Positions 1 through 64,000 of a stretch of 64,000 nucleotides of DNA are shown piece by piece (position 1 is the stretch's first letter; each line of letters begins with the position of its first letter). Location: positions 843,501-907,500 of the forward strand of contig NZ_JALJCW010000001.1 of assembly GCF_023634025.1 (NCBI RefSeq). The letters are read 5' to 3'. The DNA is from Hanstruepera flava. Lineage in GTDB: Bacteria; Bacteroidota; Bacteroidia; Flavobacteriales; Flavobacteriaceae. The position numbers were made by a program, and so were the translations under genes. The notes beneath the pieces were generated by a model. It did not search any database, was not told where the DNA came from, and saw only the letters and a list, made by a program, of their open reading frames with translations.

Positions 1-1533
1 TCCCGCCATAGAGAAGTATGGTGAATACAGACGTCTTCCTGTACCACGAACTACAGCATTTTTTAGAATTTCCTGAATTTCGTTTAATGTTTTATCCGAG
101 CAAATCTTGTTGTTAATAATTTCACGATCAAACACCTCAATTTGCTTGTTCAATTCGCGAACCTCCTTTATAAAACGCGGTTTAACCATAACGCCATTAT
201 TTGCAATAGCATTATAAAATGTTAAGGTTTGCAAAGGTGTTAACTCCATATTATAGCCATAGGCCATAGATGGCAAGGCATTCTTACTCCAAATTTCATC
301 TCCTGGTTCTGGTATTTCAGGCTGTCCTTCTCCTATAATTGGTAGGCCAAGTGGCTTATTTAACGACCAGCTTTTTAAACGATTAATAAATTTTTTAGGA
401 TTGTCTGAATAATTTTCATCTACAATTGTCGCCAAACCTATATTTGAAGACACTTCTAGAGCTCTAGCTGCAGAAATCTTGCCATAACCACCATGATGAG
501 AATCTGTAATTGGTCGGCCATAAAACATTTTTCTTCCGCTTTTGGTATCTATAACCGTTGAAGTATCAATAACCTTATCTTCTAAAGCCGCCATTAACGC
601 CATTACTTTAAATGTAGAACCTGGCTCATGTGCTTCGCCAACTGCATAGTTGAGCTTTTCATAATAAGTACCCTTTGATGTTCTTCCTAAATTTGAAATC
701 GCGCGAATCTCACCAGTTTCAACTTCCATAACCACAACACAACCATGTTCAGCCTCATAATATTCTAATTGCTGCAATAAGGCATGATGTGCAATATCCT
801 GAATGTTTACGCTAATCGTTGTATATACGTCGTATCCATCTTGAGGCTCAATTTGATTATAATCGACTATGGGCTTCCATTGGCCTTTCCCTATTTTTTG
901 CTTTAATCGCTGACCATCTTTTCCACGTAAATATTTCGCTCCAAAGGCACCATCAATACCAGCTCGAGTTACATTTCCATCTTCATCAAAACGCTCATAA
1001 CCAATAGACCGTTGCGCAATACCACCCATAGGATGCTCTCGTTTTGTAGTTTGCTCTACAATTAAGCCTCCTTTAAAGGCACCAAGATTCAACAATGGAA
1101 AATTCCTAACGCGTATATAATCTGAATACCCAATATTGCGCGCCAAAAGGTAATAGCGGTTTTTATTGGCTCGTGCTTTTCTTATTTCTTTCTGATAATA
1201 CGACGATGGTTTCCCTGAAAATTTAGACAACGAATCACAAAGCGGTTTTAAATACTTTTCAAAAGTTGCAGACGAAGGCGTAATGGCATCAATTCGAATA
1301 TCGTATTTAGGAACTGATGTCGCCAACAAATTACCATTAGCTGAATACACATTGCCTCTATTTGCCGGAATAACAACATTTTTTATTGTTCTTGTCTCTG
1401 CCAAGCCACGATACTTATCGCCTTGGACGAATTGAATACTCAACAGTTTGAACACTACCGCTAGAGCGAAGATGAACATACATCCTGCTACAAAATACAA
1501 TCGGTTTAATATGTTCTTCTCGCTTACTGCCAA
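1..1533 (-). CDS. ftsI: Penicillin-binding protein 2/3, septal transpeptidase FtsI (3' end cut by window edge)
   Basis: Class B PBP that cross-links septal peptidoglycan in the periplasm. 511 codons are visible on the minus strand and run off the window. The product starts with a short cytoplasmic tail and a membrane anchor (about residues 13-30), followed by the dimerisation domain and the transpeptidase domain. The active-site motif STFK lies in EPGSTFKVM (around 611-640) and the SxN motif in EVSSNIG (around 430-455). The last visible residues read RGTGRRLYSPYFSMAG, so the window stops right before the expected KTG motif. I chose a TTG start at 1533, 6 bases after the ftsL stop, because it gives the family's usual N-terminus (MAVSEKNILNRLYF) and no ATG precedes the membrane anchor. 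Last visible gene of the mraZ-rsmH-ftsL-ftsI operon. Confidence 0.93.
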   Translation of the reverse strand, partial: MAVSEKNILNRLYFVAGCMFIFALAVVFKLLSIQFVQGDKYRGLAETRTIKNVVIPANRGNVYSANGNLLATSVPKYDIRIDAITPSSATFEKYLKPLCDSLSKFSGKPSSYYQKEIRKARANKNRYYLLARNIGYSDYIRVRNFPLLNLGAFKGGLIVEQTTKREHPMGGIAQRSIGYERFDEDGNVTRAGIDGAFGAKYLRGKDGQRLKQKIGKGQWKPIVDYNQIEPQDGYDVYTTISVNIQDIAHHALLQQLEYYEAEHGCVVVMEVETGEIRAISNLGRTSKGTYYEKLNYAVGEAHEPGSTFKVMALMAALEDKVIDTSTVIDTKSGRKMFYGRPITDSHHGGYGKISAARALEVSSNIGLATIVDENYSDNPKKFINRLKSWSLNKPLGLPIIGEGQPEIPEPGDEIWSKNALPSMAYGYNMELTPLQTLTFYNAIANNGVMVKPRFIKEVRELNKQIEVFDREIINNKICSDKTLNEIQEILKNAVVRGTGRRLYSPYFSMAG

Positions 1534-1539
1534 GTTGAA

Positions 1540-1857
1540 CTATTTTTGAGATTTAACTTTAATTTTGGTTGGCGGTATCTCTGATATAGCCAACCCCTTG
1601 TCCTTCATTTTTATTTCGACGCTCGTTTCTTTTTTCAAATCCATGAGCTTTCCTCTGGCATCAATCATTTCTGACCGTAGCTCTTTTACTTCATTATTTA
1701 ATCGTGCTATTTCGTGCACTTTTTTATCGGCACTATGCGAACTTGCAATCATGATAATGGCCAAAACTGATATAAAAAGAATCATGCGCCAATTTTTAAA
1801 AGCATCATCGCTAACTAAAAATGTTCCTTTTAATATGCTGTAGATTCTTTTTTTCAC
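1540..1857 (-). CDS. ftsL: Cell-division protein FtsL
   Basis: A 105-residue bitopic protein: a short basic cytoplasmic part, one membrane helix (about 24-42) and a periplasmic coiled coil rich in Lys/Glu (about 46-85). Size, topology and position between rsmH and ftsI identify it as FtsL, which acts in the divisome with FtsB/FtsQ and recruits FtsW/FtsI. Primary sequence of FtsL is poorly conserved, so the call rests on topology and synteny. The gene starts directly after the rsmH stop. Confidence 0.85.
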   Translation of the reverse strand: MKKRIYSILKGTFLVSDDAFKNWRMILFISVLAIIMIASSHSADKKVHEIARLNNEVKELRSEMIDARGKLMDLKKETSVEIKMKDKGLAISEIPPTKIKVKSQK

Positions 1858-2754
1858 CTATAACTTTTCTGCTATTCGAAGCTTTGCACTTCTAGCCCTA
1901 TTATTTTGTTTAATTTCTTCTGAAGTTGGGACAATTAACCCTCCAACTTTTTTAAATGGCACCTCAAAATTTCCAAAGACATCACGTTCAGGCTCTCCTT
2001 CGAACAAACCATTTCTTATAAAGCGCTTCACCAATCTATCTTCCAATGAGTGATACGAAATAACACTCAATCTACCACCAGGCTTTATAACTTCTTGTGA
2101 TTGCAACAAAAACGCTTTTAAAACTTCTATCTCTTGATTCACCTCTATTCTGATAGCCTGAAATATTTGAGCCAATACTTTATTCTCTTTTTTGTGGTTT
2201 AAAAACTGTTTCAATACTGTTTTTAATTGCTCACTGGTTTTTATAGGCTCTAAATTTCTTGCTGCCACAATTATCCGTGCCATTGCTGGCGCTTGACGCA
2301 ATTCACCATATTGCCAAAACACTTGTCGTAATTGCTCTTCATCATACTCGTTCACTACATGATAGGCCGACAACTCACTTTGTTGGTTCATTCGCATATC
2401 CAAATCGGCTTCAAACCGGATTGAAAAACCACGTTCAGCTACATCAAACTGATGGGAAGACACACCAAAATCTGCCAAAACACCATCAACCTGCTTTACA
2501 CCATAAAACCTTAAAAACCGCTTGAGGTATCTAAAATTTTCATGGATAAGCGTAAACCTTTCGTCATCAATTTTATTTTCAAGAGCGTCAGGATCTTGAT
2601 CAAAGGCATACAATTTGCCGTTCTCACCAAGCCTACTTAATATTTCTTTACTATGTCCACCACCTCCAAATGTGACATCCACATACACACCATCTTTAAT
2701 GATGTTCAAACCATCAACCGTTTCTTTTAACAGTACCGGATTATGATATTCCAT
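1858..2754 (-). CDS. rsmH: 16S rRNA (cytosine(1402)-N(4))-methyltransferase RsmH
   Basis: SAM-dependent methyltransferase (MraW) modifying C1402 of 16S rRNA. The product has the SAM loop FGGGGHS (near residue 32), the motif LADFGVSSHQ, and the C-terminal family signature ISYHSLEDRLVKRF, with length (298 residues) normal for the family. The open frame extends upstream to 2763, but the start at 2754 (MEYHNPVLLKETV) matches the family N-terminus; it overlaps the mraZ 3' end by 14 bases, indicating translational coupling. Second gene of the dcw operon. Confidence 0.95.
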   Translation of the reverse strand: MEYHNPVLLKETVDGLNIIKDGVYVDVTFGGGGHSKEILSRLGENGKLYAFDQDPDALENKIDDERFTLIHENFRYLKRFLRFYGVKQVDGVLADFGVSSHQFDVAERGFSIRFEADLDMRMNQQSELSAYHVVNEYDEEQLRQVFWQYGELRQAPAMARIIVAARNLEPIKTSEQLKTVLKQFLNHKKENKVLAQIFQAIRIEVNQEIEVLKAFLLQSQEVIKPGGRLSVISYHSLEDRLVKRFIRNGLFEGEPERDVFGNFEVPFKKVGGLIVPTSEEIKQNNRARSAKLRIAEKL

Positions 2755-3211
2755 AATCATCATCGTCTTGACCCATTACTTCTTCAGCTAAATCCGCAAA
2801 ATCTCCTGTGGCATCATCAATAGCCTTCTCATAGCGTTGTTTATCCCAAATCTCCACTATATTGATTGCTGACGACACAACTATTTCTTTTGAAATGCCA
2901 GCAAAACCAACGAGGTCTTTTGGAATCAACAAACGACCCGTAGCATCCACTTCAATCATTTTTACACCTGCCGTAAACCTGCGAATGAAATCATTATTCT
3001 TTTTCTTAAACCTATTCAGCTTGTTTACTTTTTGCATCAAAGCCTCCCATTCGGACATTGGATAAAGTTCTAGGCAAGGTTGAAAAACCGCTCGTTTTAA
3101 AACAAAACCTTCTTGCAAAACAGGAAGCAGCTGCTTTTTTAATGCAGCTGGCAACATGAGGCGACCTTTTGAATCTACCTTACACTCGTATGTTCCTATT
3201 AATGAATTCAA
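2741..3211 (-). CDS. mraZ: Division/cell wall cluster transcriptional repressor MraZ
   Basis: A 156-residue protein with two tandem AbrB/MazE-like SpoVT domains: TYECKVDSKGRLMLP near the start and MIEVDATGRLLIPKDL in the second half, each carrying the DxxGR signature. MraZ forms a ring-shaped oligomer that binds short direct repeats in front of its own operon and controls it. First gene of the mraZ-rsmH-ftsL-ftsI operon; the matching direct repeats are at 3261-3290. Confidence 0.95.
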   Translation of the reverse strand: MNSLIGTYECKVDSKGRLMLPAALKKQLLPVLQEGFVLKRAVFQPCLELYPMSEWEALMQKVNKLNRFKKKNNDFIRRFTAGVKMIEVDATGRLLIPKDLVGFAGISKEIVVSSAINIVEIWDKQRYEKAIDDATGDFADLAEEVMGQDDDDYGIS

Positions 3212-3243
3212 TGCCTTTCGAGCTGTTTATATAGTTTAAGTTT

Positions 3244-3251
3244 CAAATATA
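3244..3251 (-). promoter_or_regulatory. -7 box of the mraZ/dcw promoter
   Basis: On the minus strand the octamer reads TATATTTG, a full match to the Bacteroidetes -7 consensus TAnnTTTG, 33 bases before the mraZ ATG. The upstream region where the -33 element should lie is occupied by the MraZ-box repeats; no clear TTG element is seen there. Confidence 0.65.
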
Positions 3252-3260
3252 TTGAAAAAT

Positions 3261-3290
3261 ATACCACATTTTACCACATTTTACCACATT
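3261..3290 (-). promoter_or_regulatory. MraZ-binding direct repeats (three 10-bp units)
   Basis: Three head-to-tail 10-mers, on the minus strand (A/T)ATGTGGTA-type units with TGTGGTA at exactly 10-bp spacing, lie 9 bp upstream of the -7 box of mraZ. Three or more 10-bp-spaced repeats with a TGGG/GTGG core in front of mraZ are the known binding site for MraZ in E. coli and Mollicutes. Overlap with the -33 region fits autorepression. The operator identity is inferred from position and pattern. Confidence 0.75.
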
Positions 3291-3473
3291 GTTGATAAAT
3301 TTTCGATTAACAGCAAGATTATTCCGATAGAACTTTCGTATCAAAAAGCTTAATCTCTACAATTCAGACAATTAAGAAACATGAAAAAATTGACAACCAG
3401 AGCTGTTAATATCTTGATTGGTCTTAAATTTTAAGAGCATAGGAATTATCCCATATATTATGAATGATTTAAT

Positions 3474-3481
3474 TATATTTG
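3474..3481 (+). promoter_or_regulatory. -7 box upstream of the alpha/beta hydrolase gene
   Basis: TATATTTG, a full match to TAnnTTTG, 25 bases before the ATG at 3507. It lies in the 295-bp gap between the divergent mraZ and hydrolase genes. Apart from this box and the mraZ control region the gap is AT-rich with nothing else I can identify. Confidence 0.55.
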
Positions 3482-3506
3482 CTTTAAAGAATAGCGTAAA
3501 GAATTC

Positions 3507-4271
3507 ATGGTGCATCGATTAAAAAAAGAAAAGAGTTTCAGTTATATTGAAGTTGGAGAAGGTACGCCTATTATTGTTCTTCATGGCCTTATGGGTGGTT
3601 TGAGTAATTTTGATTCGGTTACAGATTATTTTAGCAAGAAAGGGTATTGTGTACTTATACCTGAATTACCAATATACACCATGTCGCTTTTAAAGACCAA
3701 TGTTAAAAGCTTTGCTAAATACCTTCATGATTTTATAGAGTTCAAAGGTTTTGATGACGTTATTCTTTTAGGAAATTCACTTGGAGGTCACATTGGACTA
3801 TATCACACGAAATTATATCCAGAAAAAGTAAAAGCACTTGTTATTACTGGAAGTTCTGGACTATATGAAAGTGCTATGGGTGGTGGCTACACGAAGCGCA
3901 GTGATTACGAAGTAATAAAGAAAAAAGCAGAAGATGTTTTTTACGATCCAGCAGTTGCCACAAAAGAGATTGTTGACGAAGTTTATGAAACTGTAAACGA
4001 CAGAAACAAACTGATAAAAACTTTAGCTATTGCTAAAAGTGCTATTCGTCACAACATGGCAAAAGACTTGCCAAATATGAACACACCAACCTGCATAATT
4101 TGGGGGAAAAACGATACGGTAACACCTCCTGATGTCGCAGTGGAATTTGATGAACTACTTCCAGATTCCGATTTGTTTTGGATAGACAAATGTGGCCACG
4201 CAGCTATGATGGAGCATCCAGATGAATTTAACCAAATTCTTGATACTTGGTTAACTAAACGTAATTTCTAA
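3507..4271 (+). CDS. Alpha/beta hydrolase
   Basis: Cytoplasmic alpha/beta-hydrolase fold enzyme of 254 residues, no signal peptide. The oxyanion-hole segment HGLMGG is near residue 26, the nucleophile elbow is GNSLGG (Ser91), the acid is Asp203 in [10 protein letters not shown] and the catalytic His is His231 in [11 protein letters not shown]. The triad is complete, so the protein should be active, but the substrate cannot be told from sequence. It precedes engB by 13 bases on the same strand and is probably cotranscribed with it. Confidence 0.85.
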
Positions 4272-4284
4272 AAGCAGCTTTATT

Positions 4285-4887
4285 ATGGAAATTAAATCGG
4301 CAGAATTTGTAATGAGCAATTCTGATGTTTCAAAATGCCCAAAAAACTTATTACCAGAATACGCTTTTATTGGGCGAAGTAATGTTGGGAAATCTTCGTT
4401 GATAAACATGCTTACCAACCGAAAAAATTTGGCCAAAACTTCGGGAAGACCAGGAAAAACACAGTTAATAAACCACTTTTTAATTAATGGCAATTGGTAC
4501 TTGGTTGACTTACCAGGCTATGGCTATGCTCGGGTTTCCAAAAGTGCAAAAAAAACATTTCAAAAGTTTATAACCCAATATTTCAGCTTACGGGAACAAT
4601 TGGTCTCTGCATTTGTATTGGTTGATATTCGACATGAACCACAACCCATTGACCTTGATTTTATGATTTGGCTTGGCGAGAACAGCATTCCGTTTTCAAT
4701 AATTTTTACAAAAGCTGATAAATTAAAACCTAACGCCATAACACGACACGTAGAAGCCTATAAGCAAAGAATGCTGGAAACTTGGGAAGGTATGCCCAAT
4801 TACTTTGTAACCTCATCATCCAAAAGCATTGGCAAAGATGAAGTTTTAGATTATATAGCTAATATTAACGCTGATTTTAAAGGATAA
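4285..4887 (+). CDS. engB: Ribosome biogenesis GTP-binding protein EngB (YsxC/YihA)
   Basis: Small GTPase needed for 50S subunit assembly. The 200-residue product shows G1 GRSNVGKSS (residues 30-38), a TxxRPGKTQ-type switch I ([14 protein letters not shown]), G3 DLPGYGYA, G4 FTKADK and a G5-like VTSSS. Length and all motifs are standard for the family. Follows the hydrolase by 13 bases; ends converging on the ABC permease gene, with no clear terminator hairpin in the 16-base gap. Confidence 0.95.
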
Positions 4888-4903
4888 AAAAATAGATTTT
4901 TAA

Positions 4904-5989
4904 TTAAGTCCGCACATCCAAAGCATCACGTAAGGCATTACCCATTAGCATAAAGGCCATTACCAAGCTCATAATGCAAAACCCAGGTATTAAAGCTAAA
5001 TAGGGCTTTCCCAGAATAATATAATTGTAGTGATCTTTTATCATAGCTCCCCAACTGGACATTGGCGGTTGTGCACCTATACCTAAAAAGCTCAACCCAC
5101 TTTCAATTAAAATGGCTGCTGCAAAATTAGCAGCAGAAATCACAATTACTGGCGCCATGATATTAGGCAAAATATGCTTGGCGATAATTCGAATATCAGT
5201 AAAGCCTAAGGCTCTGGCTGCCGTTACATATTGCATTTCTTTTACGCTAATAACCTGGCCTCGAACAACTCTAGCTACCTCAACCCACATAGTTAAACCT
5301 ACAGCAATAAATACTTGCCAAAACCCTTTACCTAACGCAAGGGTAATGGCTATAACCAATAACAATGTTGGTATAGACCACGATACATTTATTAACCACA
5401 TAATCATGGCATCAACTTTACCACCGTAATAACCAGCAATACTGCCCAATAAAATCCCTACAACCAAAGAAATAAAAACGGCTACAAAACCTATAAAAAA
5501 TGATATTCTTGCACCTACTAACACTCGACTTAATAAATCCCTTCCATATTTATCAGTACCAAATAAGAAAGTTCGCTCTTCTACAAAAGGCTTGTTTTTA
5601 TAAGTATCAAGGTTTATAGTTTTTGAAATTCCTTTTAAACCATCAGCAGCATATTCGGTGTAATGCAATTGATTGTTAACAATGCGATATTCTGAAACGG
5701 GTATTTCGGTATTGACATTTTTATGACCAAAAAACAACTTACTAAATGCATTTTGCTTTACAGTAACTTCTTCGGGCATGACTAACATTTTAACCGAAAA
5801 CCCTGGCTTTTTAGAATGAATAGACAAATGCATTTGATTGGCATGTTGGGAATTGTCGGGTGCAAAAGTATAAGAGAAAATAGACACCAATCCCACTATG
5901 GCGATAAAAACGAAACTAAAAACGCCCCAGAAATTCTTTTTAAACTTCTGGAGCGCTAATTGACTTAATGAGTTTGATTTATTACTCAT
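4904..5989 (-). CDS. ABC transporter permease, OppC/DppC family
   Basis: Inner-membrane permease of a peptide/nickel-type ABC importer. A 361-residue protein with a first membrane helix (about 22-42), a roughly 110-residue extracytoplasmic insert carrying the GTDKYGRDLLSRVLVGAR motif typical of OppC permeases, then about five helices forming the BPD_transp_1 domain, with an EAA-like loop (EMQYVTAARALGFTD...HILPN). Partner permease (OppB), ATPases and binding protein are not in the window. It sits 6 bases downstream of the processing-protease gene, so the two may be cotranscribed. Confidence 0.88.
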   Translation of the reverse strand: MSNKSNSLSQLALQKFKKNFWGVFSFVFIAIVGLVSIFSYTFAPDNSQHANQMHLSIHSKKPGFSVKMLVMPEEVTVKQNAFSKLFFGHKNVNTEIPVSEYRIVNNQLHYTEYAADGLKGISKTINLDTYKNKPFVEERTFLFGTDKYGRDLLSRVLVGARISFFIGFVAVFISLVVGILLGSIAGYYGGKVDAMIMWLINVSWSIPTLLLVIAITLALGKGFWQVFIAVGLTMWVEVARVVRGQVISVKEMQYVTAARALGFTDIRIIAKHILPNIMAPVIVISAANFAAAILIESGLSFLGIGAQPPMSSWGAMIKDHYNYIILGKPYLALIPGFCIMSLVMAFMLMGNALRDALDVRT

Positions 5990-5995
5990 AAAAAA

Positions 5996-8173
5996 CTAGT
6001 CTTTTACAGTAGCTACCTTTTTTATAGAGTATGACATTTTTAAATCTTCCAATACATTTAGAGCTTCCTCAATATACACATCTTGACTCAAGCTTGTATG
6101 CCAACGCTCTCGTTTTTCTTTTAAAATTGTATCATTTTCAAACAATTTAGTTTCATAAGGCAGTGATTCAAACGTTAGGTTTGTTTTGTAATCAGCTATC
6201 TTATCAAATTGTTTGGCTTGCTCTTCATTTAAATCCAAACGTTGGCGATAGGTTGCGTAATTCAACGAATGTGTTTTCTCATCCATGCGCTCTTTAACCC
6301 ATTTGGCGTTTGCCTCAATAAGTTTAAGTTGCTCATTATCTTTCATACGATTTGAACTATTTTTTATTGTAGCATCATAATCGAAATAGCGATCCCAACT
6401 TTCATAATCGGCTGCATCAATTTCGTCCCAGCTTAATGGGTTTTCTTGATCTTTTTCACCAATATCGATAAAACTGTAACGATCTGGAACTATAACATCG
6501 CTCTTAACACCTTCTAACTGTACAGAACCACCATTAATTCTATAATACTTTTGGGTTGTTAATTTTAAGGCTCCCAGATCCCCTTCCTTGTTACCTCTAA
6601 TCATTCTATTCAAATCATAAAAGCTTTGAACCGTTCCCTTACCATAGGTTTGCTTGCTCCCAATAATAATAGCACGCTTATAATCCTGCATAGCAGCTGC
6701 TAAAATTTCCGAAGCAGAAGCCGATAACTCGTTCACCAAAATTACCAAAGGACCATCCCAAACTATAGATTTATCTTTATCGTCTAAAACTTCTTTAGGC
6801 TCTCCAGTAGAACGCACTTGAACAACAGGACCATCTTTTATAAACATACCTGCTATATCCACCACTACTGGCAAAGAACCTCCTCCATTGTTTCTTAAGT
6901 CTAAAACAAGACCTTCCATACCTTCGGCTTTTAGTCGTTCTATTTCTAATTTGATATCTGAAGCAGCATTACGCTTTTTATAATCTTCAAAGTCTACATA
7001 AAACTTTGGCAAATCAATAACGCCAAATTTCTTATTATCCTTTTCAACAATAGAAGATTTAGCATAGGTTTCTTCCAATTCTACTATGTCACGTGTTATT
7101 TTAATAACTTCAATAGTTCCATCTACTTTTTTAATGGTCAAGTACACATTTGTTCCTTTGGGTCCTTTAATGAGTTTTATTGCATCGTCAATACGCATGC
7201 CAACAACATTCACTGGCTCTTCCTCATCTTCTTGTCGCACTTTCATAATTATATCTCCAACCTCAAGTTCTTTACCTCTCCATGCTGGACCTCCTGAAAT
7301 CAGCTCGACTATTTTAATGTTATCCATACGTTTTTGTAAACGTGCACCAATACCTTCTAACTTACCAGACATTTGTTGGTTAAATACATCTTTGTCTTCT
7401 GGCGCAAAGTAGGTTGTATGCGGATCGAATTCAGCAACTATAGCATTAATGTAAATTGAAAACCAATCCTTTCGTTGCATGTCATCAATGTAGTCCGTAT
7501 AATAAGTATCAATAGATTTTAAAGTAGCCTCACGAGCTTCTTTCTCAATTTCTTCAGGCGTTTTAGGCGTAACTGTTTTTGATTCTTTTTCAGAACCTTC
7601 ACTAAAGGCTTCCTCTTGAGAATCTGCGTTTTTTCCAAGATTCTCTTGCTCAATTATAAGTTCATCGTAATTAGAAATGTTTGAAAACTTCAATTGCTTT
7701 CTCCAACGTTCCTTCATTTCCTTTTTCGTTTTAACATAAGGAGATTTGTCATAATCGGAACTAAACTCTTCATCAATTGTATAATCGAATGGTTTAGAAA
7801 GCACCTCTTTATAAATGACTTTTGCTTCTTCAATACGCTGCAACAGACGTTCATGCGTTAAATTGAAAAACGAGAGGTCATAGGCCTTAATCTGATCATC
7901 AATTTCAGTTTTATACTTTTCAAATTCATCAATATCAGACTGATAGAAATAGCGTTTTAATGGATCTAAATTGTCTAAATAATCAGAATACACTTCCATT
8001 GAGAATTCATCATTCATATCCTGTGGATTAAAATGACCACGCTCCAGAACATAAGTAATGACCTGTAACAGCAACTTGTCTTTATTAGGGTCGCTAAATG
8101 TTTTTGTAGTAAAACTGCATGATGCAAAGGCCAACAAGAGCACCAATACCAAAATATTATAATTCCTTTTCAT
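5996..8173 (-). CDS. Carboxy-terminal processing (tail-specific) protease, S41 family, lipoprotein
   Basis: Periplasmic serine protease of the Prc/CtpA family, 725 residues from the chosen start at 8173 (an in-frame extension to 8194 precedes it). The N-terminus has a lipoprotein signal with lipobox AFASC, so it is probably anchored to a membrane. The order is an N-terminal Tsp helical region, a PDZ domain (GIGARLQKRMDNIKIVELISGGPA), the S41 domain with the catalytic Ser in ELSASASEI and the Lys in GSKQTYGKG, then a C-terminal helical DUF3340-type region. Typical Bacteroidetes form of Prc; likely processes outer-membrane or murein-related proteins. Confidence 0.92.
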   Translation of the reverse strand: MKRNYNILVLVLLLAFASCSFTTKTFSDPNKDKLLLQVITYVLERGHFNPQDMNDEFSMEVYSDYLDNLDPLKRYFYQSDIDEFEKYKTEIDDQIKAYDLSFFNLTHERLLQRIEEAKVIYKEVLSKPFDYTIDEEFSSDYDKSPYVKTKKEMKERWRKQLKFSNISNYDELIIEQENLGKNADSQEEAFSEGSEKESKTVTPKTPEEIEKEAREATLKSIDTYYTDYIDDMQRKDWFSIYINAIVAEFDPHTTYFAPEDKDVFNQQMSGKLEGIGARLQKRMDNIKIVELISGGPAWRGKELEVGDIIMKVRQEDEEEPVNVVGMRIDDAIKLIKGPKGTNVYLTIKKVDGTIEVIKITRDIVELEETYAKSSIVEKDNKKFGVIDLPKFYVDFEDYKKRNAASDIKLEIERLKAEGMEGLVLDLRNNGGGSLPVVVDIAGMFIKDGPVVQVRSTGEPKEVLDDKDKSIVWDGPLVILVNELSASASEILAAAMQDYKRAIIIGSKQTYGKGTVQSFYDLNRMIRGNKEGDLGALKLTTQKYYRINGGSVQLEGVKSDVIVPDRYSFIDIGEKDQENPLSWDEIDAADYESWDRYFDYDATIKNSSNRMKDNEQLKLIEANAKWVKERMDEKTHSLNYATYRQRLDLNEEQAKQFDKIADYKTNLTFESLPYETKLFENDTILKEKRERWHTSLSQDVYIEEALNVLEDLKMSYSIKKVATVKD

Positions 8174-8326
8174 AATTCTTAAAATAAGCATCATTTAATT
8201 ATTACTAAATTAACGAAAAAACCATGCCAATATAATCAATTGGTACTAATTTTTTGTTAAAGCATAAATATAAAGAGAATCCAAGCTAATTTGTGTATTT
8301 TAGCCCTAAAATAATTCGCCCAAAAC

Positions 8327-9112
8327 ATGGCAAAAAAGCCTTTAATTTTAGTAACTAACGACGATGGTATTTCGGCCCCAGGAGTTCGCGCACTTATTGA
8401 TGTAATGAAAGAAATTGGAGAGGTTGTTGTAGTGGCTCCAGATAGTCCGCAAAGCGGTATGGGTCATGCCATAACCATAAATTCTACCTTACATTTAGAA
8501 AAAGTAGTTATTGATGATGGCGAACAAGCCGAATACAGTTGTTCCGGAACTCCTGCCGACTGTGTAAAACTAGCTGTTAACGAGATTTTAGATAGACGTC
8601 CAGATATTTGTGTTTCAGGCATTAACCATGGATCCAATTCTTCAATAAATGTTATTTATTCAGGAACCATGAGCGCCGCCCTTGAGGCTGGTATTGAAGG
8701 TATTCCTGCAATTGGATTTTCATTATTGGACTATAATTATAATGCCAATTTTGAAGGCACAAAGAAAATTGTAAAGTCAATTGTAGAAAATGCTCTGGAA
8801 CATGGCATACCAAAAGATGTTGTACTCAATGTAAATTTTCCAAATCTACCCGAAGACAAAATAAAAGGTGTAAAAATTTGCCGACAGGCAAAAGCCAATT
8901 GGGAAGAAGAATTTGACAAACGCAAAACACCTCAAGGCAAAGATTATTATTGGCTTACAGGCAAATTTGTTAATTTAGATAAAGGGGAAGATACAGATGA
9001 ATGGGCTTTAGAAAATGGTTATGTATCGGTTGTTCCTGTTCAATTCGATTTAACAGCATATCAAGCTATTCAGCAATTGAATACTTGGGATATCGAAACT
9101 AAAACACAATAA
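8327..9112 (+). CDS. surE: 5'/3'-nucleotidase SurE
   Basis: Metal-dependent nucleoside monophosphatase. The N-terminal motif ILVTNDDGISAPG carries the metal-binding Asp pair; the SGTPADCVKLA, SGINHGSN and YSGTMSAALEA motifs follow in the usual order. 261 residues is the normal length. Starts a plus-strand run with the small membrane protein at 9120 and lpxB at 9404 (gaps 7 and 2 bases), which suggests one operon. Confidence 0.96.
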   Translation: MAKKPLILVTNDDGISAPGVRALIDVMKEIGEVVVVAPDSPQSGMGHAITINSTLHLEKVVIDDGEQAEYSCSGTPADCVKLAVNEILDRRPDICVSGINHGSNSSINVIYSGTMSAALEAGIEGIPAIGFSLLDYNYNANFEGTKKIVKSIVENALEHGIPKDVVLNVNFPNLPEDKIKGVKICRQAKANWEEEFDKRKTPQGKDYYWLTGKFVNLDKGEDTDEWALENGYVSVVPVQFDLTAYQAIQQLNTWDIETKTQ

Positions 9113-9119
9113 TACAAAC

Positions 9120-9401
9120 ATGAAAAAAGAAATATTAATAGGATTTTTAATTGGGTTGATTGCCAATGCTATTGGTTTATATTTAGCAGCAACTTTTTTA
9201 GGAAATGGTGATGATTTCACTACCGTAATTAAAGCGGCAGCTGCCGAAAATTTTCTGGGAAAATTAGTTAGCCTAGGAGCTGTTCTAAACTTGCTTGCAT
9301 TTTTTGTGTTTATTAGAAAAAAACAAGATTATCGTGCGCGTGGTGTATTACTGGCAACTGTAATTGTTGCTGTTTTAACTTTCGTTTTTAAGTATATCTA
9401 A
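9120..9401 (+). CDS. Small membrane protein, unknown function
   Basis: 93 residues with three predicted membrane helices (about 5-25, 47-65 and 73-91), the second followed by a positively charged loop (FIRKKQDYRARG). No recognised domain. It is sandwiched between surE and lpxB with almost no spacing, which suggests cotranscription and an envelope role, but the function is unknown to me. Confidence 0.8.
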   Translation: MKKEILIGFLIGLIANAIGLYLAATFLGNGDDFTTVIKAAAAENFLGKLVSLGAVLNLLAFFVFIRKKQDYRARGVLLATVIVAVLTFVFKYI

Positions 9402-9403
9402 TC

Positions 9404-10519
9404 ATGAAATACTATATTATTGCTGGTGAAGCCTCTGGAGATTTACACGGCTCCAACCTCATGAAAGCCTTGCTTAAGCAAGACGTAAATGCTTCGTTTA
9501 GGTTTTGGGGTGGCGACCTAATGGCCAATGTAAGCAATGATTTAGTAAAACATTATCGCGATTTGGCCTTTATGGGTTTTGTTGAAGTTGTTATGAATTT
9601 AAGAACCATAACAAAAAACCTTGCTTTTTGTAAAACAGATATTGAAGCGTACAACCCTGATGTTATTATTTTTATTGATTACCCTGGTTTTAATTTACGC
9701 ATTGCGAAATGGGCTAAACAAAAAGGTTACAAAACACATTATTACATTTCCCCTCAAATTTGGGCGTGGAAAGAAAACCGTATTCATGATATCAAGCGAG
9801 ATGTTGACAAAATGTATGTCATCCTGCCATTTGAAAAAGACTTTTATGAGAAAAAACACAACTACCCAGTTGAGTTTGTTGGACATCCTTTAATTGACGC
9901 TATTGCCAATCGCGAACAGGTTGATGAATTCTCGTTTAGAGCCGAACATGGCTTAAGCGACAAACCCATTATAGCATTATTACCAGGTAGCCGAAAACAA
10001 GAAATAAAAAAAATGCTTTCGGTAATGTTAAGTATTGTAGACCATTATCGGGAATATCAATTTGTAATTGCTGGTGCGCCTAGTCAAGAGTATGATTTTT
10101 ACAAACAATTTATAAAAACCACTAACGTTCATTTTATTTCCAATAAAACTTACGATCTATTAAGTGTTTCAACAGCGGCTTTGGTTACATCTGGAACAGC
10201 AACTCTAGAAACTGCTTTGTTTAAAGTACCTCAAGTGGTTTGTTATAAAGGCAGTTGGATATCCTATCAAATTGGCAAACGCGTTGTGAATTTAGATTAT
10301 ATTTCACTTGTAAACCTTATAATGGATCGTGAAGTGGTAACCGAACTTATTCAAGATACATTTACTAAAAAACAATTGAAGAATGAACTTGATGCATTGT
10401 TAGATGTTGATAACAGAGAACGCTTGTTTTTAGATTATTTTGATTTAGAAAAAAAATTGGGTGGTAAAGGTGCTAGTGAAAAAACAGCACGATTAATATA
10501 TTCAAATCTATTATCTTAA
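9404..10519 (+). CDS. lpxB: Lipid-A-disaccharide synthase LpxB
   Basis: GT19-family enzyme that condenses UDP-2,3-diacylglucosamine with lipid X to form the lipid A disaccharide. The N-terminus YYIIAGEASGDLHGSNLM, the segment VDKMYVILPFEKDFY, the sugar-nucleotide motif LLPGSRKQEI and SGTATLETALFKVPQVVCYK are all family signatures. 371 residues, full length. It overlaps the convergent gene at 10516 by 4 bases. Confidence 0.96.
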   Translation: MKYYIIAGEASGDLHGSNLMKALLKQDVNASFRFWGGDLMANVSNDLVKHYRDLAFMGFVEVVMNLRTITKNLAFCKTDIEAYNPDVIIFIDYPGFNLRIAKWAKQKGYKTHYYISPQIWAWKENRIHDIKRDVDKMYVILPFEKDFYEKKHNYPVEFVGHPLIDAIANREQVDEFSFRAEHGLSDKPIIALLPGSRKQEIKKMLSVMLSIVDHYREYQFVIAGAPSQEYDFYKQFIKTTNVHFISNKTYDLLSVSTAALVTSGTATLETALFKVPQVVCYKGSWISYQIGKRVVNLDYISLVNLIMDREVVTELIQDTFTKKQLKNELDALLDVDNRERLFLDYFDLEKKLGGKGASEKTARLIYSNLLS

Positions 10520-10872
10520 TAAAACCAAAAATTAAACCAATAATAATTACCTGGTTCCAAAGTTCTAACAAACACAAATAAAGGGACAAAAACAATGACT
10601 AATGAAAAGAAACAAAGTACAACTTTTGTTTTAATGGATACACCTTTTTCTGTCAATCGGTAGTCTTGATTTTCAGATTCTTTTCTGAAGTCAAAAATAT
10701 AATTATCTAGAAATTGGTCTTTTAAGTTAGGCATAAACAAACTACCTTTTCTTAAAAACCAACTAATTACAAAAATAAAGATAACAGCAAGCATCATAAC
10801 TGAAAATCCTGTTAGAGTAAAATGTTCATAAGGATTTTCAAAAGGCCATCCGCCTAAAACATTTAGAAACAT
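10516..10872 (-). CDS. Hypothetical protein with two membrane helices
   Basis: 118 residues with helices at about 22-40 and 84-103 and a charged, presumably cytoplasmic loop between them. No known domain recognised. Its stop overlaps the end of lpxB. Upstream lies the cytosine methyltransferase gene on the same strand (47-base gap). Together these two genes interrupt the surE-lpxB-NlpC-comEC run, so they may have arrived together. Confidence 0.6.
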   Translation of the reverse strand: MFLNVLGGWPFENPYEHFTLTGFSVMMLAVIFIFVISWFLRKGSLFMPNLKDQFLDNYIFDFRKESENQDYRLTEKGVSIKTKVVLCFFSLVIVFVPLFVFVRTLEPGNYYWFNFWFY

Positions 10873-10919
10873 CTTTTTTTATAATAAAATAGTATTTAAT
10901 AAAGATAATAAATTTGAAG

Positions 10920-12080
10920 TTAAATCAATTCCTCAAATAGTTTAGGTTCTTTTACACAATCTATCGCACCCTGTAAAATACTTTTAACAGCATTTCCAAT
11001 GGCATAACCCAACAACGGTGGAACAGCATTTCCTATCTGTTGGTACTGACTCAATCCTTTTTCCCAACTCATTTTGGTGCGCATGCCTTGAAACACAAAA
11101 TCATCTGGAAACGATTGTAATCGTGCACCTTCGCGTGCTGTAAAATTTCTGTGTAAAAACGGATGAATAAAATTACTTTGAAATGAAGCCGCTATAGTTG
11201 GCGCTGGTTTGTTGGCATGTAAACGCTGATTGTTTTGCGAAAAGACTATTTTAGATTTCTCTGTTGGCTTACCACGTTTTACAGCCGCATGTTCTGCTGG
11301 TACATGCGCTAAAGATTGACCCGCTTGTATAACCTTGAATCTATCAATTAATCTTTTGGTATGGCGCATGGCCACATGATTGTAAACAATTTGGCTGTTA
11401 TGGCGAACAAATTCCTGAAACGCATTTTGAGGTTTAGATTCATATGTCATTTTTTCTTCACCTTCCGACGCTTGTATTTGAGGTAAATCTGAAATGGCTT
11501 CCCAAACCGTAACTGGATTAGCATAGGTTTTTTTTGGGAAAACAGGCTTTTTATCCAAATCTTTACGGACACCTATCATGATAACACGTTGCCTGTTTTG
11601 GGGCACACCATAATCAGAAGCTAAAAGTACCTCATAATTAACTTGGTAACCTAAACCTGCATTTTCAAACTCTTCTTTCATGAGTTGAATAACCTTTCCC
11701 TTTTGCATAGACAATAAGCCCCTTACATTTTCCATTACAAAAGCTTTGGGCTGTAAATCTGTAACCACTCGAACGAATTCGTAGAATAATTCATTTCTTG
11801 GATCGTCTTTAACTTTATTACGATTTTTATTGGCAAGGGAAAACCCTTGACAAGGTGGCCCACCAATAACAACATCTACATTTTCAGAAATATGTTCTCG
11901 TATTTCCTTTGTGGAAATATGTCGTAAATCATTCTTAATAAATGGTGTTTCCGGAAAGTTATAAGTATATGTTTTCTCGCAGTTTTCATCTAAATCACTA
12001 GCCAAAAGCGTTTTGAATCCAGCCCATTTAAATCCCAAAGCCAAGCCACCACATCCTGAAAACAAATCTACTACTGTCAT
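10920..12080 (-). CDS. DNA (cytosine-5-)-methyltransferase, orphan
   Basis: C5 cytosine methyltransferase. From the chosen start at 12080 it has 386 residues: motif I VVDLFSGCGGLALGF, motif IV GGPPCQGFS (nucleophile Cys77), motif VI ENVRGLL, motif VIII PQNRQRVIMIG, a variable target-recognition region and motif X QYQQIGNAVPP near the end. The open frame extends to 12137, but that extension is hydrophobic and not part of the family. No restriction endonuclease lies beside it, so it looks like an orphan enzyme or the remnant of a restriction system. Target sequence not predictable here. Confidence 0.93.
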   Translation of the reverse strand: MTVVDLFSGCGGLALGFKWAGFKTLLASDLDENCEKTYTYNFPETPFIKNDLRHISTKEIREHISENVDVVIGGPPCQGFSLANKNRNKVKDDPRNELFYEFVRVVTDLQPKAFVMENVRGLLSMQKGKVIQLMKEEFENAGLGYQVNYEVLLASDYGVPQNRQRVIMIGVRKDLDKKPVFPKKTYANPVTVWEAISDLPQIQASEGEEKMTYESKPQNAFQEFVRHNSQIVYNHVAMRHTKRLIDRFKVIQAGQSLAHVPAEHAAVKRGKPTEKSKIVFSQNNQRLHANKPAPTIAASFQSNFIHPFLHRNFTAREGARLQSFPDDFVFQGMRTKMSWEKGLSQYQQIGNAVPPLLGYAIGNAVKSILQGAIDCVKEPKLFEELI

Positions 12081-12188
12081 AAAGTTATTTGATTTTAAAG
12101 CTAAAAATAATAGAATTTGTAGTTCGAGCAAGAACATTTTTTGAAAGGTTATTATTTTTTTAATAACAAAATTGTTTATTTTCGGTGC

Positions 12189-12695
12189 ATGCGAAAAGTA
12201 GCCCTAATTTTTTGTTGTTTAATTTTAATTACGTCTTGTAAATCTAAAAAGACGACTACCTCATCAGCTAGAAAAACACAAAAAACAACTTCAACTTACT
12301 CTAAACCCAATGCAAAAGCAGATGCTATTATTGATTATGCCAAAACTTTCGATGGTGTAAAATACAAGTATGGTGGCACAACCAAAAAAGGCATGGATTG
12401 TTCGGGTTTAGTAACTACCGCATTTAAAAAAGAAGATATTGTATTACCTAGAACAACATCGCAATTAGCCATTACTGGTGATTGGATTGACTTAAAAGAA
12501 GTGCAGAAAGGCGATTTATTATTTTTTGCCACTAAAAAAAACAGCCGAAAGGTCAACCATGTTGGTATTGTAGTTTCTGCCAGACCAAATTATGTTGAAT
12601 TTATTCACTCCACTACTAGCAGAGGTGTAATAACCTCGTTATTATCGGAAAAATATTGGTATTTCGCTTTTGTGCAAGCTAGACGCATTTTGTAA
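12189..12695 (+). CDS. NlpC/P60 (C40) family peptidoglycan endopeptidase, lipoprotein
   Basis: Predicted cell-wall hydrolase cleaving peptide stems. The start at 12189 (MRKVALIFCC) gives a lipoprotein signal with lipobox LITSC; an in-frame extension to a TTG at 12141 is rejected. The C40 domain has the catalytic Cys in MDCSGLV, the His in VNHVGIVV and a polar third residue in EFIHSTTS. 168 residues, a compact single-domain form. Followed by comEC after 21 bases on the same strand. Confidence 0.92.
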   Translation: MRKVALIFCCLILITSCKSKKTTTSSARKTQKTTSTYSKPNAKADAIIDYAKTFDGVKYKYGGTTKKGMDCSGLVTTAFKKEDIVLPRTTSQLAITGDWIDLKEVQKGDLLFFATKKNSRKVNHVGIVVSARPNYVEFIHSTTSRGVITSLLSEKYWYFAFVQARRIL

Positions 12696-12716
12696 GTTTT
12701 TTATTAACTTACTTAT

Positions 12717-14756
12717 GTGAAAGCAATTGATTTCCCCATAGTCAAACTAACCCTATGTCTAGTTATTGGTATAATATTAGGCACATATTGTGATATTTCC
12801 TTAAATTTTAGCCTGATTATTTCTGTTTGTCTTTTGCTTATTCTTTTTGTTAGCTATTTTATTTCAAGACATTCCCTTAAAAGACATACTGATTTTGCAA
12901 TACTAGCCTATTTCACCTTGATATCTGTTGGAATTTCTATTAAGAACCTTCACAACCAACAGAACTTTAACAACTACTATTCAAAGGTATTGAAGCTAAA
13001 CAATAACGATTTGCATCTTATTAAAATAACGATAGCTGAAAACCTAAAACCCAACCAAACATTTAATAGATATGTTGCTAAAATAACCAAAGTTGATTCG
13101 GTAAATGTTATTGGCAAAATATTGTTGAATTTTAAAAGAGATTCAACACATACACTATTTAATATTGACACACAATTGGTTTTAAAAGGACGGTTACAAG
13201 AACTTTATCCGCCTTTAAATCCGCATCAATTTGATTATAAAGCGTATTTAAACAATCATGATATTTACGCTCAAATGTATAGTGATTCTGCCTCGGTTAT
13301 AGTTGAGCATACAGAAATGCATTCGGTTTTTGGTTATGCAGATTATGTTAGAAGAAAAGTAATTTCTAAACTCGATAACTATCATTTTGAGCCGAATGAA
13401 ATGGCCGTTATAAAAGCTTTGTTTTTAGGTCAACGTCAAGATATCAGCAATGAACTCCGTCAGCAATATGTTGATGCTGGTGCCATACACATTTTAGCTA
13501 TTTCTGGTTTACACATTGGAATTATTCTAATTATCCTAAACCACATTTTTGGTTTTTTAAAACGTTTTAAAAAAGGGTATGTTTTAAAAACCATACTCAT
13601 TCTCTTTTTGCTTTGGGCATTTGCTATTATTGCTGGATTGTCACCTTCGGTTTTACGAGCTGTAACCATGTTTAGTGTTGTAGCAATCGCCATGAATCTA
13701 AAACGCCCCTATAACATTTACAATACGTTAGCCATTTCGGCATTTGTGTTGTTACTTTTTAACCCTATGCTGTTGTTTGAAATAGGATTTCAATTAAGTT
13801 ATTTGGCGGTAATTGGCATAGTTAGTATTCAACCGCTATTGTTTAATGCTATAAAAACCAAGTATTGGTTTATAAACAAAATTTTAATCTTACTTACGGT
13901 GTCAATAGCGGCTCAAATAGGTGTATTGCCTTTAAGTTTATTCTACTTCCATCAATTCCCTGGTTTATTCTTTATTTCCAACGTTGTTGTTATCCCGTTT
14001 TTAGGGTTTATTTTAAGTTGTGGTTTTATTGTTACCGTATTAGCATTATTAAATATACCATACAACTTTTTGGTATTACTATTTGAAACACTCATTAGGT
14101 GGATGAATCAGTTTTTTAATTGGGTATCACAACAGGACACTTTTATATTTAAGAATATAAGTTTTACGCTCATTATGGTAATTAGCTGCTATCTATTAAT
14201 CATTTGCATAACACGACTATTAGTTGCTTTTCATTACAAAAGGCTAATTTATGTTTTAATTTCTATTATGGTTTTTCAAGGTATTTACCTTTACACCAAT
14301 TATTCAAATAAAGCCAATAGCGAACTCGTAATTTTCCATAAAAGCAGACACAGTGTAATAGGCAAAAAGCAAGATGACATATTATTGCTGTCCCATGATT
14401 TAGATTCTATAAAAAGACACTCGGATTATATTATTCAAAATTATACTGTTGGAAATTTTATAGATTCAACCAGAGAAGATAATATATCAAACCTCTATCA
14501 ATTAAACGATAAAACGCTTCTAGTAGTTGATAGCACAAGTGTTTACAGTAATCTTTCTTTTCAGCCGGATTATGTTTTGTTAAGGCAATCACCTAAAATC
14601 AATTTAAACCGTTTATTGGATAGTTTAAAGATTAAAACGGTTGTAACCGATGGCAGCAATTACACATCGTATGTTAAACGTTGGCAACAAACGTGTTTAA
14701 AACAAAACGTCCCTTTTCACTACACTGGTGAAAAGGGAGCTTTTATAATAAAATAG
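12717..14756 (+). CDS. comEC: ComEC/Rec2-family competence/DNA-uptake membrane protein
   Basis: Inner-membrane channel for transforming DNA. 679 residues from a GTG start at 12717. It has N-terminal helices, a DUF4131 extracytoplasmic part (about 60-195), then the competence domain with the signature IHILAISGLHIGI and GLSPSVLRAVTM, about eight helices, and a C-terminal soluble part. That C-terminal part lacks the HxHxDH metal motif of the metallo-beta-lactamase nuclease domain found in long ComEC proteins; it is a short, degenerate version. The ATG at 12715 is out of frame. Confidence 0.88.
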   Translation: MKAIDFPIVKLTLCLVIGIILGTYCDISLNFSLIISVCLLLILFVSYFISRHSLKRHTDFAILAYFTLISVGISIKNLHNQQNFNNYYSKVLKLNNNDLHLIKITIAENLKPNQTFNRYVAKITKVDSVNVIGKILLNFKRDSTHTLFNIDTQLVLKGRLQELYPPLNPHQFDYKAYLNNHDIYAQMYSDSASVIVEHTEMHSVFGYADYVRRKVISKLDNYHFEPNEMAVIKALFLGQRQDISNELRQQYVDAGAIHILAISGLHIGIILIILNHIFGFLKRFKKGYVLKTILILFLLWAFAIIAGLSPSVLRAVTMFSVVAIAMNLKRPYNIYNTLAISAFVLLLFNPMLLFEIGFQLSYLAVIGIVSIQPLLFNAIKTKYWFINKILILLTVSIAAQIGVLPLSLFYFHQFPGLFFISNVVVIPFLGFILSCGFIVTVLALLNIPYNFLVLLFETLIRWMNQFFNWVSQQDTFIFKNISFTLIMVISCYLLIICITRLLVAFHYKRLIYVLISIMVFQGIYLYTNYSNKANSELVIFHKSRHSVIGKKQDDILLLSHDLDSIKRHSDYIIQNYTVGNFIDSTREDNISNLYQLNDKTLLVVDSTSVYSNLSFQPDYVLLRQSPKINLNRLLDSLKIKTVVTDGSNYTSYVKRWQQTCLKQNVPFHYTGEKGAFIIK

Positions 14757-14764
14757 ACTGTTTT

Positions 14765-15310
14765 CTAATTTGAAAATTCAGGTTTAAACGCCTCATAATA
14801 AGCCGTAAAATCATCTTGGGTTTTAAAGTCCTTGTAATCACCTTCTTTAAAGAGCTTTAAATATAACTCTAATTGTTGTGGTTTTTTGTAACCAATTACT
14901 GGTGTTAAAAACTCACCATCCTCTCCTAAAAACACGATGGTAGGATAGGAACGAATGCTAAAATATCGTGCTAGTTGATGAACCGAGTTTCTTCTATTAG
15001 CTTTTGCAGGATCGTAATTAGGGTTTGTATACGTTTTGCCTTTAAAGTTTACAGTCTCATTCCCTTCTGCGTTAAATTTAACGGCATAATAATGTTTATT
15101 TACATAATCAACTACATCTTTATTATGAAACGTATTTTTATCCAGCATTTTACAAGGCCCACACCAGTTGGTGTAAACATCCATCATGATTTTTTTTGGC
15201 TTTTTCTTTTGGAGTTTAACAGCTTCTTCTAACGAAACCCAATTAATTTCTTGCGCTTGTAGTGGTATCGCAAAAATCAATGCTATAGCTATAAATAAGA
15301 CTTTTTTCAT
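14765..15310 (-). CDS. Secreted thioredoxin-like protein
   Basis: Thioredoxin-fold protein of 181 residues with an N-terminal signal peptide ending in PLQAQ, so it works in the periplasm. The redox motif is WCGPCK, preceded by MMDVYTN, and a cis-Pro is present in RSYPTIVFL. The start at 15310 (MKKVLFIAI) is preferred to the in-frame Met at 15352 because the signal peptide begins there. Likely a thiol reductase or oxidase; partner unknown. It converges on comEC with an 8-base gap. Confidence 0.87.
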   Translation of the reverse strand: MKKVLFIAIALIFAIPLQAQEINWVSLEEAVKLQKKKPKKIMMDVYTNWCGPCKMLDKNTFHNKDVVDYVNKHYYAVKFNAEGNETVNFKGKTYTNPNYDPAKANRRNSVHQLARYFSIRSYPTIVFLGEDGEFLTPVIGYKKPQQLELYLKLFKEGDYKDFKTQDDFTAYYEAFKPEFSN

Positions 15311-15376
15311 GTTTTTTAATTTTCTATTCTGTCGATTTGAGGTTAAAATCATTTCAATAACCGTACCTAAAATATA

Positions 15377-15403
15377 AAAAACACGCCAAGAATGACGTGT
15401 TTT
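15377..15403 (-). terminator. Intrinsic terminator after the POT transporter operon
   Basis: Inverted repeat AAAACACG...CGTGTTTT with inner CA/TG pairs and an AGAA loop, followed on the minus strand by a T-rich tract. It lies 26 bases past the end of the POT gene at 15429 and upstream of the thioredoxin-like gene. Confidence 0.6.
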
Positions 15404-15428
15404 GCGTTTATTTTAACGATTTTTTCGA

Positions 15429-17210
15429 TTAACGAACACCGTGCATCAATCTTTTAAGCAGTGGATTCAATACTATTGAAACTAATCCGGCACCAATTGG
15501 CACAAGCGTAAATATTAAAAAGAACGTACTCATTGAGTATTCTTCAGAAATTTTATCAATCATACCTCCCATTGTTCCAGCGGCTTTTTGACCAACTGCA
15601 ATGGCCAAATACCAGATACCAAACATAAAACCAATCATACGTGCTGGCACCAACTTACTTAAATAGGATAACCCAACAGGAGAGATACACAACTCTCCCA
15701 TAGTATGAAATAAATAGGCCATAATCAAGAAAATCATACTTACCGAAGCCGTTTTAGCTCCCGATGGAATCTCTCCTGCTCCATAGGATAAAAATGCAAA
15801 GCCCAACCCTAATAGAATTAAACCAATACCATATTTCATAGCAGCACTGGGATTGTATTTGCTCTCCCACCAACGTGAAAACAATGGTGCCAATGTTATA
15901 ATAAAGAACGAGTTTAAAATTCCAAACCAAGTCGCTTCAACTTCATTACCCTCTTGCGAAAACTTATCATTCAATCTGTATAAAACTAAAAACCATAATC
16001 CTGCAAATGCAATAGCCAAAATAATGTTGGATAAACCTATTCGAGAAAAAGTCTTTTTCGCCAATAAAAACAATACCCACGTAATAATAATTAAAGGTAC
16101 TGTGGTTAACAATGCGTCTATTACTTTAAAAACCATTGCTGCATTTCCTACTAATTCTCTATTAGTATAGTCGCGTGCAAACAAGGTCATAGAGCCCAAA
16201 GATTGCTCAAAAAATGCAAAGAAAAACACAGTAAAAACTCCAAAAATAGATACAGCAATTATTCGGTCTCTAACCACAGGAATATATCGCGCAATTCGTG
16301 TAACAAGCAAAATAAGAAATAATGCCAAAGCCGCTAAAACAACTACATTAGAACCACTTAAACCACCTACTTCAAATGGTAACATATTAATATCACCAAT
16401 CTTTTCCATAGGATCATTAAACAGATATAATAATCCACCGATTGATGAAAGCACGATAAGTACTTTATCAAACATAGTAAACGGATTCAGCTTTTCTTCA
16501 GATTCAGCATTATGTTCTTTAGGAGCTTCTTCATTTATGTTTTGTGGCAATTCTACTTCATGTATTATAGTAGGCTTGGCACCAATACTTCCAAAAAGAC
16601 TACCTGCCAACCAAAATTGCAACATCCCCAACAACATAAAAATACCTGCTAGACCAAAGCCCCAAGACCATCCAAAATTTTCAGCCAAATATCCACAGAG
16701 CATCATTCCAAAAAAGGCACCGGCATTTACACCCATATAAAAAATAGTATAAGCCCCATCTTTTTTAGATTCCTTACCCTTATACATGGTTGAAATTATT
16801 GACGTTATGTTCGGCTTAAAGAAACCTGTTCCTATTACCAATAAAGCCAATCCTAAATAAAAAGACATGGTTGTTTCTAGCGCCATTGCAGCATGACCAA
16901 GAGTCATAATCACACAGCCTATTACAACCGCAATTCGGTAACCGGTTATTTTATCAGCAATCCAGCCACCAACAATAGGCGTTAAATAGAGTAAAGACGC
17001 ATAAGTCCCAATTAATGCCAAAGCATGTTCTCGTGGCCATTCCCAACCTGGATTATCGCTTAAAATAGGTTCTGTTAAGAACAGAACTAATAAAATGCGC
17101 ATACCGTAGAACGAAAATCGCTCCCACATTTCGGTAAAAAATAACACGAACAATCCTGCTGGATGACCTATAACCTTATCTTTAAATAAATTTTCAATAT
17201 CAGTATTCAT
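15429..17210 (-). CDS. Proton-dependent oligopeptide transporter (POT/PTR2 family)
   Basis: Major-facilitator symporter importing di- and tripeptides with protons. A 593-residue membrane protein with 12 or more helices. The POT signatures are present: FTEMWERFSFYGMRILLVLFL (the ExxERFxxYG motif) at the start, GTGFFKPNITSIIS, FYMGVNAGAFFG, and the late GELCISPVGLSYLSKLVP. A long charged loop (about 225-245) separates two helix groups. Third gene of the operon with dipeptidyl peptidase and a second POT gene, 25 bases after it. Confidence 0.94.
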   Translation of the reverse strand: MNTDIENLFKDKVIGHPAGLFVLFFTEMWERFSFYGMRILLVLFLTEPILSDNPGWEWPREHALALIGTYASLLYLTPIVGGWIADKITGYRIAVVIGCVIMTLGHAAMALETTMSFYLGLALLVIGTGFFKPNITSIISTMYKGKESKKDGAYTIFYMGVNAGAFFGMMLCGYLAENFGWSWGFGLAGIFMLLGMLQFWLAGSLFGSIGAKPTIIHEVELPQNINEEAPKEHNAESEEKLNPFTMFDKVLIVLSSIGGLLYLFNDPMEKIGDINMLPFEVGGLSGSNVVVLAALALFLILLVTRIARYIPVVRDRIIAVSIFGVFTVFFFAFFEQSLGSMTLFARDYTNRELVGNAAMVFKVIDALLTTVPLIIITWVLFLLAKKTFSRIGLSNIILAIAFAGLWFLVLYRLNDKFSQEGNEVEATWFGILNSFFIITLAPLFSRWWESKYNPSAAMKYGIGLILLGLGFAFLSYGAGEIPSGAKTASVSMIFLIMAYLFHTMGELCISPVGLSYLSKLVPARMIGFMFGIWYLAIAVGQKAAGTMGGMIDKISEEYSMSTFFLIFTLVPIGAGLVSIVLNPLLKRLMHGVR

Positions 17211-17235
17211 ATATAGTTAGTTTAGTTAATGTAAA

Positions 17236-18771
17236 TTAGTGAACGTTACCCATTAGTTTTTTCATGAGTGGTGAAAACACAAGGACAACTAATCCTGCTC
17301 CTAATGCATACTGCCCTATTAAACTGAAGCCTTCAGTATAAACTGACAAGGTTTGCATACCTCCAACATTTACATCTGTACTTTCAATAGATAATTGTTT
17401 AGAAATGAACCCAACAATTTGAAAAGCAAAAGCAGAAGACAGGAACCAAACGCCCATCATAAATGCCACAATTCGTTTTGGTGATAAATCTGTAATTTTT
17501 GATAGTCCAACTGGCGACATAAATAACTCTCCAATAGACAAAATGAAATACATAACCAACAAATAGACCATTGGAACCATTCCATTTTCATTGGCACTGG
17601 CGCCGCTTAAACCTAAAATATAAAAGCTAACACCTGCAAGCACTAGTCCCAAACCAAATTTATAAGGTGTACGAGGATTTAAATTACGTTTTGATAAGTA
17701 AGCCCACAAGAAAGAAACAGGAATGGAAAGAACAATTATAAATATTGGGTTTAATGAGTTTGTTTGAGCAGCATTCAAAAATGTCAAATCAACATTCCTA
17801 TCAGCAAAAAGTGTAATTATACTACCTGAAAGTTCATGAAAACCCCAAAACAATGTCATGAAAAAGGTTATCAATACAGCCATAATTAGTTTTTTACGCT
17901 CATCTGAATTAGACTTAACAATTATGAACAGCATATATATCAAAACACTTATGCCTATTAAAACAAAAAGAATATTGACAATATTTTTGTCTCCAAATAA
18001 AGTTTCTCCATTACCCACAGCTTTATAAGCTGAAAGCAAATAAGCAATTAATGGGGCTGCCAAAAAAGCAACAATAGGAACAAATGTTTTTTGTGGAATA
18101 CCTAGTATCTTCTTTTCGTATAATTCAGGATTAGGAGGCAAACCTCTATTCCCAAAAACATTTTTTTTGATTCCGCTCCAAAAAAACAACAATCCAGTTA
18201 CCATTCCAATTCCGGCTAATCCAAATCCGTAATGCCAACCATAAGTCTCACCTAGCCAACCACAAAGTAAAGGTGATGCAAATGCTCCAATGTTAATTCC
18301 CATATAAAAAATGGTAAAACCTGAATCTTTACGCTCGTCACCATCTTTATATAATGAGCCTACAAAAGTAGATATGTTTGGTTTGAAAAATCCATTACCA
18401 ACCACAATAAATGCTAACGCCAAAAAGAATGCTATGTCATTTTCAATAGCTAATACAAAGTGACCTATAGCCATAAGCACTCCTCCTAAAAATATTGAAC
18501 TACGCATACCTAAAATCTTATCAGATATACGCCCTCCAATTACTGTTGAAGCATAAACCAAAGATCCATAGGATGCATACACAGCTGCCGAAGCAGCATC
18601 TTTTTCTGCTAGAGCTTTGAAGATTTCGTTTACCATGTAAAGCATTAACAATGCTCGCATACCATAGAAACTAAAACGCTCCCATAACTCAGCAAAGAAT
18701 AAATAAAACAGCCCTTTTGGGTGTCCAAATAATTCTGGTTCTTCTTTAAAATGGTCTAATTGATCTGCCAT
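17236..18771 (-). CDS. Proton-dependent oligopeptide transporter (POT/PTR2 family)
   Basis: Second POT-family peptide/proton symporter, 511 residues, shorter than its neighbour. Motifs: FAELWERFSFYGMRALLMLYM at the start, GNGFFKPNISTFVG, FYMGINIGAFASP and GELFMSPVGLSKITDLSP. The two paralogues are clearly related but diverged, so they may differ in peptide preference. The gene lies 18 bases downstream of the S9 peptidase, whose dipeptide products it would import. Confidence 0.94.
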   Translation of the reverse strand: MADQLDHFKEEPELFGHPKGLFYLFFAELWERFSFYGMRALLMLYMVNEIFKALAEKDAASAAVYASYGSLVYASTVIGGRISDKILGMRSSIFLGGVLMAIGHFVLAIENDIAFFLALAFIVVGNGFFKPNISTFVGSLYKDGDERKDSGFTIFYMGINIGAFASPLLCGWLGETYGWHYGFGLAGIGMVTGLLFFWSGIKKNVFGNRGLPPNPELYEKKILGIPQKTFVPIVAFLAAPLIAYLLSAYKAVGNGETLFGDKNIVNILFVLIGISVLIYMLFIIVKSNSDERKKLIMAVLITFFMTLFWGFHELSGSIITLFADRNVDLTFLNAAQTNSLNPIFIIVLSIPVSFLWAYLSKRNLNPRTPYKFGLGLVLAGVSFYILGLSGASANENGMVPMVYLLVMYFILSIGELFMSPVGLSKITDLSPKRIVAFMMGVWFLSSAFAFQIVGFISKQLSIESTDVNVGGMQTLSVYTEGFSLIGQYALGAGLVVLVFSPLMKKLMGNVH

Positions 18772-18789
18772 ATATAATTTGTTAGTTAG

Positions 18790-21021
18790 TTATCCTTTAA
18801 TATTTGATCTTTCTATGTCTTTTTCTTCAACTTTAGGACGTTTATCTCCTAGTGTTTTATCGATAAAATTTGACATCTTTTTATACAAATGCAATCGTGT
18901 GTTTCCACCATATATCCCATGATTATCGTCTGGATAAATCATCCATTCAAATTGTTTATCGGCTTGAATTAAAGCTTCAACCATACGCATGGTATTCTGT
19001 AAATGTACGTTATCATCTGCACTTCCGTGAATTAATAAAAAATCTCCTTTTAATTTATCAACATGGCTTAATGGTGAGTTATCATCATAACCTGAAGGAT
19101 TTTCTTGAGGTGTTGTCATGTAACGTTCAGTATAAATAGTATCATAAAAACGCCAGCTTGTTACTGGAGCAACAGCTATGGCCATTTTAAATACATCATT
19201 CCCTTTAAATAAAGCATTACTGCTCATATAACCACCAAAACTCCAACCCCAAATTCCAATTCTGGAGGCATCAATATAAGGCAATTCTCCTAATTGTTTA
19301 GCAGCTTGAATTTGGTCTTCCAACTCATACTTACCCAACTCTTTTTGAGTCACTTTCTTAAATGCAGCACCTTTATATCCTGTTCCACGACCATCAATAC
19401 AAACAACTACATACCCTTTCTGAGCTAAATACTGATACCAATAATCATTACTACTATTCCAACTGTTTGACACACTTTGTGAACCTGGACCTGAATATTG
19501 GTACATAAATAGCGGATATTGTTTGGTCTCATCAAAATTTGCTGGTTTAATCATCCACATATTGAGATCGTTTCCATTCACATTTATCGTACTAAACTCT
19601 TTTTTAGATGTTTTGTAGTCTAATAGTTTTTGGGCTAGTTTGTCGTTATCTTTTATACTCTTAATAAGGTTGCCATTTTCAGCACTATTTAAAGTGTATT
19701 CAGGTGGTGTTGTAGCGCTGCTAAACGTATTTATGAAATACGAAAAATCTGCACTAAAGGCTGCACTGTTAGTTCCTGTACTTTTTGTAAGACGTTCTTT
19801 ATCGCGACCATTTAATTTAATGGAATACACATCGCGATTTATAGAACCATTTTCTGTAGACTGGTAAAAAATACGTTTAGATTTTTCATCTAATCCGTAA
19901 TAATTTGTCACTTCCCAATTACCCTTGGTTACTTGATTAATAAGCTTTCCATCCTCATCATAATGATAGATGTGATTGAACCCATCCTTCTCACTGGTCC
20001 AAATAAAACTATTATCGTTTAAAAAGGTAAGATTATCCGTTATATCAACATAGGCTGCATCACGCTCTTCCAACACTAAATTAGAGCGCTGTTCCTTTGT
20101 GTCAATAAACCACAAATCCAATTCGTTTTGGTGTCTGTTCATGTATTGGGCACTCAAAATATTAGGTGCATTGGTCCATTCAATTCTTGGAATATAAAAA
20201 TCACTGTAAGCCTTATCAACCTTAACTTCGTAAAGTTTTTTACTATTCAAATTGTAAATATGCAAAGACACTTCAGAATTGGCCTCACCTGCTTTAGGGT
20301 ACTTAAATTCACTTTCGGTTGGGTAAAGTCCTTCTCCATAAACATCCATAGAGAATTGAGGCACATTAGTTTCATCAAACCTAATAAACGCTATTTGATT
20401 GCTGTCTGCATTCCATTCAAAAGCACGAACAAAACCAAATTCCTCTTCATAAACCCAATCCGTAATACCATTAATGATTTTATTTTTCTCACCATCAAAA
20501 GTAATTTGGGTAGTCTGTCCATTGTTTAAATCTTTAACAAAAATATTATTGTTATACCCATAAGCTATTTTTTGGCCATCAGGCGAGAAAGTAGGCTCTT
20601 GAATTTTCTCTTCAGCAACCAATGTTATGGTTTTCGAATTGGCATTGAAAACATAATATTTCCCTAGAGTTGAACGTCTAAATATAGATTCTACTTCTGT
20701 AGCCAAAAGAATTTGGTTTTCATCATCACTAAAGGTGTAATCTGTAAAATAATTAATTTCATTAATATCGCTAGAACTCACCAAAGTCTTTATCTTACTT
20801 AAAGTTTTATAGTCATATACATCGATAGATGTAGACCTAGTAGCTCTATCAAAATTCAATACCGAATATTGCTGACCATTTTTCATGGAATGTAAGGCAT
20901 CCATTCGTTCTGTGCGAAAAGCACCTCCCCAAATTTCTTCTAATGTAATGGTATGGTTTTGAGCAGGTAAAATTGTGGTTAAAAGAAAACAAACCACAAA
21001 GGCATATTTAAAGCGTTTCAT
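18790..21021 (-). CDS. S9 family peptidase, dipeptidyl peptidase IV type
   Basis: Serine exopeptidase releasing N-terminal dipeptides (usually X-Pro/X-Ala). 743 residues with a signal peptide ending near LPAQN, an eight-bladed beta-propeller (DPPIV_N, about 60-470) with the Glu motif DWVYEEEFGF that binds the substrate N-terminus, and a C-terminal alpha/beta-hydrolase domain: Ser594 in GWSFGGY, Asp669/670 in GSADDNV and His701 in DDNHGIYG. First gene of an operon with two POT transporters: peptides are cut outside or in the periplasm and the dipeptides imported. Confidence 0.94.
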   Translation of the reverse strand: MKRFKYAFVVCFLLTTILPAQNHTITLEEIWGGAFRTERMDALHSMKNGQQYSVLNFDRATRSTSIDVYDYKTLSKIKTLVSSSDINEINYFTDYTFSDDENQILLATEVESIFRRSTLGKYYVFNANSKTITLVAEEKIQEPTFSPDGQKIAYGYNNNIFVKDLNNGQTTQITFDGEKNKIINGITDWVYEEEFGFVRAFEWNADSNQIAFIRFDETNVPQFSMDVYGEGLYPTESEFKYPKAGEANSEVSLHIYNLNSKKLYEVKVDKAYSDFYIPRIEWTNAPNILSAQYMNRHQNELDLWFIDTKEQRSNLVLEERDAAYVDITDNLTFLNDNSFIWTSEKDGFNHIYHYDEDGKLINQVTKGNWEVTNYYGLDEKSKRIFYQSTENGSINRDVYSIKLNGRDKERLTKSTGTNSAAFSADFSYFINTFSSATTPPEYTLNSAENGNLIKSIKDNDKLAQKLLDYKTSKKEFSTINVNGNDLNMWMIKPANFDETKQYPLFMYQYSGPGSQSVSNSWNSSNDYWYQYLAQKGYVVVCIDGRGTGYKGAAFKKVTQKELGKYELEDQIQAAKQLGELPYIDASRIGIWGWSFGGYMSSNALFKGNDVFKMAIAVAPVTSWRFYDTIYTERYMTTPQENPSGYDDNSPLSHVDKLKGDFLLIHGSADDNVHLQNTMRMVEALIQADKQFEWMIYPDDNHGIYGGNTRLHLYKKMSNFIDKTLGDKRPKVEEKDIERSNIKG

Positions 21022-21132
21022 CTATTAGGAATAGTAATTTTAAATTAATGTCAAGTTTACTAAAAAATAAGCAAAAAACCGTATTTATTAACAGTTAAAT
21101 AGGCAATTGGAAGGTAACTCACACAATAATAC

Positions 21133-21140
21133 TATCTTTG
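21133..21140 (+). promoter_or_regulatory. -7 box of the HMG-CoA reductase promoter
   Basis: TATCTTTG, a full TAnnTTTG match, 19 bases before the ATG at 21160; a TTGG at 21107 could be the -33 element although the 23-base gap is slightly long. Confidence 0.5.
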
Positions 21141-21159
21141 CATTTTCAATATAAAGTTA

Positions 21160-22479
21160 ATGGGCAAACCAATTTCTGGCTTTTCAAAATTATCTAAATC
21201 CAAAAAAATAGATTGGATTGTAGACACCTATTTTGCAAAAAATAAAAGTGCAAAAAGCATTATAAAACAATACTGGAATTCCAATGAAAAATTGCAACAA
21301 CTTCATGATGAGTTTATTGAAAACACGATAACCAATTATTACCTACCATTAGGTGTAGCTCCAAATTTTCTAATCAACAATAAACTGCACACTATACCAA
21401 TGGCTATTGAAGAAAGCTCTGTGGTTGCTGCTGCCAGTAAATCGGCTAAATTCTGGTTAGAAAGAGGCGGATTTAAAGCCACCGTACTTTCTACAACAAA
21501 AGTAGGGCAGGTACATTTTCTGTTTGACGGCCAATTTGAAAAACTCCAAGATTTCTTCAATAGTATTAAACCGAAGCTTATTGAAGAGTCCAAGCCTATT
21601 ACCAAAAATATGGAAAAACGAGGTGGTGGAATTTTGGATATTGAATTACGAGATAAAACCGAAGACCTTCAAAATTATTATCAGCTTCATGCCACTTTTG
21701 AAACCAAAGATGCCATGGGAGCTAATTTTATAAACTCCTGTTTAGAGCAATTTGCCAAAACCTTTAAAAATGCTGCATTAACCTTCGAAGCATTTTCTGG
21801 CGAAGAAAAGAATATTGAAATTGTTATGAGTATTCTCTCCAATTATGTTCCTGAATGCTTGGTTAAGGCTGAAGTATCTTGTCCTGTTTCTGAATTAAGT
21901 GATGATAATTCGATAAATCCTGAAGCATTTGCCAAAAAATTTATTCAAGCAGTTAATATAGCGGAAGTAGAACCTTTTCGTGCCGTAACGCATAACAAAG
22001 GCATTATGAACGGTATAGATGCCGTAGTTTTAGCAACGGGAAATGATTTTAGGGCTGTTGAAGCTGGTGTTCATGCTTATGCCAGTAGAACCGGAAAATA
22101 CCGAAGTTTAACTCATGCTAAAATTGAAAATGGAATCTTTTATTTTTGGATTGAAATTCCTTTGGCACTAGGAACTATTGGCGGCCTAACAGGCTTACAC
22201 CCTTTAGTAAAATTGTCGTTAGAACTCCTGCACCATCCAACTGCTAAAGAGCTTATGCAAATTGTTGCGGTTGCTGGGTTGGCTCAAAACTTTGCAGCAT
22301 TACGGTCATTGACGACTACAGGTATTCAAGAGGGCCACATGAAAATGCATTTAATGAACATTCTCAATCAGTTTGAAGCGACTGACACTGAAAAAACCAA
22401 GCTTATTGAGCATTTTAAAACACATGTTGTAACGCATAGCGCTGTTGTTGAAGCTTTAAATTCATTACGTCGTGCCTAA
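21160..22479 (+). CDS. mvaA: Hydroxymethylglutaryl-CoA reductase, class II type
   Basis: Interconverts HMG-CoA and mevalonate. 439 residues with the class II architecture: an N-terminal GFSKLSKSKKIDWI helix, the catalytic Glu in IEESSVVAAASKSA, the cofactor loop DAMGANFINS, the catalytic Lys in THNKGIMNGIDAV, the catalytic Asp in GNDFRAVEAG and the His in QEGHMKMH. Class II enzymes were named degradative from Pseudomonas mevalonii, but in Flavobacteriaceae with a mevalonate pathway the enzyme serves isoprenoid synthesis, which the next gene supports. It overlaps the GHMP kinase by 8 bases. Confidence 0.94.
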   Translation: MGKPISGFSKLSKSKKIDWIVDTYFAKNKSAKSIIKQYWNSNEKLQQLHDEFIENTITNYYLPLGVAPNFLINNKLHTIPMAIEESSVVAAASKSAKFWLERGGFKATVLSTTKVGQVHFLFDGQFEKLQDFFNSIKPKLIEESKPITKNMEKRGGGILDIELRDKTEDLQNYYQLHATFETKDAMGANFINSCLEQFAKTFKNAALTFEAFSGEEKNIEIVMSILSNYVPECLVKAEVSCPVSELSDDNSINPEAFAKKFIQAVNIAEVEPFRAVTHNKGIMNGIDAVVLATGNDFRAVEAGVHAYASRTGKYRSLTHAKIENGIFYFWIEIPLALGTIGGLTGLHPLVKLSLELLHHPTAKELMQIVAVAGLAQNFAALRSLTTTGIQEGHMKMHLMNILNQFEATDTEKTKLIEHFKTHVVTHSAVVEALNSLRRA

Positions 22480-23380
22480 TTCAAACTTTTACAGCAATGG
22501 CAAGCTATTGATTACCGGAGAATACCTTGTATTAGATGGCGCTTTAGCTTTGGCTCTACCCACTAAACATGGCCAATCTTTAGTGGTTAGTCCAAACAGC
22601 ACCGATTTTATAGACTGGAAAAGTTATGACGAAAATCATGAGGTTTGGTTTAAAGATACTTTTTTTAAGGAGGATATTGACAACCCTAAAAAGCATAAGC
22701 ATAACAGCACATCACAAACGCTTCTGGATATTTTGCATATTGCCAAACAGTTAAATCCAGATTTTAACTTAACCCATTTAGCCGTTGAAACCCATCTCAC
22801 ATTCCCAAGAAACTGGGGGCTTGGTACATCTTCAACACTTATAAACAACATAGCCCAATGGGCACAAGTAGATCCTTATGAGTTACTTAAACTTACATTT
22901 GGTGGTAGTGGCTATGATATTGCCTGCGCGCAACATAATTCGGCTATAAGCTATCGTTTAACTGAAACCGAACGACTTATAAATACTGTTGATTTCAACC
23001 CTGAATTTAAAGACAACCTGTTTTTTGTCTACCTCAACCAAAAGCAAAATAGTAGAGATGCTATAAAAGCCTACCGTGACCATTCAAAAAATCTAACTCA
23101 AGACATACAGGCAATAAGTTCAATTACACAAAGCATTATGGATTGCCATAATCTTTCTGAATTTGAGACTTTAATCAATAAGCATGAAACTATCATGAGT
23201 GCTGTGCTTAAAACACAACCCGTTAAAGACCGCTTATTCCCAGACTTTTCAGGCACTGTTAAAAGCCTAGGTGCTTGGGGTGGCGATTTTGTTTTGGTAA
23301 CCGCAAAAGAAAACCCTTCAACTTATTTTAAAGCCAAAGGGTTTGAAACGGTTATTTCGTATTCAAAAATAATTTTATAA
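22472..23380 (+). CDS. GHMP-family kinase, probably mevalonate pathway
   Basis: 302-residue GHMP kinase from a GTG start at 22472 that overlaps the reductase stop. Features: N-terminal GKLLITGEYLVLDGALALALP (substrate/N-terminal motif), the ATP phosphate loop PRNWGLGTSSTLI, and the C-terminal SLGAWGGDFVLV motif. The GYDIACAQ segment is typical of this Bacteroidetes subfamily. Coupling to HMG-CoA reductase argues for mevalonate kinase or phosphomevalonate kinase; sequence alone does not say which. Confidence 0.85.
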   Translation: MPNSNFYSNGKLLITGEYLVLDGALALALPTKHGQSLVVSPNSTDFIDWKSYDENHEVWFKDTFFKEDIDNPKKHKHNSTSQTLLDILHIAKQLNPDFNLTHLAVETHLTFPRNWGLGTSSTLINNIAQWAQVDPYELLKLTFGGSGYDIACAQHNSAISYRLTETERLINTVDFNPEFKDNLFFVYLNQKQNSRDAIKAYRDHSKNLTQDIQAISSITQSIMDCHNLSEFETLINKHETIMSAVLKTQPVKDRLFPDFSGTVKSLGAWGGDFVLVTAKENPSTYFKAKGFETVISYSKIIL

Positions 23381-23412
23381 AAAAAGCCCTTCTTTTCAGA
23401 AAGGCTTTTTTA
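23379..23412. terminator. Bidirectional intrinsic terminator
   Basis: Hairpin AAAAAGCC-c-TTC / GAA-a-GGCTTTTT with A- and T-tracts on both sides, in the 51-base gap between the convergent GHMP kinase and foldase genes; it can end transcription from both. Confidence 0.85.
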
Positions 23413-23431
23413 ATTAAGTTTAAGCTAAAAA

Positions 23432-25555
23432 CTATTGTACCGTTTTAGCGCGATTATCTTCAATATCTGCTGCTTCTTTTAAAGCATTGTATAGTCTCGT
23501 ATTAACTGTATTTACTTTAGCCGTTTGCACTTGATTGGCATAGGCTTGGTAATTATCTAATTCAGCTGCAGGTGTAAATTTCTCAACACGCACCATAAAC
23601 ACACCTGTTTCGCCCGCTATTAAACCTGAAGTCTCTCCTTCTCCTATCGCAAACGCAGTACCAACCACTAGAGGCTCTCTTCCTGCACCAGATATCGTTG
23701 GGTTTTTCATGTTAATTGCCAAAGCCGATCGTGTAGCAACACCCTCTGCTGAAGCAACATCTTCAACAGTTGTTGCAGAAATGCGCTCTTTAATCATAGC
23801 TGCTTTTTTCTCCTTACGTATTGCAGGCAATGCTGTAATAGACGCATCTTCAGTGCTCATTAAGCCCGCTTTGTTTTTAGCTGTTAACTGTACAATGGCG
23901 TAACCACCAGGCACATTAAAACGCTTGTACTCGCCTATTTCCGTTTCCTCATCAAATGCCCATCTTACAATGGCTCTTTGATTGCCTAAACCAGGTATGG
24001 TTTCATCGAGTTCCTTAACCGTATTAACAGGACGAACAACATAATCTTTTTCTTCAGCTATAGCTTGGAAATCGCCTTTCTCTAAAGCAATTTCAAAATT
24101 AGAAGCATCTCTAAACACTTGGTTTATTGTGGCTTCTGAAGGTTCAATCTTTCTAGCAATAGTTCCAATTTTAATGGCGCGTTGCGGATTTTTCTGTCCT
24201 AAAATTTCAATAACGTGGAAACCGAATTGAGATTTTACAACGCCTATATCACCAGTATTGTTTTCAAATGTATAATCTCTAAATGCTGGCACCATGGCAT
24301 TGTAAGTATACCAATCTAAAACACCTTCTTTTTCATTACTTGCCGTATCAGCAGAGAAATCCAATAAGGATACAAACTTGCTGTTATCGGCCTTAATAAC
24401 ATCCATTAAACTATCTGCTGTTTTCTTGGCTTCAGCTTCAGTTTGTGTTGTAGTTTCGGTTTGAGAACGCGACCCTACAAAAGGAATTAAAATATGTCTG
24501 GCCTTTACAGAATCTGGTAACTGTGTAACTGCTACAACCTTGGTTAATTTAATAAACCCATTATCCTTATAAGGGCCATAAACATCTCCAGCGTTCATGT
24601 TAAAAATAGTATCGGCAACAGCTTCTGGCAAAGCTGTTTTCTTAATGAATGTATCGTTAAATTTTACATCTGAATTCGCTACAAAATTAATGTAGTTGGC
24701 ATGATTCTTTACTTGAGCAAAAGGCATAATGGTATCTGTTCTACCATTTATATATTCTACCTTTCCATCTTTAAAAGCTGAAACTTCCTTTTCAATTTCT
24801 GCTTCATCCTCAACAGATGCTACTTCTTTAAACTGAACATATTGTAAATTCCTTGATGCCTCAACTTCGTATTGGCTGGTATGCTCTTTAATGTAAGCTG
24901 AAATTTCGGATGTAGAAACAGTTACCGTACTATCTGGTATAGAACTGTAAGGAATTTGAACAAACTTAATATCAATTTTATCGCCTTCTAGTTTATGCTC
25001 AAGTTTACCTTCTTCAAGTGTGCCAATCATTCCTGCTTTAACCATGTTAAAGTAGTTTTGTTGTAAGGCATTTGTTGCGATAGACTTTTCGTAATCTACC
25101 CATTGCTGATAAGCAATTGCAGAAGTCTCCTTTAAATTGGCAATATATTCGGTTAGTTTGTTTTCATCAAAAATACCTGCTTCGTTTTGGAAATCTGGGT
25201 TATTGGCCAAATTTGTTTTTAACAAATCACGCATTTGATCTTTTTCGACTGAAATACCCAATTTTTCGAATTCAGTTTCTAAAACTGCCGTACGCACTTC
25301 CTGATCCCAAACACGGTTCATGGCTTGAGTAGCAGTTCCGTTAGGCCCTAACTGTCTTTGTGCCAATTCCACTTTCTGCATGAAATCTTCGCGTGTAATT
25401 TCTTTCCCGTTTATAGTTGCCACAACATTTTGAGATTTGGCTGAAAGCGCATCGCTATTTCTAAACAAGTCAGAAAGAACGAATGAAAATAACGCTAAAG
25501 CGATAATTAATATCAAAAAAAGTGAGCGTTGTCTAATTTTATTTAAAACTGCCAT
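23432..25555 (-). CDS. PpiD/SurA-type periplasmic peptidyl-prolyl cis-trans isomerase
   Basis: Envelope folding factor of 707 residues. An N-terminal membrane anchor (about 11-31), a SurA_N/SurA_N_3-type chaperone region (about 40-240, with ATINGKEITREDF), and a parvulin rotamase domain (about 340-455, VKARHILIPF ... GVVKSQFGFHVIEIL), followed by a second, weaker parvulin-like region. The layout is that of PpiD, which assists newly secreted outer-membrane proteins. Last gene of a minus-strand run beginning at coaX. Confidence 0.92.
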   Translation of the reverse strand: MAVLNKIRQRSLFLILIIALALFSFVLSDLFRNSDALSAKSQNVVATINGKEITREDFMQKVELAQRQLGPNGTATQAMNRVWDQEVRTAVLETEFEKLGISVEKDQMRDLLKTNLANNPDFQNEAGIFDENKLTEYIANLKETSAIAYQQWVDYEKSIATNALQQNYFNMVKAGMIGTLEEGKLEHKLEGDKIDIKFVQIPYSSIPDSTVTVSTSEISAYIKEHTSQYEVEASRNLQYVQFKEVASVEDEAEIEKEVSAFKDGKVEYINGRTDTIMPFAQVKNHANYINFVANSDVKFNDTFIKKTALPEAVADTIFNMNAGDVYGPYKDNGFIKLTKVVAVTQLPDSVKARHILIPFVGSRSQTETTTQTEAEAKKTADSLMDVIKADNSKFVSLLDFSADTASNEKEGVLDWYTYNAMVPAFRDYTFENNTGDIGVVKSQFGFHVIEILGQKNPQRAIKIGTIARKIEPSEATINQVFRDASNFEIALEKGDFQAIAEEKDYVVRPVNTVKELDETIPGLGNQRAIVRWAFDEETEIGEYKRFNVPGGYAIVQLTAKNKAGLMSTEDASITALPAIRKEKKAAMIKERISATTVEDVASAEGVATRSALAINMKNPTISGAGREPLVVGTAFAIGEGETSGLIAGETGVFMVRVEKFTPAAELDNYQAYANQVQTAKVNTVNTRLYNALKEAADIEDNRAKTVQ

Positions 25556-25654
25556 CTGTCATTTAAATTTTTTACAATACAGTGCGCGAAAATACCATTT
25601 TCTATTTAATAATAAAAGTAGAATTTTGCTTTAATTGGAATAATAACGTGGTTT

Positions 25655-26944
25655 TTAGTCCTCTTGCAGTATTTTAAGTTTAACGAGGTCTATTTTTGTG
25701 TTAGAAACTTCTAAAATGGTGAATTGAAAGTCGTCTGTAATTACAATTTCGTCTTGTTCTGGAATACCTTCGGTATGGTCTACAATTAAGCCTCCTAATG
25801 TTTCATAATTTTCGCTTTCGGGCAGCTCTAATTTGTAAGTCTCATTTAAATAATCGACTTCCAGACGAGCAGAAAAAATATACGAATCGTTATCTAATTT
25901 CTCTTCAGTTAAAACTACCGAATCGTGCTCGTCTTCAATTTCGCCAAATAATTCTTCAACAATATCCTCAACAGTCATAATACCAGACGTTCCGCCATAT
26001 TCATCTAACACTACAGCTATACTTTTGCGCTTTTTTATAAGAACATTAAGCACATCTTTTATAAGCATCGTTTCGGGAACAAACTCAACAGGCATGGTAA
26101 TGGCCTTTATGCTTTTAGGTTTTTTAAATAACTCAAACGAGTGTACATAGCCTAAAATATCATCTATATTTTCATTAAAAATGATAATTTTTGAAATACC
26201 TGTTTCTGTAAATAATCCGTTTAAATTCTTTAAGGATTCTTTGGAGTCTACAGCAATAATTTCGGTTCTTGGCACCATGACTTCCCTGGCCTTAACTTCA
26301 GAAAATTCAAGAGCATTTTGAAAGATTTGTATTTCGGTATCTACATCGTCATGCTCTTCTACCGATTCCATTTGCTCGCTTATATAGTGACCAAGCTCTA
26401 CTTTGGTAAAAGCCAGCTGCACCTGATCGCCATCGGTTTTAAAGAATTTCTTGAGGACAAAATCTGATATCCAAATAACAAAACTTGAAATCCAGGAGAA
26501 CAAAACATAAAACACATAAGCTGGAAAAGCCAGAATTTTAAGAAATGTATTGGCATATACCTGAAAGAATACTTTTGGCAGGAATTCGGCCGTAATAAGT
26601 ATGATTAAAGTTGATATAACCGTTTGGGTTAATAGACTTAAATCGACAAAAAGATAATTAACAACTGAAGAATTTGAAGGCAACATAGACTGAAACCAAT
26701 TAACCAAAAGGTCTCCCATAAAAAACCCATAGACTACCAATGCAATATTGTTACCAATAAGCATGGTAGCAATAAATTTTGAAGGCTTATCGGTTAATTT
26801 GGAAAGAACTTTAGCCAAATAGCCTTTTTGCTTTTTTTCAATTTCAATATGAATTTTATTGGACGAGACATAAGCTATCTCCATTCCTGAAAAAAAAGCA
26901 GATAAAATAAGTGATGTAATTATGATAATAACATCTGGATTCAT
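25655..26944 (-). CDS. Hemolysin-family CNNM/CorC transporter-like protein (DUF21-CBS-CorC)
   Basis: 429 residues: DUF21 membrane domain with four helices (about 1-185, SAFFSGMEIAYVSSN), a CBS pair (about 205-330, with REVMVPRTEIIAVD and DEYGGTSGIMTVEDIVEELFGEIEDEHD) and a C-terminal CorC_HlyC domain (about 345-425, GLIVDHTEGIP). The family is linked to Mg2+/Co2+ export; actual haemolysis is not implied. The N-terminus is unlike GldE, so I do not call it the gliding-motility paralogue. Follows the 61-residue membrane protein by 9 bases. Confidence 0.9.
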   Translation of the reverse strand: MNPDVIIIITSLILSAFFSGMEIAYVSSNKIHIEIEKKQKGYLAKVLSKLTDKPSKFIATMLIGNNIALVVYGFFMGDLLVNWFQSMLPSNSSVVNYLFVDLSLLTQTVISTLIILITAEFLPKVFFQVYANTFLKILAFPAYVFYVLFSWISSFVIWISDFVLKKFFKTDGDQVQLAFTKVELGHYISEQMESVEEHDDVDTEIQIFQNALEFSEVKAREVMVPRTEIIAVDSKESLKNLNGLFTETGISKIIIFNENIDDILGYVHSFELFKKPKSIKAITMPVEFVPETMLIKDVLNVLIKKRKSIAVVLDEYGGTSGIMTVEDIVEELFGEIEDEHDSVVLTEEKLDNDSYIFSARLEVDYLNETYKLELPESENYETLGGLIVDHTEGIPEQDEIVITDDFQFTILEVSNTKIDLVKLKILQED

Positions 26945-26953
26945 AAGCGGTTA

Positions 26954-27139
26954 TTAGTCTTTGTTTTCAAAACGCTTGTTAAACTTCTTTCTAAAAAAGA
27001 ACATAAAAACTGCAGTTGCCGCTAATAAAATAGAAATATAATCTATTGTTTGAGACTTTACATATTTTTCGATGGCCACATAAATAAACAAAATGGCAAA
27101 CACCAAATAGGCATACTGAAAAAACTTAAAGATTTTCAT
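26954..27139 (-). CDS. Small membrane protein, unknown function
   Basis: 61 residues with two helices (about 8-25 and 34-50) and a basic tail FRKKFNKRFENKD. No domain recognised. Position between lptC and the CBS/CorC gene, on the same strand with a 9-base gap to the latter, makes it a likely real gene of the operon. Confidence 0.7.
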   Translation of the reverse strand: MKIFKFFQYAYLVFAILFIYVAIEKYVKSQTIDYISILLAATAVFMFFFRKKFNKRFENKD

Positions 27140-27203
27140 TAGGTATAGTAATTAGTTAAGTAAAGATAATTAAAAATATGGGAGGAAATAAAATTAGGTT
27201 ACA

Positions 27204-27758
27204 CTATTCATCTAGTGTAATTTCACCGTCAACAGCCAATACTTGAGCTTGATTAAACTCAATGTCTGAATCGAAACCACCACCATTAATCACATTATTG
27301 GCTGAAATAAATGTTACGGGTTGATTGGTAAATAGCCATTCGCGTTCTTGGTCGTAAAACAGTTGTTCTGCAAACAAAGTGTCCTTTTTATGCGAAGCCA
27401 AAATAACATTGCCTTGCATATCAATGAGATTCGTTTTATCGTAAACAATGGCGTAATCTGCAATTACCGTGCTTTTTTGATTGTTTTCATCATATAAATC
27501 TAAATGCACACCATCGGGAAACTCATTATAAGCAAAGTCTCTATTGGAAAAATCCAACATTTTTGGACTAACTAAATTGGCGATTACACGACCAGAATCG
27601 GTGCGTTTTAAATTGATATTCTCGGCAACACCAATAGGCTCATTTTCTGAAACACCTATTTTGCTCACCTCGTCCAAGTTGCTTTTACATGAAAAAAACA
27701 TAGTCACGGTAAAAACCGTGACTATGTTCCAAATTATATGTTTGCAAGTTCTTATCAT
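27204..27758 (-). CDS. lptC: LPS export ABC transporter periplasmic protein LptC, lipoprotein-like
   Basis: Periplasmic bridge component that moves LPS from LptBFG towards LptA. 184 residues from the ATG at 27758, which overlaps the preceding stop as TAATG; an in-frame extension to 27797 lies inside the upstream gene and is rejected. N-terminal hydrophobic signal with lipobox MFFSC, then the LptC/OstA-like beta-jellyroll with repeats such as VIADYAIVYDKTNLIDMQGNVIL. The signal-peptide codons contain a perfect terminator-like hairpin (27691-27727). Confidence 0.85.
   Translation of the reverse strand: MIRTCKHIIWNIVTVFTVTMFFSCKSNLDEVSKIGVSENEPIGVAENINLKRTDSGRVIANLVSPKMLDFSNRDFAYNEFPDGVHLDLYDENNQKSTVIADYAIVYDKTNLIDMQGNVILASHKKDTLFAEQLFYDQEREWLFTNQPVTFISANNVINGGGFDSDIEFNQAQVLAVDGEITLDE
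27691..27727 (-). terminator. Terminator-like perfect hairpin inside the lptC signal-peptide codons
   Basis: A perfect 13-bp inverted repeat (arms ACATAGTCACGGT and its complement, 27698-27710 and 27715-27727) with a 4-base loop, followed on the minus (coding) strand by seven T. This is the form of an intrinsic terminator, yet it lies within codons about 11-24 of lptC, encoding the signal core up to the lipobox. It may attenuate transcription from the TPR gene into lptC or be masked by translating ribosomes. Confidence 0.7.
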
Positions 27759-29140
27759 TAGATACTTGGTACAGTTACCGAACGTTGTATCCAACAACCA
27801 ATTTTAATGGTTTCACCTTGATTCCCTTTATTAAAAATAAGGGTTTTATCTGGTGCTTTAGCTTTATAACTTGCTGCCGATTGAGCAGCAGCACTTTTTA
27901 ATGTTGGATCTACACGACCAGCTTTTAAAGCTTCAGCTTCTGCTAACCAGAATACAGCACGTTTAGAAAAATTATCCTCTCCACAGTTATTGGCACTACG
28001 GTTGTACATATCGGCAATCTTTAAATGTGGACGACCATTAGAAGGGTTTAACTGTAAAGCTTTACCATAATAAGTTCTTGCACTACCATAACTACCTTTC
28101 TTACGCAATTTGTCACCAATTTTTTCATTAAGCTTGGCTTTTTTGAAATTATCAGTTTCTAAACTAACGGCTTGCTCATAAAACTTAAGAGCTTCATTAG
28201 ACTTTCCTTCTTTATCCTTTAATATTCCTAAATAGTAAGCCGAATTTGCCGAAGGACTTAACGCATGGTATGCGTTAACCAACTTAAAGAATAATGGATC
28301 GTCTGTACATTCTTTTTCAGACATTTTTCCAGCTGCACGCTGTAACCAAACCGCATTAGTCTTATTAGCTTCAAAATCTTTAGTATATAAAGGTATCAAG
28401 TTTTCGCAGTTTGCACGATCTCCTAATTTCTTATCAATACTTGTAGAAATCTGGTCGTAAGCATTAAGATAGCTTTCATAGTATTTCTTATAGCTTTTTT
28501 CTTTACTTGTTAATGATTGTCCAGCTTCTTCTTTAGCTGCCAATTTGTTTAAATCTTCAGAATAATTAGAAATTTCTTCTTGAACTTTTTCAACTACATC
28601 ATCATACTTATTAAACAATTCAGCATCTGTTTTCTTACCAGCATCAAATAAATCAACCATTAAAGAAAAGTAAGTATATAACGACTTTGGATTTTTAAAG
28701 TTTTCACGATCGGCTTTAAAAGCTTCATCAAAACAATTGTATAATTCCTCGTCGGTCTTATTTAACATCTCTCTGTTATCATACATTAATTGGCACGATT
28801 TAGCTGCATATTCGCCTTTTTTGGTTTTGCTACCATAGTTTACTTGGCGTTCATCCCAAAGCTTAATCAAATCGTTTATGTAATTCATTTTATCAGCACC
28901 AGTAGAATTCTCTATTTTGTACTCCAAAATATCTTCTCCTTGACTATAAATTGCCAAATGTAACTTTGGGCAAGTTTGTCTAACAAACATCCAAGGCTCA
29001 TAAGCCGCGTTATAGTTTTTTGCTTTTGCATATTCAGAGAATATAGACAGTTTAGTCATACACTCTTGGTTTTGCTGTGCATTGACGACATTAAAGCCTA
29101 AAAACAGCATAAGTGCTAATAATGTAATCTTCGTTTTCAT
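27758..29140 (-). CDS. Secreted TPR-repeat protein
   Basis: 460 residues. Signal peptide ending in VVNAQ, a long helical region rich in Lys/Glu (about 100-260), and TPR motifs (about 295-385: SAYYLGILKDKEGKSNEALKF, YYGKALQLNPSNGRPHLKIA). TPRs mediate protein binding; the partner is unknown. It lies between an outer-membrane protein gene (21-base gap) and lptC (1-base overlap), which suggests an envelope role. Confidence 0.82.
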   Translation of the reverse strand: MKTKITLLALMLFLGFNVVNAQQNQECMTKLSIFSEYAKAKNYNAAYEPWMFVRQTCPKLHLAIYSQGEDILEYKIENSTGADKMNYINDLIKLWDERQVNYGSKTKKGEYAAKSCQLMYDNREMLNKTDEELYNCFDEAFKADRENFKNPKSLYTYFSLMVDLFDAGKKTDAELFNKYDDVVEKVQEEISNYSEDLNKLAAKEEAGQSLTSKEKSYKKYYESYLNAYDQISTSIDKKLGDRANCENLIPLYTKDFEANKTNAVWLQRAAGKMSEKECTDDPLFFKLVNAYHALSPSANSAYYLGILKDKEGKSNEALKFYEQAVSLETDNFKKAKLNEKIGDKLRKKGSYGSARTYYGKALQLNPSNGRPHLKIADMYNRSANNCGEDNFSKRAVFWLAEAEALKAGRVDPTLKSAAAQSAASYKAKAPDKTLIFNKGNQGETIKIGCWIQRSVTVPSI

Positions 29141-29161
29141 AATATCTAGTTTATTATTTTT

Positions 29162-30475
29162 TTAATTTAACCTATTCTTTTTGAACCACCAATCGTTTAA
29201 CGATAAGCCTAACTGAAATTTAAAATAGTTCTCTTTAACTAAATTGTTTTCTACAGTTCCGCGACTTCCAAATTCAAACCCGATGTTGGCATTTGAAAAG
29301 AAATCTGTTCCTACAGGTAATCCTACTCCAAAAGATATGCCAAACTCATCTATTGATGTATTATTAATATTTAATCCTGTACTTCCAAACCGAACTCCGG
29401 CTCGATAAACAGTACGCTTAAAATAGCTATCAAAAGCATTGTACTTAGGAATTATAAAGCCTCCAATAGATAAGGATGTACTATTCTCATAATCCGTTCC
29501 ATTATCAACGTACAGCTCATTGGAAAAGTTTTTCATATTAAAGTAAGTGTATTCCATACCTACAAACCAAATACGTTCTTGACCAATACCAGCTCCTAAT
29601 GATAACTTGTAAGGTATATTAGCTTTCGTTTTATCTAAACCTCTCGCTTCTAAACCAGCATCTATAGTATTGATAACAAATTCTTGGCCTGTAGACGAAT
29701 TGGTTACAATAGTACTAAAAGCCCTTTCATTATTAGAATTTAAAGTTGTTTCTGGCTGGAAGGTTAATCCAGAATGAAGATCCAACTTATCACTTATCTT
29801 GGCTTTGTAAAGTAGACCTATATTAACACTTAATCCGCTCATATCAGACCTATTGCTCTCTTTGGTTTGATATTGAACGAGGTCACCATCAGTATTATAC
29901 AAATACTTAATAGTGCTGTTTTTTATGTTCCCAAAATAAAAGCTAAAATCTATACCAGCACTTAAGTTTTTGGTAATTGGATAACCCAAAGAAAGGTAGG
30001 TTCTATTTAAACCACCATCGCCATCAAAACGTTCGTTAAGGGTACCATCATCATTTAAGGTTTCCAATTTAAATCCTACAGATGTATATGGAATTAATCC
30101 GACACCTACACCTAGTTTACCAATTGGAATTGCCAAAGCGAAATAATCTAGCGACGAATTTTTTAAATTATCTTTCCCTGAATCACTTTTCAATTTAACT
30201 TGAGTATGAGAAGCAGCCAATGAAAAAGTAACTGGTCTGTTCTCATTTCTGTAAACTGCTAAATTCTCACCACCATAAGCAGCTGGATTTCTTAAATTAA
30301 TATGGATACTATCTGAATAAATACTTAAACCTCCCATACTACGGTTCTCCACAGTACCTTTAAATTTAAGACTTCCAATACCATAAAATGAATATGGAGA
30401 TGCCGTTGTTCCTGATTGCGCAACACTTTTAAGTGCAAAAGCCAAAATAAAAACTATTACAAGTTTTTTAATCAT
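29162..30475 (-). CDS. Outer-membrane beta-barrel protein, unknown function
   Basis: 437 residues with a signal peptide (MIKKLVIVFILAFALKSVAQ, cleaved near Gln20) and alternating hydrophobic/polar strands throughout. The segment SPYSFYGIGSLKFKGTVENRSMGGLS resembles the PorV/FadL-like barrels common in Bacteroidetes. The C-terminal strand FQLGLSLNDWWFKKNRLN fits a barrel end. Substrate unknown. Its start overlaps the coaX stop by 4 bases. Confidence 0.8.
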   Translation of the reverse strand: MIKKLVIVFILAFALKSVAQSGTTASPYSFYGIGSLKFKGTVENRSMGGLSIYSDSIHINLRNPAAYGGENLAVYRNENRPVTFSLAASHTQVKLKSDSGKDNLKNSSLDYFALAIPIGKLGVGVGLIPYTSVGFKLETLNDDGTLNERFDGDGGLNRTYLSLGYPITKNLSAGIDFSFYFGNIKNSTIKYLYNTDGDLVQYQTKESNRSDMSGLSVNIGLLYKAKISDKLDLHSGLTFQPETTLNSNNERAFSTIVTNSSTGQEFVINTIDAGLEARGLDKTKANIPYKLSLGAGIGQERIWFVGMEYTYFNMKNFSNELYVDNGTDYENSTSLSIGGFIIPKYNAFDSYFKRTVYRAGVRFGSTGLNINNTSIDEFGISFGVGLPVGTDFFSNANIGFEFGSRGTVENNLVKENYFKFQLGLSLNDWWFKKNRLN

Positions 30476-31203
30476 GCGTTTAAATTAAATTGCAAAATAT
30501 AGTTTAAGCCCTCTAAAAGGAAATTAGAGTTGGCAAATATGCTACTTTTTAATTGTTTTGACAAGAAATTAGCGTTTCCTCCTGTTAAAATAACTGTTAA
30601 ATCTGCATATTTTAGCCTATAGGCTTCAATTGCGCCATCAATTTCGCTTATGACGCCAAAAATCACACCAGAGTGTATAGCTTCTTCAGATGAATCTCCT
30701 ATTAATTGTTCTGGCATTTTTATATCCAATAACGGAAGGTTAGCTGTTAAATTATGTAACCCTATATAGCGCATTTGAATACCAGGAGAAATCGCACCTC
30801 CCAAATATTCGTTTTGGTCATTAATGAAATCGTAAGTAATACAGGTACCGGCATCTATAATAAGCACATTCTTTTCTGGATATTGAGCAGCCGAAGCACT
30901 CACTAAAGCCAACCTGTCTACACCTAAAGTAGTTGGCGTTCGGTATAAATTTTTAAAAGGCATTGGTGTGCTGGAATTCAAAAAAACAACGTTTAACTTA
31001 TCACTTATTTGTTCTAAATATTTAGAATCAAAATTTCCAACTAACGAAACAATACAATTTTCCAGGCTCCTGTAATTTTTACAAACCGCTTCAAATTCAG
31101 TAGGAAAATCAGGCATTTCAAATCTGCTTTTTTCTAGAATGGAATTCTCATTAAAAACGGCAAATTTCACAAATGTATTACCAACATCGATTATTAAATT
31201 CAT
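30472..31203 (-). CDS. coaX: Type III pantothenate kinase CoaX
   Basis: Catalyses the first step of CoA synthesis (pantothenate to 4'-phosphopantothenate). 243 residues of the ASKHA fold: phosphate-1 motif IDVGNTFVKFAVF at the start, TLGVDRLALVSA, the catalytic DAGTCITYDF, GGAISPGIQMR and the adenosine motif ILTGGNA. Shorter than many CoaX proteins but typical for Flavobacteriaceae. First gene of the coaX-barrel-TPR-lptC run. Confidence 0.95.
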   Translation of the reverse strand: MNLIIDVGNTFVKFAVFNENSILEKSRFEMPDFPTEFEAVCKNYRSLENCIVSLVGNFDSKYLEQISDKLNVVFLNSSTPMPFKNLYRTPTTLGVDRLALVSASAAQYPEKNVLIIDAGTCITYDFINDQNEYLGGAISPGIQMRYIGLHNLTANLPLLDIKMPEQLIGDSSEEAIHSGVIFGVISEIDGAIEAYRLKYADLTVILTGGNANFLSKQLKSSIFANSNFLLEGLNYILQFNLNA

Positions 31204-31277
31204 ACGCCAAATAAAAGCTGTAAATTTACAAAACCATTTTTTATAAATTTTCTTTTGGTGAATAATAAAAACAACTT

Positions 31278-31285
31278 TATATTTG
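31278..31285 (+). promoter_or_regulatory. Promoter of the tRNA-Phe gene
   Basis: TATATTTG (full -7 match) 19 bases before the tRNA 5' end, with a TTG at 31255-31257 spaced 20 bases upstream as the -33 element. This is one of the clearest Bacteroidetes promoters in the window. Confidence 0.7.
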
Positions 31286-31304
31286 CATCCGCAATTAAGC
31301 GACT

Positions 31305-31380
31305 GGTGCCTTAGCTCAGTTGGTAGAGCAAAGGACTGAAAATCCTTGTGTCCCTGGTTCGATTCCTGGAGGCACCACCA
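31305..31380 (+). tRNA. tRNA-Phe (anticodon GAA)
   Basis: A 76-base cloverleaf: acceptor GGTGCCT/AGGCACC, D arm GCTC-AGTTGGTA-GAGC, anticodon stem AAGGA/TCCTT with loop CTGAAAA giving anticodon GAA, T arm CCTGG-TTCGATT-CCTGG, and an encoded CCA end. All stems pair fully. Confidence 0.98.
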
Positions 31381-31381
31381 G

Positions 31382-31411
31382 AAAAAACCCTGACAAATGT
31401 CAGGGTTTTTT
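31382..31411. terminator. Intrinsic terminator after tRNA-Phe
   Basis: Hairpin AAAAAACCCTGA-CAAATG-TCAGGGTTTTTT, 1 base after the tRNA 3' end. A- and T-tracts on both sides let it also serve the convergent YceI operon. Confidence 0.9.
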
Positions 31412-31452
31412 GGTTTAAAACACCAGTCTTTTTAGCCTTAAAAGCCATAGCC

Positions 31453-32004
31453 TTATTTTTTAGTAAGGTTAAAAGTAAAGCTAACTAAAACATCATTAGA
31501 CAGTTTGTTGCTTACAATCTTTGGAATTTCAATTTTAAAATCTGAAGCCTGAACATAAAACTCGCCTTGAACTAGAATAACATCTTCGTCTTTGGAAATA
31601 CTAGAGTCTTTAATAAGGATTTTCTTTTCTTGGCCGTGGAATTCTAATACTCCTTCGATATGAATTTTGCTTTTTTCAGCATCATCAATGTCAATTTCAG
31701 AAAAATTCTTTATGACCCCTTTAAATGTAGCCTTTGGAAATAATTCTGATTCGGCATAATTTTCATTAAAATGCTCTTCCATAAGTGCATTTTTAAACCT
31801 AAACCCTTTTACTAAAGCTAAAGCAGCTATTTCACCGTTTTCTAAGTTTAGTATTGCTGTTGTAGATTCATTTTTGGCTTTAACCTCTTCAAACGACGGT
31901 ACAGAAGCTTCAAAAACAAGCGAACCCGATTTAGTTAAGAATTTGTCTTGCCCATTCACCATGTACGACATTAAAAACACAGCGAGAATCCATATTTTTT
32001 TCAT
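31453..32004 (-). CDS. YceI-family secreted lipid-binding protein
   Basis: 183 residues from the start at 32004 (MKKIWILAVF); the frame is open to 32061 but the signal peptide begins at 32004 and ends near VNGQD. The rest is the YceI beta-barrel, which in relatives holds an isoprenoid or fatty-acid chain: FLTKSGSLVFEASVP..., FKNALMEEHFNENYAESELFPKATFKG, and the ending VSFTFNLTKK. Last gene of a minus-strand group with a cytochrome c, DUF5777 barrel and cupredoxin. Confidence 0.88.
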   Translation of the reverse strand: MKKIWILAVFLMSYMVNGQDKFLTKSGSLVFEASVPSFEEVKAKNESTTAILNLENGEIAALALVKGFRFKNALMEEHFNENYAESELFPKATFKGVIKNFSEIDIDDAEKSKIHIEGVLEFHGQEKKILIKDSSISKDEDVILVQGEFYVQASDFKIEIPKIVSNKLSNDVLVSFTFNLTKK

Positions 32005-32023
32005 AATAATTGTAATTAATAAG

Positions 32024-32389
32024 TTAGTCTTCCAACAAGCCATCTTCTTCCCATTGTACAACAGTGTCTATAAGATTCTGCGGTAATCTTGGCCCTCCAA
32101 ATGGCATTAAAAACCCTAAATTATCTGATGAAATTCTTTCAATCAAGCCTCTGTTAAGCATCGCATCTTTAACATCATTGTAATTTGTTAAAGACATTGG
32201 CGCACCATTTTCTGGCGGCATACTATGGCAACTTATGCAGTTATTATCTATAATAGATTTTACATGCTGGTTGTAAGTTACAAATGTGTCTTCAGGCGGA
32301 GCATCATCTATTAAATCTTCCTCGCTTACAGAAGTACAACTATAATTTACTAGCAAAAAAATAATGACTATATATTGAAACGTTTTCAT
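32024..32389 (-). CDS. Cytochrome c-like haem lipoprotein
   Basis: 121 residues with lipobox NYSC (Cys18) and one haem-binding motif CISCH (Cys51, Cys54, His55). MPFGG further on may supply the distal Met. The family usually has a PPENGAPMSL segment as here. A membrane-tethered electron carrier. It sits 19 bases upstream of the YceI start and 8 bases downstream of the DUF5777 gene, so cotranscription is likely. Confidence 0.87.
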   Translation of the reverse strand: MKTFQYIVIIFLLVNYSCTSVSEEDLIDDAPPEDTFVTYNQHVKSIIDNNCISCHSMPPENGAPMSLTNYNDVKDAMLNRGLIERISSDNLGFLMPFGGPRLPQNLIDTVVQWEEDGLLED

Positions 32390-32397
32390 AGCAATTT

Positions 32398-33246
32398 TTA
32401 AAATGTTCGACTTAAATTAAATCCGAAATAAATATCTCCTTCGCTCCAATCACCTGTAGATTGACCCAAAAAATAATTTGTATTCATAGGTTGGGCATTT
32501 GTAAAATGCATTTGAAAAACATGTCCTCCAGTTTCTAAATCCACACCTATTGATAACGGATTGCGAAATGGTGAGTCTGATGCTCTATTGAGATGCCACC
32601 CATAATCTGCATTTATAGACCATCGTTTGGCGATTTTATATCGTCCACCGAAACCAATTGCAAATTGCGAGTTATCTTGGCTGTCAACCATTACGTAATT
32701 ATCATGAAAAAAAGTTGGCGCCAATTCAAGAGAGAGCTTCGTATTTATCTTTCTGGCTAGTAAAAACTGTACCGTATAACCTAGTCTATTTACAAACTCC
32801 AGTTTTGGCAAGTTATCTTCGCTCAAGCCAGTGTTTATTAAAATAGCATTGAAACCTACCAAAGTAAACGGAAATCCGTTTTCTTGTTGTCTTAACAACC
32901 TATATTTAATAGATCCTTGATACGTTTTTTGATAAGAACTTCTTGATATACCAATATTGAATCCATCAGATATACCGTATATAAAGTTTAATCTTGTTAC
33001 AGCATCATCTAGTCCAAAAAACGTGTCAAATCCATTTTCAATACTTCCAAACCTATGCGCCACCACAAGAGTGAAATCTTTTTTTGCCACAAGTTTAGTA
33101 GACTCAAAATTAACAATCTTTAGCGCCTTAAAGGTCGCCTCTGCATAACTGTTATTAGTTGAATCTGTATCAATTTCATCAAGCAAATCCTCTTGGGCAA
33201 ATAGTCCTATTGGCAAAAAGAATAATGTAATCCATAGTTTCTTCAT
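32398..33246 (-). CDS. DUF5777-family outer-membrane beta-barrel protein
   Basis: 282 residues, signal peptide ending in GLFAQ (start at 33246; an in-frame Met at 33252 is also possible). The signature VVAHRFGSIENGFDTFFGLDDAVTRL with following barrel strands is typical of DUF5777 proteins, which I recall next to cytochrome c, YceI and cupredoxin genes in Bacteroidetes. Function unknown; ends with the barrel-like strand GFNLSRTF. Confidence 0.8.
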   Translation of the reverse strand: MKKLWITLFFLPIGLFAQEDLLDEIDTDSTNNSYAEATFKALKIVNFESTKLVAKKDFTLVVAHRFGSIENGFDTFFGLDDAVTRLNFIYGISDGFNIGISRSSYQKTYQGSIKYRLLRQQENGFPFTLVGFNAILINTGLSEDNLPKLEFVNRLGYTVQFLLARKINTKLSLELAPTFFHDNYVMVDSQDNSQFAIGFGGRYKIAKRWSINADYGWHLNRASDSPFRNPLSIGVDLETGGHVFQMHFTNAQPMNTNYFLGQSTGDWSEGDIYFGFNLSRTF

Positions 33247-33280
33247 AATCATATAGAAATAGATTTGACACGCTTGGTAT

Positions 33281-33874
33281 TTATTGAATTATCAATCTTT
33301 TAGTTATGGCATTATCGTTAAACTCTAACCTAACCAAATACATACCTGACTTAATATCTGAAACATTAATATCTATAGCATTTCCTGAATTAACAATGGT
33401 ATTGTTCAATACTACTTTACCTGTTAAATCAATTACTTTTAAACTTCCATTGGTTAAACTTTGTGGCAGCTTGATCGTTAACTTAGAATGCACAGGATTT
33501 GGAGTTAATTTAACAGACACATCATTAAACTCGTCAACACTTAAGCCTTGCTGAACGGTTATAACACCAGACATGTTATTTGCTCCATGAATTCCACAGA
33601 AATATGGATTTGTACCCTCAACTGTAAATGTATACGAATATGTTTGCCCCAACCCAGTTAACACACCACTATTAAAAGTTTCTGTGCTACCTGTATTGTT
33701 TTCCACCGTATGTGGTAAATCGTCTGTCCAAGTCCATCTTACGGTATCGCCCACATCAATGGTTAAATCTGCTTCTGGGCTTTCAAAACCTCTCTCCCAA
33801 ATAAGGTCGTGTGTTGTTTGGGCTTGTAATCCTATTGTAATTAAAAATACAAGCACTAGTAATTTTGTTTTCAT
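33281..33874 (-). CDS. Secreted cupredoxin (plastocyanin-like) with T9SS sorting domain
   Basis: 197 residues: signal peptide ending in LQAQT, a single cupredoxin domain (about 25-108), and a type A C-terminal sorting domain (about 122-197, LTPNPVHSKLTI ... GMYLVRL ... KRLIIQ) recognised by the type IX secretion system. The type-1 copper ligands are all visible: His55 in DLPHTVEN, Cys93 and His96 in PYFCGIHG, and Met101. Hence a cell-surface blue copper electron carrier, in a cluster with a haem lipoprotein. Confidence 0.92.
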   Translation of the reverse strand: MKTKLLVLVFLITIGLQAQTTHDLIWERGFESPEADLTIDVGDTVRWTWTDDLPHTVENNTGSTETFNSGVLTGLGQTYSYTFTVEGTNPYFCGIHGANNMSGVITVQQGLSVDEFNDVSVKLTPNPVHSKLTIKLPQSLTNGSLKVIDLTGKVVLNNTIVNSGNAIDINVSDIKSGMYLVRLEFNDNAITKRLIIQ

Positions 33875-33889
33875 GTTTTAAAATTTTAA

Positions 33890-34273
33890 TTAATTAATAA
33901 TATGGCATTGGTCTAGTTTGATTTGCTCCAATAAATCATCATAGCCAATAAAGCGTCCTTTAATCTGTAGGTTTTCTTTTAGTTTGAGTTTCAAGTTTAG
34001 AGTATCTATAAACTGGCAATAAACGGCTTCTTCTAATGTAATTGACAGATTATTTAATTCTGAAATCTTACCCGATACTTGAATGGTTTTGTCTAGATAT
34101 TTCAATTCAGAACCACTAGAGTTTTCTTGAAATTCTCTTGCTAATACTAAAGCAGAAGTTACATAGCTGGCAGGCTCTAATTGGATATTTCTATGATTCT
34201 GAAAGACGTAGTTATATCCAAAAATTGCTAAAACAATAAGTAATAATGCTATTATAATAATCTTTTTGCGCAT
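33890..34273 (-). CDS. Membrane-anchored OB-fold (tRNA_anti-like) protein
   Basis: 127 residues: an N-terminal membrane helix (about 4-24) and one OB-like barrel with the pattern LDKTIQVSGKISELNN ... VYCQFIDT ... LKENLQIKGRFIGYDDLLEQIKLDQCHI. This small protein often accompanies the DUF5777/cupredoxin cluster. The OB fold suggests ligand or protein binding outside the membrane; no function is established. Head of the five-gene minus-strand group. Confidence 0.75.
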   Translation of the reverse strand: MRKKIIIIALLLIVLAIFGYNYVFQNHRNIQLEPASYVTSALVLAREFQENSSGSELKYLDKTIQVSGKISELNNLSITLEEAVYCQFIDTLNLKLKLKENLQIKGRFIGYDDLLEQIKLDQCHIIN

Positions 34274-34287
34274 AAACTTTTTTTTTA

Positions 34288-34323
34288 AAACTGCTTCAAA
34301 GAGTATCCTAATTGAAGCAGTTT
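34288..34323 (-). terminator. Possible terminator downstream of the small acidic lipoprotein gene
   Basis: A perfect 12-bp inverted repeat (AAACTGCTTCAA and its complement) with a 12-base loop, in the 109-base gap after the gene at 34383. On the minus strand only four T follow before an A tract, so it is a weak terminator or an RNA-processing hairpin in the leader of the next operon. Confidence 0.4.
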
Positions 34324-34382
34324 AGCTACTAACATGCTTTAGGGCAAAAGATTTAGGGTGTATTCAATTCTTCTTTTTCAGT

Positions 34383-34862
34383 TTAATTTCTTTCAAATGT
34401 CAGTGTGTCAACACCTCCGTTTCCACCACTAACATCTCGTAATTTTATCATATTATCAGAATGCGACACAATGTCCCAGTCATCATTTAGATCTTCAAAA
34501 TTGCTTGAGTCTGATACATTAAAGAAAATATTAAAGTCAATATCACTATTACTGTCATCATTGCTATTGCTATTTGAAATAAACCATGAACCTGTTAAAC
34601 TGGAACCTGAACTATGAGTGGCAATCAACTCGCCATTGGAACGGAACAAAAAGCCATATCCTGTAAAATCATGAGTTTCATCTTGTCCAGAATCTATAAA
34701 ACTGGTTATCCTCCATGTGCCAGCCTCTACTTGGTCTTCAATTTGTTGTATCTGGTCACTGTTATTGTTTTGAAAAACATCATCATCGTCATGAGAACAT
34801 GTTGTAGATAGCAATGTTAAGCTCAACATTAGCATTAAAGCTTTAAAAATTTCTGATTTCAT
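34383..34862 (-). CDS. Small acidic lipoprotein, lipocalin-like pattern
   Basis: 159 residues with lipobox STTC followed by an Asp run, a spacer helix, and one beta-rich domain (about 45-158) of the form GTWRITSF ... FTGYGFLFRSNGELIA ... TGSWF ... DWDIVSHSDNMIKLRD. This pattern matches the C-terminal domain of the neighbouring lipoprotein at 34892, so the two are paralogues. Likely exposed on the outer membrane. Function unknown. The gene is rich in GAT/AAT codons for Asp/Asn. Confidence 0.78.
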   Translation of the reverse strand: MKSEIFKALMLMLSLTLLSTTCSHDDDDVFQNNNSDQIQQIEDQVEAGTWRITSFIDSGQDETHDFTGYGFLFRSNGELIATHSSGSSLTGSWFISNSNSNDDSNSDIDFNIFFNVSDSSNFEDLNDDWDIVSHSDNMIKLRDVSGGNGGVDTLTFERN

Positions 34863-34891
34863 AGTTCTAGTTTTTTAATTGATTATTTATT

Positions 34892-35962
34892 TTAATTACA
34901 AGTACTTTCATAGCGAAGGCGATCATCGTCTCCTACTCTAAAATCGACTTTAGTTTCTCCGGCATTTTGTTGTATTTCATGTAGGTTCCAATTATTGTTG
35001 CAATAAGACAAGTCTGGTATATCTATTTCAACAACAATATTATTGCCTGTTCCTGAGGTAGACCAAGTTCCATAATGTGTATTGCTACCATATTCCACCA
35101 CAATAGACCCATCGGTAAAGAAGTTAAAGACATAACCATCATAAAAATCATCATAATCATTACCAAATCGCTCCAACTTATCTACAATCCAATTTGAGCA
35201 ATCAGTTAAAACCGATTCCAATTGCGAAGGTGTACAATTGTTACAATCGTCATCATTAAAATCGTAATCATCATCCTCATCGCAGGAATTGGCAAAGTCT
35301 TGTATAGTCAATTCCAATTCTGATTGGCTATTGACAATTAATTGGGTGTCATCATAAAGGATTACAGTTATTGGAAAATTTAGACTAACTATATCGCTTG
35401 ATTCTATTTCATCTAAAAAACTATACAGTTCACTATCATCATTAAAATAAAGTGTGTCAATTAATTCATTATTTACGTTAAAAACAGAAGCGCTTATTGG
35501 ATAAATAAAGTCTATACACTCAATATCATCATCACTTTCATTTTCTCCATTACAGGTATTGGCAAAACCTAATAATTCTGTATAATTAGTAATTGAAACT
35601 TCAGTAAAATCGTCTAAAATTATTGTTATAGGGTAGCTAATTACAATGGTATCTGTATCATCGTCAAGCTCGTCAAAAATGGCTTCAATTGTGTTGTAAT
35701 CGTCAATGGTATTTATAGTAATTTGCACACCATTAGCTGTGACCGAAACTGGCAATTGTATCGTAAAACAATTCGCATAGTCAATAATATTATCTATGGA
35801 ACCATCATTAGAAGCCGTCCATTTCATTAGATTGGCTATTACAGAATTTGGTTGAATGGTTTCATCTGTTGGCGCTTCAATATATTCTCTTTCTTCAGTT
35901 CTACAACCAAATAAGAATAAGGCTGTCAATACAAATAGATATAGTAATTTTAATAGTTTCAT
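34892..35962 (-). CDS. Repeat-containing acidic lipoprotein
   Basis: 356 residues with lipobox LFGC. Between about 60 and 235 are four related half-units, each with a (F/Y)P(I/V)(T/S) strand and a Thr/Asp-rich strand and two ending in FAN(T/S)C (YPITIILDDFTEVSITNY; FPITVILYDDTQLIVNSQ). An Asp-rich linker (DEDDDYDFNDDDCNN) follows, then a domain like that of the 34383 product (NWIVDKL ... YDGYVFNFFTDGSIVV ... GTWST). Cys are paired in the repeats, suggesting disulfides; the Asp runs may bind Ca2+. Divergent from the ECF sigma gene, so it may be a surface partner of the TonB receptor. Confidence 0.78.
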   Translation of the reverse strand: MKLLKLLYLFVLTALFLFGCRTEEREYIEAPTDETIQPNSVIANLMKWTASNDGSIDNIIDYANCFTIQLPVSVTANGVQITINTIDDYNTIEAIFDELDDDTDTIVISYPITIILDDFTEVSITNYTELLGFANTCNGENESDDDIECIDFIYPISASVFNVNNELIDTLYFNDDSELYSFLDEIESSDIVSLNFPITVILYDDTQLIVNSQSELELTIQDFANSCDEDDDYDFNDDDCNNCTPSQLESVLTDCSNWIVDKLERFGNDYDDFYDGYVFNFFTDGSIVVEYGSNTHYGTWSTSGTGNNIVVEIDIPDLSYCNNNWNLHEIQQNAGETKVDFRVGDDDRLRYESTCN

Positions 35963-36112
35963 TGTTTTAGGTTTCGCTTTCTAATACTAAAACAACTAAC
36001 TTTAAAAAAGTCCTGAAAAAAAGATGATTTTTTTTTGCAAGATTTTCTAACTCCTCTTTTTAAATGTTCTTTTTACACTTTAATTTATATATTTAGTAAT
36101 CAAAAAGTAACC

Positions 36113-36637
36113 TTGAAGAAAGATTTACAAGAAAACATTTGCGATGAATCAGTCTTTAAACATATTTACAATAAATATGCTAAAGACCTTACCGCTTTTT
36201 TGTACTATAAATATGGAGGTCAACACAGCCCTAGCGATAAAGCTCAAGATGCCTTTATACAATTGTGGAATAATTGTAAGAAAGTAACACTAGATAAAAC
36301 CAAATCGTTTCTTTTTAAAGTGGCCAACAATTTAATGCTTAATGAAATTAAGCACCAAAAAGTGGTTTTAAAGTACCAAAAAACACATCAGGTTAAAGAA
36401 GATTATGAGACACCCGAATTTATTTTAGAACAGGATGAATATTATGAATGCTACAAAAAGGTTCTTGAAAAATTGACTGAAGAACAGCGCGTTGCATTTC
36501 TACTTAATAAAGTTGATGGCAAAAAACATATTGAAATAGCTGAAATGTTAGGCGTAACGAAAAAAGTTGTGGAGTATAGAATTTACAGTGCTTTTAAAAT
36601 TTTAAAATCTGAATTAAAAAACTTTTCTATTAAATAA
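36113..36637 (+). CDS. ECF-type RNA polymerase sigma factor (FecI-like)
   Basis: 174 residues from a TTG at 36113; the frame is open to an ATG at 36035, but that stretch (Phe/Tyr/Cys-rich) is not family-like and a TATATTTA -7-like box at 36088 would lie inside it. Sigma-70 region 2: FKHIYNKYAKDLTAFLYYKYG ... KAQDAFIQLWNN; region 4: KVLEKLTEEQRVAFLLNKVDGKKHIEIAEMLGVTKKVVEYRI. Controlled by the FecR protein next door and by a TonB receptor signal; targets probably include this operon. Confidence 0.9.
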   Translation: MKKDLQENICDESVFKHIYNKYAKDLTAFLYYKYGGQHSPSDKAQDAFIQLWNNCKKVTLDKTKSFLFKVANNLMLNEIKHQKVVLKYQKTHQVKEDYETPEFILEQDEYYECYKKVLEKLTEEQRVAFLLNKVDGKKHIEIAEMLGVTKKVVEYRIYSAFKILKSELKNFSIK

Positions 36638-36686
36638 TCAGGATTTTTTAAAAGTGAGTTGTTATATAATAAAGATAATGTATTAG

Positions 36687-37598
36687 ATGGAAGAAGAATA
36701 CTTATTAAAAAAGTGGTTAAATAACGAATTAACTGAAGAAGAAAAAGAAATTTTTCAGAATCAGGAGGACTTTGCATTTAATAAACAAATTATTGATAGC
36801 GCTAAAAAATTTAAAGCTTCAGACCATATTACCATAGCTGATTTTGAAGATTTCAAACACCAATTCCAGAAACAAGTCCCTAACAAATCAAAAATATCTT
36901 GGCACAAGCCCTTTTTACGTATTGCTGCTATTCTAGTGGTTGGTTTGGGCGTATACTTTTCTTTTATTTTTAAACAAACAACCAACGTAGATACTCAAAT
37001 AGGCGAAAGCGCTACTGTCATGCTTCCAGACAATTCAAAAGTCACACTTAATGCCTTATCGTCTTTAACCTACAAAGAAAAAAACTGGGAAGAGAATAGA
37101 ACATTGAATCTTGAAGGCGAAGCATTTTTTAAAGTTGCAAAGGGAAAAAAGTTTGATGTGGTAACAAGTTCAGGCACTGTTACCGTAGTTGGTACAGAAT
37201 TTAATGTAAAAAATAGAGCACATTATTTCGAAGTACAATGTTTTGAAGGTATTGTACAAGTAAAATCAGATACGTTGAACAAAAGACTTCTTGCTGGAAA
37301 CACTTTTAAAATATATAACAATCAATTCAGCCAAAGCAATATAAACCAAGAAAGTCCTAACTGGCTTCATAACAAAAGTAGTTTTGAAAACATAGCATTT
37401 CAAGATGTAATTGCTGAATTAGAACGCCAATACAACATTACAATCAAAACCGATAACATAGATTTAACCCGACTGTTTACAGGTATGTTTATTCACAATG
37501 ATTTAGATAACGCCCTTTTGTCTATCACAAAACCCCTGAATTTATTGTATACGTTTAGTACTAACAATAGTGTTCTTATATATGAGGCAAACAACTAA
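36687..37598 (+). CDS. FecR-family anti-sigma factor
   Basis: 303 residues. Cytoplasmic N-terminus (1-75) that would hold the sigma factor, one membrane helix (76-95), a FecR domain (about 105-195: ATVMLPDNSKVTLNALSSLTY, EGEAFFKVAKGKKFDVVTSSGTV, VVGTEFNVK) and a C-terminal DUF4974/STN-like domain (about 235-300). Relays a signal from the receptor's STN domain across the inner membrane. Its 3' end overlaps the receptor start by 17-29 bases. Confidence 0.93.
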   Translation: MEEEYLLKKWLNNELTEEEKEIFQNQEDFAFNKQIIDSAKKFKASDHITIADFEDFKHQFQKQVPNKSKISWHKPFLRIAAILVVGLGVYFSFIFKQTTNVDTQIGESATVMLPDNSKVTLNALSSLTYKEKNWEENRTLNLEGEAFFKVAKGKKFDVVTSSGTVTVVGTEFNVKNRAHYFEVQCFEGIVQVKSDTLNKRLLAGNTFKIYNNQFSQSNINQESPNWLHNKSSFENIAFQDVIAELERQYNITIKTDNIDLTRLFTGMFIHNDLDNALLSITKPLNLLYTFSTNNSVLIYEANN

Positions 37599-40089
37599 AA
37601 TCAATTGGTTAATCTGCCTATTCTTTTGCAATGCATTACACTTATTTGCTCAAGACAAAACCTCATTAGCAACTATTTTAAAGGACATTGAAAACAGATA
37701 TGATGTGCAATTCAATTATGCTCCAGACAACATTAATAATGTTTTTATTGTATCTCCCAGCATAGAATTCACTATTGATGAAACCTTAAATTATTTAGAA
37801 AAAGAAACCAACTTAAAAGCCAGTCTATCTGAAAATGGTATAATAATTCTTACCAAATACACATATAAAACCATATGTGGAAACATTAAAAATTATCAAG
37901 ACAGCAAACCCATAGAACATGTTTCTATTCAAGTTGATAATTATGGTACTGTAACTGATAAAAATGGTTTTTTTGAACTTGATGTTAATAATTCTGAAAG
38001 CACACTAACCATTCGCTCATTAGGCTTTACGACTTTAGAGTTAAAGGCTAATGAGTTTTTAAATGCCGATTGTAAAGATATTTTTCTAAAGCCGGAGATT
38101 CAATCCTTATCTGAAGTGTATTTAACCAATTACATTACAAATGGTATAACAAAAACCAAATCGGCTTCTTATGAGATAGATTTTTCAAAGTTTGACATTC
38201 TACCGGGTTTAATTGATACTGATGTTTTACAATCCGTACAAGCCTTCCCTGGTGTTTTGAGTGTAGACGAAACAGTTTCAAACATTAACATAAGAGGTGG
38301 ATCTAATGACCAAAACTTAATATTATGGGATGGTATAAAAATGTATCAGTCAGGTCATTTTTTCGGGTTAATATCTTTATACAATCCTCAAATTACAAAT
38401 GATGTTGTACTTATAAAAAATGGAACCAATGCACGATATACAGATGGTGTATCTGGCACTATAATAATGAATACCAGCAACCAACTCAACAAAAAAACAA
38501 ATTGGAGTTTAGGGTTTAATTTAATTGACTTTAACGGGTATCTTGACTTAAAAATAAGTGACAAATCTTCTCTTGAAATAGCAGCCAGAAAATCACTGAA
38601 CGATGTAACAACAACCCCTACATTTAATAGGTATTTTGAAAGAATTACTCAAAATCCCGGATTTGAAAATAACACGTCTGAAATAACAAACTCAAATGAA
38701 GACTTTGACTTTTATGATTTTTCTTTGAGATGGTTATACGAAATCAGCGAAAAAGACAAATTAAGAGTTAATTTCATTAATGCGTCCAACAAGCTTGTAT
38801 TTGATGAAAGTACAGTTGTAAACAACATTCAACGTTCTCGAGAAAGTAAACTAACACAAAATAGTATAGCTGGATCAATATTTTATAACCGCGCATGGAA
38901 TGAGCGATTTAATACAACTTTTGAGTTTTATGAATCGGATTATAAATTACAAGCCACAAACTCAAATATACTAGAAGACCAAAGGTTTTTACAAGAGAAC
39001 CAAATTTCTGAATCCAGTATTAAATTTTTTGGGGATTATACTATTAACAACAACTTAAAACTCCAATTGGGCTATCATTTTGTTGAAACCGAAATAACCA
39101 ATCTAGATGATGTCGATATGCCTCGATATAGGCTATTAGTTTCAGAAGTTTTAAGAACAAATGGTGTTTTTTCCGAATTGACCTACAATAGCAACAGTAA
39201 AAAAACACGTCTAAATTTAGGTATCCGCTATAATTACATAGGGGAATTTAACACAAGTCTTTTTGAACCTCGATTGAGTTTCACCCATAAATTCTGGCAA
39301 AACTTTTCAATAGAAATCTTAGGGGAATTTAAAAACCAAAATACATCCCAAATAATAAACCTGCAAAATGATTTTTTAGGTGTTGAAAAAAGACGCTGGC
39401 AATTGTCTAACAATTCTACTATCCCAATTATTAAAAGTAAACAGGCTGCTTTTGGCATTAACTATTCCAAAAACAATTTTTTAATTAGTTCCGAATTCTA
39501 CTACAAAGCAATTAGAGGCATAACCACACAAAGCCAAGGATTTATTAATCAATATCAAGAACTTAAATCTAGCGGTGAAAATAATGTCTATGGAATTGAT
39601 TTACTGTTTAGAAAGTCTTTCCCCAATTATAATCTTTGGGTAAGTTATTCTTATATGAACAATAAGTATTCGTTTGATTCTATTAGTTCCTATCAATTTC
39701 CTAGCAACTACGATATTACAAACGCTATTACTTTTGGTTCTTCCTATACAAAAAAGAACTTCAAATTCTCATTAGGTGTTAATTGGCATTCCGGAAAACC
39801 TTATACCAAACCTATAGAAGGTAATGAAATAGTAAACAACACTATAAATTACGAGCCCATAAACTCCTCACGCTTGGAATCTTATTTTAGAGTTGATGCA
39901 TCAGCCGTATACAATGTTAACATTAGCAACAAAGTTAAAGGAGTGTTTGGGGCATCACTTTGGAATATTCTTGGAAACGAAAATGTATTGAACACTTACT
40001 ACACGATAAGAAATGATGCTATTGTTGAAATCAACGAATTATCATTAAACTTTACACCAAACTTATCAGCTCGATTTATTTTTAACTAA
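37582..40089 (+). CDS. TonB-dependent receptor with STN and carboxypeptidase-like domains
   Basis: Outer-membrane transducer, 835 residues (start at 37582; 37570 also possible). Signal peptide ending in LHLFAQ; STN domain (about 25-95) that talks to FecR; CarboxypepD_reg-like domain (about 105-180, NYQDSKPIEHVSIQVDNYGTVTDKNGFFEL); plug (about 205-310, NINIRGGSNDQNLILWDGIKMYQ); then a 22-strand-type barrel ending in FTPNLSARFIFN. No SusD gene follows, so a small ligand such as a metal chelate is more likely than a glycan, but the substrate is not defined. Confidence 0.93.
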   Translation: MRQTTKINWLICLFFCNALHLFAQDKTSLATILKDIENRYDVQFNYAPDNINNVFIVSPSIEFTIDETLNYLEKETNLKASLSENGIIILTKYTYKTICGNIKNYQDSKPIEHVSIQVDNYGTVTDKNGFFELDVNNSESTLTIRSLGFTTLELKANEFLNADCKDIFLKPEIQSLSEVYLTNYITNGITKTKSASYEIDFSKFDILPGLIDTDVLQSVQAFPGVLSVDETVSNINIRGGSNDQNLILWDGIKMYQSGHFFGLISLYNPQITNDVVLIKNGTNARYTDGVSGTIIMNTSNQLNKKTNWSLGFNLIDFNGYLDLKISDKSSLEIAARKSLNDVTTTPTFNRYFERITQNPGFENNTSEITNSNEDFDFYDFSLRWLYEISEKDKLRVNFINASNKLVFDESTVVNNIQRSRESKLTQNSIAGSIFYNRAWNERFNTTFEFYESDYKLQATNSNILEDQRFLQENQISESSIKFFGDYTINNNLKLQLGYHFVETEITNLDDVDMPRYRLLVSEVLRTNGVFSELTYNSNSKKTRLNLGIRYNYIGEFNTSLFEPRLSFTHKFWQNFSIEILGEFKNQNTSQIINLQNDFLGVEKRRWQLSNNSTIPIIKSKQAAFGINYSKNNFLISSEFYYKAIRGITTQSQGFINQYQELKSSGENNVYGIDLLFRKSFPNYNLWVSYSYMNNKYSFDSISSYQFPSNYDITNAITFGSSYTKKNFKFSLGVNWHSGKPYTKPIEGNEIVNNTINYEPINSSRLESYFRVDASAVYNVNISNKVKGVFGASLWNILGNENVLNTYYTIRNDAIVEINELSLNFTPNLSARFIFN

Positions 40090-40097
40090 TTAAGAAT

Positions 40098-40310
40098 CTA
40101 AATCTTATCTTTTAGCACCTTTAAATTGGCCAAAAGTATCTCCTCACTAATTCTTGTTGAATAATCGGGATTAATGTATTCAAAATAAATCGTTCCCTTT
40201 TCATCTACAATTAAAACGGTTGGTACTGGCAGAATATCGCTAATGCCCTTACTTTTTTTGAAAAAAAATCCTTTTGTCATATCAAATGCAAAGATTAATG
40301 AGGTACACAT
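40098..40310 (-). pseudogene. C-terminal remnant of an AhpC/TSA-like peroxiredoxin
   Basis: 70 codons matching only the C-terminal third of the peroxiredoxin-like protein encoded at 42300-42899: ILPVPTVLIVDEKGTIYFEYINPDYS here versus ILPVPTVFVVNTSGDILYEYINPNYK there, and IANLKALKKEL against LANLKVLKDKI. The roughly 130 N-terminal residues with the redox Cys pair are missing and no upstream frame supplies them. Most likely a decayed duplicate. The two copies flank the barrel genes at 40427 and 41557. Confidence 0.8.
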
Positions 40311-40426
40311 AAAGCAATAACAAACCTATTCAGTATCTATTCAGGCTACTACTTAAAATTATATATCTTTACGTTTTATGAAACATAGTCATTTTAGATA
40401 TACTAATATTTATAATTTAAGAAATA

Positions 40427-41524
40427 ATGATTAAGAAAAAATGGTGCTTTCTATTACTACTTTTTGTTTTTATAGGAGAAATAACCGCTCAAGTGTATTC
40501 CGAACTCAATAATAAGAAAAACGACACCACTGAATATAACTATTTACTGCCCATTTTTGGAAAAAAAACGCATGCTTTAGGATTTGACTTACCTTACTCG
40601 GCTGGCTTAAGTGTTAATTACCTTACACAGAAATCAAATATTATTATTTCAAATGTTAGTGTTGGATTCAATAACAGTGAATTATATAACGTTGACGACC
40701 TAATACGATTTAACAAAACGACTGCTACTTCTAATGGTGTGAATATTAGGCCTGATATATGGGTATTCCCATTCCTTAATGTCTATGGTATATTTGCCAC
40801 GGCTAATACATCCACCAATGTTGATGTTAGTGTAGTGATACCAAGAATAAATAGTTCTGAAGAATTATTTAGAATACAGACAAGCCCTAATTTTAACACC
40901 ACTACTGTGGGATTTGGCCTAACACCCACGGTTGGTTTTTTTGGAGGATGGATTGCCCTGGACATGAACTTTACTTGGACTGATGTTGATGCTCAAGAAA
41001 AACCCGTATATGCTTTTGTTTTTGACCCTCGCATTGGTAAAACATTCAACTTTAAAAAACCTCAACGAAACATATCTATTTGGGTTGGAGGATTCAGAGT
41101 TAAAGTTAACAGGGACACAAAAGGACATTTAGCTCTGGATGAAGTATTACCTATTGATCAATGGGAGCAAAAAGTAATGAATGGGCAAATAAAAGTTGGA
41201 GAAGCTCAAATGGAGTTGGATGATTGGTGGAATAGTTTATCTCCTGTTCAACAAGCAAATCCTGTCAATATTGCTAAGCGTGAAGGAAATCAATTAAAGC
41301 TCAATGCAGCATCTGCTGTTTTAAATGGTGCCGAAAATGCTTTGAATACCGCAGATAGTTCAACCCTACAATACACATTAGATAAAGAACAAGAAACGAT
41401 GTGGAACTTTATTGTTGGAACACAATTTCAACTTAACAAGCATTGGATGATTCGAGCTGAATATGGGTATTCTTCAGGTAGAGAACAATTTTTTGGCGGA
41501 TTGCAATATCGATTTGGCTTATAA
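40427..41524 (+). CDS. Outer-membrane beta-barrel protein, unknown function
   Basis: 365 residues, signal peptide ending in GEITAQ. Amphipathic strands with aromatic ends and a C-terminal strand FFGGLQYRFGL ending in a hydrophobic residue mark a barrel. A hydrophilic, helical insertion (about 235-320, rich in Asn/Ala/Gln) is probably extracellular or periplasmic. No family recognised. Followed 32 bases later by another barrel gene. Confidence 0.75.
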   Translation: MIKKKWCFLLLLFVFIGEITAQVYSELNNKKNDTTEYNYLLPIFGKKTHALGFDLPYSAGLSVNYLTQKSNIIISNVSVGFNNSELYNVDDLIRFNKTTATSNGVNIRPDIWVFPFLNVYGIFATANTSTNVDVSVVIPRINSSEELFRIQTSPNFNTTTVGFGLTPTVGFFGGWIALDMNFTWTDVDAQEKPVYAFVFDPRIGKTFNFKKPQRNISIWVGGFRVKVNRDTKGHLALDEVLPIDQWEQKVMNGQIKVGEAQMELDDWWNSLSPVQQANPVNIAKREGNQLKLNAASAVLNGAENALNTADSSTLQYTLDKEQETMWNFIVGTQFQLNKHWMIRAEYGYSSGREQFFGGLQYRFGL

Positions 41525-41556
41525 ATAATACACTCATAACTTTTAAAATCTGGTTC

Positions 41557-42291
41557 ATGAAAAAATCATTCGTTTTCTGTATAGTCTTTTTTTTATCTCT
41601 ATCAACATTGCAGGCTCAAGCTGCATTGTTCGCTTTATTATTTGGGGACAAAGTAGCTTCCGAAAAATTTAATATTAGTTTAGAATTCGGTGTAAATCAA
41701 CCGTTTTACGCTAATATCGAAAACACCAAACGTTCTAAACTTGGTGTTAATTTTGGTATTGGAGGAAATCTAAAATTATCAGAAAATTGGTTCTTAAGTC
41801 CAAACGTTTATTTTTTAGCTCGACGTAATATACAATTCAATACGTTTTCATTAATGAGTGGCAACTCAAATTTAGACTCTCAGTTTGCTAATGTCCCCAC
41901 GGAAGTCTCTCTCAATTATATTGATATTCCAGTATTCATAACCTACCAGACTTCTAATAAAAAATATCGTTTTGGTATTGCACCACAAATATCTCTACTT
42001 CAAAAATCTAGGGCAGTTTTTAAAAGACCAGAAGGTGATTTCACTCAAAATTTTGATGGTTATACTGAAGAAGTAGATTTTGGTATGCTAGCCGATTTTG
42101 CTTATGTGCTTGGAAAGGCACACAAAGGAAAGGGAATAATTATTCATTTACGCTACTATCATGGCTTCACAGATATTATTACCGATCGTATTAGTACAAA
42201 AAATAACAACTCTAGTTATTTAGCCTTACATCTAACACTCCCCTTTATAACGGACGAGTTAGCCCAAAAAAACTTAAATGAAAACTTATAA
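41557..42291 (+). CDS. PorT-like outer-membrane beta-barrel protein
   Basis: 244 residues, signal peptide ending in LQAQA. Eight-strand small-barrel pattern (FNISLEFGVNQPFY ... LGVNFGIGGNLKLSENWFLSPNVYF ... VSLNYIDIPVFITYQTSNKKYRFGIAPQISLL) as in PorT-type OMP_b-brl_2 proteins. The Leu-Asn-Tyr-Ile-Asp-Ile-Pro strand is the family hallmark. Partner or ligand unknown; likely cotranscribed with the preceding barrel gene. Converges on the peroxiredoxin gene with an 8-base gap. Confidence 0.78.
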   Translation: MKKSFVFCIVFFLSLSTLQAQAALFALLFGDKVASEKFNISLEFGVNQPFYANIENTKRSKLGVNFGIGGNLKLSENWFLSPNVYFLARRNIQFNTFSLMSGNSNLDSQFANVPTEVSLNYIDIPVFITYQTSNKKYRFGIAPQISLLQKSRAVFKRPEGDFTQNFDGYTEEVDFGMLADFAYVLGKAHKGKGIIIHLRYYHGFTDIITDRISTKNNNSSYLALHLTLPFITDELAQKNLNENL

Positions 42292-42299
42292 CTCCTTTT

Positions 42300-42899
42300 C
42301 TATAGTTCTTTTTTTAATGCCTTTAAATTAGCTATCAATAATTCTGGACTTAACCTTACTTTATAGTTAGGATTAATATATTCATACAGAATATCTCCTG
42401 AAGTATTTACAACAAAAACAGTTGGAACAGGCAATATCTCTGTAGCCTCCATTTTAGTCTTCTTGGCAATATACATTTTTGCCATACCCGGAGTTTTGAA
42501 TCCAATTCCTACTTGCTGAATAAATTTGGCTTGAGGGTCTGCATAAATCTGATAGTTTATACCTTCTTTTTCAGCTGTTGGATTTAACATTTCAAAATGG
42601 TCTGGACTAATGGCAATTATTTGATAGCCCAACTCAATAATTTGGGATTCAACTTCAGCTAACGCACCTAATTGCTGATTACAATATGGACACCAGCCAC
42701 CACGATAAAACACAACTACTGATGGTTTTTGTTTCAAAACATGCTGTAAGCTAACCTCGCCACCATCTACATTTAACAGTGTAGCATCCGGCAATTGCTC
42801 ACCTATAAGAAGTGGGCTAATATCTTCCGCTTTTTCTGGAACTTGAGCAAATAAAGTAAATGATAAAAATAGAGCAAACAATAGGGGTAAAGACTTCAT
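42300..42899 (-). CDS. Secreted peroxiredoxin-like (AhpC/TSA) protein
   Basis: 199 residues with a signal peptide ending in LFAQ. Thioredoxin-fold AhpC/TSA domain with the redox motif RGGWCPYCNQQL; the CxxC form and the RGGWCPYC setting are those of the peroxiredoxin-like family rather than classical AhpC. The cis-Pro region reads LPVPTVFVVN. Predicted periplasmic hydroperoxide or thiol redox enzyme. It has its own promoter (42944-42951) and a truncated paralogue at 40098. Next to sulfur transport genes, but no Crp-type box precedes it. Confidence 0.88.
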   Translation of the reverse strand: MKSLPLLFALFLSFTLFAQVPEKAEDISPLLIGEQLPDATLLNVDGGEVSLQHVLKQKPSVVVFYRGGWCPYCNQQLGALAEVESQIIELGYQIIAISPDHFEMLNPTAEKEGINYQIYADPQAKFIQQVGIGFKTPGMAKMYIAKKTKMEATEILPVPTVFVVNTSGDILYEYINPNYKVRLSPELLIANLKALKKEL

Positions 42900-42943
42900 A
42901 AGTATAATTTTTAGGTTAAGTCTTTAGTTTGTTTAACTCCTTA

Positions 42944-42951
42944 CAAAATTA
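42944..42951 (-). promoter_or_regulatory. -7 box upstream of the peroxiredoxin-like gene
   Basis: TAATTTTG on the minus strand, full TAnnTTTG match, 44 bases before the ATG at 42899. The 16-bp palindrome found at the other promoters of the island is absent at the corresponding position. Confidence 0.5.
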
Positions 42952-42952
42952 T

Positions 42953-43366
42953 TTAATGTGGTAGTTTATCTTTTAATACCCCATAAACATAGGTGCCTAA
43001 AATTGCGGCCAGAACCACTATAACCATTGAGCCGTATCCGGCACCAACAAGTGTATACATAGGCCCAGGACACGCGCCTGCCAAAGCCCAACCTAACCCA
43101 AAAAGTACACCTCCAATTAAATACCTATAGAAACTTTTTTCTTTGGCTTCAATATGAATTTCGTTTTTATAAAACGATTTAATTTTAAAACGCTTTATGG
43201 AGTACGTCATTAAAACTCCCAAAATTAATGCGGCACCAATAATACCGTACATATGAAAAGATTGAAACTGAAACATTTCATAAATTCGAAACCACGAAGC
43301 AGCTTCTGACTTAAACATGGTAATTCCAAACAAAATACCTATTGCTAAATATACAAGTGTTCTCAT
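42953..43366 (-). CDS. YeeE/YedE-type sulfur transporter half (DUF6691)
   Basis: 137 residues with four membrane helices. The conserved Cys motif LAGACPGPMYTLVGAG marks the second half of split YeeE/YedE transporters; in the single-chain thiosulfate importer YeeE such Cys residues relay thiosulfate. It follows the other half with a 3-base gap, so the two should form one channel for thiosulfate or another sulfur compound. Confidence 0.85.
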   Translation of the reverse strand: MRTLVYLAIGILFGITMFKSEAASWFRIYEMFQFQSFHMYGIIGAALILGVLMTYSIKRFKIKSFYKNEIHIEAKEKSFYRYLIGGVLFGLGWALAGACPGPMYTLVGAGYGSMVIVVLAAILGTYVYGVLKDKLPH

Positions 43367-43369
43367 GCT

Positions 43370-43927
43370 CTAAAAAATTAAAGGAAATAAAAAGTGAACC
43401 ATAACCAAGCCACCAATAAAAAAACCTATTACGGCAATTAAGGAAGGACGCTGCAAATTACTTAACCCAGAAATGGCATGACCCGATGTGCAACCACCAG
43501 CATATCGTGCCCCAAAACCAACCAAAAATCCACCAATAATTAAAATAACAAGAGATTTCAAATCGCTTAAGGCGGAAGTACTAAACAATTCAGTAGGTAA
43601 ATATGTTTTACCGGCACTTTCAAAACCCAAGACTTGTAAATTAGAAATCGTTTTTTCACTAATTAGCACGGCTTCATTTGGAGTTAAAAAATGTGAAGCT
43701 ATAAAACCACCAATCACAGCTCCTAACACGACTACTAAATTCCAACGTTGTGACTTCCAGTCAAAATTGAAGAATTCATTTTTTTTTCCAGCACCTAGCA
43801 TGCTACACATGGTTCTTAAATTTGAAGACATTCCAAATCGTTTTTCAACCATAATCAATAAAAACATAATCAAGGCAATCATTGGTCCAGAAACATACCA
43901 TGGCCATGGTTGTAATATAAAATCCAT
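43370..43927 (-). CDS. YeeE/YedE-family sulfur transporter half
   Basis: 185 residues with five membrane helices. The motif ARYAGGCTSGHAISGLSNL contains the conserved Cys of YeeE/YedE sulfur transporters. Usually paired with a DUF6691 half, as here. In Bacteroidetes these pairs often sit beside CstB-like persulfide dioxygenases, which matches this island. Direction of transport is not shown by sequence. No clear Crp-type box lies upstream. Confidence 0.87.
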   Translation of the reverse strand: MDFILQPWPWYVSGPMIALIMFLLIMVEKRFGMSSNLRTMCSMLGAGKKNEFFNFDWKSQRWNLVVVLGAVIGGFIASHFLTPNEAVLISEKTISNLQVLGFESAGKTYLPTELFSTSALSDLKSLVILIIGGFLVGFGARYAGGCTSGHAISGLSNLQRPSLIAVIGFFIGGLVMVHFLFPLIF

Positions 43928-44024
43928 ATTTATTTTTTGTAAATAAGAGTTAAGTAAAAGTCCGCAAGATAGGGATTGTTCTTAAATATTCTGTTTAATA
44001 AAAATTTTGAGTCCATAAGCAAAG

Positions 44025-44618
44025 CTATGTTTTATTGAATTTAATAAAGAGCTCTCTTCCATCTCGACTCGCAATAGAATTATAACAGGGCTCAATTATC
44101 TCCAACTCAAAAAGTGGTTTAAAATAATTAACATATTCAGGTTTCGAGCCTCCAAATGGTGGATGTTCATTATTTAATTTGTCATTGAACAACAAACCAA
44201 CCAGCTTTCCATTGTCTTCTAATAACTGATGCACTTTGTTGGCATATTGCTGCCGTAAATTAGGATTAATGGCACAGAAAAAGGTCTGTTCTAAAATTAA
44301 GTCGAATGCAGATTGCAATTCAAAAAAATCGCCATGAATTAATTGTGATTTTGGAAAGTCGGGAACTCTATTTTTAATATTGCTCAAGGCCGTTTTAGAC
44401 CAATCTACCACTGTTACATTTTTAAAACCATTATGCCATAAATACTCGGCTTCGTATGCGTTTCCAGCTCCTGGAATTAAAATTTTTAAATCGGTATCTG
44501 TTAATTGATCGATATAAGTTTTAAGCGGTGTAGAAATAGTGCCAATATCCCAACCCGTTTCATTGTTTTGATAACGATTGTCCCAAAATGCTTCAGATAA
44601 ACGTATGCTTTCAGACAT
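44025..44618 (-). CDS. Thiopurine S-methyltransferase-like SAM methyltransferase
   Basis: 197 residues, class I methyltransferase of the TPMT family: N-terminal FWDNRYQNNETGWDIG (the family's W-x-x-R-x5-GWD signature), SAM loop LKILIPGAGNAYEAEYL, and EQTFFCAINPNLRQQYA. Relatives S-methylate thiols, selenols, sulfide or tellurite. Last gene of the operon with HMA, DUF3365 cytochrome and thioredoxin (8-base overlap with trx). In this setting sulfide or a small thiol is the likely substrate, by inference only. Confidence 0.85.
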   Translation of the reverse strand: MSESIRLSEAFWDNRYQNNETGWDIGTISTPLKTYIDQLTDTDLKILIPGAGNAYEAEYLWHNGFKNVTVVDWSKTALSNIKNRVPDFPKSQLIHGDFFELQSAFDLILEQTFFCAINPNLRQQYANKVHQLLEDNGKLVGLLFNDKLNNEHPPFGGSKPEYVNYFKPLFELEIIEPCYNSIASRDGRELFIKFNKT

Positions 44619-44907
44619 GAGATTTCAACAAGTTAATTAAATCATTCTTTTGCACCACACCAGACTGCCTCCAAAGTTGTTTCCCATTTTTATATAAAAT
44701 AAGCGTGGGCACACCACGAACTTGTAGTTGTGCCGCTAAAGCTTGATTTTTATCCACGTCTACTTTTAAAATAGAAACCGATTCACCAAGTGAATCTTTG
44801 ACTTCTTTTAGGATAGGACTCATCATTTTACAAGGCCCACACCATTCGGCAAAAAAATCAACTAAAACGGGCTTGTCTTTATGTATTATACTTGAAAAAT
44901 TACTCAT
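44611..44907 (-). CDS. Thioredoxin
   Basis: 98 residues, cytoplasmic: FFAEWCGPCKMMSPIL with the WCGPCK redox site, the Asp-Val-Asp-Lys strand, the cis-Pro in RGVPTLILYKNG and a terminal helix. A complete thioredoxin. Its place inside the HMA-cytochrome-TPMT operon, 2 bases after the cytochrome gene, suggests a dedicated role, perhaps reducing persulfides on CstB or other proteins, rather than general thiol reduction. Confidence 0.93.
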   Translation of the reverse strand: MSNFSSIIHKDKPVLVDFFAEWCGPCKMMSPILKEVKDSLGESVSILKVDVDKNQALAAQLQVRGVPTLILYKNGKQLWRQSGVVQKNDLINLLKSHV

Positions 44908-44909
44908 AA

Positions 44910-45905
44910 TTACTCTTTATTAAACGAAATACTCCATATGCCACGAACTTCGTTTTCAGCATATCCAATAGCCTTATCATCAGGATACAAACGTTTGATT
45001 GTATTGTAAACATTACTATCAATATTTTTTCCATGACATTGTAAGCACATGGTATTGGTTGTAATTGGATAGAAAAAGCTAACCGATTTTGGACCGTTTT
45101 CTAGTATTGGCTTGGGTTCTTGTTTACTACGTATTGCTTTTTCAAACCGCCTCATATAATATCGCTCTTTAGAGTTCGCTGCATTGTCAGGGTTTCTAGG
45201 CTTATCAGACACGCGCTTAATTGTTGCATTATAAACAACGGCCATACTATCGGTAATTGGGTAAGCCTTTTCACTACAAAATTCAACAGCCGCGAGCGTT
45301 CCTTTTTTCTGAATGGTTCCCATAAGGTTTTTACCAAGCTCAGTTTTTGTTCCCATAGCGTATTGCATTCCTATTTCTTCATAGGAAAGATCTGCTTCTT
45401 CATGCGAAGCTTGCTGTTGCCCTTTCATGTTGCCCATACCTTTGCCTTGTCCCTTACCCTGCTCTTGCTTAACATGATCTTCAAACCATTCTGGCTGTTC
45501 AATGTCAAAATCATAGATATAGTCTGCTATAAGTGTAATTGTCGCTTCAGGGTAAACTGCTTTGGGCATAACACCAAAACGCCTCACCGCTCCAGGCATT
45601 TTAGAATCTTCAGCGTTAGGGTTTTTCATAAATTTTTGGATACTTTTTATGAATTCCTTTTTTGAAACCCCTTCAGTTAAATAATGCTGCTTAACAGCAA
45701 TCATAGGTGGCGCAATACGACTGTCATGACTTGCCGTTGGACTATGGCACACATAACAATTGACTTCCATAAGCTTTTTTCCTGGATGTTCATCCTGACT
45801 TTCCAATGGAGTTGAATTGGTATATTTACTATCCTCATTAGAATTGTTCTTACAACTCCAAAACGCTATCATTGCAATTAAAATAAATGCTATCTTACTT
45901 TTCAT
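44910..45905 (-). CDS. Di-haem cytochrome c / DUF3365-domain lipoprotein
   Basis: 331 residues from the start at 45905 (frame open to 45929). Lipobox FWSC, then an N-terminal cytochrome c domain with CYVCH (after EVN), a Gln/Gly/Lys-rich linker (EQGKGQGKGMGNMKGQQQ), and a C-terminal DUF3365 (Tll0287-like) domain with a second CxxCH in TMCLQCHGK. Two covalent haems on a membrane-tethered protein point to electron transfer or redox sensing. Overlaps the HMA gene by 11 bases. Confidence 0.88.
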   Translation of the reverse strand: MKSKIAFILIAMIAFWSCKNNSNEDSKYTNSTPLESQDEHPGKKLMEVNCYVCHSPTASHDSRIAPPMIAVKQHYLTEGVSKKEFIKSIQKFMKNPNAEDSKMPGAVRRFGVMPKAVYPEATITLIADYIYDFDIEQPEWFEDHVKQEQGKGQGKGMGNMKGQQQASHEEADLSYEEIGMQYAMGTKTELGKNLMGTIQKKGTLAAVEFCSEKAYPITDSMAVVYNATIKRVSDKPRNPDNAANSKERYYMRRFEKAIRSKQEPKPILENGPKSVSFFYPITTNTMCLQCHGKNIDSNVYNTIKRLYPDDKAIGYAENEVRGIWSISFNKE

Positions 45906-46173
45906 GATTTGATAATTTTCCTGTTGCACAACTCACAAACGACTTTGCTTTTGTAACTATAGTATTGGCTTCTGTTTCTTCGGGATAACCTAGAGCTTTC
46001 AGCTTATGCTTCACGTCCAAAACCAAACTATCAGAGTCACAATTAAAAATCACTTCATCTTTATCAATCTCAACAGTTACATGACTCACACCAGTTATGT
46101 CAGATAGTTTAGTTTGTATGGTATGGGCACAACCACCGCATTTTAAATTTTGAATTTTAATTATATGTTCCAT
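45895..46173 (-). CDS. Heavy-metal-associated (HMA) domain protein
   Basis: 92 residues: one HMA domain (1-70) with the metal motif KCGGC (Cys12, Cys15) and the strands SHVTVEIDKDEVIF and GYPEE, plus a short tail with SFVSCATGK. Likely a Cu(I) chaperone; the extra Cys in the tail is unusual and could take part in thiol chemistry. First gene of the four-gene operon, preceded by the palindrome at 46220-46235. Confidence 0.88.
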   Translation of the reverse strand: MEHIIKIQNLKCGGCAHTIQTKLSDITGVSHVTVEIDKDEVIFNCDSDSLVLDVKHKLKALGYPEETEANTIVTKAKSFVSCATGKLSNHEK

Positions 46174-46190
46174 AACACAGAATTTAGATG

Positions 46191-46198
46191 TAAAATTA
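46191..46198 (-). promoter_or_regulatory. -7 box of the HMA-cytochrome-trx-TPMT operon
   Basis: TAATTTTA on the minus strand, one mismatch to TAnnTTTG, 17 bases before the HMA start and separated from the palindrome at 46220 by exactly 21 bases, the same spacing as at the two sibling promoters. Confidence 0.55.
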
Positions 46199-46219
46199 TA
46201 AAAAGCTATTCAATACTTC

Positions 46220-46235
46220 TGTAACATGTGATACA
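46220..46235 (-). promoter_or_regulatory. Putative Crp/Fnr-family binding site A
   Basis: TGTAACATGTGATACA (plus strand), an imperfect 16-bp palindrome of the class NGTAACA-nn-TGTTACN (one mismatch in the second half). Same architecture as sites at 47748 and 48623: 21 bases upstream of the -7 box, centred about 54 bases before the start codon, i.e. near -42 from the expected transcription start. Confidence 0.65.
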
Positions 46236-46265
46236 AAAAAAGAGCAACTTTCGTTGCTCCTTTTT
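46235..46265. terminator. Intrinsic terminator after the CstB-like gene
   Basis: Hairpin GAGCAAC-TTTC-GTTGCTC with A7 on one side and T5 on the other, 20 bases past the stop of the gene at 46286. On the minus strand it ends in a run of seven T, and it touches the neighbouring palindrome (site A). Confidence 0.88.
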
Positions 46266-46285
46266 CTTGAATACATATAAACTAA

Positions 46286-47698
46286 TTACTTTAAAGTGGA
46301 TGGGCAAACATAATCTGTTACAGGAATACCAGCTTTTTTTATAGCACCAAAGCCTCCTGCTATATCGACTAAATTATGAATCCCTCTGCTCTTTAAAATA
46401 GAAGCTGCTATTACACTACGATAACCACCAGCACAATGCACATAAAAGGTTTCACTTTCTGGGAATTCACTTAAATGATCATTTAGAAAATCTAAAGGCG
46501 TTAAATGGGCATCCTTAATGTGGGCACTAATAAACTCGCCTTCTTTTCTAACATCGAATACGGGAACAGTTTCCTTTTCTAAAGTGTCTTTAAATGTTTC
46601 TGCTGATATGGAAGAAATGGTATCATAATCTTTAGAGGCTGCTTTCCAGGCTTCAAATCCTCCTTCTAGATAACCTAGTGTATTATCAAACCCAACTCGC
46701 GATAACCGTGTAACGGTTTCTTCTTCTCTACCTTCTGGAGTAACCAATAAAATAGGCTGTTTTACATCGGCAATTAATGCACCAACCCAAGGAGCAAACC
46801 CTCCATCAATTCCAATAAAAATAGATCTTGGAATATGGCCTTTTACAAAATCGTTTTGGTGGCGTACATCTAAAACAATAGCTTCTGTTTCGTTTGCTGC
46901 GGCCTCAAAAGCATCTGGCGACAAAGCTTGGGTTCCTCTTTTTAAAACCACATCAATATCATCATAGCCTTCTTTATTCATTTTAACATTTAAAGGGAAA
47001 TATTTTGGTGGTGCCTGTAAGCCGTCGGTTACCTCTTTAATAAACTCCTCTTGTGTCATATCAGCTCTTAAGGCATAATTCATTTGTTTCTGGTTACCAA
47101 GTGTATCAACAGTTTCCTTCATCATATTTTTACCACAAGCGGAACCCGCACCATGCGCTGGATAAACAATAACATCGTCTGCCAAGGGCATAATTTTCGA
47201 GCGTAAGCTATCATACAATAAGCCAGCTAATTGCTCTTGTGTCATATCAGCTGCCTTTTGGGCTAAATCAGGACGACCAACATCACCTAAAAACAAAGTA
47301 TCTCCACTAAAAATAGCATGATCCTTACCGTTTTCATCACGCAACAAGTATGTTGTGCTCTCCATGGTATGTCCAGGAGTATGCAAGGCTATAATTGTAA
47401 TATCACCTAATTTAAAAGCTTCATTATCTTTTGCTATATAAGCATCGAAACTAGGGTTTGCCGTTGGACCATATATAATTGTTGCCCCTGTTTCTTTTGC
47501 TAAAGTTACATGTCCACTAACAAAATCGGCATGAAAATGCGTTTCAAAAATGTACTTTATGGTAGCATTATCTTTTGTTGCTCGATCAATGTAGGGCTTA
47601 ACCTCACGAAGTGGATCAATAATAGCCACTTCTCCTTTACTTTCAATGTAATAAGCACCTTGTGCTAAACATCCTGTATATATCTGTTCTATTTTCAT
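46286..47698 (-). CDS. CstB-like persulfide dioxygenase-rhodanese fusion
   Basis: 470 residues in three parts. An ETHE1-type metallo-beta-lactamase domain (1-240) with THFHADFVSGH (His54, His56, Asp58, His63), HTPGH (His106-His110) and SGDTLFLGDVGRPDL (Asp133), which binds Fe(II) and oxidises persulfide to sulfite. A first rhodanese domain (about 262-352) whose active-site loop reads VTPEGREE with no Cys, so inactive. A second rhodanese (about 365-462) with HCAGGYRS (Cys422). This arrangement is that of Staphylococcus CstB, which turns persulfides into thiosulfate. Cytoplasmic. Preceded by a palindrome and -7 box. Confidence 0.92.
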   Translation of the reverse strand: MKIEQIYTGCLAQGAYYIESKGEVAIIDPLREVKPYIDRATKDNATIKYIFETHFHADFVSGHVTLAKETGATIIYGPTANPSFDAYIAKDNEAFKLGDITIIALHTPGHTMESTTYLLRDENGKDHAIFSGDTLFLGDVGRPDLAQKAADMTQEQLAGLLYDSLRSKIMPLADDVIVYPAHGAGSACGKNMMKETVDTLGNQKQMNYALRADMTQEEFIKEVTDGLQAPPKYFPLNVKMNKEGYDDIDVVLKRGTQALSPDAFEAAANETEAIVLDVRHQNDFVKGHIPRSIFIGIDGGFAPWVGALIADVKQPILLVTPEGREEETVTRLSRVGFDNTLGYLEGGFEAWKAASKDYDTISSISAETFKDTLEKETVPVFDVRKEGEFISAHIKDAHLTPLDFLNDHLSEFPESETFYVHCAGGYRSVIAASILKSRGIHNLVDIAGGFGAIKKAGIPVTDYVCPSTLK

Positions 47699-47718
47699 AA
47701 TCTTAATTTTAATTTTTA

Positions 47719-47726
47719 CAAATTTA
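47719..47726 (-). promoter_or_regulatory. -7 box of the CstB-like gene
   Basis: TAAATTTG on the minus strand, full TAnnTTTG match, 20 bases before the ATG at 47698 and 21 bases downstream of the palindrome at 47748-47763. Confidence 0.65.
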
Positions 47727-47747
47727 AGGGTTACAGCTAAACCCTAC

Positions 47748-47763
47748 AGTAACACATGTTACA
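47748..47763 (-). promoter_or_regulatory. Putative Crp/Fnr-family binding site B
   Basis: AGTAACACATGTTACA, 16 bp with perfect inner arms GTAACA/TGTTAC around CA. Centred 57 bases upstream of the CstB-like start codon and about 42 bases upstream of the expected transcription start, the class II activator position. Lies in the 68-base gap after the TauE gene. Confidence 0.75.
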
Positions 47764-47766
47764 ATT

Positions 47767-48570
47767 CTATTTTACAAAAAACTCCATGTAAAAAATGAAA
47801 ATGGCCATTACAAAAATAAAATAACCAAATCCTTTTTTTAGTTTGCTACCATCAATAAAATTCCCTAAATAACTTCCTACAAAGATACCGATTAATGAAA
47901 TACCCGTAAATGTTAAAAGGAAGGTCCAATCTATCTCCATTGTTATGGCGTCTCCAAGAAAAAAACCCAGAAGTGATTTAAATGCAATAATAATTAGTGA
48001 TGTCCCTACGGCAACTTTCATCTTTACATTAGCTAGTATGACTAAAGCTGGTATAATTAAAAATCCACCACCAGCTCCAATAAAACCCGTAATGGCACCA
48101 ACAACCAAACCTTCTAAAAGTATTAAGGGATAATTATAGGTAACCACCAGATCTTCTTGTTTTTCCTGTCGTGTTTTCAACATTGAAAATGCAGCAGGAA
48201 TCATTAAAATTGCAAATAGTCCAAACATGCCCATACGGCGTGTGAACTCAAAACCACCTAAATTAAAAAGTACTTCTGGAAGTGCTGGCACTACATAATA
48301 CCGTACCAATGTTACTCCAATTATAGCAGGCAGTCCAAATACAAAAGCAGTTCGCCAATCTACATATCCCTTAAAATGCTGTTTCAAACCGCCAATAAGG
48401 GCACTAAACCCTACTACAAATAAGGAATATGCCGTCGCAACTTTTTCGTTAACCATAAAAAGATAGGCCAACACAGGGACAGCCAATATAGATCCGCCGC
48501 CACCTATTAATCCAAGAGAAACACCAATAATCAGTGCACTTATATAACCTAATATTTCCAGTATATCCAT
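47767..48570 (-). CDS. TauE/SafE-family sulfite/sulfur exporter
   Basis: 267-residue inner-membrane protein with eight helices and the two-fold TauE/SafE pattern: GVSLGLIGGGGSILAVPVLAYL in the first half and VGAITGFIGAGGGFLIIPALV in the second. Family members export sulfite, sulfoacetate or related anions, and one (TauE) belongs to the Staphylococcus cst sulfide operon. Here it would remove sulfite or thiosulfate made by the CstB-like enzyme. It has its own palindrome (site C) and -7 box. Confidence 0.9.
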   Translation of the reverse strand: MDILEILGYISALIIGVSLGLIGGGGSILAVPVLAYLFMVNEKVATAYSLFVVGFSALIGGLKQHFKGYVDWRTAFVFGLPAIIGVTLVRYYVVPALPEVLFNLGGFEFTRRMGMFGLFAILMIPAAFSMLKTRQEKQEDLVVTYNYPLILLEGLVVGAITGFIGAGGGFLIIPALVILANVKMKVAVGTSLIIIAFKSLLGFFLGDAITMEIDWTFLLTFTGISLIGIFVGSYLGNFIDGSKLKKGFGYFIFVMAIFIFYMEFFVK

Positions 48571-48593
48571 CAGTTAATTTTGAAAGATGTCAG

Positions 48594-48601
48594 CAAAGGT
48601 A
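48594..48601 (-). promoter_or_regulatory. -7 box of the TauE/SafE gene
   Basis: TACCTTTG on the minus strand, full TAnnTTTG match, 23 bases before the ATG at 48570 and 21 bases downstream of the palindrome at 48623-48638. Confidence 0.65.
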
Positions 48602-48622
48602 CTGAATGCAGATTTTATAGTA

Positions 48623-48638
48623 AGTAACAACTGTTACA
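48623..48638 (-). promoter_or_regulatory. Putative Crp/Fnr-family binding site C
   Basis: AGTAACAACTGTTACA, 16 bp, inner arms GTAACA/TGTTAC around AC. Centred 60 bases before the TauE/SafE start codon, in the 78-base gap behind the Crp/Fnr gene. Shares both outer bases and both arms with site B. Confidence 0.75.
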
Positions 48639-48648
48639 CGCATAACGC

Positions 48649-49275
48649 TCACTTAAGAACAATATGGTTTCTATGTAATTCTACTTTACCTAAATTTTCC
48701 AACTTTTTGAGCAACCTAGAAATAACCACTCGCGAAGTATGTAATTCATAAGCTATTTCTTGGTGTGTACTATGTATTATGTTGTCATTAGAAATGCGAG
48801 CTTTCTCATTAAGGTACTTCAACAAACGTTCATCCATTTTAAGAAAAGCTATACTGTCAATAGTTTCTAGAAGTTCGTTAAGTCGGTTATGATAACTCTC
48901 AAACACAAAATTACGCCAACTCTTGTATTTACCAGACCATTCTTCCATTTTTTCAATAGGAATCATAATAAGTTTAGCATCCGTTTCCGCAATAGCCCGT
49001 ATTTCGCTTTTGGTTTGTCCTAAACAACAGGTTAAAGTCATAGCACAAGTTTCACCTTTTTCAAGGAAATACAACAACAATTCATCACCATCACCATCTT
49101 CACGAAGAACTTTTATAGCTCCAGAAACCAACAAAGGCATAGACCTAACATACTGTCCAATCTCGATTAACTTATAACCTTCCGATATCTCTTTAAAAGT
49201 GCCTACTTGATTAATCTCATTTAAAAGTTCCTTTTCAAAAAGATGCGAATAATGTTGAGTGAGTTCTTGAATCAT
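48649..49275 (-). CDS. Crp/Fnr-family transcriptional regulator
   Basis: 208 residues: cyclic-nucleotide-binding-like jellyroll (about 20-125), dimerisation helix (about 128-150) and a C-terminal winged helix (STHQEIAYELHTSRVVISRLLKKLENLGKVELHRNHIVL). No Fnr-type N-terminal Cys cluster. Instead Cys77, Cys83 and Cys84 lie in the jellyroll (GETCAMTLTCCLGQTKSEIRA), where they could sense persulfide or redox state. It overlaps the upstream antiporter gene by 4 bases and lies directly upstream of TauE/SafE; three palindromes in the island are its likely sites. Confidence 0.9.
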   Translation of the reverse strand: MIQELTQHYSHLFEKELLNEINQVGTFKEISEGYKLIEIGQYVRSMPLLVSGAIKVLREDGDGDELLLYFLEKGETCAMTLTCCLGQTKSEIRAIAETDAKLIMIPIEKMEEWSGKYKSWRNFVFESYHNRLNELLETIDSIAFLKMDERLLKYLNEKARISNDNIIHSTHQEIAYELHTSRVVISRLLKKLENLGKVELHRNHIVLK

Positions 49276-50528
49276 TTTTGTTTATGTTCTGTTAATGAGT
49301 AGCGTTTTACTAATTTCCCTAAGGTCAAACCTTGGATCAATATGGAAAACACCACTATAAAATAGGTAATCACTAAAAACAAATCGCGCTGCATATCAAC
49401 TGTCAACCCTAGAGCTAGTGCGATTGAAATACCACCGCGTAATCCGCCCCAAGTCATAATTAAATTGGTTTTAGGTGCAAAATTCAAACGTTTTTCAAAA
49501 AACCGTACGGGTAATAATAATGACAGAAAACGACATACCAACACCAAGGGAATGGCAATTAAACCAGCAGATATATAGTGGGTTTCAAACGTTAAAACCA
49601 AAATCTCCATGCCTATTAATACAAATAAAATAGTGTTCAATAAGATATCTATTAACTCCCAAAATTTATCAACATAACTTTCCGTTATATGCGACATGGC
49701 AGAACTTCTTACCGTATCGTTACCAATTAAAAGCCCTGCTGTAACCATAGCTAATGGTGCCGATAAATGATAGGCTTGTGCAATAACAGTTCCTCCCATT
49801 ACAGCAGCTAGTGTTATAATGACTTCTATATCATAATCGTCTATAGATTTCATTAACCTGTAAGTAATCCAACCAATGGCTAAACCTAATGCTATTCCTC
49901 CTATGACTTCAACTGCAAATAATTCAAAAATTTCAGATACTTCTATCTCTCCATTCCCAATTTGAGCAATTTTAAAAATGGTTAAAAATACAACTACACC
50001 TACACCATCATTAAATAACGATTCACCTACAATTTTAGCCTCCAATTGTTTTGGTGCACCTACATTTTTCAAGATGCCTAAAACAGCTATCGGATCGGTT
50101 GGAGATATCAGTGCCCCAAAGAGCAAACAGTAAATAAGTTCAACCTCTAACCCAAACAATGGTAATATAAAATATGTACCATAGCCAACCAGAAAAGTCG
50201 ATACTAAAACACCTAGTGTTGCAAACACCAATACAGGCCATCTTTGCACACGTAATTGCTCAAAATTGGTATGCAAAGCACCAGCAAATAGCATAAAACT
50301 CAACATAATGTCAAGCAATACTTCCTTAAAATCAATTTGGGTGATAATATATTTTTCGGCTTCAAGCAGGGTTGCATCATAGTAACTTAATGCAAAAACG
50401 ACCATTGTAAAAACTATGGTTATCAACATTAAACCAATAGTATTGGGAAGCTTTAAGAACCGTACATTTACATAACCAAAAAGTGCTGATAAAACAACGA
50501 GTATTGTAATAATATGAAAGTAATCCAT
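49272..50528 (-). CDS. Cation/proton antiporter, CPA1 (NhaP) family
   Basis: 418 residues, about 12 helices. The antiporter core carries the Asn-Asp-type ion site in GESLFNDGVGVVVFL and the ALISPTDPIAVLGIL helix, with GGLRGGISIALAL near the end, as in NhaP/NHE exchangers. No long cytoplasmic tail. Exchanges Na+ or K+ for H+. It is the first gene of a coupled pair with the Crp/Fnr gene; the functional link to sulfur metabolism is unclear, perhaps pH balance. Confidence 0.92.
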   Translation of the reverse strand: MDYFHIITILVVLSALFGYVNVRFLKLPNTIGLMLITIVFTMVVFALSYYDATLLEAEKYIITQIDFKEVLLDIMLSFMLFAGALHTNFEQLRVQRWPVLVFATLGVLVSTFLVGYGTYFILPLFGLEVELIYCLLFGALISPTDPIAVLGILKNVGAPKQLEAKIVGESLFNDGVGVVVFLTIFKIAQIGNGEIEVSEIFELFAVEVIGGIALGLAIGWITYRLMKSIDDYDIEVIITLAAVMGGTVIAQAYHLSAPLAMVTAGLLIGNDTVRSSAMSHITESYVDKFWELIDILLNTILFVLIGMEILVLTFETHYISAGLIAIPLVLVCRFLSLLLPVRFFEKRLNFAPKTNLIMTWGGLRGGISIALALGLTVDMQRDLFLVITYFIVVFSILIQGLTLGKLVKRYSLTEHKQK

Positions 50529-50673
50529 GAAGTCAATTTATTCGATATGCAATATACCATTTTTCACATGTTATTTAGACCGAAAATCCGTGTAATTTTA
50601 TGTAATCTTTACTATACATCTTCGACTTAAAGCTGTATATTTCATTTTTTCAAAAGTGAATTAAACATCAATT

Positions 50674-51009
50674 ATGCAAAAAACATATTATGATCCAGCT
50701 GATTTAAAAAAGTTTGGAAAAATATCAGATTGGAATGAAGAACTCGGTTCAAAATTTTTTGAATATTACAATGCAGTATTTAAAGAAGGCCATCTTACCG
50801 AACGTGAAAAATCATTAATTGCTTTAGCTGTTGCCCATACCATACAATGCCCATACTGCATTGATGCCTATACAGGAGATGGCTTACAACGTGGCATAAC
50901 TAAAGAAGAGATGATGGAGGCTCTACATGTAGCTGGTGCTATTCGTGGTGGTGCCTCATTGGTTCATGGCGTGCAAATGATGAATAAAGTCAAGAAATTA
51001 GATTTATAA
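50674..51009 (+). CDS. Arsenosugar-associated AhpD/carboxymuconolactone decarboxylase-like protein
   Basis: 111 residues, AhpD-like fold with the redox motif IQCPYCIDAYTGDGLQRG (CxxC plus downstream His in ALHVAGAIRGGASLVHG). Members next to ArsS are annotated as arsenosugar biosynthesis-associated peroxidase-like. Its stop is followed at once by the arsS start, so translation is coupled. Probably supplies reducing power or handles an arsenical thiol intermediate; the exact role is unknown. Confidence 0.9.
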   Translation: MQKTYYDPADLKKFGKISDWNEELGSKFFEYYNAVFKEGHLTEREKSLIALAVAHTIQCPYCIDAYTGDGLQRGITKEEMMEALHVAGAIRGGASLVHGVQMMNKVKKLDL

Positions 51010-52062
51010 ATGCTCAAATCGCTCCATAAAAGACATAGTGAATTAGCCCAAAGCAAACGTCAGTTAGAAATTTTATCAAACGGTATCTTTCAAAATGGCG
51101 ATTTGCTAAAATTTAAAGATAAAATTGCTGAAAGCAACCAATTTCCTTTACGAGCTAAAAAACTTGAAATCCTTCAAATTAATGTGGGTTATATGTGCAA
51201 TCAAGTTTGTGCACATTGTCATGTAGATGCTGGTCCTGACCGTAAAGAAATTATGACAAAGGAAACCATGTTGCAATGCCTAGATGTTATAAAAAAAACC
51301 AATGCCCATACACTCGATTTAACTGGTGGCGCTCCTGAAATGAACCCAAACTTTAGGTGGTTTGTTGAAGAAGCCTCCAAAGCAGGCATCCAAGATTTTA
51401 TTGTTCGCTCTAACCTTACCATTATTCGTGCTAATAAAAAATATTATGATTTGCCCGAATTTTTCAAAAAACATAATATTCATGTGGTAAGTTCTATGCC
51501 ACACTGGACAAAAGGAAAAACAGATAAACAGCGAGGCGATGGGGTTTTCAACAAATCCATTCAAGCACTTAAAGATTTAAATGCTATGGGCTACGGAATG
51601 CCTGATAGCGAATTACGTTTAGATTTAGTTTATAATCCGTCAGGTGCTTTTTTACCTGGCAATCAAACGGCTTTGGAAAAAGATTTCAAAAAGGCTTTGT
51701 TGGATGATTTTGGAATCCAATTCCATAATCTATTTGCCATAACCAATCTACCCATAAGTCGATTTTTAGATTATTTAATTGCTTCAGAAAATTACGAAGA
51801 CTATATGCATGCGTTGGTTGATGCTTATAATCCAGAAGCCGTTAAAAACGTGATGTGTACCAATACGCTTTCGGTAAGTTGGGATGGTTATTTATATGAT
51901 TGCGATTTTAACCAAATGCTGAACCTCCCTGTAAACAGTAAAGTCAAACATATTTCGGAATACCAATCCGAATTGTTGGAAGGTCGTCCAATTGTTATTT
52001 CGCAACATTGCTACGGATGCACTGCTGGTGCAGGAAGTAGCTGCCAAGGTAGTGTTACATAA
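51010..52062 (+). CDS. arsS: Arsenosugar biosynthesis radical SAM protein ArsS
   Basis: 350 residues. The radical-SAM cluster motif is CNQVCAHC (Cys63, Cys67, Cys70), followed by HVDAGPDRKE and the SAM-binding LTGGAPEMN. The C-terminal family end is HCYGCTAGAGSSCQGSV. ArsS is proposed to transfer a 5'-deoxyadenosyl group to dimethylarsenite, giving the deoxyadenosyl-arsenic precursor of arsenosugars. Second gene of the cluster at 50.7-56.6 kb. Confidence 0.95.
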   Translation: MLKSLHKRHSELAQSKRQLEILSNGIFQNGDLLKFKDKIAESNQFPLRAKKLEILQINVGYMCNQVCAHCHVDAGPDRKEIMTKETMLQCLDVIKKTNAHTLDLTGGAPEMNPNFRWFVEEASKAGIQDFIVRSNLTIIRANKKYYDLPEFFKKHNIHVVSSMPHWTKGKTDKQRGDGVFNKSIQALKDLNAMGYGMPDSELRLDLVYNPSGAFLPGNQTALEKDFKKALLDDFGIQFHNLFAITNLPISRFLDYLIASENYEDYMHALVDAYNPEAVKNVMCTNTLSVSWDGYLYDCDFNQMLNLPVNSKVKHISEYQSELLEGRPIVISQHCYGCTAGAGSSCQGSVT

Positions 52063-52124
52063 CAAATAGCTACTATATGCAATTAGCAGACAATAACATC
52101 ACAAATCTGTCATTTCGAATGCAA

Positions 52125-52616
52125 ATGAGAAATCTCATTATAATAACCTTTCTGTGTTTTTCTTACGTTTCAAATGCACAAGAATCATTGGCCGATGTAT
52201 TAAAAAAACACAACACCCATGTGGTACCTTACATGTCTGTTCAGGAATTGGCCATGCCTAAAACAAAAGCTATAATTTTAGATGCAAGAGAGACGCAAGA
52301 ATACAATGTTAGCCATATTAAAGATGCCATTCACGTAGGCTATAATGCGTTTAGCATTGAAAATATAGAAGCGTTAATGCCAAATAAAAACGAACAAATC
52401 GTTGTCTATTGTTCCTTGGGAATTCGGTCTGAAGACATTGCCGAACAGCTACAAAAGTTAGGCTACACAAATGTTTATAATCTCTATGGCGGCATTTTTG
52501 AATGGAAAAACAACAATTTCCCTGTCTATAATAAACAAGGAAAAACCAACAAAATACATGGCTTTTCAAAGGAGTGGAGCAAGTGGTTAACCAAAGGCGA
52601 ATGTGTTTATGAGTGA
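52125..52616 (+). CDS. Secreted rhodanese-like protein (arsenosugar cluster)
   Basis: 163 residues from the start at 52125, giving a signal peptide ending near VSNAQ; an in-frame Met at 52077 is less likely. A single rhodanese domain (about 40-145) with active-site loop YCSLGIRSED, so Cys is present. A C-terminal tail WSKWLTKGECVYE has a further Cys. Predicted periplasmic sulfurtransferase or arsenate-reductase-like thiol enzyme. It overlaps the next glycosyltransferase by 8 bases. Confidence 0.88.
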   Translation: MRNLIIITFLCFSYVSNAQESLADVLKKHNTHVVPYMSVQELAMPKTKAIILDARETQEYNVSHIKDAIHVGYNAFSIENIEALMPNKNEQIVVYCSLGIRSEDIAEQLQKLGYTNVYNLYGGIFEWKNNNFPVYNKQGKTNKIHGFSKEWSKWLTKGECVYE

Positions 52617-53223
52617 TAATCTGGTAATCGTTTTTATAAAAAATTTAAAACTAGGTAAGGTTAAAACCCGATTGGCTAAAACCATTGGTGACCAAGAAGC
52701 CTTTGAAGTTTACAAATTACTGGTTAAAAAAACCGAAGAGGCTACACAAAATCTCCATGCCGACAAGCACATTTATTTTTCTGATGCCATTATACCTTCC
52801 AAATGGCCCAATACTTATAAAACAGTCCAAAAAGGAAGTGATTTGGGCGAACGTATGAAAAATGCTTTCAAAGATGGATTTGAAAAAGGCTACAAAAACA
52901 TCCTGCTTATAGGCTCTGACTTACCAGACATTTCTGAAATCATTATAAACGAAGCTTTTGAAGTCCTAAAAACTAATGATACAGTTTTTGGGCCAGCCGA
53001 AGATGGCGGTTATTACTTGGTTGGCTTGAAACAGCTACATAATAACCTATTTAGCAACATACCATGGAGCACTTCAAAAGTGTTTGAAGAAACCATTAAA
53101 GTTTTGGATTCTCAATCAATTTCAGTAGGATTATTACAAACATTAAACGATATTGATACTTTTGAGGATTTTAAGACCTCATCAATTTATAAAACCTATT
53201 TACATGATAAAATTCATAACTGA
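52609..53223 (+). CDS. TIGR04282-family arsenosugar glycosyltransferase
   Basis: 204 residues, small GT-A nucleotidyl/glycosyltransferase-like protein: VIVFIKNLKLGKVKTRLAKTIG at the N-terminus, LIGSDLPDIS with the metal Asp, and FGPAEDGGYYLVGLK. This is the signature of TIGR04282, which co-occurs with ArsM/ArsS. The start at 52609 overlaps the rhodanese stop; an in-frame Met at 52603 exists. Likely attaches the sugar or glycerol part of the arsenosugar. Overlaps the nucleoside phosphorylase by 20 bases. Confidence 0.92.
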   Translation: MSDNLVIVFIKNLKLGKVKTRLAKTIGDQEAFEVYKLLVKKTEEATQNLHADKHIYFSDAIIPSKWPNTYKTVQKGSDLGERMKNAFKDGFEKGYKNILLIGSDLPDISEIIINEAFEVLKTNDTVFGPAEDGGYYLVGLKQLHNNLFSNIPWSTSKVFEETIKVLDSQSISVGLLQTLNDIDTFEDFKTSSIYKTYLHDKIHN

Positions 53224-54016
53224 AACAACAGAATATTTACAAAACAAAGGATTTGAAAACCCTGAAATAGGCATCATTCTTGGAACAGGATTAGGAAAAC
53301 TATTGGATGAAGTAGAGGTTCTGTCCGAAGTCAGCTATAATCATATTCCTAATTTCCCAACAGCTACGGTTGAGTTCCATAAGGGCAAACTCATTTATGG
53401 AATTATTGAAGGCAAAAAAGCCGTTATCATGCAAGGGCGCTTTCATGTTTATGAAGGCTACTCCTTGCAAGACGTAACCTACCCAGTTCGTATAATGGAA
53501 AAATTGGGCGTAAAAACCCTATTGGTTTCCAATGCCTCTGGAGCAATAAATTTGAATTTTAAAAAAGGTGAACTCATGCTAATTGACGACCACATTAACC
53601 TTCAAGGCAGTTCGCCATTAGCATTTAAAGGCGTTGAACTTCTAGGTGAACGCTTTTCGGATATGAGCGCTCCCTACGATGCCGAAATCAATGCCAAGTT
53701 TAAAGCCATTGCCAAAGCGCAAGGCATTACACTTCACAAAGGTGTTTATGCCAGTGTAGTTGGACCACAATTGGAAACACGAGCCGAATACCGCATGCTG
53801 AAAACTATTGGAGCCGATGCGGTGGGCATGAGCACGGTTCCAGAGATTATAGTCGCCAATCATCTTAATTTAAAGGCCGCAGCCGTGTCAGTTTTAACCG
53901 ATGAGTGCGACCCAGATAATCTAAAACCAGTTGATATATCCGAAATTATTGAAATGGCTGGCAAAGCAGAACCACAAATGATAACACTTTTTAAAGAACT
54001 AATTAAATCACTCTAA
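53204..54016 (+). CDS. Purine-nucleoside phosphorylase
   Basis: 270 residues of the trimeric class I PNP family: IGIILGTGLGKLLDE (phosphate loop), QGRFHVYEGY, VSNASGAINLNFKKGELMLIDDHINLQG, VVGPQLETRAEYRM and the base-binding STVPEIIVANH / TDECD. The start at 53204 fits the family; the frame runs to 53153 inside the previous gene. Embedded in the arsenosugar operon, it is well placed to remove adenine from the deoxyadenosyl-arsenical made by ArsS, though a housekeeping role is not excluded. Confidence 0.93.
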   Translation: MIKFITETTEYLQNKGFENPEIGIILGTGLGKLLDEVEVLSEVSYNHIPNFPTATVEFHKGKLIYGIIEGKKAVIMQGRFHVYEGYSLQDVTYPVRIMEKLGVKTLLVSNASGAINLNFKKGELMLIDDHINLQGSSPLAFKGVELLGERFSDMSAPYDAEINAKFKAIAKAQGITLHKGVYASVVGPQLETRAEYRMLKTIGADAVGMSTVPEIIVANHLNLKAAAVSVLTDECDPDNLKPVDISEIIEMAGKAEPQMITLFKELIKSL

Positions 54017-54021
54017 AATAT

Positions 54022-54993
54022 ATGAGCAATTACCTAGACACCACTCTCGATGTTTATAAAGAAGCAGCATTGACGCCAGACATAGGCCTTTGCTGCACAA
54101 CAAATCCTATTTGGGAACTACCTGGTTTAAAAATTCCTAAAATAATGCAAGAGATGAACTATGGTTGTGGTAGTACGGTACATGCTCGTGATTTAACTAA
54201 TAATCCTAAAATGCTTTATGTTGGTGTTGGTGGTGGTATGGAATTGTTGCAATTTGCCTATTTCAACCGCCAAAAGCATGGTGTGGTTGGTATTGATGCC
54301 GTAAATGAAATGCTACAAGCTTCCCGTAAGAATTTTAAAGAAGCTGAAGCTTTAAACCCTTGGTTTAAAAGTGAGTTTGTAGATTTAAAAAAAGGGGATG
54401 CCTTAAATCTTCCTATCGAAGATAATAGCATTGATGTGGCAGCACAAAACTGCTTGTTTAATATTTTTAAAACCGACGATCTTAAAAAGGCCATTTCAGA
54501 AATGTATCGTGTTTTAAAACCGCATGGTCGTTTGGTTATGAGCGATCCCACGTGTGAACAACCTATGAGCAATACTTTAAGAAACGATGAACGTTTGCGT
54601 GCATTATGCTTAAGTGGAAGTTTGCCTATTTCAGAATACATCAAAATGCTTACAGATGCAGGTTTTGGAACCATTGAAATTCGAGCGAGAAAACCTTATA
54701 GAATATTGGATCCAGAGCATTATCCTACTGACGAATTAATTTATATTGAATCCATTGAAGTTGCTGCTATAAAAGATCCCGTACCAGAAGATGGCCCTTG
54801 TATATTTACGGGAAAAGCTGCTATTTATTACGGTAAAAACGATTATTTTGATGACAAGGCTGGTCATATACTACTGAAAAATCAACCGTTGGCTATTTGT
54901 GATAAAACAGCCAATGCATTGGCGTCTCTTAACAGTAATGATATATTTATAAGTGAATCCACATATCATTATGATGGCGGTGGCTGTTGTTGA
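54022..54993 (+). CDS. arsM: Arsenosugar biosynthesis arsenite methyltransferase ArsM
   Basis: 323 residues, SAM-dependent methyltransferase that makes mono- and dimethylarsenite. N-terminal Cys pair in PDIGLCCTTNP, Cys in MNYGCGSTVHA, SAM loop MLYVGVGGGMELLQFA, and QNCLFNIF; C-terminal Cys pair in DGGGCC at the very end. Thiols at both ends fit As(III) binding. Of the subfamily found with ArsS rather than the detoxifying short ArsM. Five bases after the PNP gene. Confidence 0.93.
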   Translation: MSNYLDTTLDVYKEAALTPDIGLCCTTNPIWELPGLKIPKIMQEMNYGCGSTVHARDLTNNPKMLYVGVGGGMELLQFAYFNRQKHGVVGIDAVNEMLQASRKNFKEAEALNPWFKSEFVDLKKGDALNLPIEDNSIDVAAQNCLFNIFKTDDLKKAISEMYRVLKPHGRLVMSDPTCEQPMSNTLRNDERLRALCLSGSLPISEYIKMLTDAGFGTIEIRARKPYRILDPEHYPTDELIYIESIEVAAIKDPVPEDGPCIFTGKAAIYYGKNDYFDDKAGHILLKNQPLAICDKTANALASLNSNDIFISESTYHYDGGGCC

Positions 54994-55038
54994 TCATAAT
55001 TTGGAATAATTATTGGTCTTTCAGAATAAATAAATTTA

Positions 55039-55743
55039 ATGAAGCAAATTCTTTTCATAATAACTATTGTATTATCCACAAACCAAATGGTTTACGCCCA
55101 GAAATTAAACCATACCATTTGGACGGATTTTTTAAAGAAACATGTTTCAGAAAATGGAAATGTAGATTACAAAAGCATAAAAGCCAATGGTGCAGATTTG
55201 AATAATTACCTCAATCAATTCATTGGGATAGCTCCAAATAACAATTGGACCAAACAAGAAACCCTAGCCTATTGGATAAACGCTTACAATGCATTTACCA
55301 TAAAACTAATAATCGATAATTATCCATTGAAAAGCATTAAGGATATTGATAATCCTTGGGATAAAAAATGCATTCCAATCAATGGCGAGATGGCATCTTT
55401 AAACCATATCGAGCATGAAATCTTACGTAAAATGGATGAACCCAGAATTCACTTTGCCATCGTTTGTGCATCTCAATCATGCCCCAAACTGTTAAACAAA
55501 GCCTATGTTGCAGATAAGCTGGAGCAACAACTTACAGATGCTACAAAAGACTTTTTAAGGGATAACTCAAAGAATAACATAGCACCTAATCAATTGGAGC
55601 TTTCCAAAATATTCAAATGGTTCGCAAAAGATTTCAAACAGAATGGTTCCCTTATTGATTTTCTAAATCAGTATTCGGAAGTGAAAATTTCAAAAGATGC
55701 TAAAATAAAATATCGGGATTACAATTGGGATTTAAATGATTGA
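55039..55743 (+). CDS. DUF547-domain secreted protein (arsenosugar cluster)
   Basis: 234 residues, signal peptide ending near VYAQK. DUF547 with the signature YWINAYNAFTIKLIIDNYPLKSI and HFAIVCASQSCPKLLNKAY (Cys). The fold resembles papain/transglutaminase-like proteins, and members recur in arsenosugar clusters, where the job is unknown. It lies 45 bases after arsM. The following 133-base gap holds two REP-like units. Confidence 0.88.
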   Translation: MKQILFIITIVLSTNQMVYAQKLNHTIWTDFLKKHVSENGNVDYKSIKANGADLNNYLNQFIGIAPNNNWTKQETLAYWINAYNAFTIKLIIDNYPLKSIKDIDNPWDKKCIPINGEMASLNHIEHEILRKMDEPRIHFAIVCASQSCPKLLNKAYVADKLEQQLTDATKDFLRDNSKNNIAPNQLELSKIFKWFAKDFKQNGSLIDFLNQYSEVKISKDAKIKYRDYNWDLND

Positions 55744-55745
55744 TT

Positions 55746-55799
55746 GTCATGACGAGTATCCAGACTGTAAACGTCTGGAGACATAGTAATCTCAAAAAC
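55746..55799. repeat. REP-like palindromic unit 1
   Basis: Begins GTCATGACGAG and ends GTAATCTCAAAAA, with an internal hairpin CCAGAC (55760-55765) / GTCTGG (55773-55778). Start and end match unit 2 at 55814; the middle differs. Such palindromic units recur in Flavobacteriia genomes, to my memory. Confidence 0.65.
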
Positions 55800-55813
55800 A
55801 AACAGGATACCCT

Positions 55814-55856
55814 GTCATTACGAGGAACGTAGTGACGTGGTAATCTCAAAAAGAAG
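55814..55856. repeat. REP-like palindromic unit 2
   Basis: Begins GTCATTACGAGGAACGTAG and ends TGGTAATCTCAAAAAGAAG. Arms GTCATTAC (55814-55821) and GTAGTGAC (55829-55836) pair with one G-T wobble. Tandem with unit 1 in the gap between the DUF547 and glycosyltransferase genes. Confidence 0.75.
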
Positions 55857-55876
55857 GGGAAACAATGCCAGAATAA

Positions 55877-56644
55877 ATGAAAAACCAACTATCCATAATT
55901 ATCCCTGTATTAAACGAAGCCGACAACATTGCTTTATTATTAAATCATCTTATTAATAATTCATCTCCAAAAAATAGTACCGAAATTATTATTGTCGATG
56001 GTGGCAGCACCGACGGAACGCTAGAAAAGGTTAAAGCGTTCGTCACTTCGAGTGTGCCGACGTTTACCGTCGGTATGTATCGAGAAGGCGAACCAAAACC
56101 TGACACCCAAACCAACATCAAACTACTCCATTCCCCAAAAGGCCGCGCCAAACAAATGAATCTGGGTGCCAAACACGCTACCGGCAACATACTCTATTTC
56201 CTCCACGCCGATTCATTTCCACCTAAAAACTTTGATGCCCTAATTATAAATGAAATAGAAAAAGGCAATCAAGCGGGTTGTTTCCGCTTACAGTTTGACA
56301 GCAAGCATTGGTGGTTACGTTTAGCAAGTTGGCTAACACAATTTTCATGGCGCGCTTGCAGAGGTGGCGACCAGAGTCAGTTTATCACCAAAAAACTATT
56401 TGATGACATTGGTGGTTACGACGAAAACTATACCATCTACGAGGACAACATCTTGATAAATGAATTATACGCTAGGAAAAAATTTGTGGTTATTCAGGAA
56501 AAAATTAAAACCTCTGCCAGATTGTATCAAAAACATGGCGTTTGGAAACTACAATACCATTTTTGGACAATCTACGTTAAAAAATGGTTTGGCGCCTCGG
56601 CAGATGAGCTCTATAATTACTACAAAAAGCATATTGCCCTGTAA
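55877..56644 (+). CDS. TIGR04283-family glycosyltransferase with an in-frame repeat insertion
   Basis: 255 residues, GT2 fold: LSIIIPVLNEADNIALLLNHL, IIIVDGGSTDGTLEKVKA, the family motif SPKGRAKQMNLGAKHATGNILYFLHADSFPP (DxD-like HADS) and RGGDQSQFITKKLFDDIGGYDE. Works with the TIGR04282 protein in arsenosugar synthesis, by association. Residues about 55-80, between GSTDGTLEKVKA and IKLLHSPKGR, are extra compared with the family and are encoded by a REP-like element (56041-56090). The frame is kept and no key motif is broken, so the gene is probably functional. Confidence 0.9.
   Translation: MKNQLSIIIPVLNEADNIALLLNHLINNSSPKNSTEIIIVDGGSTDGTLEKVKAFVTSSVPTFTVGMYREGEPKPDTQTNIKLLHSPKGRAKQMNLGAKHATGNILYFLHADSFPPKNFDALIINEIEKGNQAGCFRLQFDSKHWWLRLASWLTQFSWRACRGGDQSQFITKKLFDDIGGYDENYTIYEDNILINELYARKKFVVIQEKIKTSARLYQKHGVWKLQYHFWTIYVKKWFGASADELYNYYKKHIAL
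56041..56090 (+). repeat. REP-like element inside a glycosyltransferase gene
   Basis: Starts CGTCACTTCGAGTG and ends GTATCGAGAAGGCG, with a central hairpin CCGAC (56057-56061) / GTCGG (56069-56073). The loop strand GTTTACC is the complement of the GGTAAAC-like loop of unit 1 at 55766, linking the two. It is read in frame as about 17 codons. Confidence 0.75.
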
Positions 56645-56758
56645 CAAAACGCGTTCCTTATTCGTCTGTTAAGAATAAGATAAATCGTACTTAATAAATA
56701 GCTAAATTTAACCATCATTCCATTGAAAAAGAATATTTTCGAGCCAAAACCAATTAAC

Positions 56759-58276
56759 ATGAGACTAACCCATGCCCTTTTTGCTATGCTTTGTTTTGCT
56801 TCTACAGCATCGTTCTCACAACAATCCATATCAGCAAAAATTATTGATTCTACAGCCCGAACACCCATTCCATTTGCAACAATTGCCTTAGATGATAATA
56901 CGGGTGTTATTAGTAATGATTTTGGAGAGTTCAACATTACCATAAATAAAGAAATCACTTCAAAAGATTCCCTTTCCATTAGCTGTCTTGGCTATGAAAA
57001 AAAGCAAATCGCTATTAAGAATTTCTCTGATAGCTTAATTGTATTACGAACAAAGGCAATAGATTTAAGTGAAGTTTTAATTACCAATAAGAATTACACC
57101 ATCAAGGAAATTCTTGAGAAAATTAAAGCCAATTTAGCCGACAATTACGATTTAGATTACCATAAAAGAAAGCTTTTCTACCGCGAATCTTTCTACACCA
57201 ACCTTATAAAAGGCGATGTAAAAGTCAAAAAGACTACCATTCCTGAATTTAACCAATCCTTTATAGACAGTGTCATGCAATCCATTCCAAAAAACACGGA
57301 TGACCACACCGAAATTTTAGGAGAATTATACGGCAAAATAGAAGCTTCGGCACCTCAAAAAATGGAAATTTTTAAAGCGTCGCATTTATATGACAAAAAG
57401 AACGAAATTACTTTCGAAAATTATGAGAAACGCTTTAACGACATCATTAAAAAACATGTGAAGCGCGACTCCTACTTTAAAATTAAATCGGGTTGGTTTG
57501 GTACTAAAGAAGAAATAGACTCCTCCTTTTTTGATGAAAAACAAGTTGATAAAGAAACCGCCGAGTTTATTGAAGAAAAAAAAGAACGTGAAAAAAAGCG
57601 CAAGGAGAATTTCTTAAAATATAGAAAACGAAACATTCACGGCTTTGAAAATAACACCTTCCTAAAAGAAGACACCGATTTAAACTTTATTGAAAAATCC
57701 AACCGATATGAGTTTACCCTTTTAGACTTCGCCTATTTAAATGATGAATTTGTCTATACCATAACGTTCAAACCAAAACGAAAAGAAGACTACAAAGGAA
57801 CGCTTTATGTCACCACCGATGATTTTGCAATAGTTCGTGTTGATTATGAAAACGTAAAGCCCTTAAAAAAATTCAACCTATTAGGCGTATCCTATAAGGA
57901 ATACCTTAAAAAAGGCACCATCATCTATGTTAAAAACGATAAAGGTAAATACACCCTAAAATATGCCGATAGTGAATTTGGGGAACGTTTTGGTATTGAT
58001 AGACCTTTAAAAATTATTGAAAAAAATAAGCACGTAAAAGGCCGCAGAAAACAAAATGAATTATCAACAAACATTCATTTCATTATCAATAACACGACTA
58101 AAAAAGAAATCATAGTTTTTGATTCCAGCCCAATCTCCGAAACCGAGTATAATAGCTTTACAGAAGTGCCTAATGTGACACCAACCTATCTTCCAAAATA
58201 CGATCCAGAATTTTGGAAAGGTTATAACATTATCGAACCCAATCAGGCAATCAAAGATTTTAAGGTTCTGGATTGA
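56759..58276 (+). CDS. Secreted protein with carboxypeptidase-like regulatory domain
   Basis: 505 residues from 56759 (frame open to a TTG at 56723); signal peptide ending near SFSQQ. N-terminal CarboxypepD_reg-like beta-sandwich (about 20-105: SAKIIDSTARTPIPFATIALDDNTGVISNDFGEFNI), then a Lys/Glu-rich region and a late beta-rich part (YTITFKPKRKEDYKGTLYVTTDDFAIVRVDYE) like the DUF5686-related outer-membrane-associated domains of Bacteroidetes. No enzyme motif is seen. Role unknown; upstream neighbour is the arsenosugar glycosyltransferase. Confidence 0.82.
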   Translation: MRLTHALFAMLCFASTASFSQQSISAKIIDSTARTPIPFATIALDDNTGVISNDFGEFNITINKEITSKDSLSISCLGYEKKQIAIKNFSDSLIVLRTKAIDLSEVLITNKNYTIKEILEKIKANLADNYDLDYHKRKLFYRESFYTNLIKGDVKVKKTTIPEFNQSFIDSVMQSIPKNTDDHTEILGELYGKIEASAPQKMEIFKASHLYDKKNEITFENYEKRFNDIIKKHVKRDSYFKIKSGWFGTKEEIDSSFFDEKQVDKETAEFIEEKKEREKKRKENFLKYRKRNIHGFENNTFLKEDTDLNFIEKSNRYEFTLLDFAYLNDEFVYTITFKPKRKEDYKGTLYVTTDDFAIVRVDYENVKPLKKFNLLGVSYKEYLKKGTIIYVKNDKGKYTLKYADSEFGERFGIDRPLKIIEKNKHVKGRRKQNELSTNIHFIINNTTKKEIIVFDSSPISETEYNSFTEVPNVTPTYLPKYDPEFWKGYNIIEPNQAIKDFKVLD

Positions 58277-58362
58277 TGACTTTAAAACCCTAAATTTATC
58301 ATAAATTAGATCATCTGGAATAAGGTTTTTACTACGGTCACGACCAAGGCCTAAAACATCAC

Positions 58363-58815
58363 ATGGAAAAACAAATAGATCAAACCCAAGAAAAAGAACC
58401 CAATATATTTAAATGGGCCTTGAAGTTCGCCGCTTCTGCTGGTGTTGCGGGCATTATTTGCTGTGTAGCACCTGCTGTACTGTTTATGTTTGGCCTTATG
58501 GGTGGTATTTATGCCATTTCGTTTGCCGATTTCTTTTATGCCGAAGACGGTTCGGTTGGCCTGGGGTCTTGGATTCTACGCGGCGCAGCCGTACTTATTG
58601 GTATTTATGGCATTTACCTCTATCGCAAAAAACAAAACCAATGTTCTATAGACCCTAAACGCAAACGCAAAAACATCATTTTGGTAACCATCACTATGGT
58701 AGTATTGGGTGTGGGTATCTTCTTAACATTGGAAAAATGGTCGTCTTGGTATTTCGATAAACATATTGTACCGGCCCAACAGGAAGAATATCGCCAAAGG
58801 GAATTACAAAATTAG
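58363..58815 (+). CDS. MerT-like small membrane protein
   Basis: 150 residues with three helices (about 20-48, 66-84 and 104-122). The first contains a Cys pair, GVAGIICCVAPAVLFMFGLMGG, as in MerT-type metal(loid) importers, and a further Cys lies in the loop NQCSIDP. It follows the arsenosugar region and precedes two glycosyltransferases. A metal(loid) transport role is a reasonable guess, not shown. Confidence 0.65.
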   Translation: MEKQIDQTQEKEPNIFKWALKFAASAGVAGIICCVAPAVLFMFGLMGGIYAISFADFFYAEDGSVGLGSWILRGAAVLIGIYGIYLYRKKQNQCSIDPKRKRKNIILVTITMVVLGVGIFLTLEKWSSWYFDKHIVPAQQEEYRQRELQN

Positions 58816-58873
58816 GCTACTGAATAGTTTGAACGCCTAAACAATCGTATTTTTGCATCAGCAAAAAATAACC

Positions 58874-59566
58874 ATGCCCAGTATTTCTGTTATCATTCCG
58901 GCATTCAACGAGGCCGAATCCATTACACAGGTTATCCAGGATATACCCAATGGCATTCATGAGGTTATCGTAGTCAATAATGGCTCTACCGATGCTACCG
59001 AATCCAATGCCAAACAAGCGGGAGCAACGGTATTAACCGAACCTAGAAAAGGCTATGGTTATGCCTGCCTAAAAGGTATGGACTATTTGGCCAAACAGAA
59101 TAACCACCCAGATATCGTGGTGTTTTTAGATGGCGATTATAGTGATTACCCTGAAGAAATGACCAAACTCATTCAGCCCATCACCGAAAACAAGGTGGAT
59201 TTTGTAATTGGTGCTCGTGTAAAGCGACTACGGGAAAAGGGGTCCATGACAGGGCCACAGATTTTCGGTAATGCATTGGCAACAACCCTTATGAAGTACT
59301 TGTTCGGTTCAACATTTACCGATTTAGGTCCATTTCGGGCTATTAAATACGATAAGCTTTTAGCTTTGGAAATGGAAGACAAAACCTATGGCTGGACCGT
59401 AGAAATGCAATTAAAAGCCCTAAAACACAAGCTAACCTACACCGAAATTCCCGTACGGTATCGTAACCGTATTGGCGTTTCCAAAGTATCCGGGACATGT
59501 AAAGGGGCTGTTATGGCTGGCATTAAAATATTGGGTTGGATTTTTAAATACGGTTTAAAAAAATGA
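58874..59566 (+). CDS. GT2-family glycosyltransferase (DPM1-like)
   Basis: 230 residues from 58874 (MPSISVIIPAFNEAES); an in-frame Met at 58853 is less likely. GT-A domain with VVNNGSTDAT, PRKGYGYACLKGM, the metal motif FLDGDYSDYPEEM, and ARVKRLREKGSM. Resembles dolichol-phosphate mannosyltransferase-type and lipid-linked enzymes but has no membrane domain. Overlaps the next glycosyltransferase by 4 bases, so they form an operon. Confidence 0.9.
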   Translation: MPSISVIIPAFNEAESITQVIQDIPNGIHEVIVVNNGSTDATESNAKQAGATVLTEPRKGYGYACLKGMDYLAKQNNHPDIVVFLDGDYSDYPEEMTKLIQPITENKVDFVIGARVKRLREKGSMTGPQIFGNALATTLMKYLFGSTFTDLGPFRAIKYDKLLALEMEDKTYGWTVEMQLKALKHKLTYTEIPVRYRNRIGVSKVSGTCKGAVMAGIKILGWIFKYGLKK

Positions 59567-61053
59567 TTGGGGAAGGCATCATCATAAGCATCTACACCCT
59601 GGCCATTTTGGTCATTTTTGCCTATGCCTTGGCACAGCTAAACCTGCTCACCAATTATTTGCGGGCCTCCAAAAAAACAGACCAAGCGCCACAGTTCAAT
59701 TTAGGCAATCCCAACGAAGTGCCATACGTTACCATCCAATTACCAGTGTATAACGAACTCTATGTTATGGATCGCTTACTCAACAACATGGCTCAAATAG
59801 AGTACCCCAAAGACAAACTGGAAATACAGGTGTTGGACGACTCCACCGATGAGTCCTTGCAAACTACCAAACTACTGGTTCAAAAATTACAGGCAACAGG
59901 CTTGGACATCCAACATATTACACGAACTAACCGCAACGGTTTCAAAGCTGGGGCACTCAAGGAAGGCCTAAAAACCGCTAAAGGCGAATTCATTGCCATT
60001 TTTGATGCCGACTTCCTACCAAAACCCAACTGGTTGCAACAAACCATTCCTTATTTTAAGGACAGCCAAATTGGTGTGGTACAAACCCGTTGGGGACACC
60101 TCAACCGCGATTACTCCCTACTCACCAAAGTGCAAGCCTTTGCATTGGATGCCCATTTCACTTTAGAACAAACCGGCCGAAACAGCCAAGGACACTTTAT
60201 AAACTTTAACGGAACTGCAGGCGTCTGGCGCAAGACTTGCATTCTAGATGCCGGCAATTGGCAAGCGGACACCTTGACTGAAGATTTAGACTTAAGCTAC
60301 CGTGCCCAGTTAAAAAACTGGAAATTTAAATACTTGGAACACGTGGAAACACCTGCCGAACTGCCTGTAGCCATTAGTGCGGCTAAATCGCAACAGTTCC
60401 GTTGGAACAAAGGTGGTGCCGAAAACTTCCAAAAAATGCTTCTTTGGGTATTAAAAAGCAATCAGCTATCCGTTAAGACCAAAGTGCATGGCCTGCTCCA
60501 TTTAGGCAACAGCACCCTATTTTTAAATGTGCTCCTCGTCGCTATTTTAAGCATTCCCATGCTATACATTAAAAACCAGCACCCAAGCCTCAAACCTTAC
60601 TTTATGGTTATGAGCGTGTTTGTATTAAGCACCGCAATATTCTTTGCCTGCTATTGGGTGGTTTACCGTCGTATCTATGGTAACACCCTTAAAGATTTTA
60701 TAAGGTATATAGGCATGTTTTTTACCTTTTTCTCCGTAGCTATGGGCTTTTCCCTGCACAATACCATAGCCGTAATAGAAGGCCATTTAGGAAAACGTAG
60801 CGACTTTATTCGCACCCCAAAATTTAATGTGAGTAGCTTGCAGGACTCCTATAAAGATAACAAATATCTTAAAAACACCCTCTCATTTCAAGTGGTAATT
60901 GAAGGCTTGCTCATGGGCTATTTTGCCTTTGGCATGTACTCCGCATTTGTAGTGGGCTCTGGCGATTTTGGGCTCTTCCCCTTCCACCTCATGCTGTTTT
61001 TAGGCTTTGGGTATGTGTTTTTGAAGTCGATAAATTCTAAAATTCGATTTTAA
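59563..61053 (+). CDS. Cellulose-synthase-like membrane glycosyltransferase (GT2)
   Basis: 496 residues: an N-terminal helix (about 5-25), a cytoplasmic GT2 domain (YVTIQLPVYNE, VLDDSTDES, FIAIFDADFLPK with DxD, LTEDLDLSYR, and the QxxRW motif QQFRWNKGG) and four C-terminal helices (about 315-485). The QxxRW motif marks processive or cellulose-synthase-like enzymes making a polysaccharide or glycolipid. DNA here is richer in GC than the rest of the window. It overlaps the convergent restriction gene by 4 bases. Confidence 0.92.
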   Translation: MIGEGIIISIYTLAILVIFAYALAQLNLLTNYLRASKKTDQAPQFNLGNPNEVPYVTIQLPVYNELYVMDRLLNNMAQIEYPKDKLEIQVLDDSTDESLQTTKLLVQKLQATGLDIQHITRTNRNGFKAGALKEGLKTAKGEFIAIFDADFLPKPNWLQQTIPYFKDSQIGVVQTRWGHLNRDYSLLTKVQAFALDAHFTLEQTGRNSQGHFINFNGTAGVWRKTCILDAGNWQADTLTEDLDLSYRAQLKNWKFKYLEHVETPAELPVAISAAKSQQFRWNKGGAENFQKMLLWVLKSNQLSVKTKVHGLLHLGNSTLFLNVLLVAILSIPMLYIKNQHPSLKPYFMVMSVFVLSTAIFFACYWVVYRRIYGNTLKDFIRYIGMFFTFFSVAMGFSLHNTIAVIEGHLGKRSDFIRTPKFNVSSLQDSYKDNKYLKNTLSFQVVIEGLLMGYFAFGMYSAFVVGSGDFGLFPFHLMLFLGFGYVFLKSINSKIRF

Positions 61054-62435
61054 AAAATCTCATCTTTAACATAACTCGCATTTAACCAAAAACAATGTTT
61101 TGTAAACTGCTTAAATCCAGTTAATTTATCTGAAACAGGCAAATCGAAAGTATCCGCAGCATTTCTTGCATGTGGTCTTACATGACTTATTCTATTTTCT
61201 GTTTTTTTTGGGAAATATGTCTTTCTGATACCCTTACTAGTTACTTCTTTTACAATTTCTCCTTTTGAAACAGTCTTAACCATTTTATCCCAAACAGATT
61301 TAGCTTCCAAAATATCCGAATGCGGCATGTTCCAAAATTTCACTTTTCTTAAAATTAATTTATTTCCTTCAAACTGATAAAAAACAAAGAAAAATTTGCT
61401 TTCTAATATGTTTTTGAAATCAGAGTCCTCCCAATCCATTTTGATTAATTCTTGATATTCAAAAGTTGGAAATGAAATATCTTCTTTAGGCAAATTATTT
61501 TCTTTAAGACGAATAGTTTTTACCTGTATGTCTGCTTTTTCAAACTCTTCAATTTTTTGCCCAAGTTCAAGCCCGAGAATAGCATTTGTAAGATTAGCAA
61601 AATAGCTTTTAGCTTTAGGATTTAATTCCAAACCTAATTCTTGCTCAATTTGTTCTGCTGATTTTCCATAAAAAGGTTGAAACTTTGATATAACAATATC
61701 TTCAATTGAATGAACTAAATCAAGGATTTCAGGTTGTTCAATTATCTTTCCGTAAACCGCAGTTTCTTCTTGAGCGATATTTGCAATTATATGATTTACA
61801 TAACCTTGTTTAAGTGAATATGCTCTTTGTTTTGCTTTTTCATCATTGAAAGGTTGGTCACGATATGACTTTAAAGCTGTTGAACCTTTTGTACAAGCAC
61901 CAAGATAGAAAGTATCACCTTCTGATAATTCGTGCGCTTTTCCATCTTTTATTTTTTGATTGATTGTTTCCCAATCATGCTTGATAATTTTTAAATCTTC
62001 ATATGGATATTGCCAACCGTCAACCAATTTTATTAAGTAATCAAGTAAGTCTAAATCTTTATCGTGAAGATAGAATACTAAAAGTAAATGAGCATTTTTC
62101 TTCCAAAATGAACTGTTCTCAAATTCTTCTTTGTGTACCTCTAAATAGTTTATAATGTTTAAAACAAGCCTTTCTTTTGAACGAAAATCTCCATTTTTTA
62201 GAGTTTTCAAAGGACTTGATTTAAGTTCTATTCCTGCTTCTTTAAAGTCTGGTTCAGAATCTGAATTTGGTTCGTAACCGAAATAAAACTTTTCTAAAAT
62301 TTGTCCAAAATTTCCTTTTCCTTTATAACCGTGTTTTTCAATTTCCTCGCCACAGGCTTCTCGTAGAGTTTGATCCTTTAATTTTTTCGCAAAGGCAATA
62401 ATTGAATCTGCCGAAGTAATATCAAGCATATTCAA
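61050..62435 (-). CDS. Sau3AI/MutH-like type II restriction endonuclease
   Basis: 461 residues. N-terminal MutH/Sau3AI-fold nuclease domain: GKGNFGQILEKFYFG with Glu48, then EPDFKEAGIELKSSPLK with the catalytic set Asp63, Glu70 and Lys72 (D-x6-ExK, the MutH spacing). The second half (about 270-460) contains a related domain with IQVKTIRLKENN, as in Sau3AI, where the C-terminal copy is a non-cutting DNA-binding domain. Sau3AI cuts GATC, so GATC is the predicted target. Overlaps its methyltransferase by 14 bases. Confidence 0.88.
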   Translation of the reverse strand: MNMLDITSADSIIAFAKKLKDQTLREACGEEIEKHGYKGKGNFGQILEKFYFGYEPNSDSEPDFKEAGIELKSSPLKTLKNGDFRSKERLVLNIINYLEVHKEEFENSSFWKKNAHLLLVFYLHDKDLDLLDYLIKLVDGWQYPYEDLKIIKHDWETINQKIKDGKAHELSEGDTFYLGACTKGSTALKSYRDQPFNDEKAKQRAYSLKQGYVNHIIANIAQEETAVYGKIIEQPEILDLVHSIEDIVISKFQPFYGKSAEQIEQELGLELNPKAKSYFANLTNAILGLELGQKIEEFEKADIQVKTIRLKENNLPKEDISFPTFEYQELIKMDWEDSDFKNILESKFFFVFYQFEGNKLILRKVKFWNMPHSDILEAKSVWDKMVKTVSKGEIVKEVTSKGIRKTYFPKKTENRISHVRPHARNAADTFDLPVSDKLTGFKQFTKHCFWLNASYVKDEIF

Positions 62436-63660
62436 ATTGGTTTATCTGTTTGTAAAGTTCTTCTCCTATTTTTTCGATTACACCAACAACTAAAGCATTT
62501 CCCATAAAAAAAGCACGTTTAGTATCTGAAATTCCTTCTAGTTTTGTGTGATTGTCAGGGAACATATTTAGTCTTTCTAACTCAATAGGTGTTAGCCTTC
62601 GCAGACCTCTATTAGAGGTAACTACATGCTTAAATCTAGAAGGTGATTTCCCTCCTTCCCCTGTGATAATTGTTCTTGATGCGTTGTCTAGAGCATCTGG
62701 ATAAATCATTCCTCCTTCACTATAATTGTATTCAAAACCGTCTTTTGTTTTTCTTTTTTCTTTTTTCGCACCTTTTAAATATTCCCATTTTGGTTTATCT
62801 TTTTCATTAATGAAAAATTCAGGTGTAACCTCTCCGTTTTGTAAAATGTCTCCTAAAAAAGTTCTTTCACCATCATAGATTGGTTCTGTTTTAACTGTAA
62901 AAACCTTTCCTTTTACTAGCATTCCTGTATTTTGGAAAGGTGATAAGTTACCTGTCTTATTGAAGTTGTTGGTGATTTCTACTAAATCTCCTTTCAATTC
63001 AATTTTTTGAATTGAGTTGGTATTATTGACAGGAAAAGCGTTTGCAATCGTTCCTTCTTTTGTTAACCAATCAATTTTGTCTGTTTCTTGAAGTCTTTTA
63101 TATATTTCTGTCGATTTATGATAACCAATAAAGAAAACTCTTCTTCTTCTTTGTGGCATTCCATATTCAGCCGCATTTATCACTCTCCATTCAACAGCAT
63201 AGCCCAATTCGTTTAAACTTTGAAGCATAACTGCAAAATCACGTCCTCTTTGTTTGGCTGGTGATTTTAAAAGTCTATCAACATTTTCTAAAAATAAATA
63301 TTTTGGCTTGTTCTTTTTCTCTTCTAAAATTCTATGAATAGACCACCAAAGTACTCCTTTCTTACCTTTTAAACCTTTAGAATTATGAAGTGTTGTTGCT
63401 ACTGAATAATCTTGACAAGGAAATCCACCACAAAGTAAATCGTGATCTGGAATTTCTTCTGTGGCAACAGTTGCAATGTCCTGATTTGAATGGTTTTCTT
63501 TACCAAATCTTGCTTCATAAACCATTGAAGCGTGTTGCATCTTTGTTGATGGCTCCCATTGGTTACTCCAAACAACTTTGTAATTACTTTTCTCAAGTCC
63601 AAGACGGAAACCACCCACTCCCGCAAACAATTCTGCTACTTTTAATGTCTTATTTTCCAT
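62422..63660 (-). CDS. Type II DNA (cytosine-5-)-methyltransferase
   Basis: 412 residues. Motif I KVAELFAGVGGFRLGL, motif IV CGGFPCQDYSV (Cys82), motif VI FLENVDRLL, motif VIII GMPQRRRRVFFIG, a target-recognition region (about 190-330), and motifs IX-X RRLTPIELERLNMFPD ... FFMGNALVVGV. The GGFPCQ form occurs in M.Sau3AI-type enzymes. It protects the host from the adjacent nuclease by methylating cytosine in the same site. Overlaps the HTH gene by 11 bases. Confidence 0.95.
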   Translation of the reverse strand: MENKTLKVAELFAGVGGFRLGLEKSNYKVVWSNQWEPSTKMQHASMVYEARFGKENHSNQDIATVATEEIPDHDLLCGGFPCQDYSVATTLHNSKGLKGKKGVLWWSIHRILEEKKNKPKYLFLENVDRLLKSPAKQRGRDFAVMLQSLNELGYAVEWRVINAAEYGMPQRRRRVFFIGYHKSTEIYKRLQETDKIDWLTKEGTIANAFPVNNTNSIQKIELKGDLVEITNNFNKTGNLSPFQNTGMLVKGKVFTVKTEPIYDGERTFLGDILQNGEVTPEFFINEKDKPKWEYLKGAKKEKRKTKDGFEYNYSEGGMIYPDALDNASRTIITGEGGKSPSRFKHVVTSNRGLRRLTPIELERLNMFPDNHTKLEGISDTKRAFFMGNALVVGVIEKIGEELYKQINQFEYA

Positions 63661-63958
63661 TCGCTTGAGTTTTATAATATTTTATTTTTTCTTCTGCAAC
63701 TTTAAGTATTTCAGAAGTTGATTCTGTGTATTTTAATTCGTCGGCTATTTTTTCTGAATACCAATTTATTGTTAGCTCACTTTCTGAAAGCCCATAAAAA
63801 TGTGCAAGTCTAACAAGCTGTTCCATTGTTGGCTTTCTTTCATTTTTTTCAAACTTACTTATAAGAGATTGGTCGATATCTACTTCAGCTGCAACCTTTC
63901 GCAGTATCAATTCTGCTTCTTCTCTTGCGCACTTTAAAGTTTCTCCTAATGTTTTCAT
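63650..63958 (-). CDS. XRE-family HTH regulator of the restriction-modification system
   Basis: 102 residues: an HTH_XRE domain (about 5-65: GETLKCAREEAELILRKVAAEVDIDQSLISKFEKNERKPTMEQLVRLAHFYG) and a short charged tail. Its size and place directly upstream of the methyltransferase (11-base overlap) make it a controller-type protein setting the order of methyltransferase and nuclease expression. A palindrome next to its promoter is the likely operator. Confidence 0.88.
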   Translation of the reverse strand: MKTLGETLKCAREEAELILRKVAAEVDIDQSLISKFEKNERKPTMEQLVRLAHFYGLSESELTINWYSEKIADELKYTESTSEILKVAEEKIKYYKTQANGK

Positions 63959-63975
63959 TGGTCAAAATTGTTTTA

Positions 63976-63988
63976 GACAAATATTGTC
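63976..63988 (-). promoter_or_regulatory. Palindromic operator of the restriction-modification operon
   Basis: GACAA-ATA-TTGTC, a perfect 5-bp inverted repeat with 3-base spacer, 17 bases before the HTH start codon and touching the -7 box; binding here would block transcription start, fitting autorepression. Confidence 0.6.
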
Positions 63989-63996
63989 CAAATTTA
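63989..63996 (-). promoter_or_regulatory. -7 box of the restriction-modification operon
   Basis: TAAATTTG on the minus strand, full TAnnTTTG match, 30 bases before the ATG at 63958. The -33 region lies beyond the window. Confidence 0.6.
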
Positions 63997-64000
63997 TAAA

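Follow-up and report, generated by a model that had tools for sequence, protein, structure and literature searches.

Palindromic repeats read in frame within one loop of a TIGR04283 glycosyltransferase in Hanstruepera flava and other Flavobacteriaceae

Rickettsia palindromic elements (RPEs) are found both between genes and in frame in conserved genes, and at least one enzyme has been shown to tolerate the insert (PMC2229807). REPs carrying a terminal CGTC tag (or TGTC/CCTC) form predominantly head-to-head inverted dimers and are mainly intergenic, with some intragenic units and without an identified dedicated transposase, and the published families have stems of 8-9 bp, loops of 4-5 nt and a short unpaired CCA-like tail (PMC3733652). 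The mobility of CGTC-type REPs is considered an open question (PMC3733652). Bacteroidetes is named as a host phylum of CGTC REPs by Di Nocera et al. 2013, with Flavobacteria absent from the text, and in two Xanthomonas species different REPs have entered recB at roughly the same position (PMC3733652). Intragenic units are known also for GTAG REPs.

The window examined here, a stretch of 64,000 nt of H. flava, includes a gene assigned to the TIGR04283 arsenosugar biosynthesis glycosyltransferases both by the score of its product (235.7 bits; curated cut-off 182) and by an arsenosugar ArsM gene located two frames upstream (Table 1). Within this gene, a hairpin of the layout CGTCACTTCGAGTG-tip-TATCGAGAAG forms part of the reading frame, and the DGGS, GRAKQ and HAD motifs are all present and conserved. 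The hairpin starts with CGTC at 56041, its arms CACTTCGAGTG and TATCGAGAAG are both exact, and it was scored by a covariance model at 61.6 bits (E 3e-13). A preliminary description, made from the letters of the window, had reported a REP-like hairpin in frame in an arsenosugar glycosyltransferase, with the frame kept and no motif broken, and was right in sequence, coordinates, frame and catalytic motifs. As single-stranded DNA, positions 56038-56096 folded at -12.5 kcal/mol (z -2.5), and 3 of 200 shuffled sequences were equally stable. The tip sequence GACGTTTACNGTC was found in the window only at 55763-55775 (- strand) and 56059-56071 (+ strand), with 0.1 occurrences expected, in agreement with the relationship to 55760-55778 that had been proposed for the tip. 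The identity of the window tip GACGTTTACCGTC with that of an unrelated palindrome 280 bp upstream suggests that tips have been exchanged. The tandem repeats at 55750-55850, directly 5' of the gene, were not visible in the H. marina upstream stretch used for comparison.

Table 1. Features of the window at and near the glycosyltransferase gene.
Feature	Position	Strand	Basis or remark
Arsenosugar ArsM gene (NF038099), context	54022..54993	+	574.8 bits; cut-off 400
Two tandem units of a separate intergenic palindromic repeat (GTCAT.ACGAG...GTAATCTC)	55750..55850	+	Sequence and inverted repeat; shared tip in first unit
Identical tip (GACGTTTACAGTC) nested inside a different palindromic repeat 5' of the gene	55763..55775	-	Sequence match
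TIGR04283 family arsenosugar biosynthesis glycosyltransferase gene	55877..56644	+	GT-A fold, 255 aa
Complete hairpin with outer stem GTTCGTC / GGCGAAC (56038-56044, 56087-56093)	56038..56093	+	DNA fold
In-frame palindromic element, CGTC tag, arms CACTTCGAGTG / TATCGAGAAG, translation (F)VTSSVPTFTVGMYRE(G)	56041..56087	+	Covariance model R1, 61.6 bits
Hairpin tip GACGTTTACCGTC	56059..56071	+	Common to upstream element
Inverted second half of a dimer, probably a decayed remnant (PDTQTN; FTRTDI in other genera)	56099..56116	+	Codon comparison, without model score

The element is not unique in the H. flava genome, where a pattern search identified 7 copies and the covariance model, built from 24 copies aligned from their real coordinates, identified 24. 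The context of all 24 was inspected, with in-gene assignments judged from open frames and inspection rather than from annotation, and 23 lie outside credible genes, as expected for an element described as normally intergenic; the sole in-gene copy is the one in the window. Short open frames over other copies were rejected as credible genes on inspection. Twenty of the 24 aligned copies start with CGTC or TGTC, one with TGTT and three with AGTC or GGTC. Six inverted pairs are present among the 24 matches, with the tags outside in four and inside in two, which places the inverted 'second half' found in other genera in the same family. The arm stem of 5 bp leads into a tip hairpin of about 9 additional pairs, and whereas the arms are nearly invariant, the tips vary widely yet remain paired. 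Covariation was 0.509 as compared with 0.151 in shuffled controls, double-changed cells numbered 67 as compared with 20.7, and slid controls collapsed. In a set of 104 distinct tips, an average of 5.6 of the outer 6 positions were paired, and 4.0 with shuffled partners. No CCA-like tail was evident by eye in the copies inspected, which end in GAGAAG or GAGAAC, and an Rfam search returned no relevant family for the element. In the best overall explanation, which is held with high confidence, the element is a non-autonomous REP-type palindromic repeat with a CGTC/TGTC tag, constant arms and a variable self-complementary tip, and it often forms an inverted dimer. It shares with the CGTC REPs the terminal tag, the occurrence of inverted dimers and a mainly intergenic location with occasional intragenic units, but differs in the 5-bp arm stem, the long hypervariable tip hairpin and the lack of an evident CCA-like tail. 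Given these differences in stem, loop and tail, the flavobacterial element is not filed in CGTC-1 to -4.

Two further observations were made on other copies. One copy lies just 3' of a gene for a 159-residue protein (L011 and L140), and the copy and its near flank are identical at the orthologous place in H. marina; the contrast between this flank identity and the differing coding sequence nearby may reflect constraint on DNA or RNA, or conversion. In another genus (G017, contig C15, 33638-36837), at least 13 intact CGTC-like hairpins form an array with a spacing of roughly 180-490 bp.

From relatives and genome contigs, 80 orthologues were named, the closest being in Hanstruepera, and the loop was measured in 76. 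DGGS and GRAKQ lie 48 residues apart in the window protein and 25 to 82 residues apart across these 76 Flavobacteriaceae orthologues, with a minimal loop of 25-26 residues in 16. Both the insert and the element are absent from the short-loop orthologues. Relative to these the insert measures 22-23 residues, so that the insertion suspected earlier is real, though slightly smaller than the 'about 25' residues first estimated. An insert of equal length was present in one orthologue, that of the sister species H. marina (core identity 87%), with the same 18 codons at the same place; the covariance model recognised this insert as a decayed copy with both arms mutated (28.2 bits, E 1.3e-4), and its tip is unrelated to the window tip, although the arms match.

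Recognised element DNA is present in the loop of 29 of the 76 measured orthologues. In Winogradskyella loops, complete inverted dimers are part of the reading frame (FVTSSDSERSEELYREA...VLDTKFQKKNFTRTDI), tip-less GCGCAGTC variants occur in loops L065, L078 and L087, and elements are nested in L067, L081 and L044. Palindromes of the GATCCTGAAnnAAGTTCAGGAT type, unrelated to the CGTC-like element, were found in loops L053, L047, L056 and L080, and those of a further unrelated family (AGGTTTTTnAAACCT) in L020, L074 and L056. As judged by sequence comparison, at least three unrelated families of palindromes have thus supplied the extra loop DNA, in some cases as tandem or nested copies. Of the 17 copies of the AGGTTTTTnAAACCT palindrome in genome G190, 16 are intergenic and one is in the glycosyltransferase loop. 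In each of four genomes the sole intact copy of the GATCCTGAAnnAAGTTCAGGAT palindrome is in the loop, at positions that match the gene loci. In a fifth genome (G188), four of the five intact copies were read in context, and all four are intergenic. Pieces of the element cluster in the loop sequence (11 kb), and almost none occur in the remaining 272 kb of gene and flank, with counts of 18:0 for the left arm and 17:1 for the inverted right arm; the noisy left-inverted piece was given no weight by itself in this comparison. The different REPs at one site of Xanthomonas recB are a similar case, but they concern two species of one genus, whereas the glycosyltransferase loop has received at least three unrelated palindrome families in many genera.

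The loop was also the predominant coding location of the element. Among 77 intact copies in nine relatives, all of which were inspected, four are in credible genes, and all four of these are in the glycosyltransferase loop. A search with the element peptide across 149 genera of Flavobacteriaceae returned only three long-frame matches, each the glycosyltransferase gene. However, one of 36 further copies, mostly from other genera, lies in PurL (L273, G177), in frame and, by eye, in an apparent linker before the glutaminase part. Hence, the loop is not the sole coding target, and coding insertions elsewhere exist but are rare. As copies may be inherited, these counts do not represent independent events. 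Two in-gene flags outside the loop, at L158 and L171, proved to be a spurious frame and a stretch preceding a signal peptide and were rejected, and those at L192 and L197 were set aside on like grounds. The likeness to RPEs drawn in the preliminary description fits the behaviour of intragenic CGTC REPs and RPEs (PMC3733652, PMC2229807), in that the same repeat is intergenic and in frame in a conserved gene, and the element is best regarded as a functional analogue of RPEs, compared by behaviour. However, RPEs have entered many different genes of an obligate intracellular bacterium, whereas in the Flavobacteriaceae, here a Hanstruepera host, one enzyme loop was entered repeatedly and by unrelated palindromes; instead of a spread through many genes, the single PurL copy was found among the 36 copies inspected.

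In the AlphaFold2 model of the window protein (mean pLDDT 86), most of the core is above 90 and residues 60-77, which fall between helix 48-57 and strand 80-85, are below 50. The model matched a GT-A fold (6p61, TM 0.81 on the target), and its topology would place the loop and the DGGS and HAD motifs at opposite ends of the sheet. The dN/dS ratios of 0.05-0.18 in the core and 0.24-1.19 in the loop indicate purifying selection on the gene core and relaxed selection in the loop. On the best reading, the protein is predicted to be a functional enzyme that tolerates an insert derived from a repeat and without structure, and the peptide encoded by the repeat would probably serve as neutral filler and add no new function. 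In the loop segment shared by L046 and L047, from two Winogradskyella species, synonymous divergence (0.05) was lower than in the core (0.36), in a small sample.

In the best explanation, a palindromic repeat has entered the loop between the helix after DGGS and the next strand (strand 80-85 of the model) and is read in frame. Selection would remove insertions almost everywhere else in genes, and as this loop would tolerate any stop-free, frame-keeping insert, elements would accumulate, nest, exchange tips and decay there. A search of the H. flava genome with the PF01797 (Y1_Tnp) profile returned no match above the cut-off, and a RAYT-like gene scored just below it. An initial reading of this genome as having no transposase was dropped, as this gene was found beside another palindrome family. 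The gene, for a RAYT-like HUH transposase (L206 / L241; contig C1, ~1483064-1483609), is flanked by AGACCTGTCAGGTTT palindromes, and its frame is stop-free through the 3' palindrome into hemF (494 residues); a similar frame of ~500 residues was found in seven other genomes searched. Among the RAYT-like genes examined, the flanking palindromes are of the AGGTTTnnAAACCT type, as at the H. flava gene, or of the CCAGAG type, and the AGGTTTnnAAACCT palindromes link the AGGTTT family to a transposase. As in REPtrons, in which REPs are mobilised by RAYTs, palindromes of this kind that occur in some loops flank RAYT-like genes, and the RAYT-flanking family has entered the glycosyltransferase loop in other species. 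In contrast, the CGTC-like element was not seen to adjoin any RAYT-like gene examined.

The same best explanation, very probably correct as a whole, holds that the loop is a family-wide landing site entered repeatedly by unrelated palindromes. It was weighed against a single ancient insertion of the dimer in the ancestor of Winogradskyella, Hanstruepera and relatives, followed by decay, deletion and gene conversion, with the loop being no recurrent target. This history would account for the common frame, position and dimer order (FVTSS...LYREA...VLDTKF...TRTDI) of the CGTC-like inserts across genera and for the decayed copy of equal length in H. marina, but not for unrelated palindromes in the same loop, even where neighbours are short-looped (L080, L074, L020), and as a full account we consider it unlikely. 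On a tree built from the glycosyltransferase core without the loop, presence and absence of inserts require at least 12 gains or losses. The tree has a weak backbone (34 of 85 inner branches open), too poorly resolved to count how often the CGTC-like dimer was inserted independently; for this dimer, a single old insertion followed by many losses is a possible history. Recurrence is favoured by L080, which includes a GATCCTGAA palindrome and a nested piece while its close relatives (82.6% core identity) have the minimal loop, and by L056 (W. pacifica), in which an AGGTTT palindrome takes the place of the CGTC element of its 97%-identical sister L046, a difference that also counts against a single insertion. 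That a naturally variable loop merely resembles a repeat by chance is scarcely conceivable. Variability is a general property of the loop, and no element is recognisable in several of the long loops, but the match spans 47 nt (61.6 bits), with two exact arms and a tip that pairs, and element pieces are nearly absent from the 272 kb of flank and gene; chance is refuted by copy number and covariation.

Repeated entry into the loop could also be mutational and not only selective in origin, if loop DNA or a resident palindrome attracts elements, through nesting of hairpin in hairpin or strand exchange at single-stranded or cruciform DNA. Nested and tandem elements in L081, L067, L044, L080, L047 and L100, the recurrence of the window tip in the unrelated element 280 bp upstream and the orthologous H. 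marina copy with another tip on matching arms are consistent with such targeting. However, the insertions in L074 and L020 are in lineages without a recognisable earlier element, no target-site duplication was apparent by eye, and tolerance and chance would give the same pattern, so that targeting is possible but on balance doubtful. It is also rather unlikely that the loop acts as an active landing pad, in which resident palindromes attract further elements, swap tips in place and funnel unrelated selfish palindromes into the loop; if it does, it would be a natural site for watching palindrome transposition and conversion. An improbable alternative to neutral filler is that the loop peptide is functional, for example as a partner-binding segment, with palindromes recruited as a supply of hydrophilic disordered sequence. 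The loop dN/dS is below 1 in seven of the eight comparisons giving a value (0.24-0.74), and the loop segment shared by W. thalassocola and W. psychrotolerans has a dS of 0.05 as compared with 0.36 in the core. Against a function, about a fifth of the measured orthologues have the minimal loop of 25-26 residues, the loop sequence is unconserved between genera, and the low dS comes from ~36 codons and could be explained by recent conversion or constraint at the DNA level.

No report on this glycosyltransferase loop, or on palindromes in TIGR04283 proteins, was found in the open-licence literature. As intragenic REPs themselves were already known, the new aspect is that one protein loop is repeatedly entered by unrelated repeats across a bacterial family. 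An orthologous loop in which palindromes have been received, nested, converted and lost provides aligned filled and empty sites for comparing boundaries, tip replacement and decay, and illustrates that repeat DNA can become protein sequence without loss of the gene.
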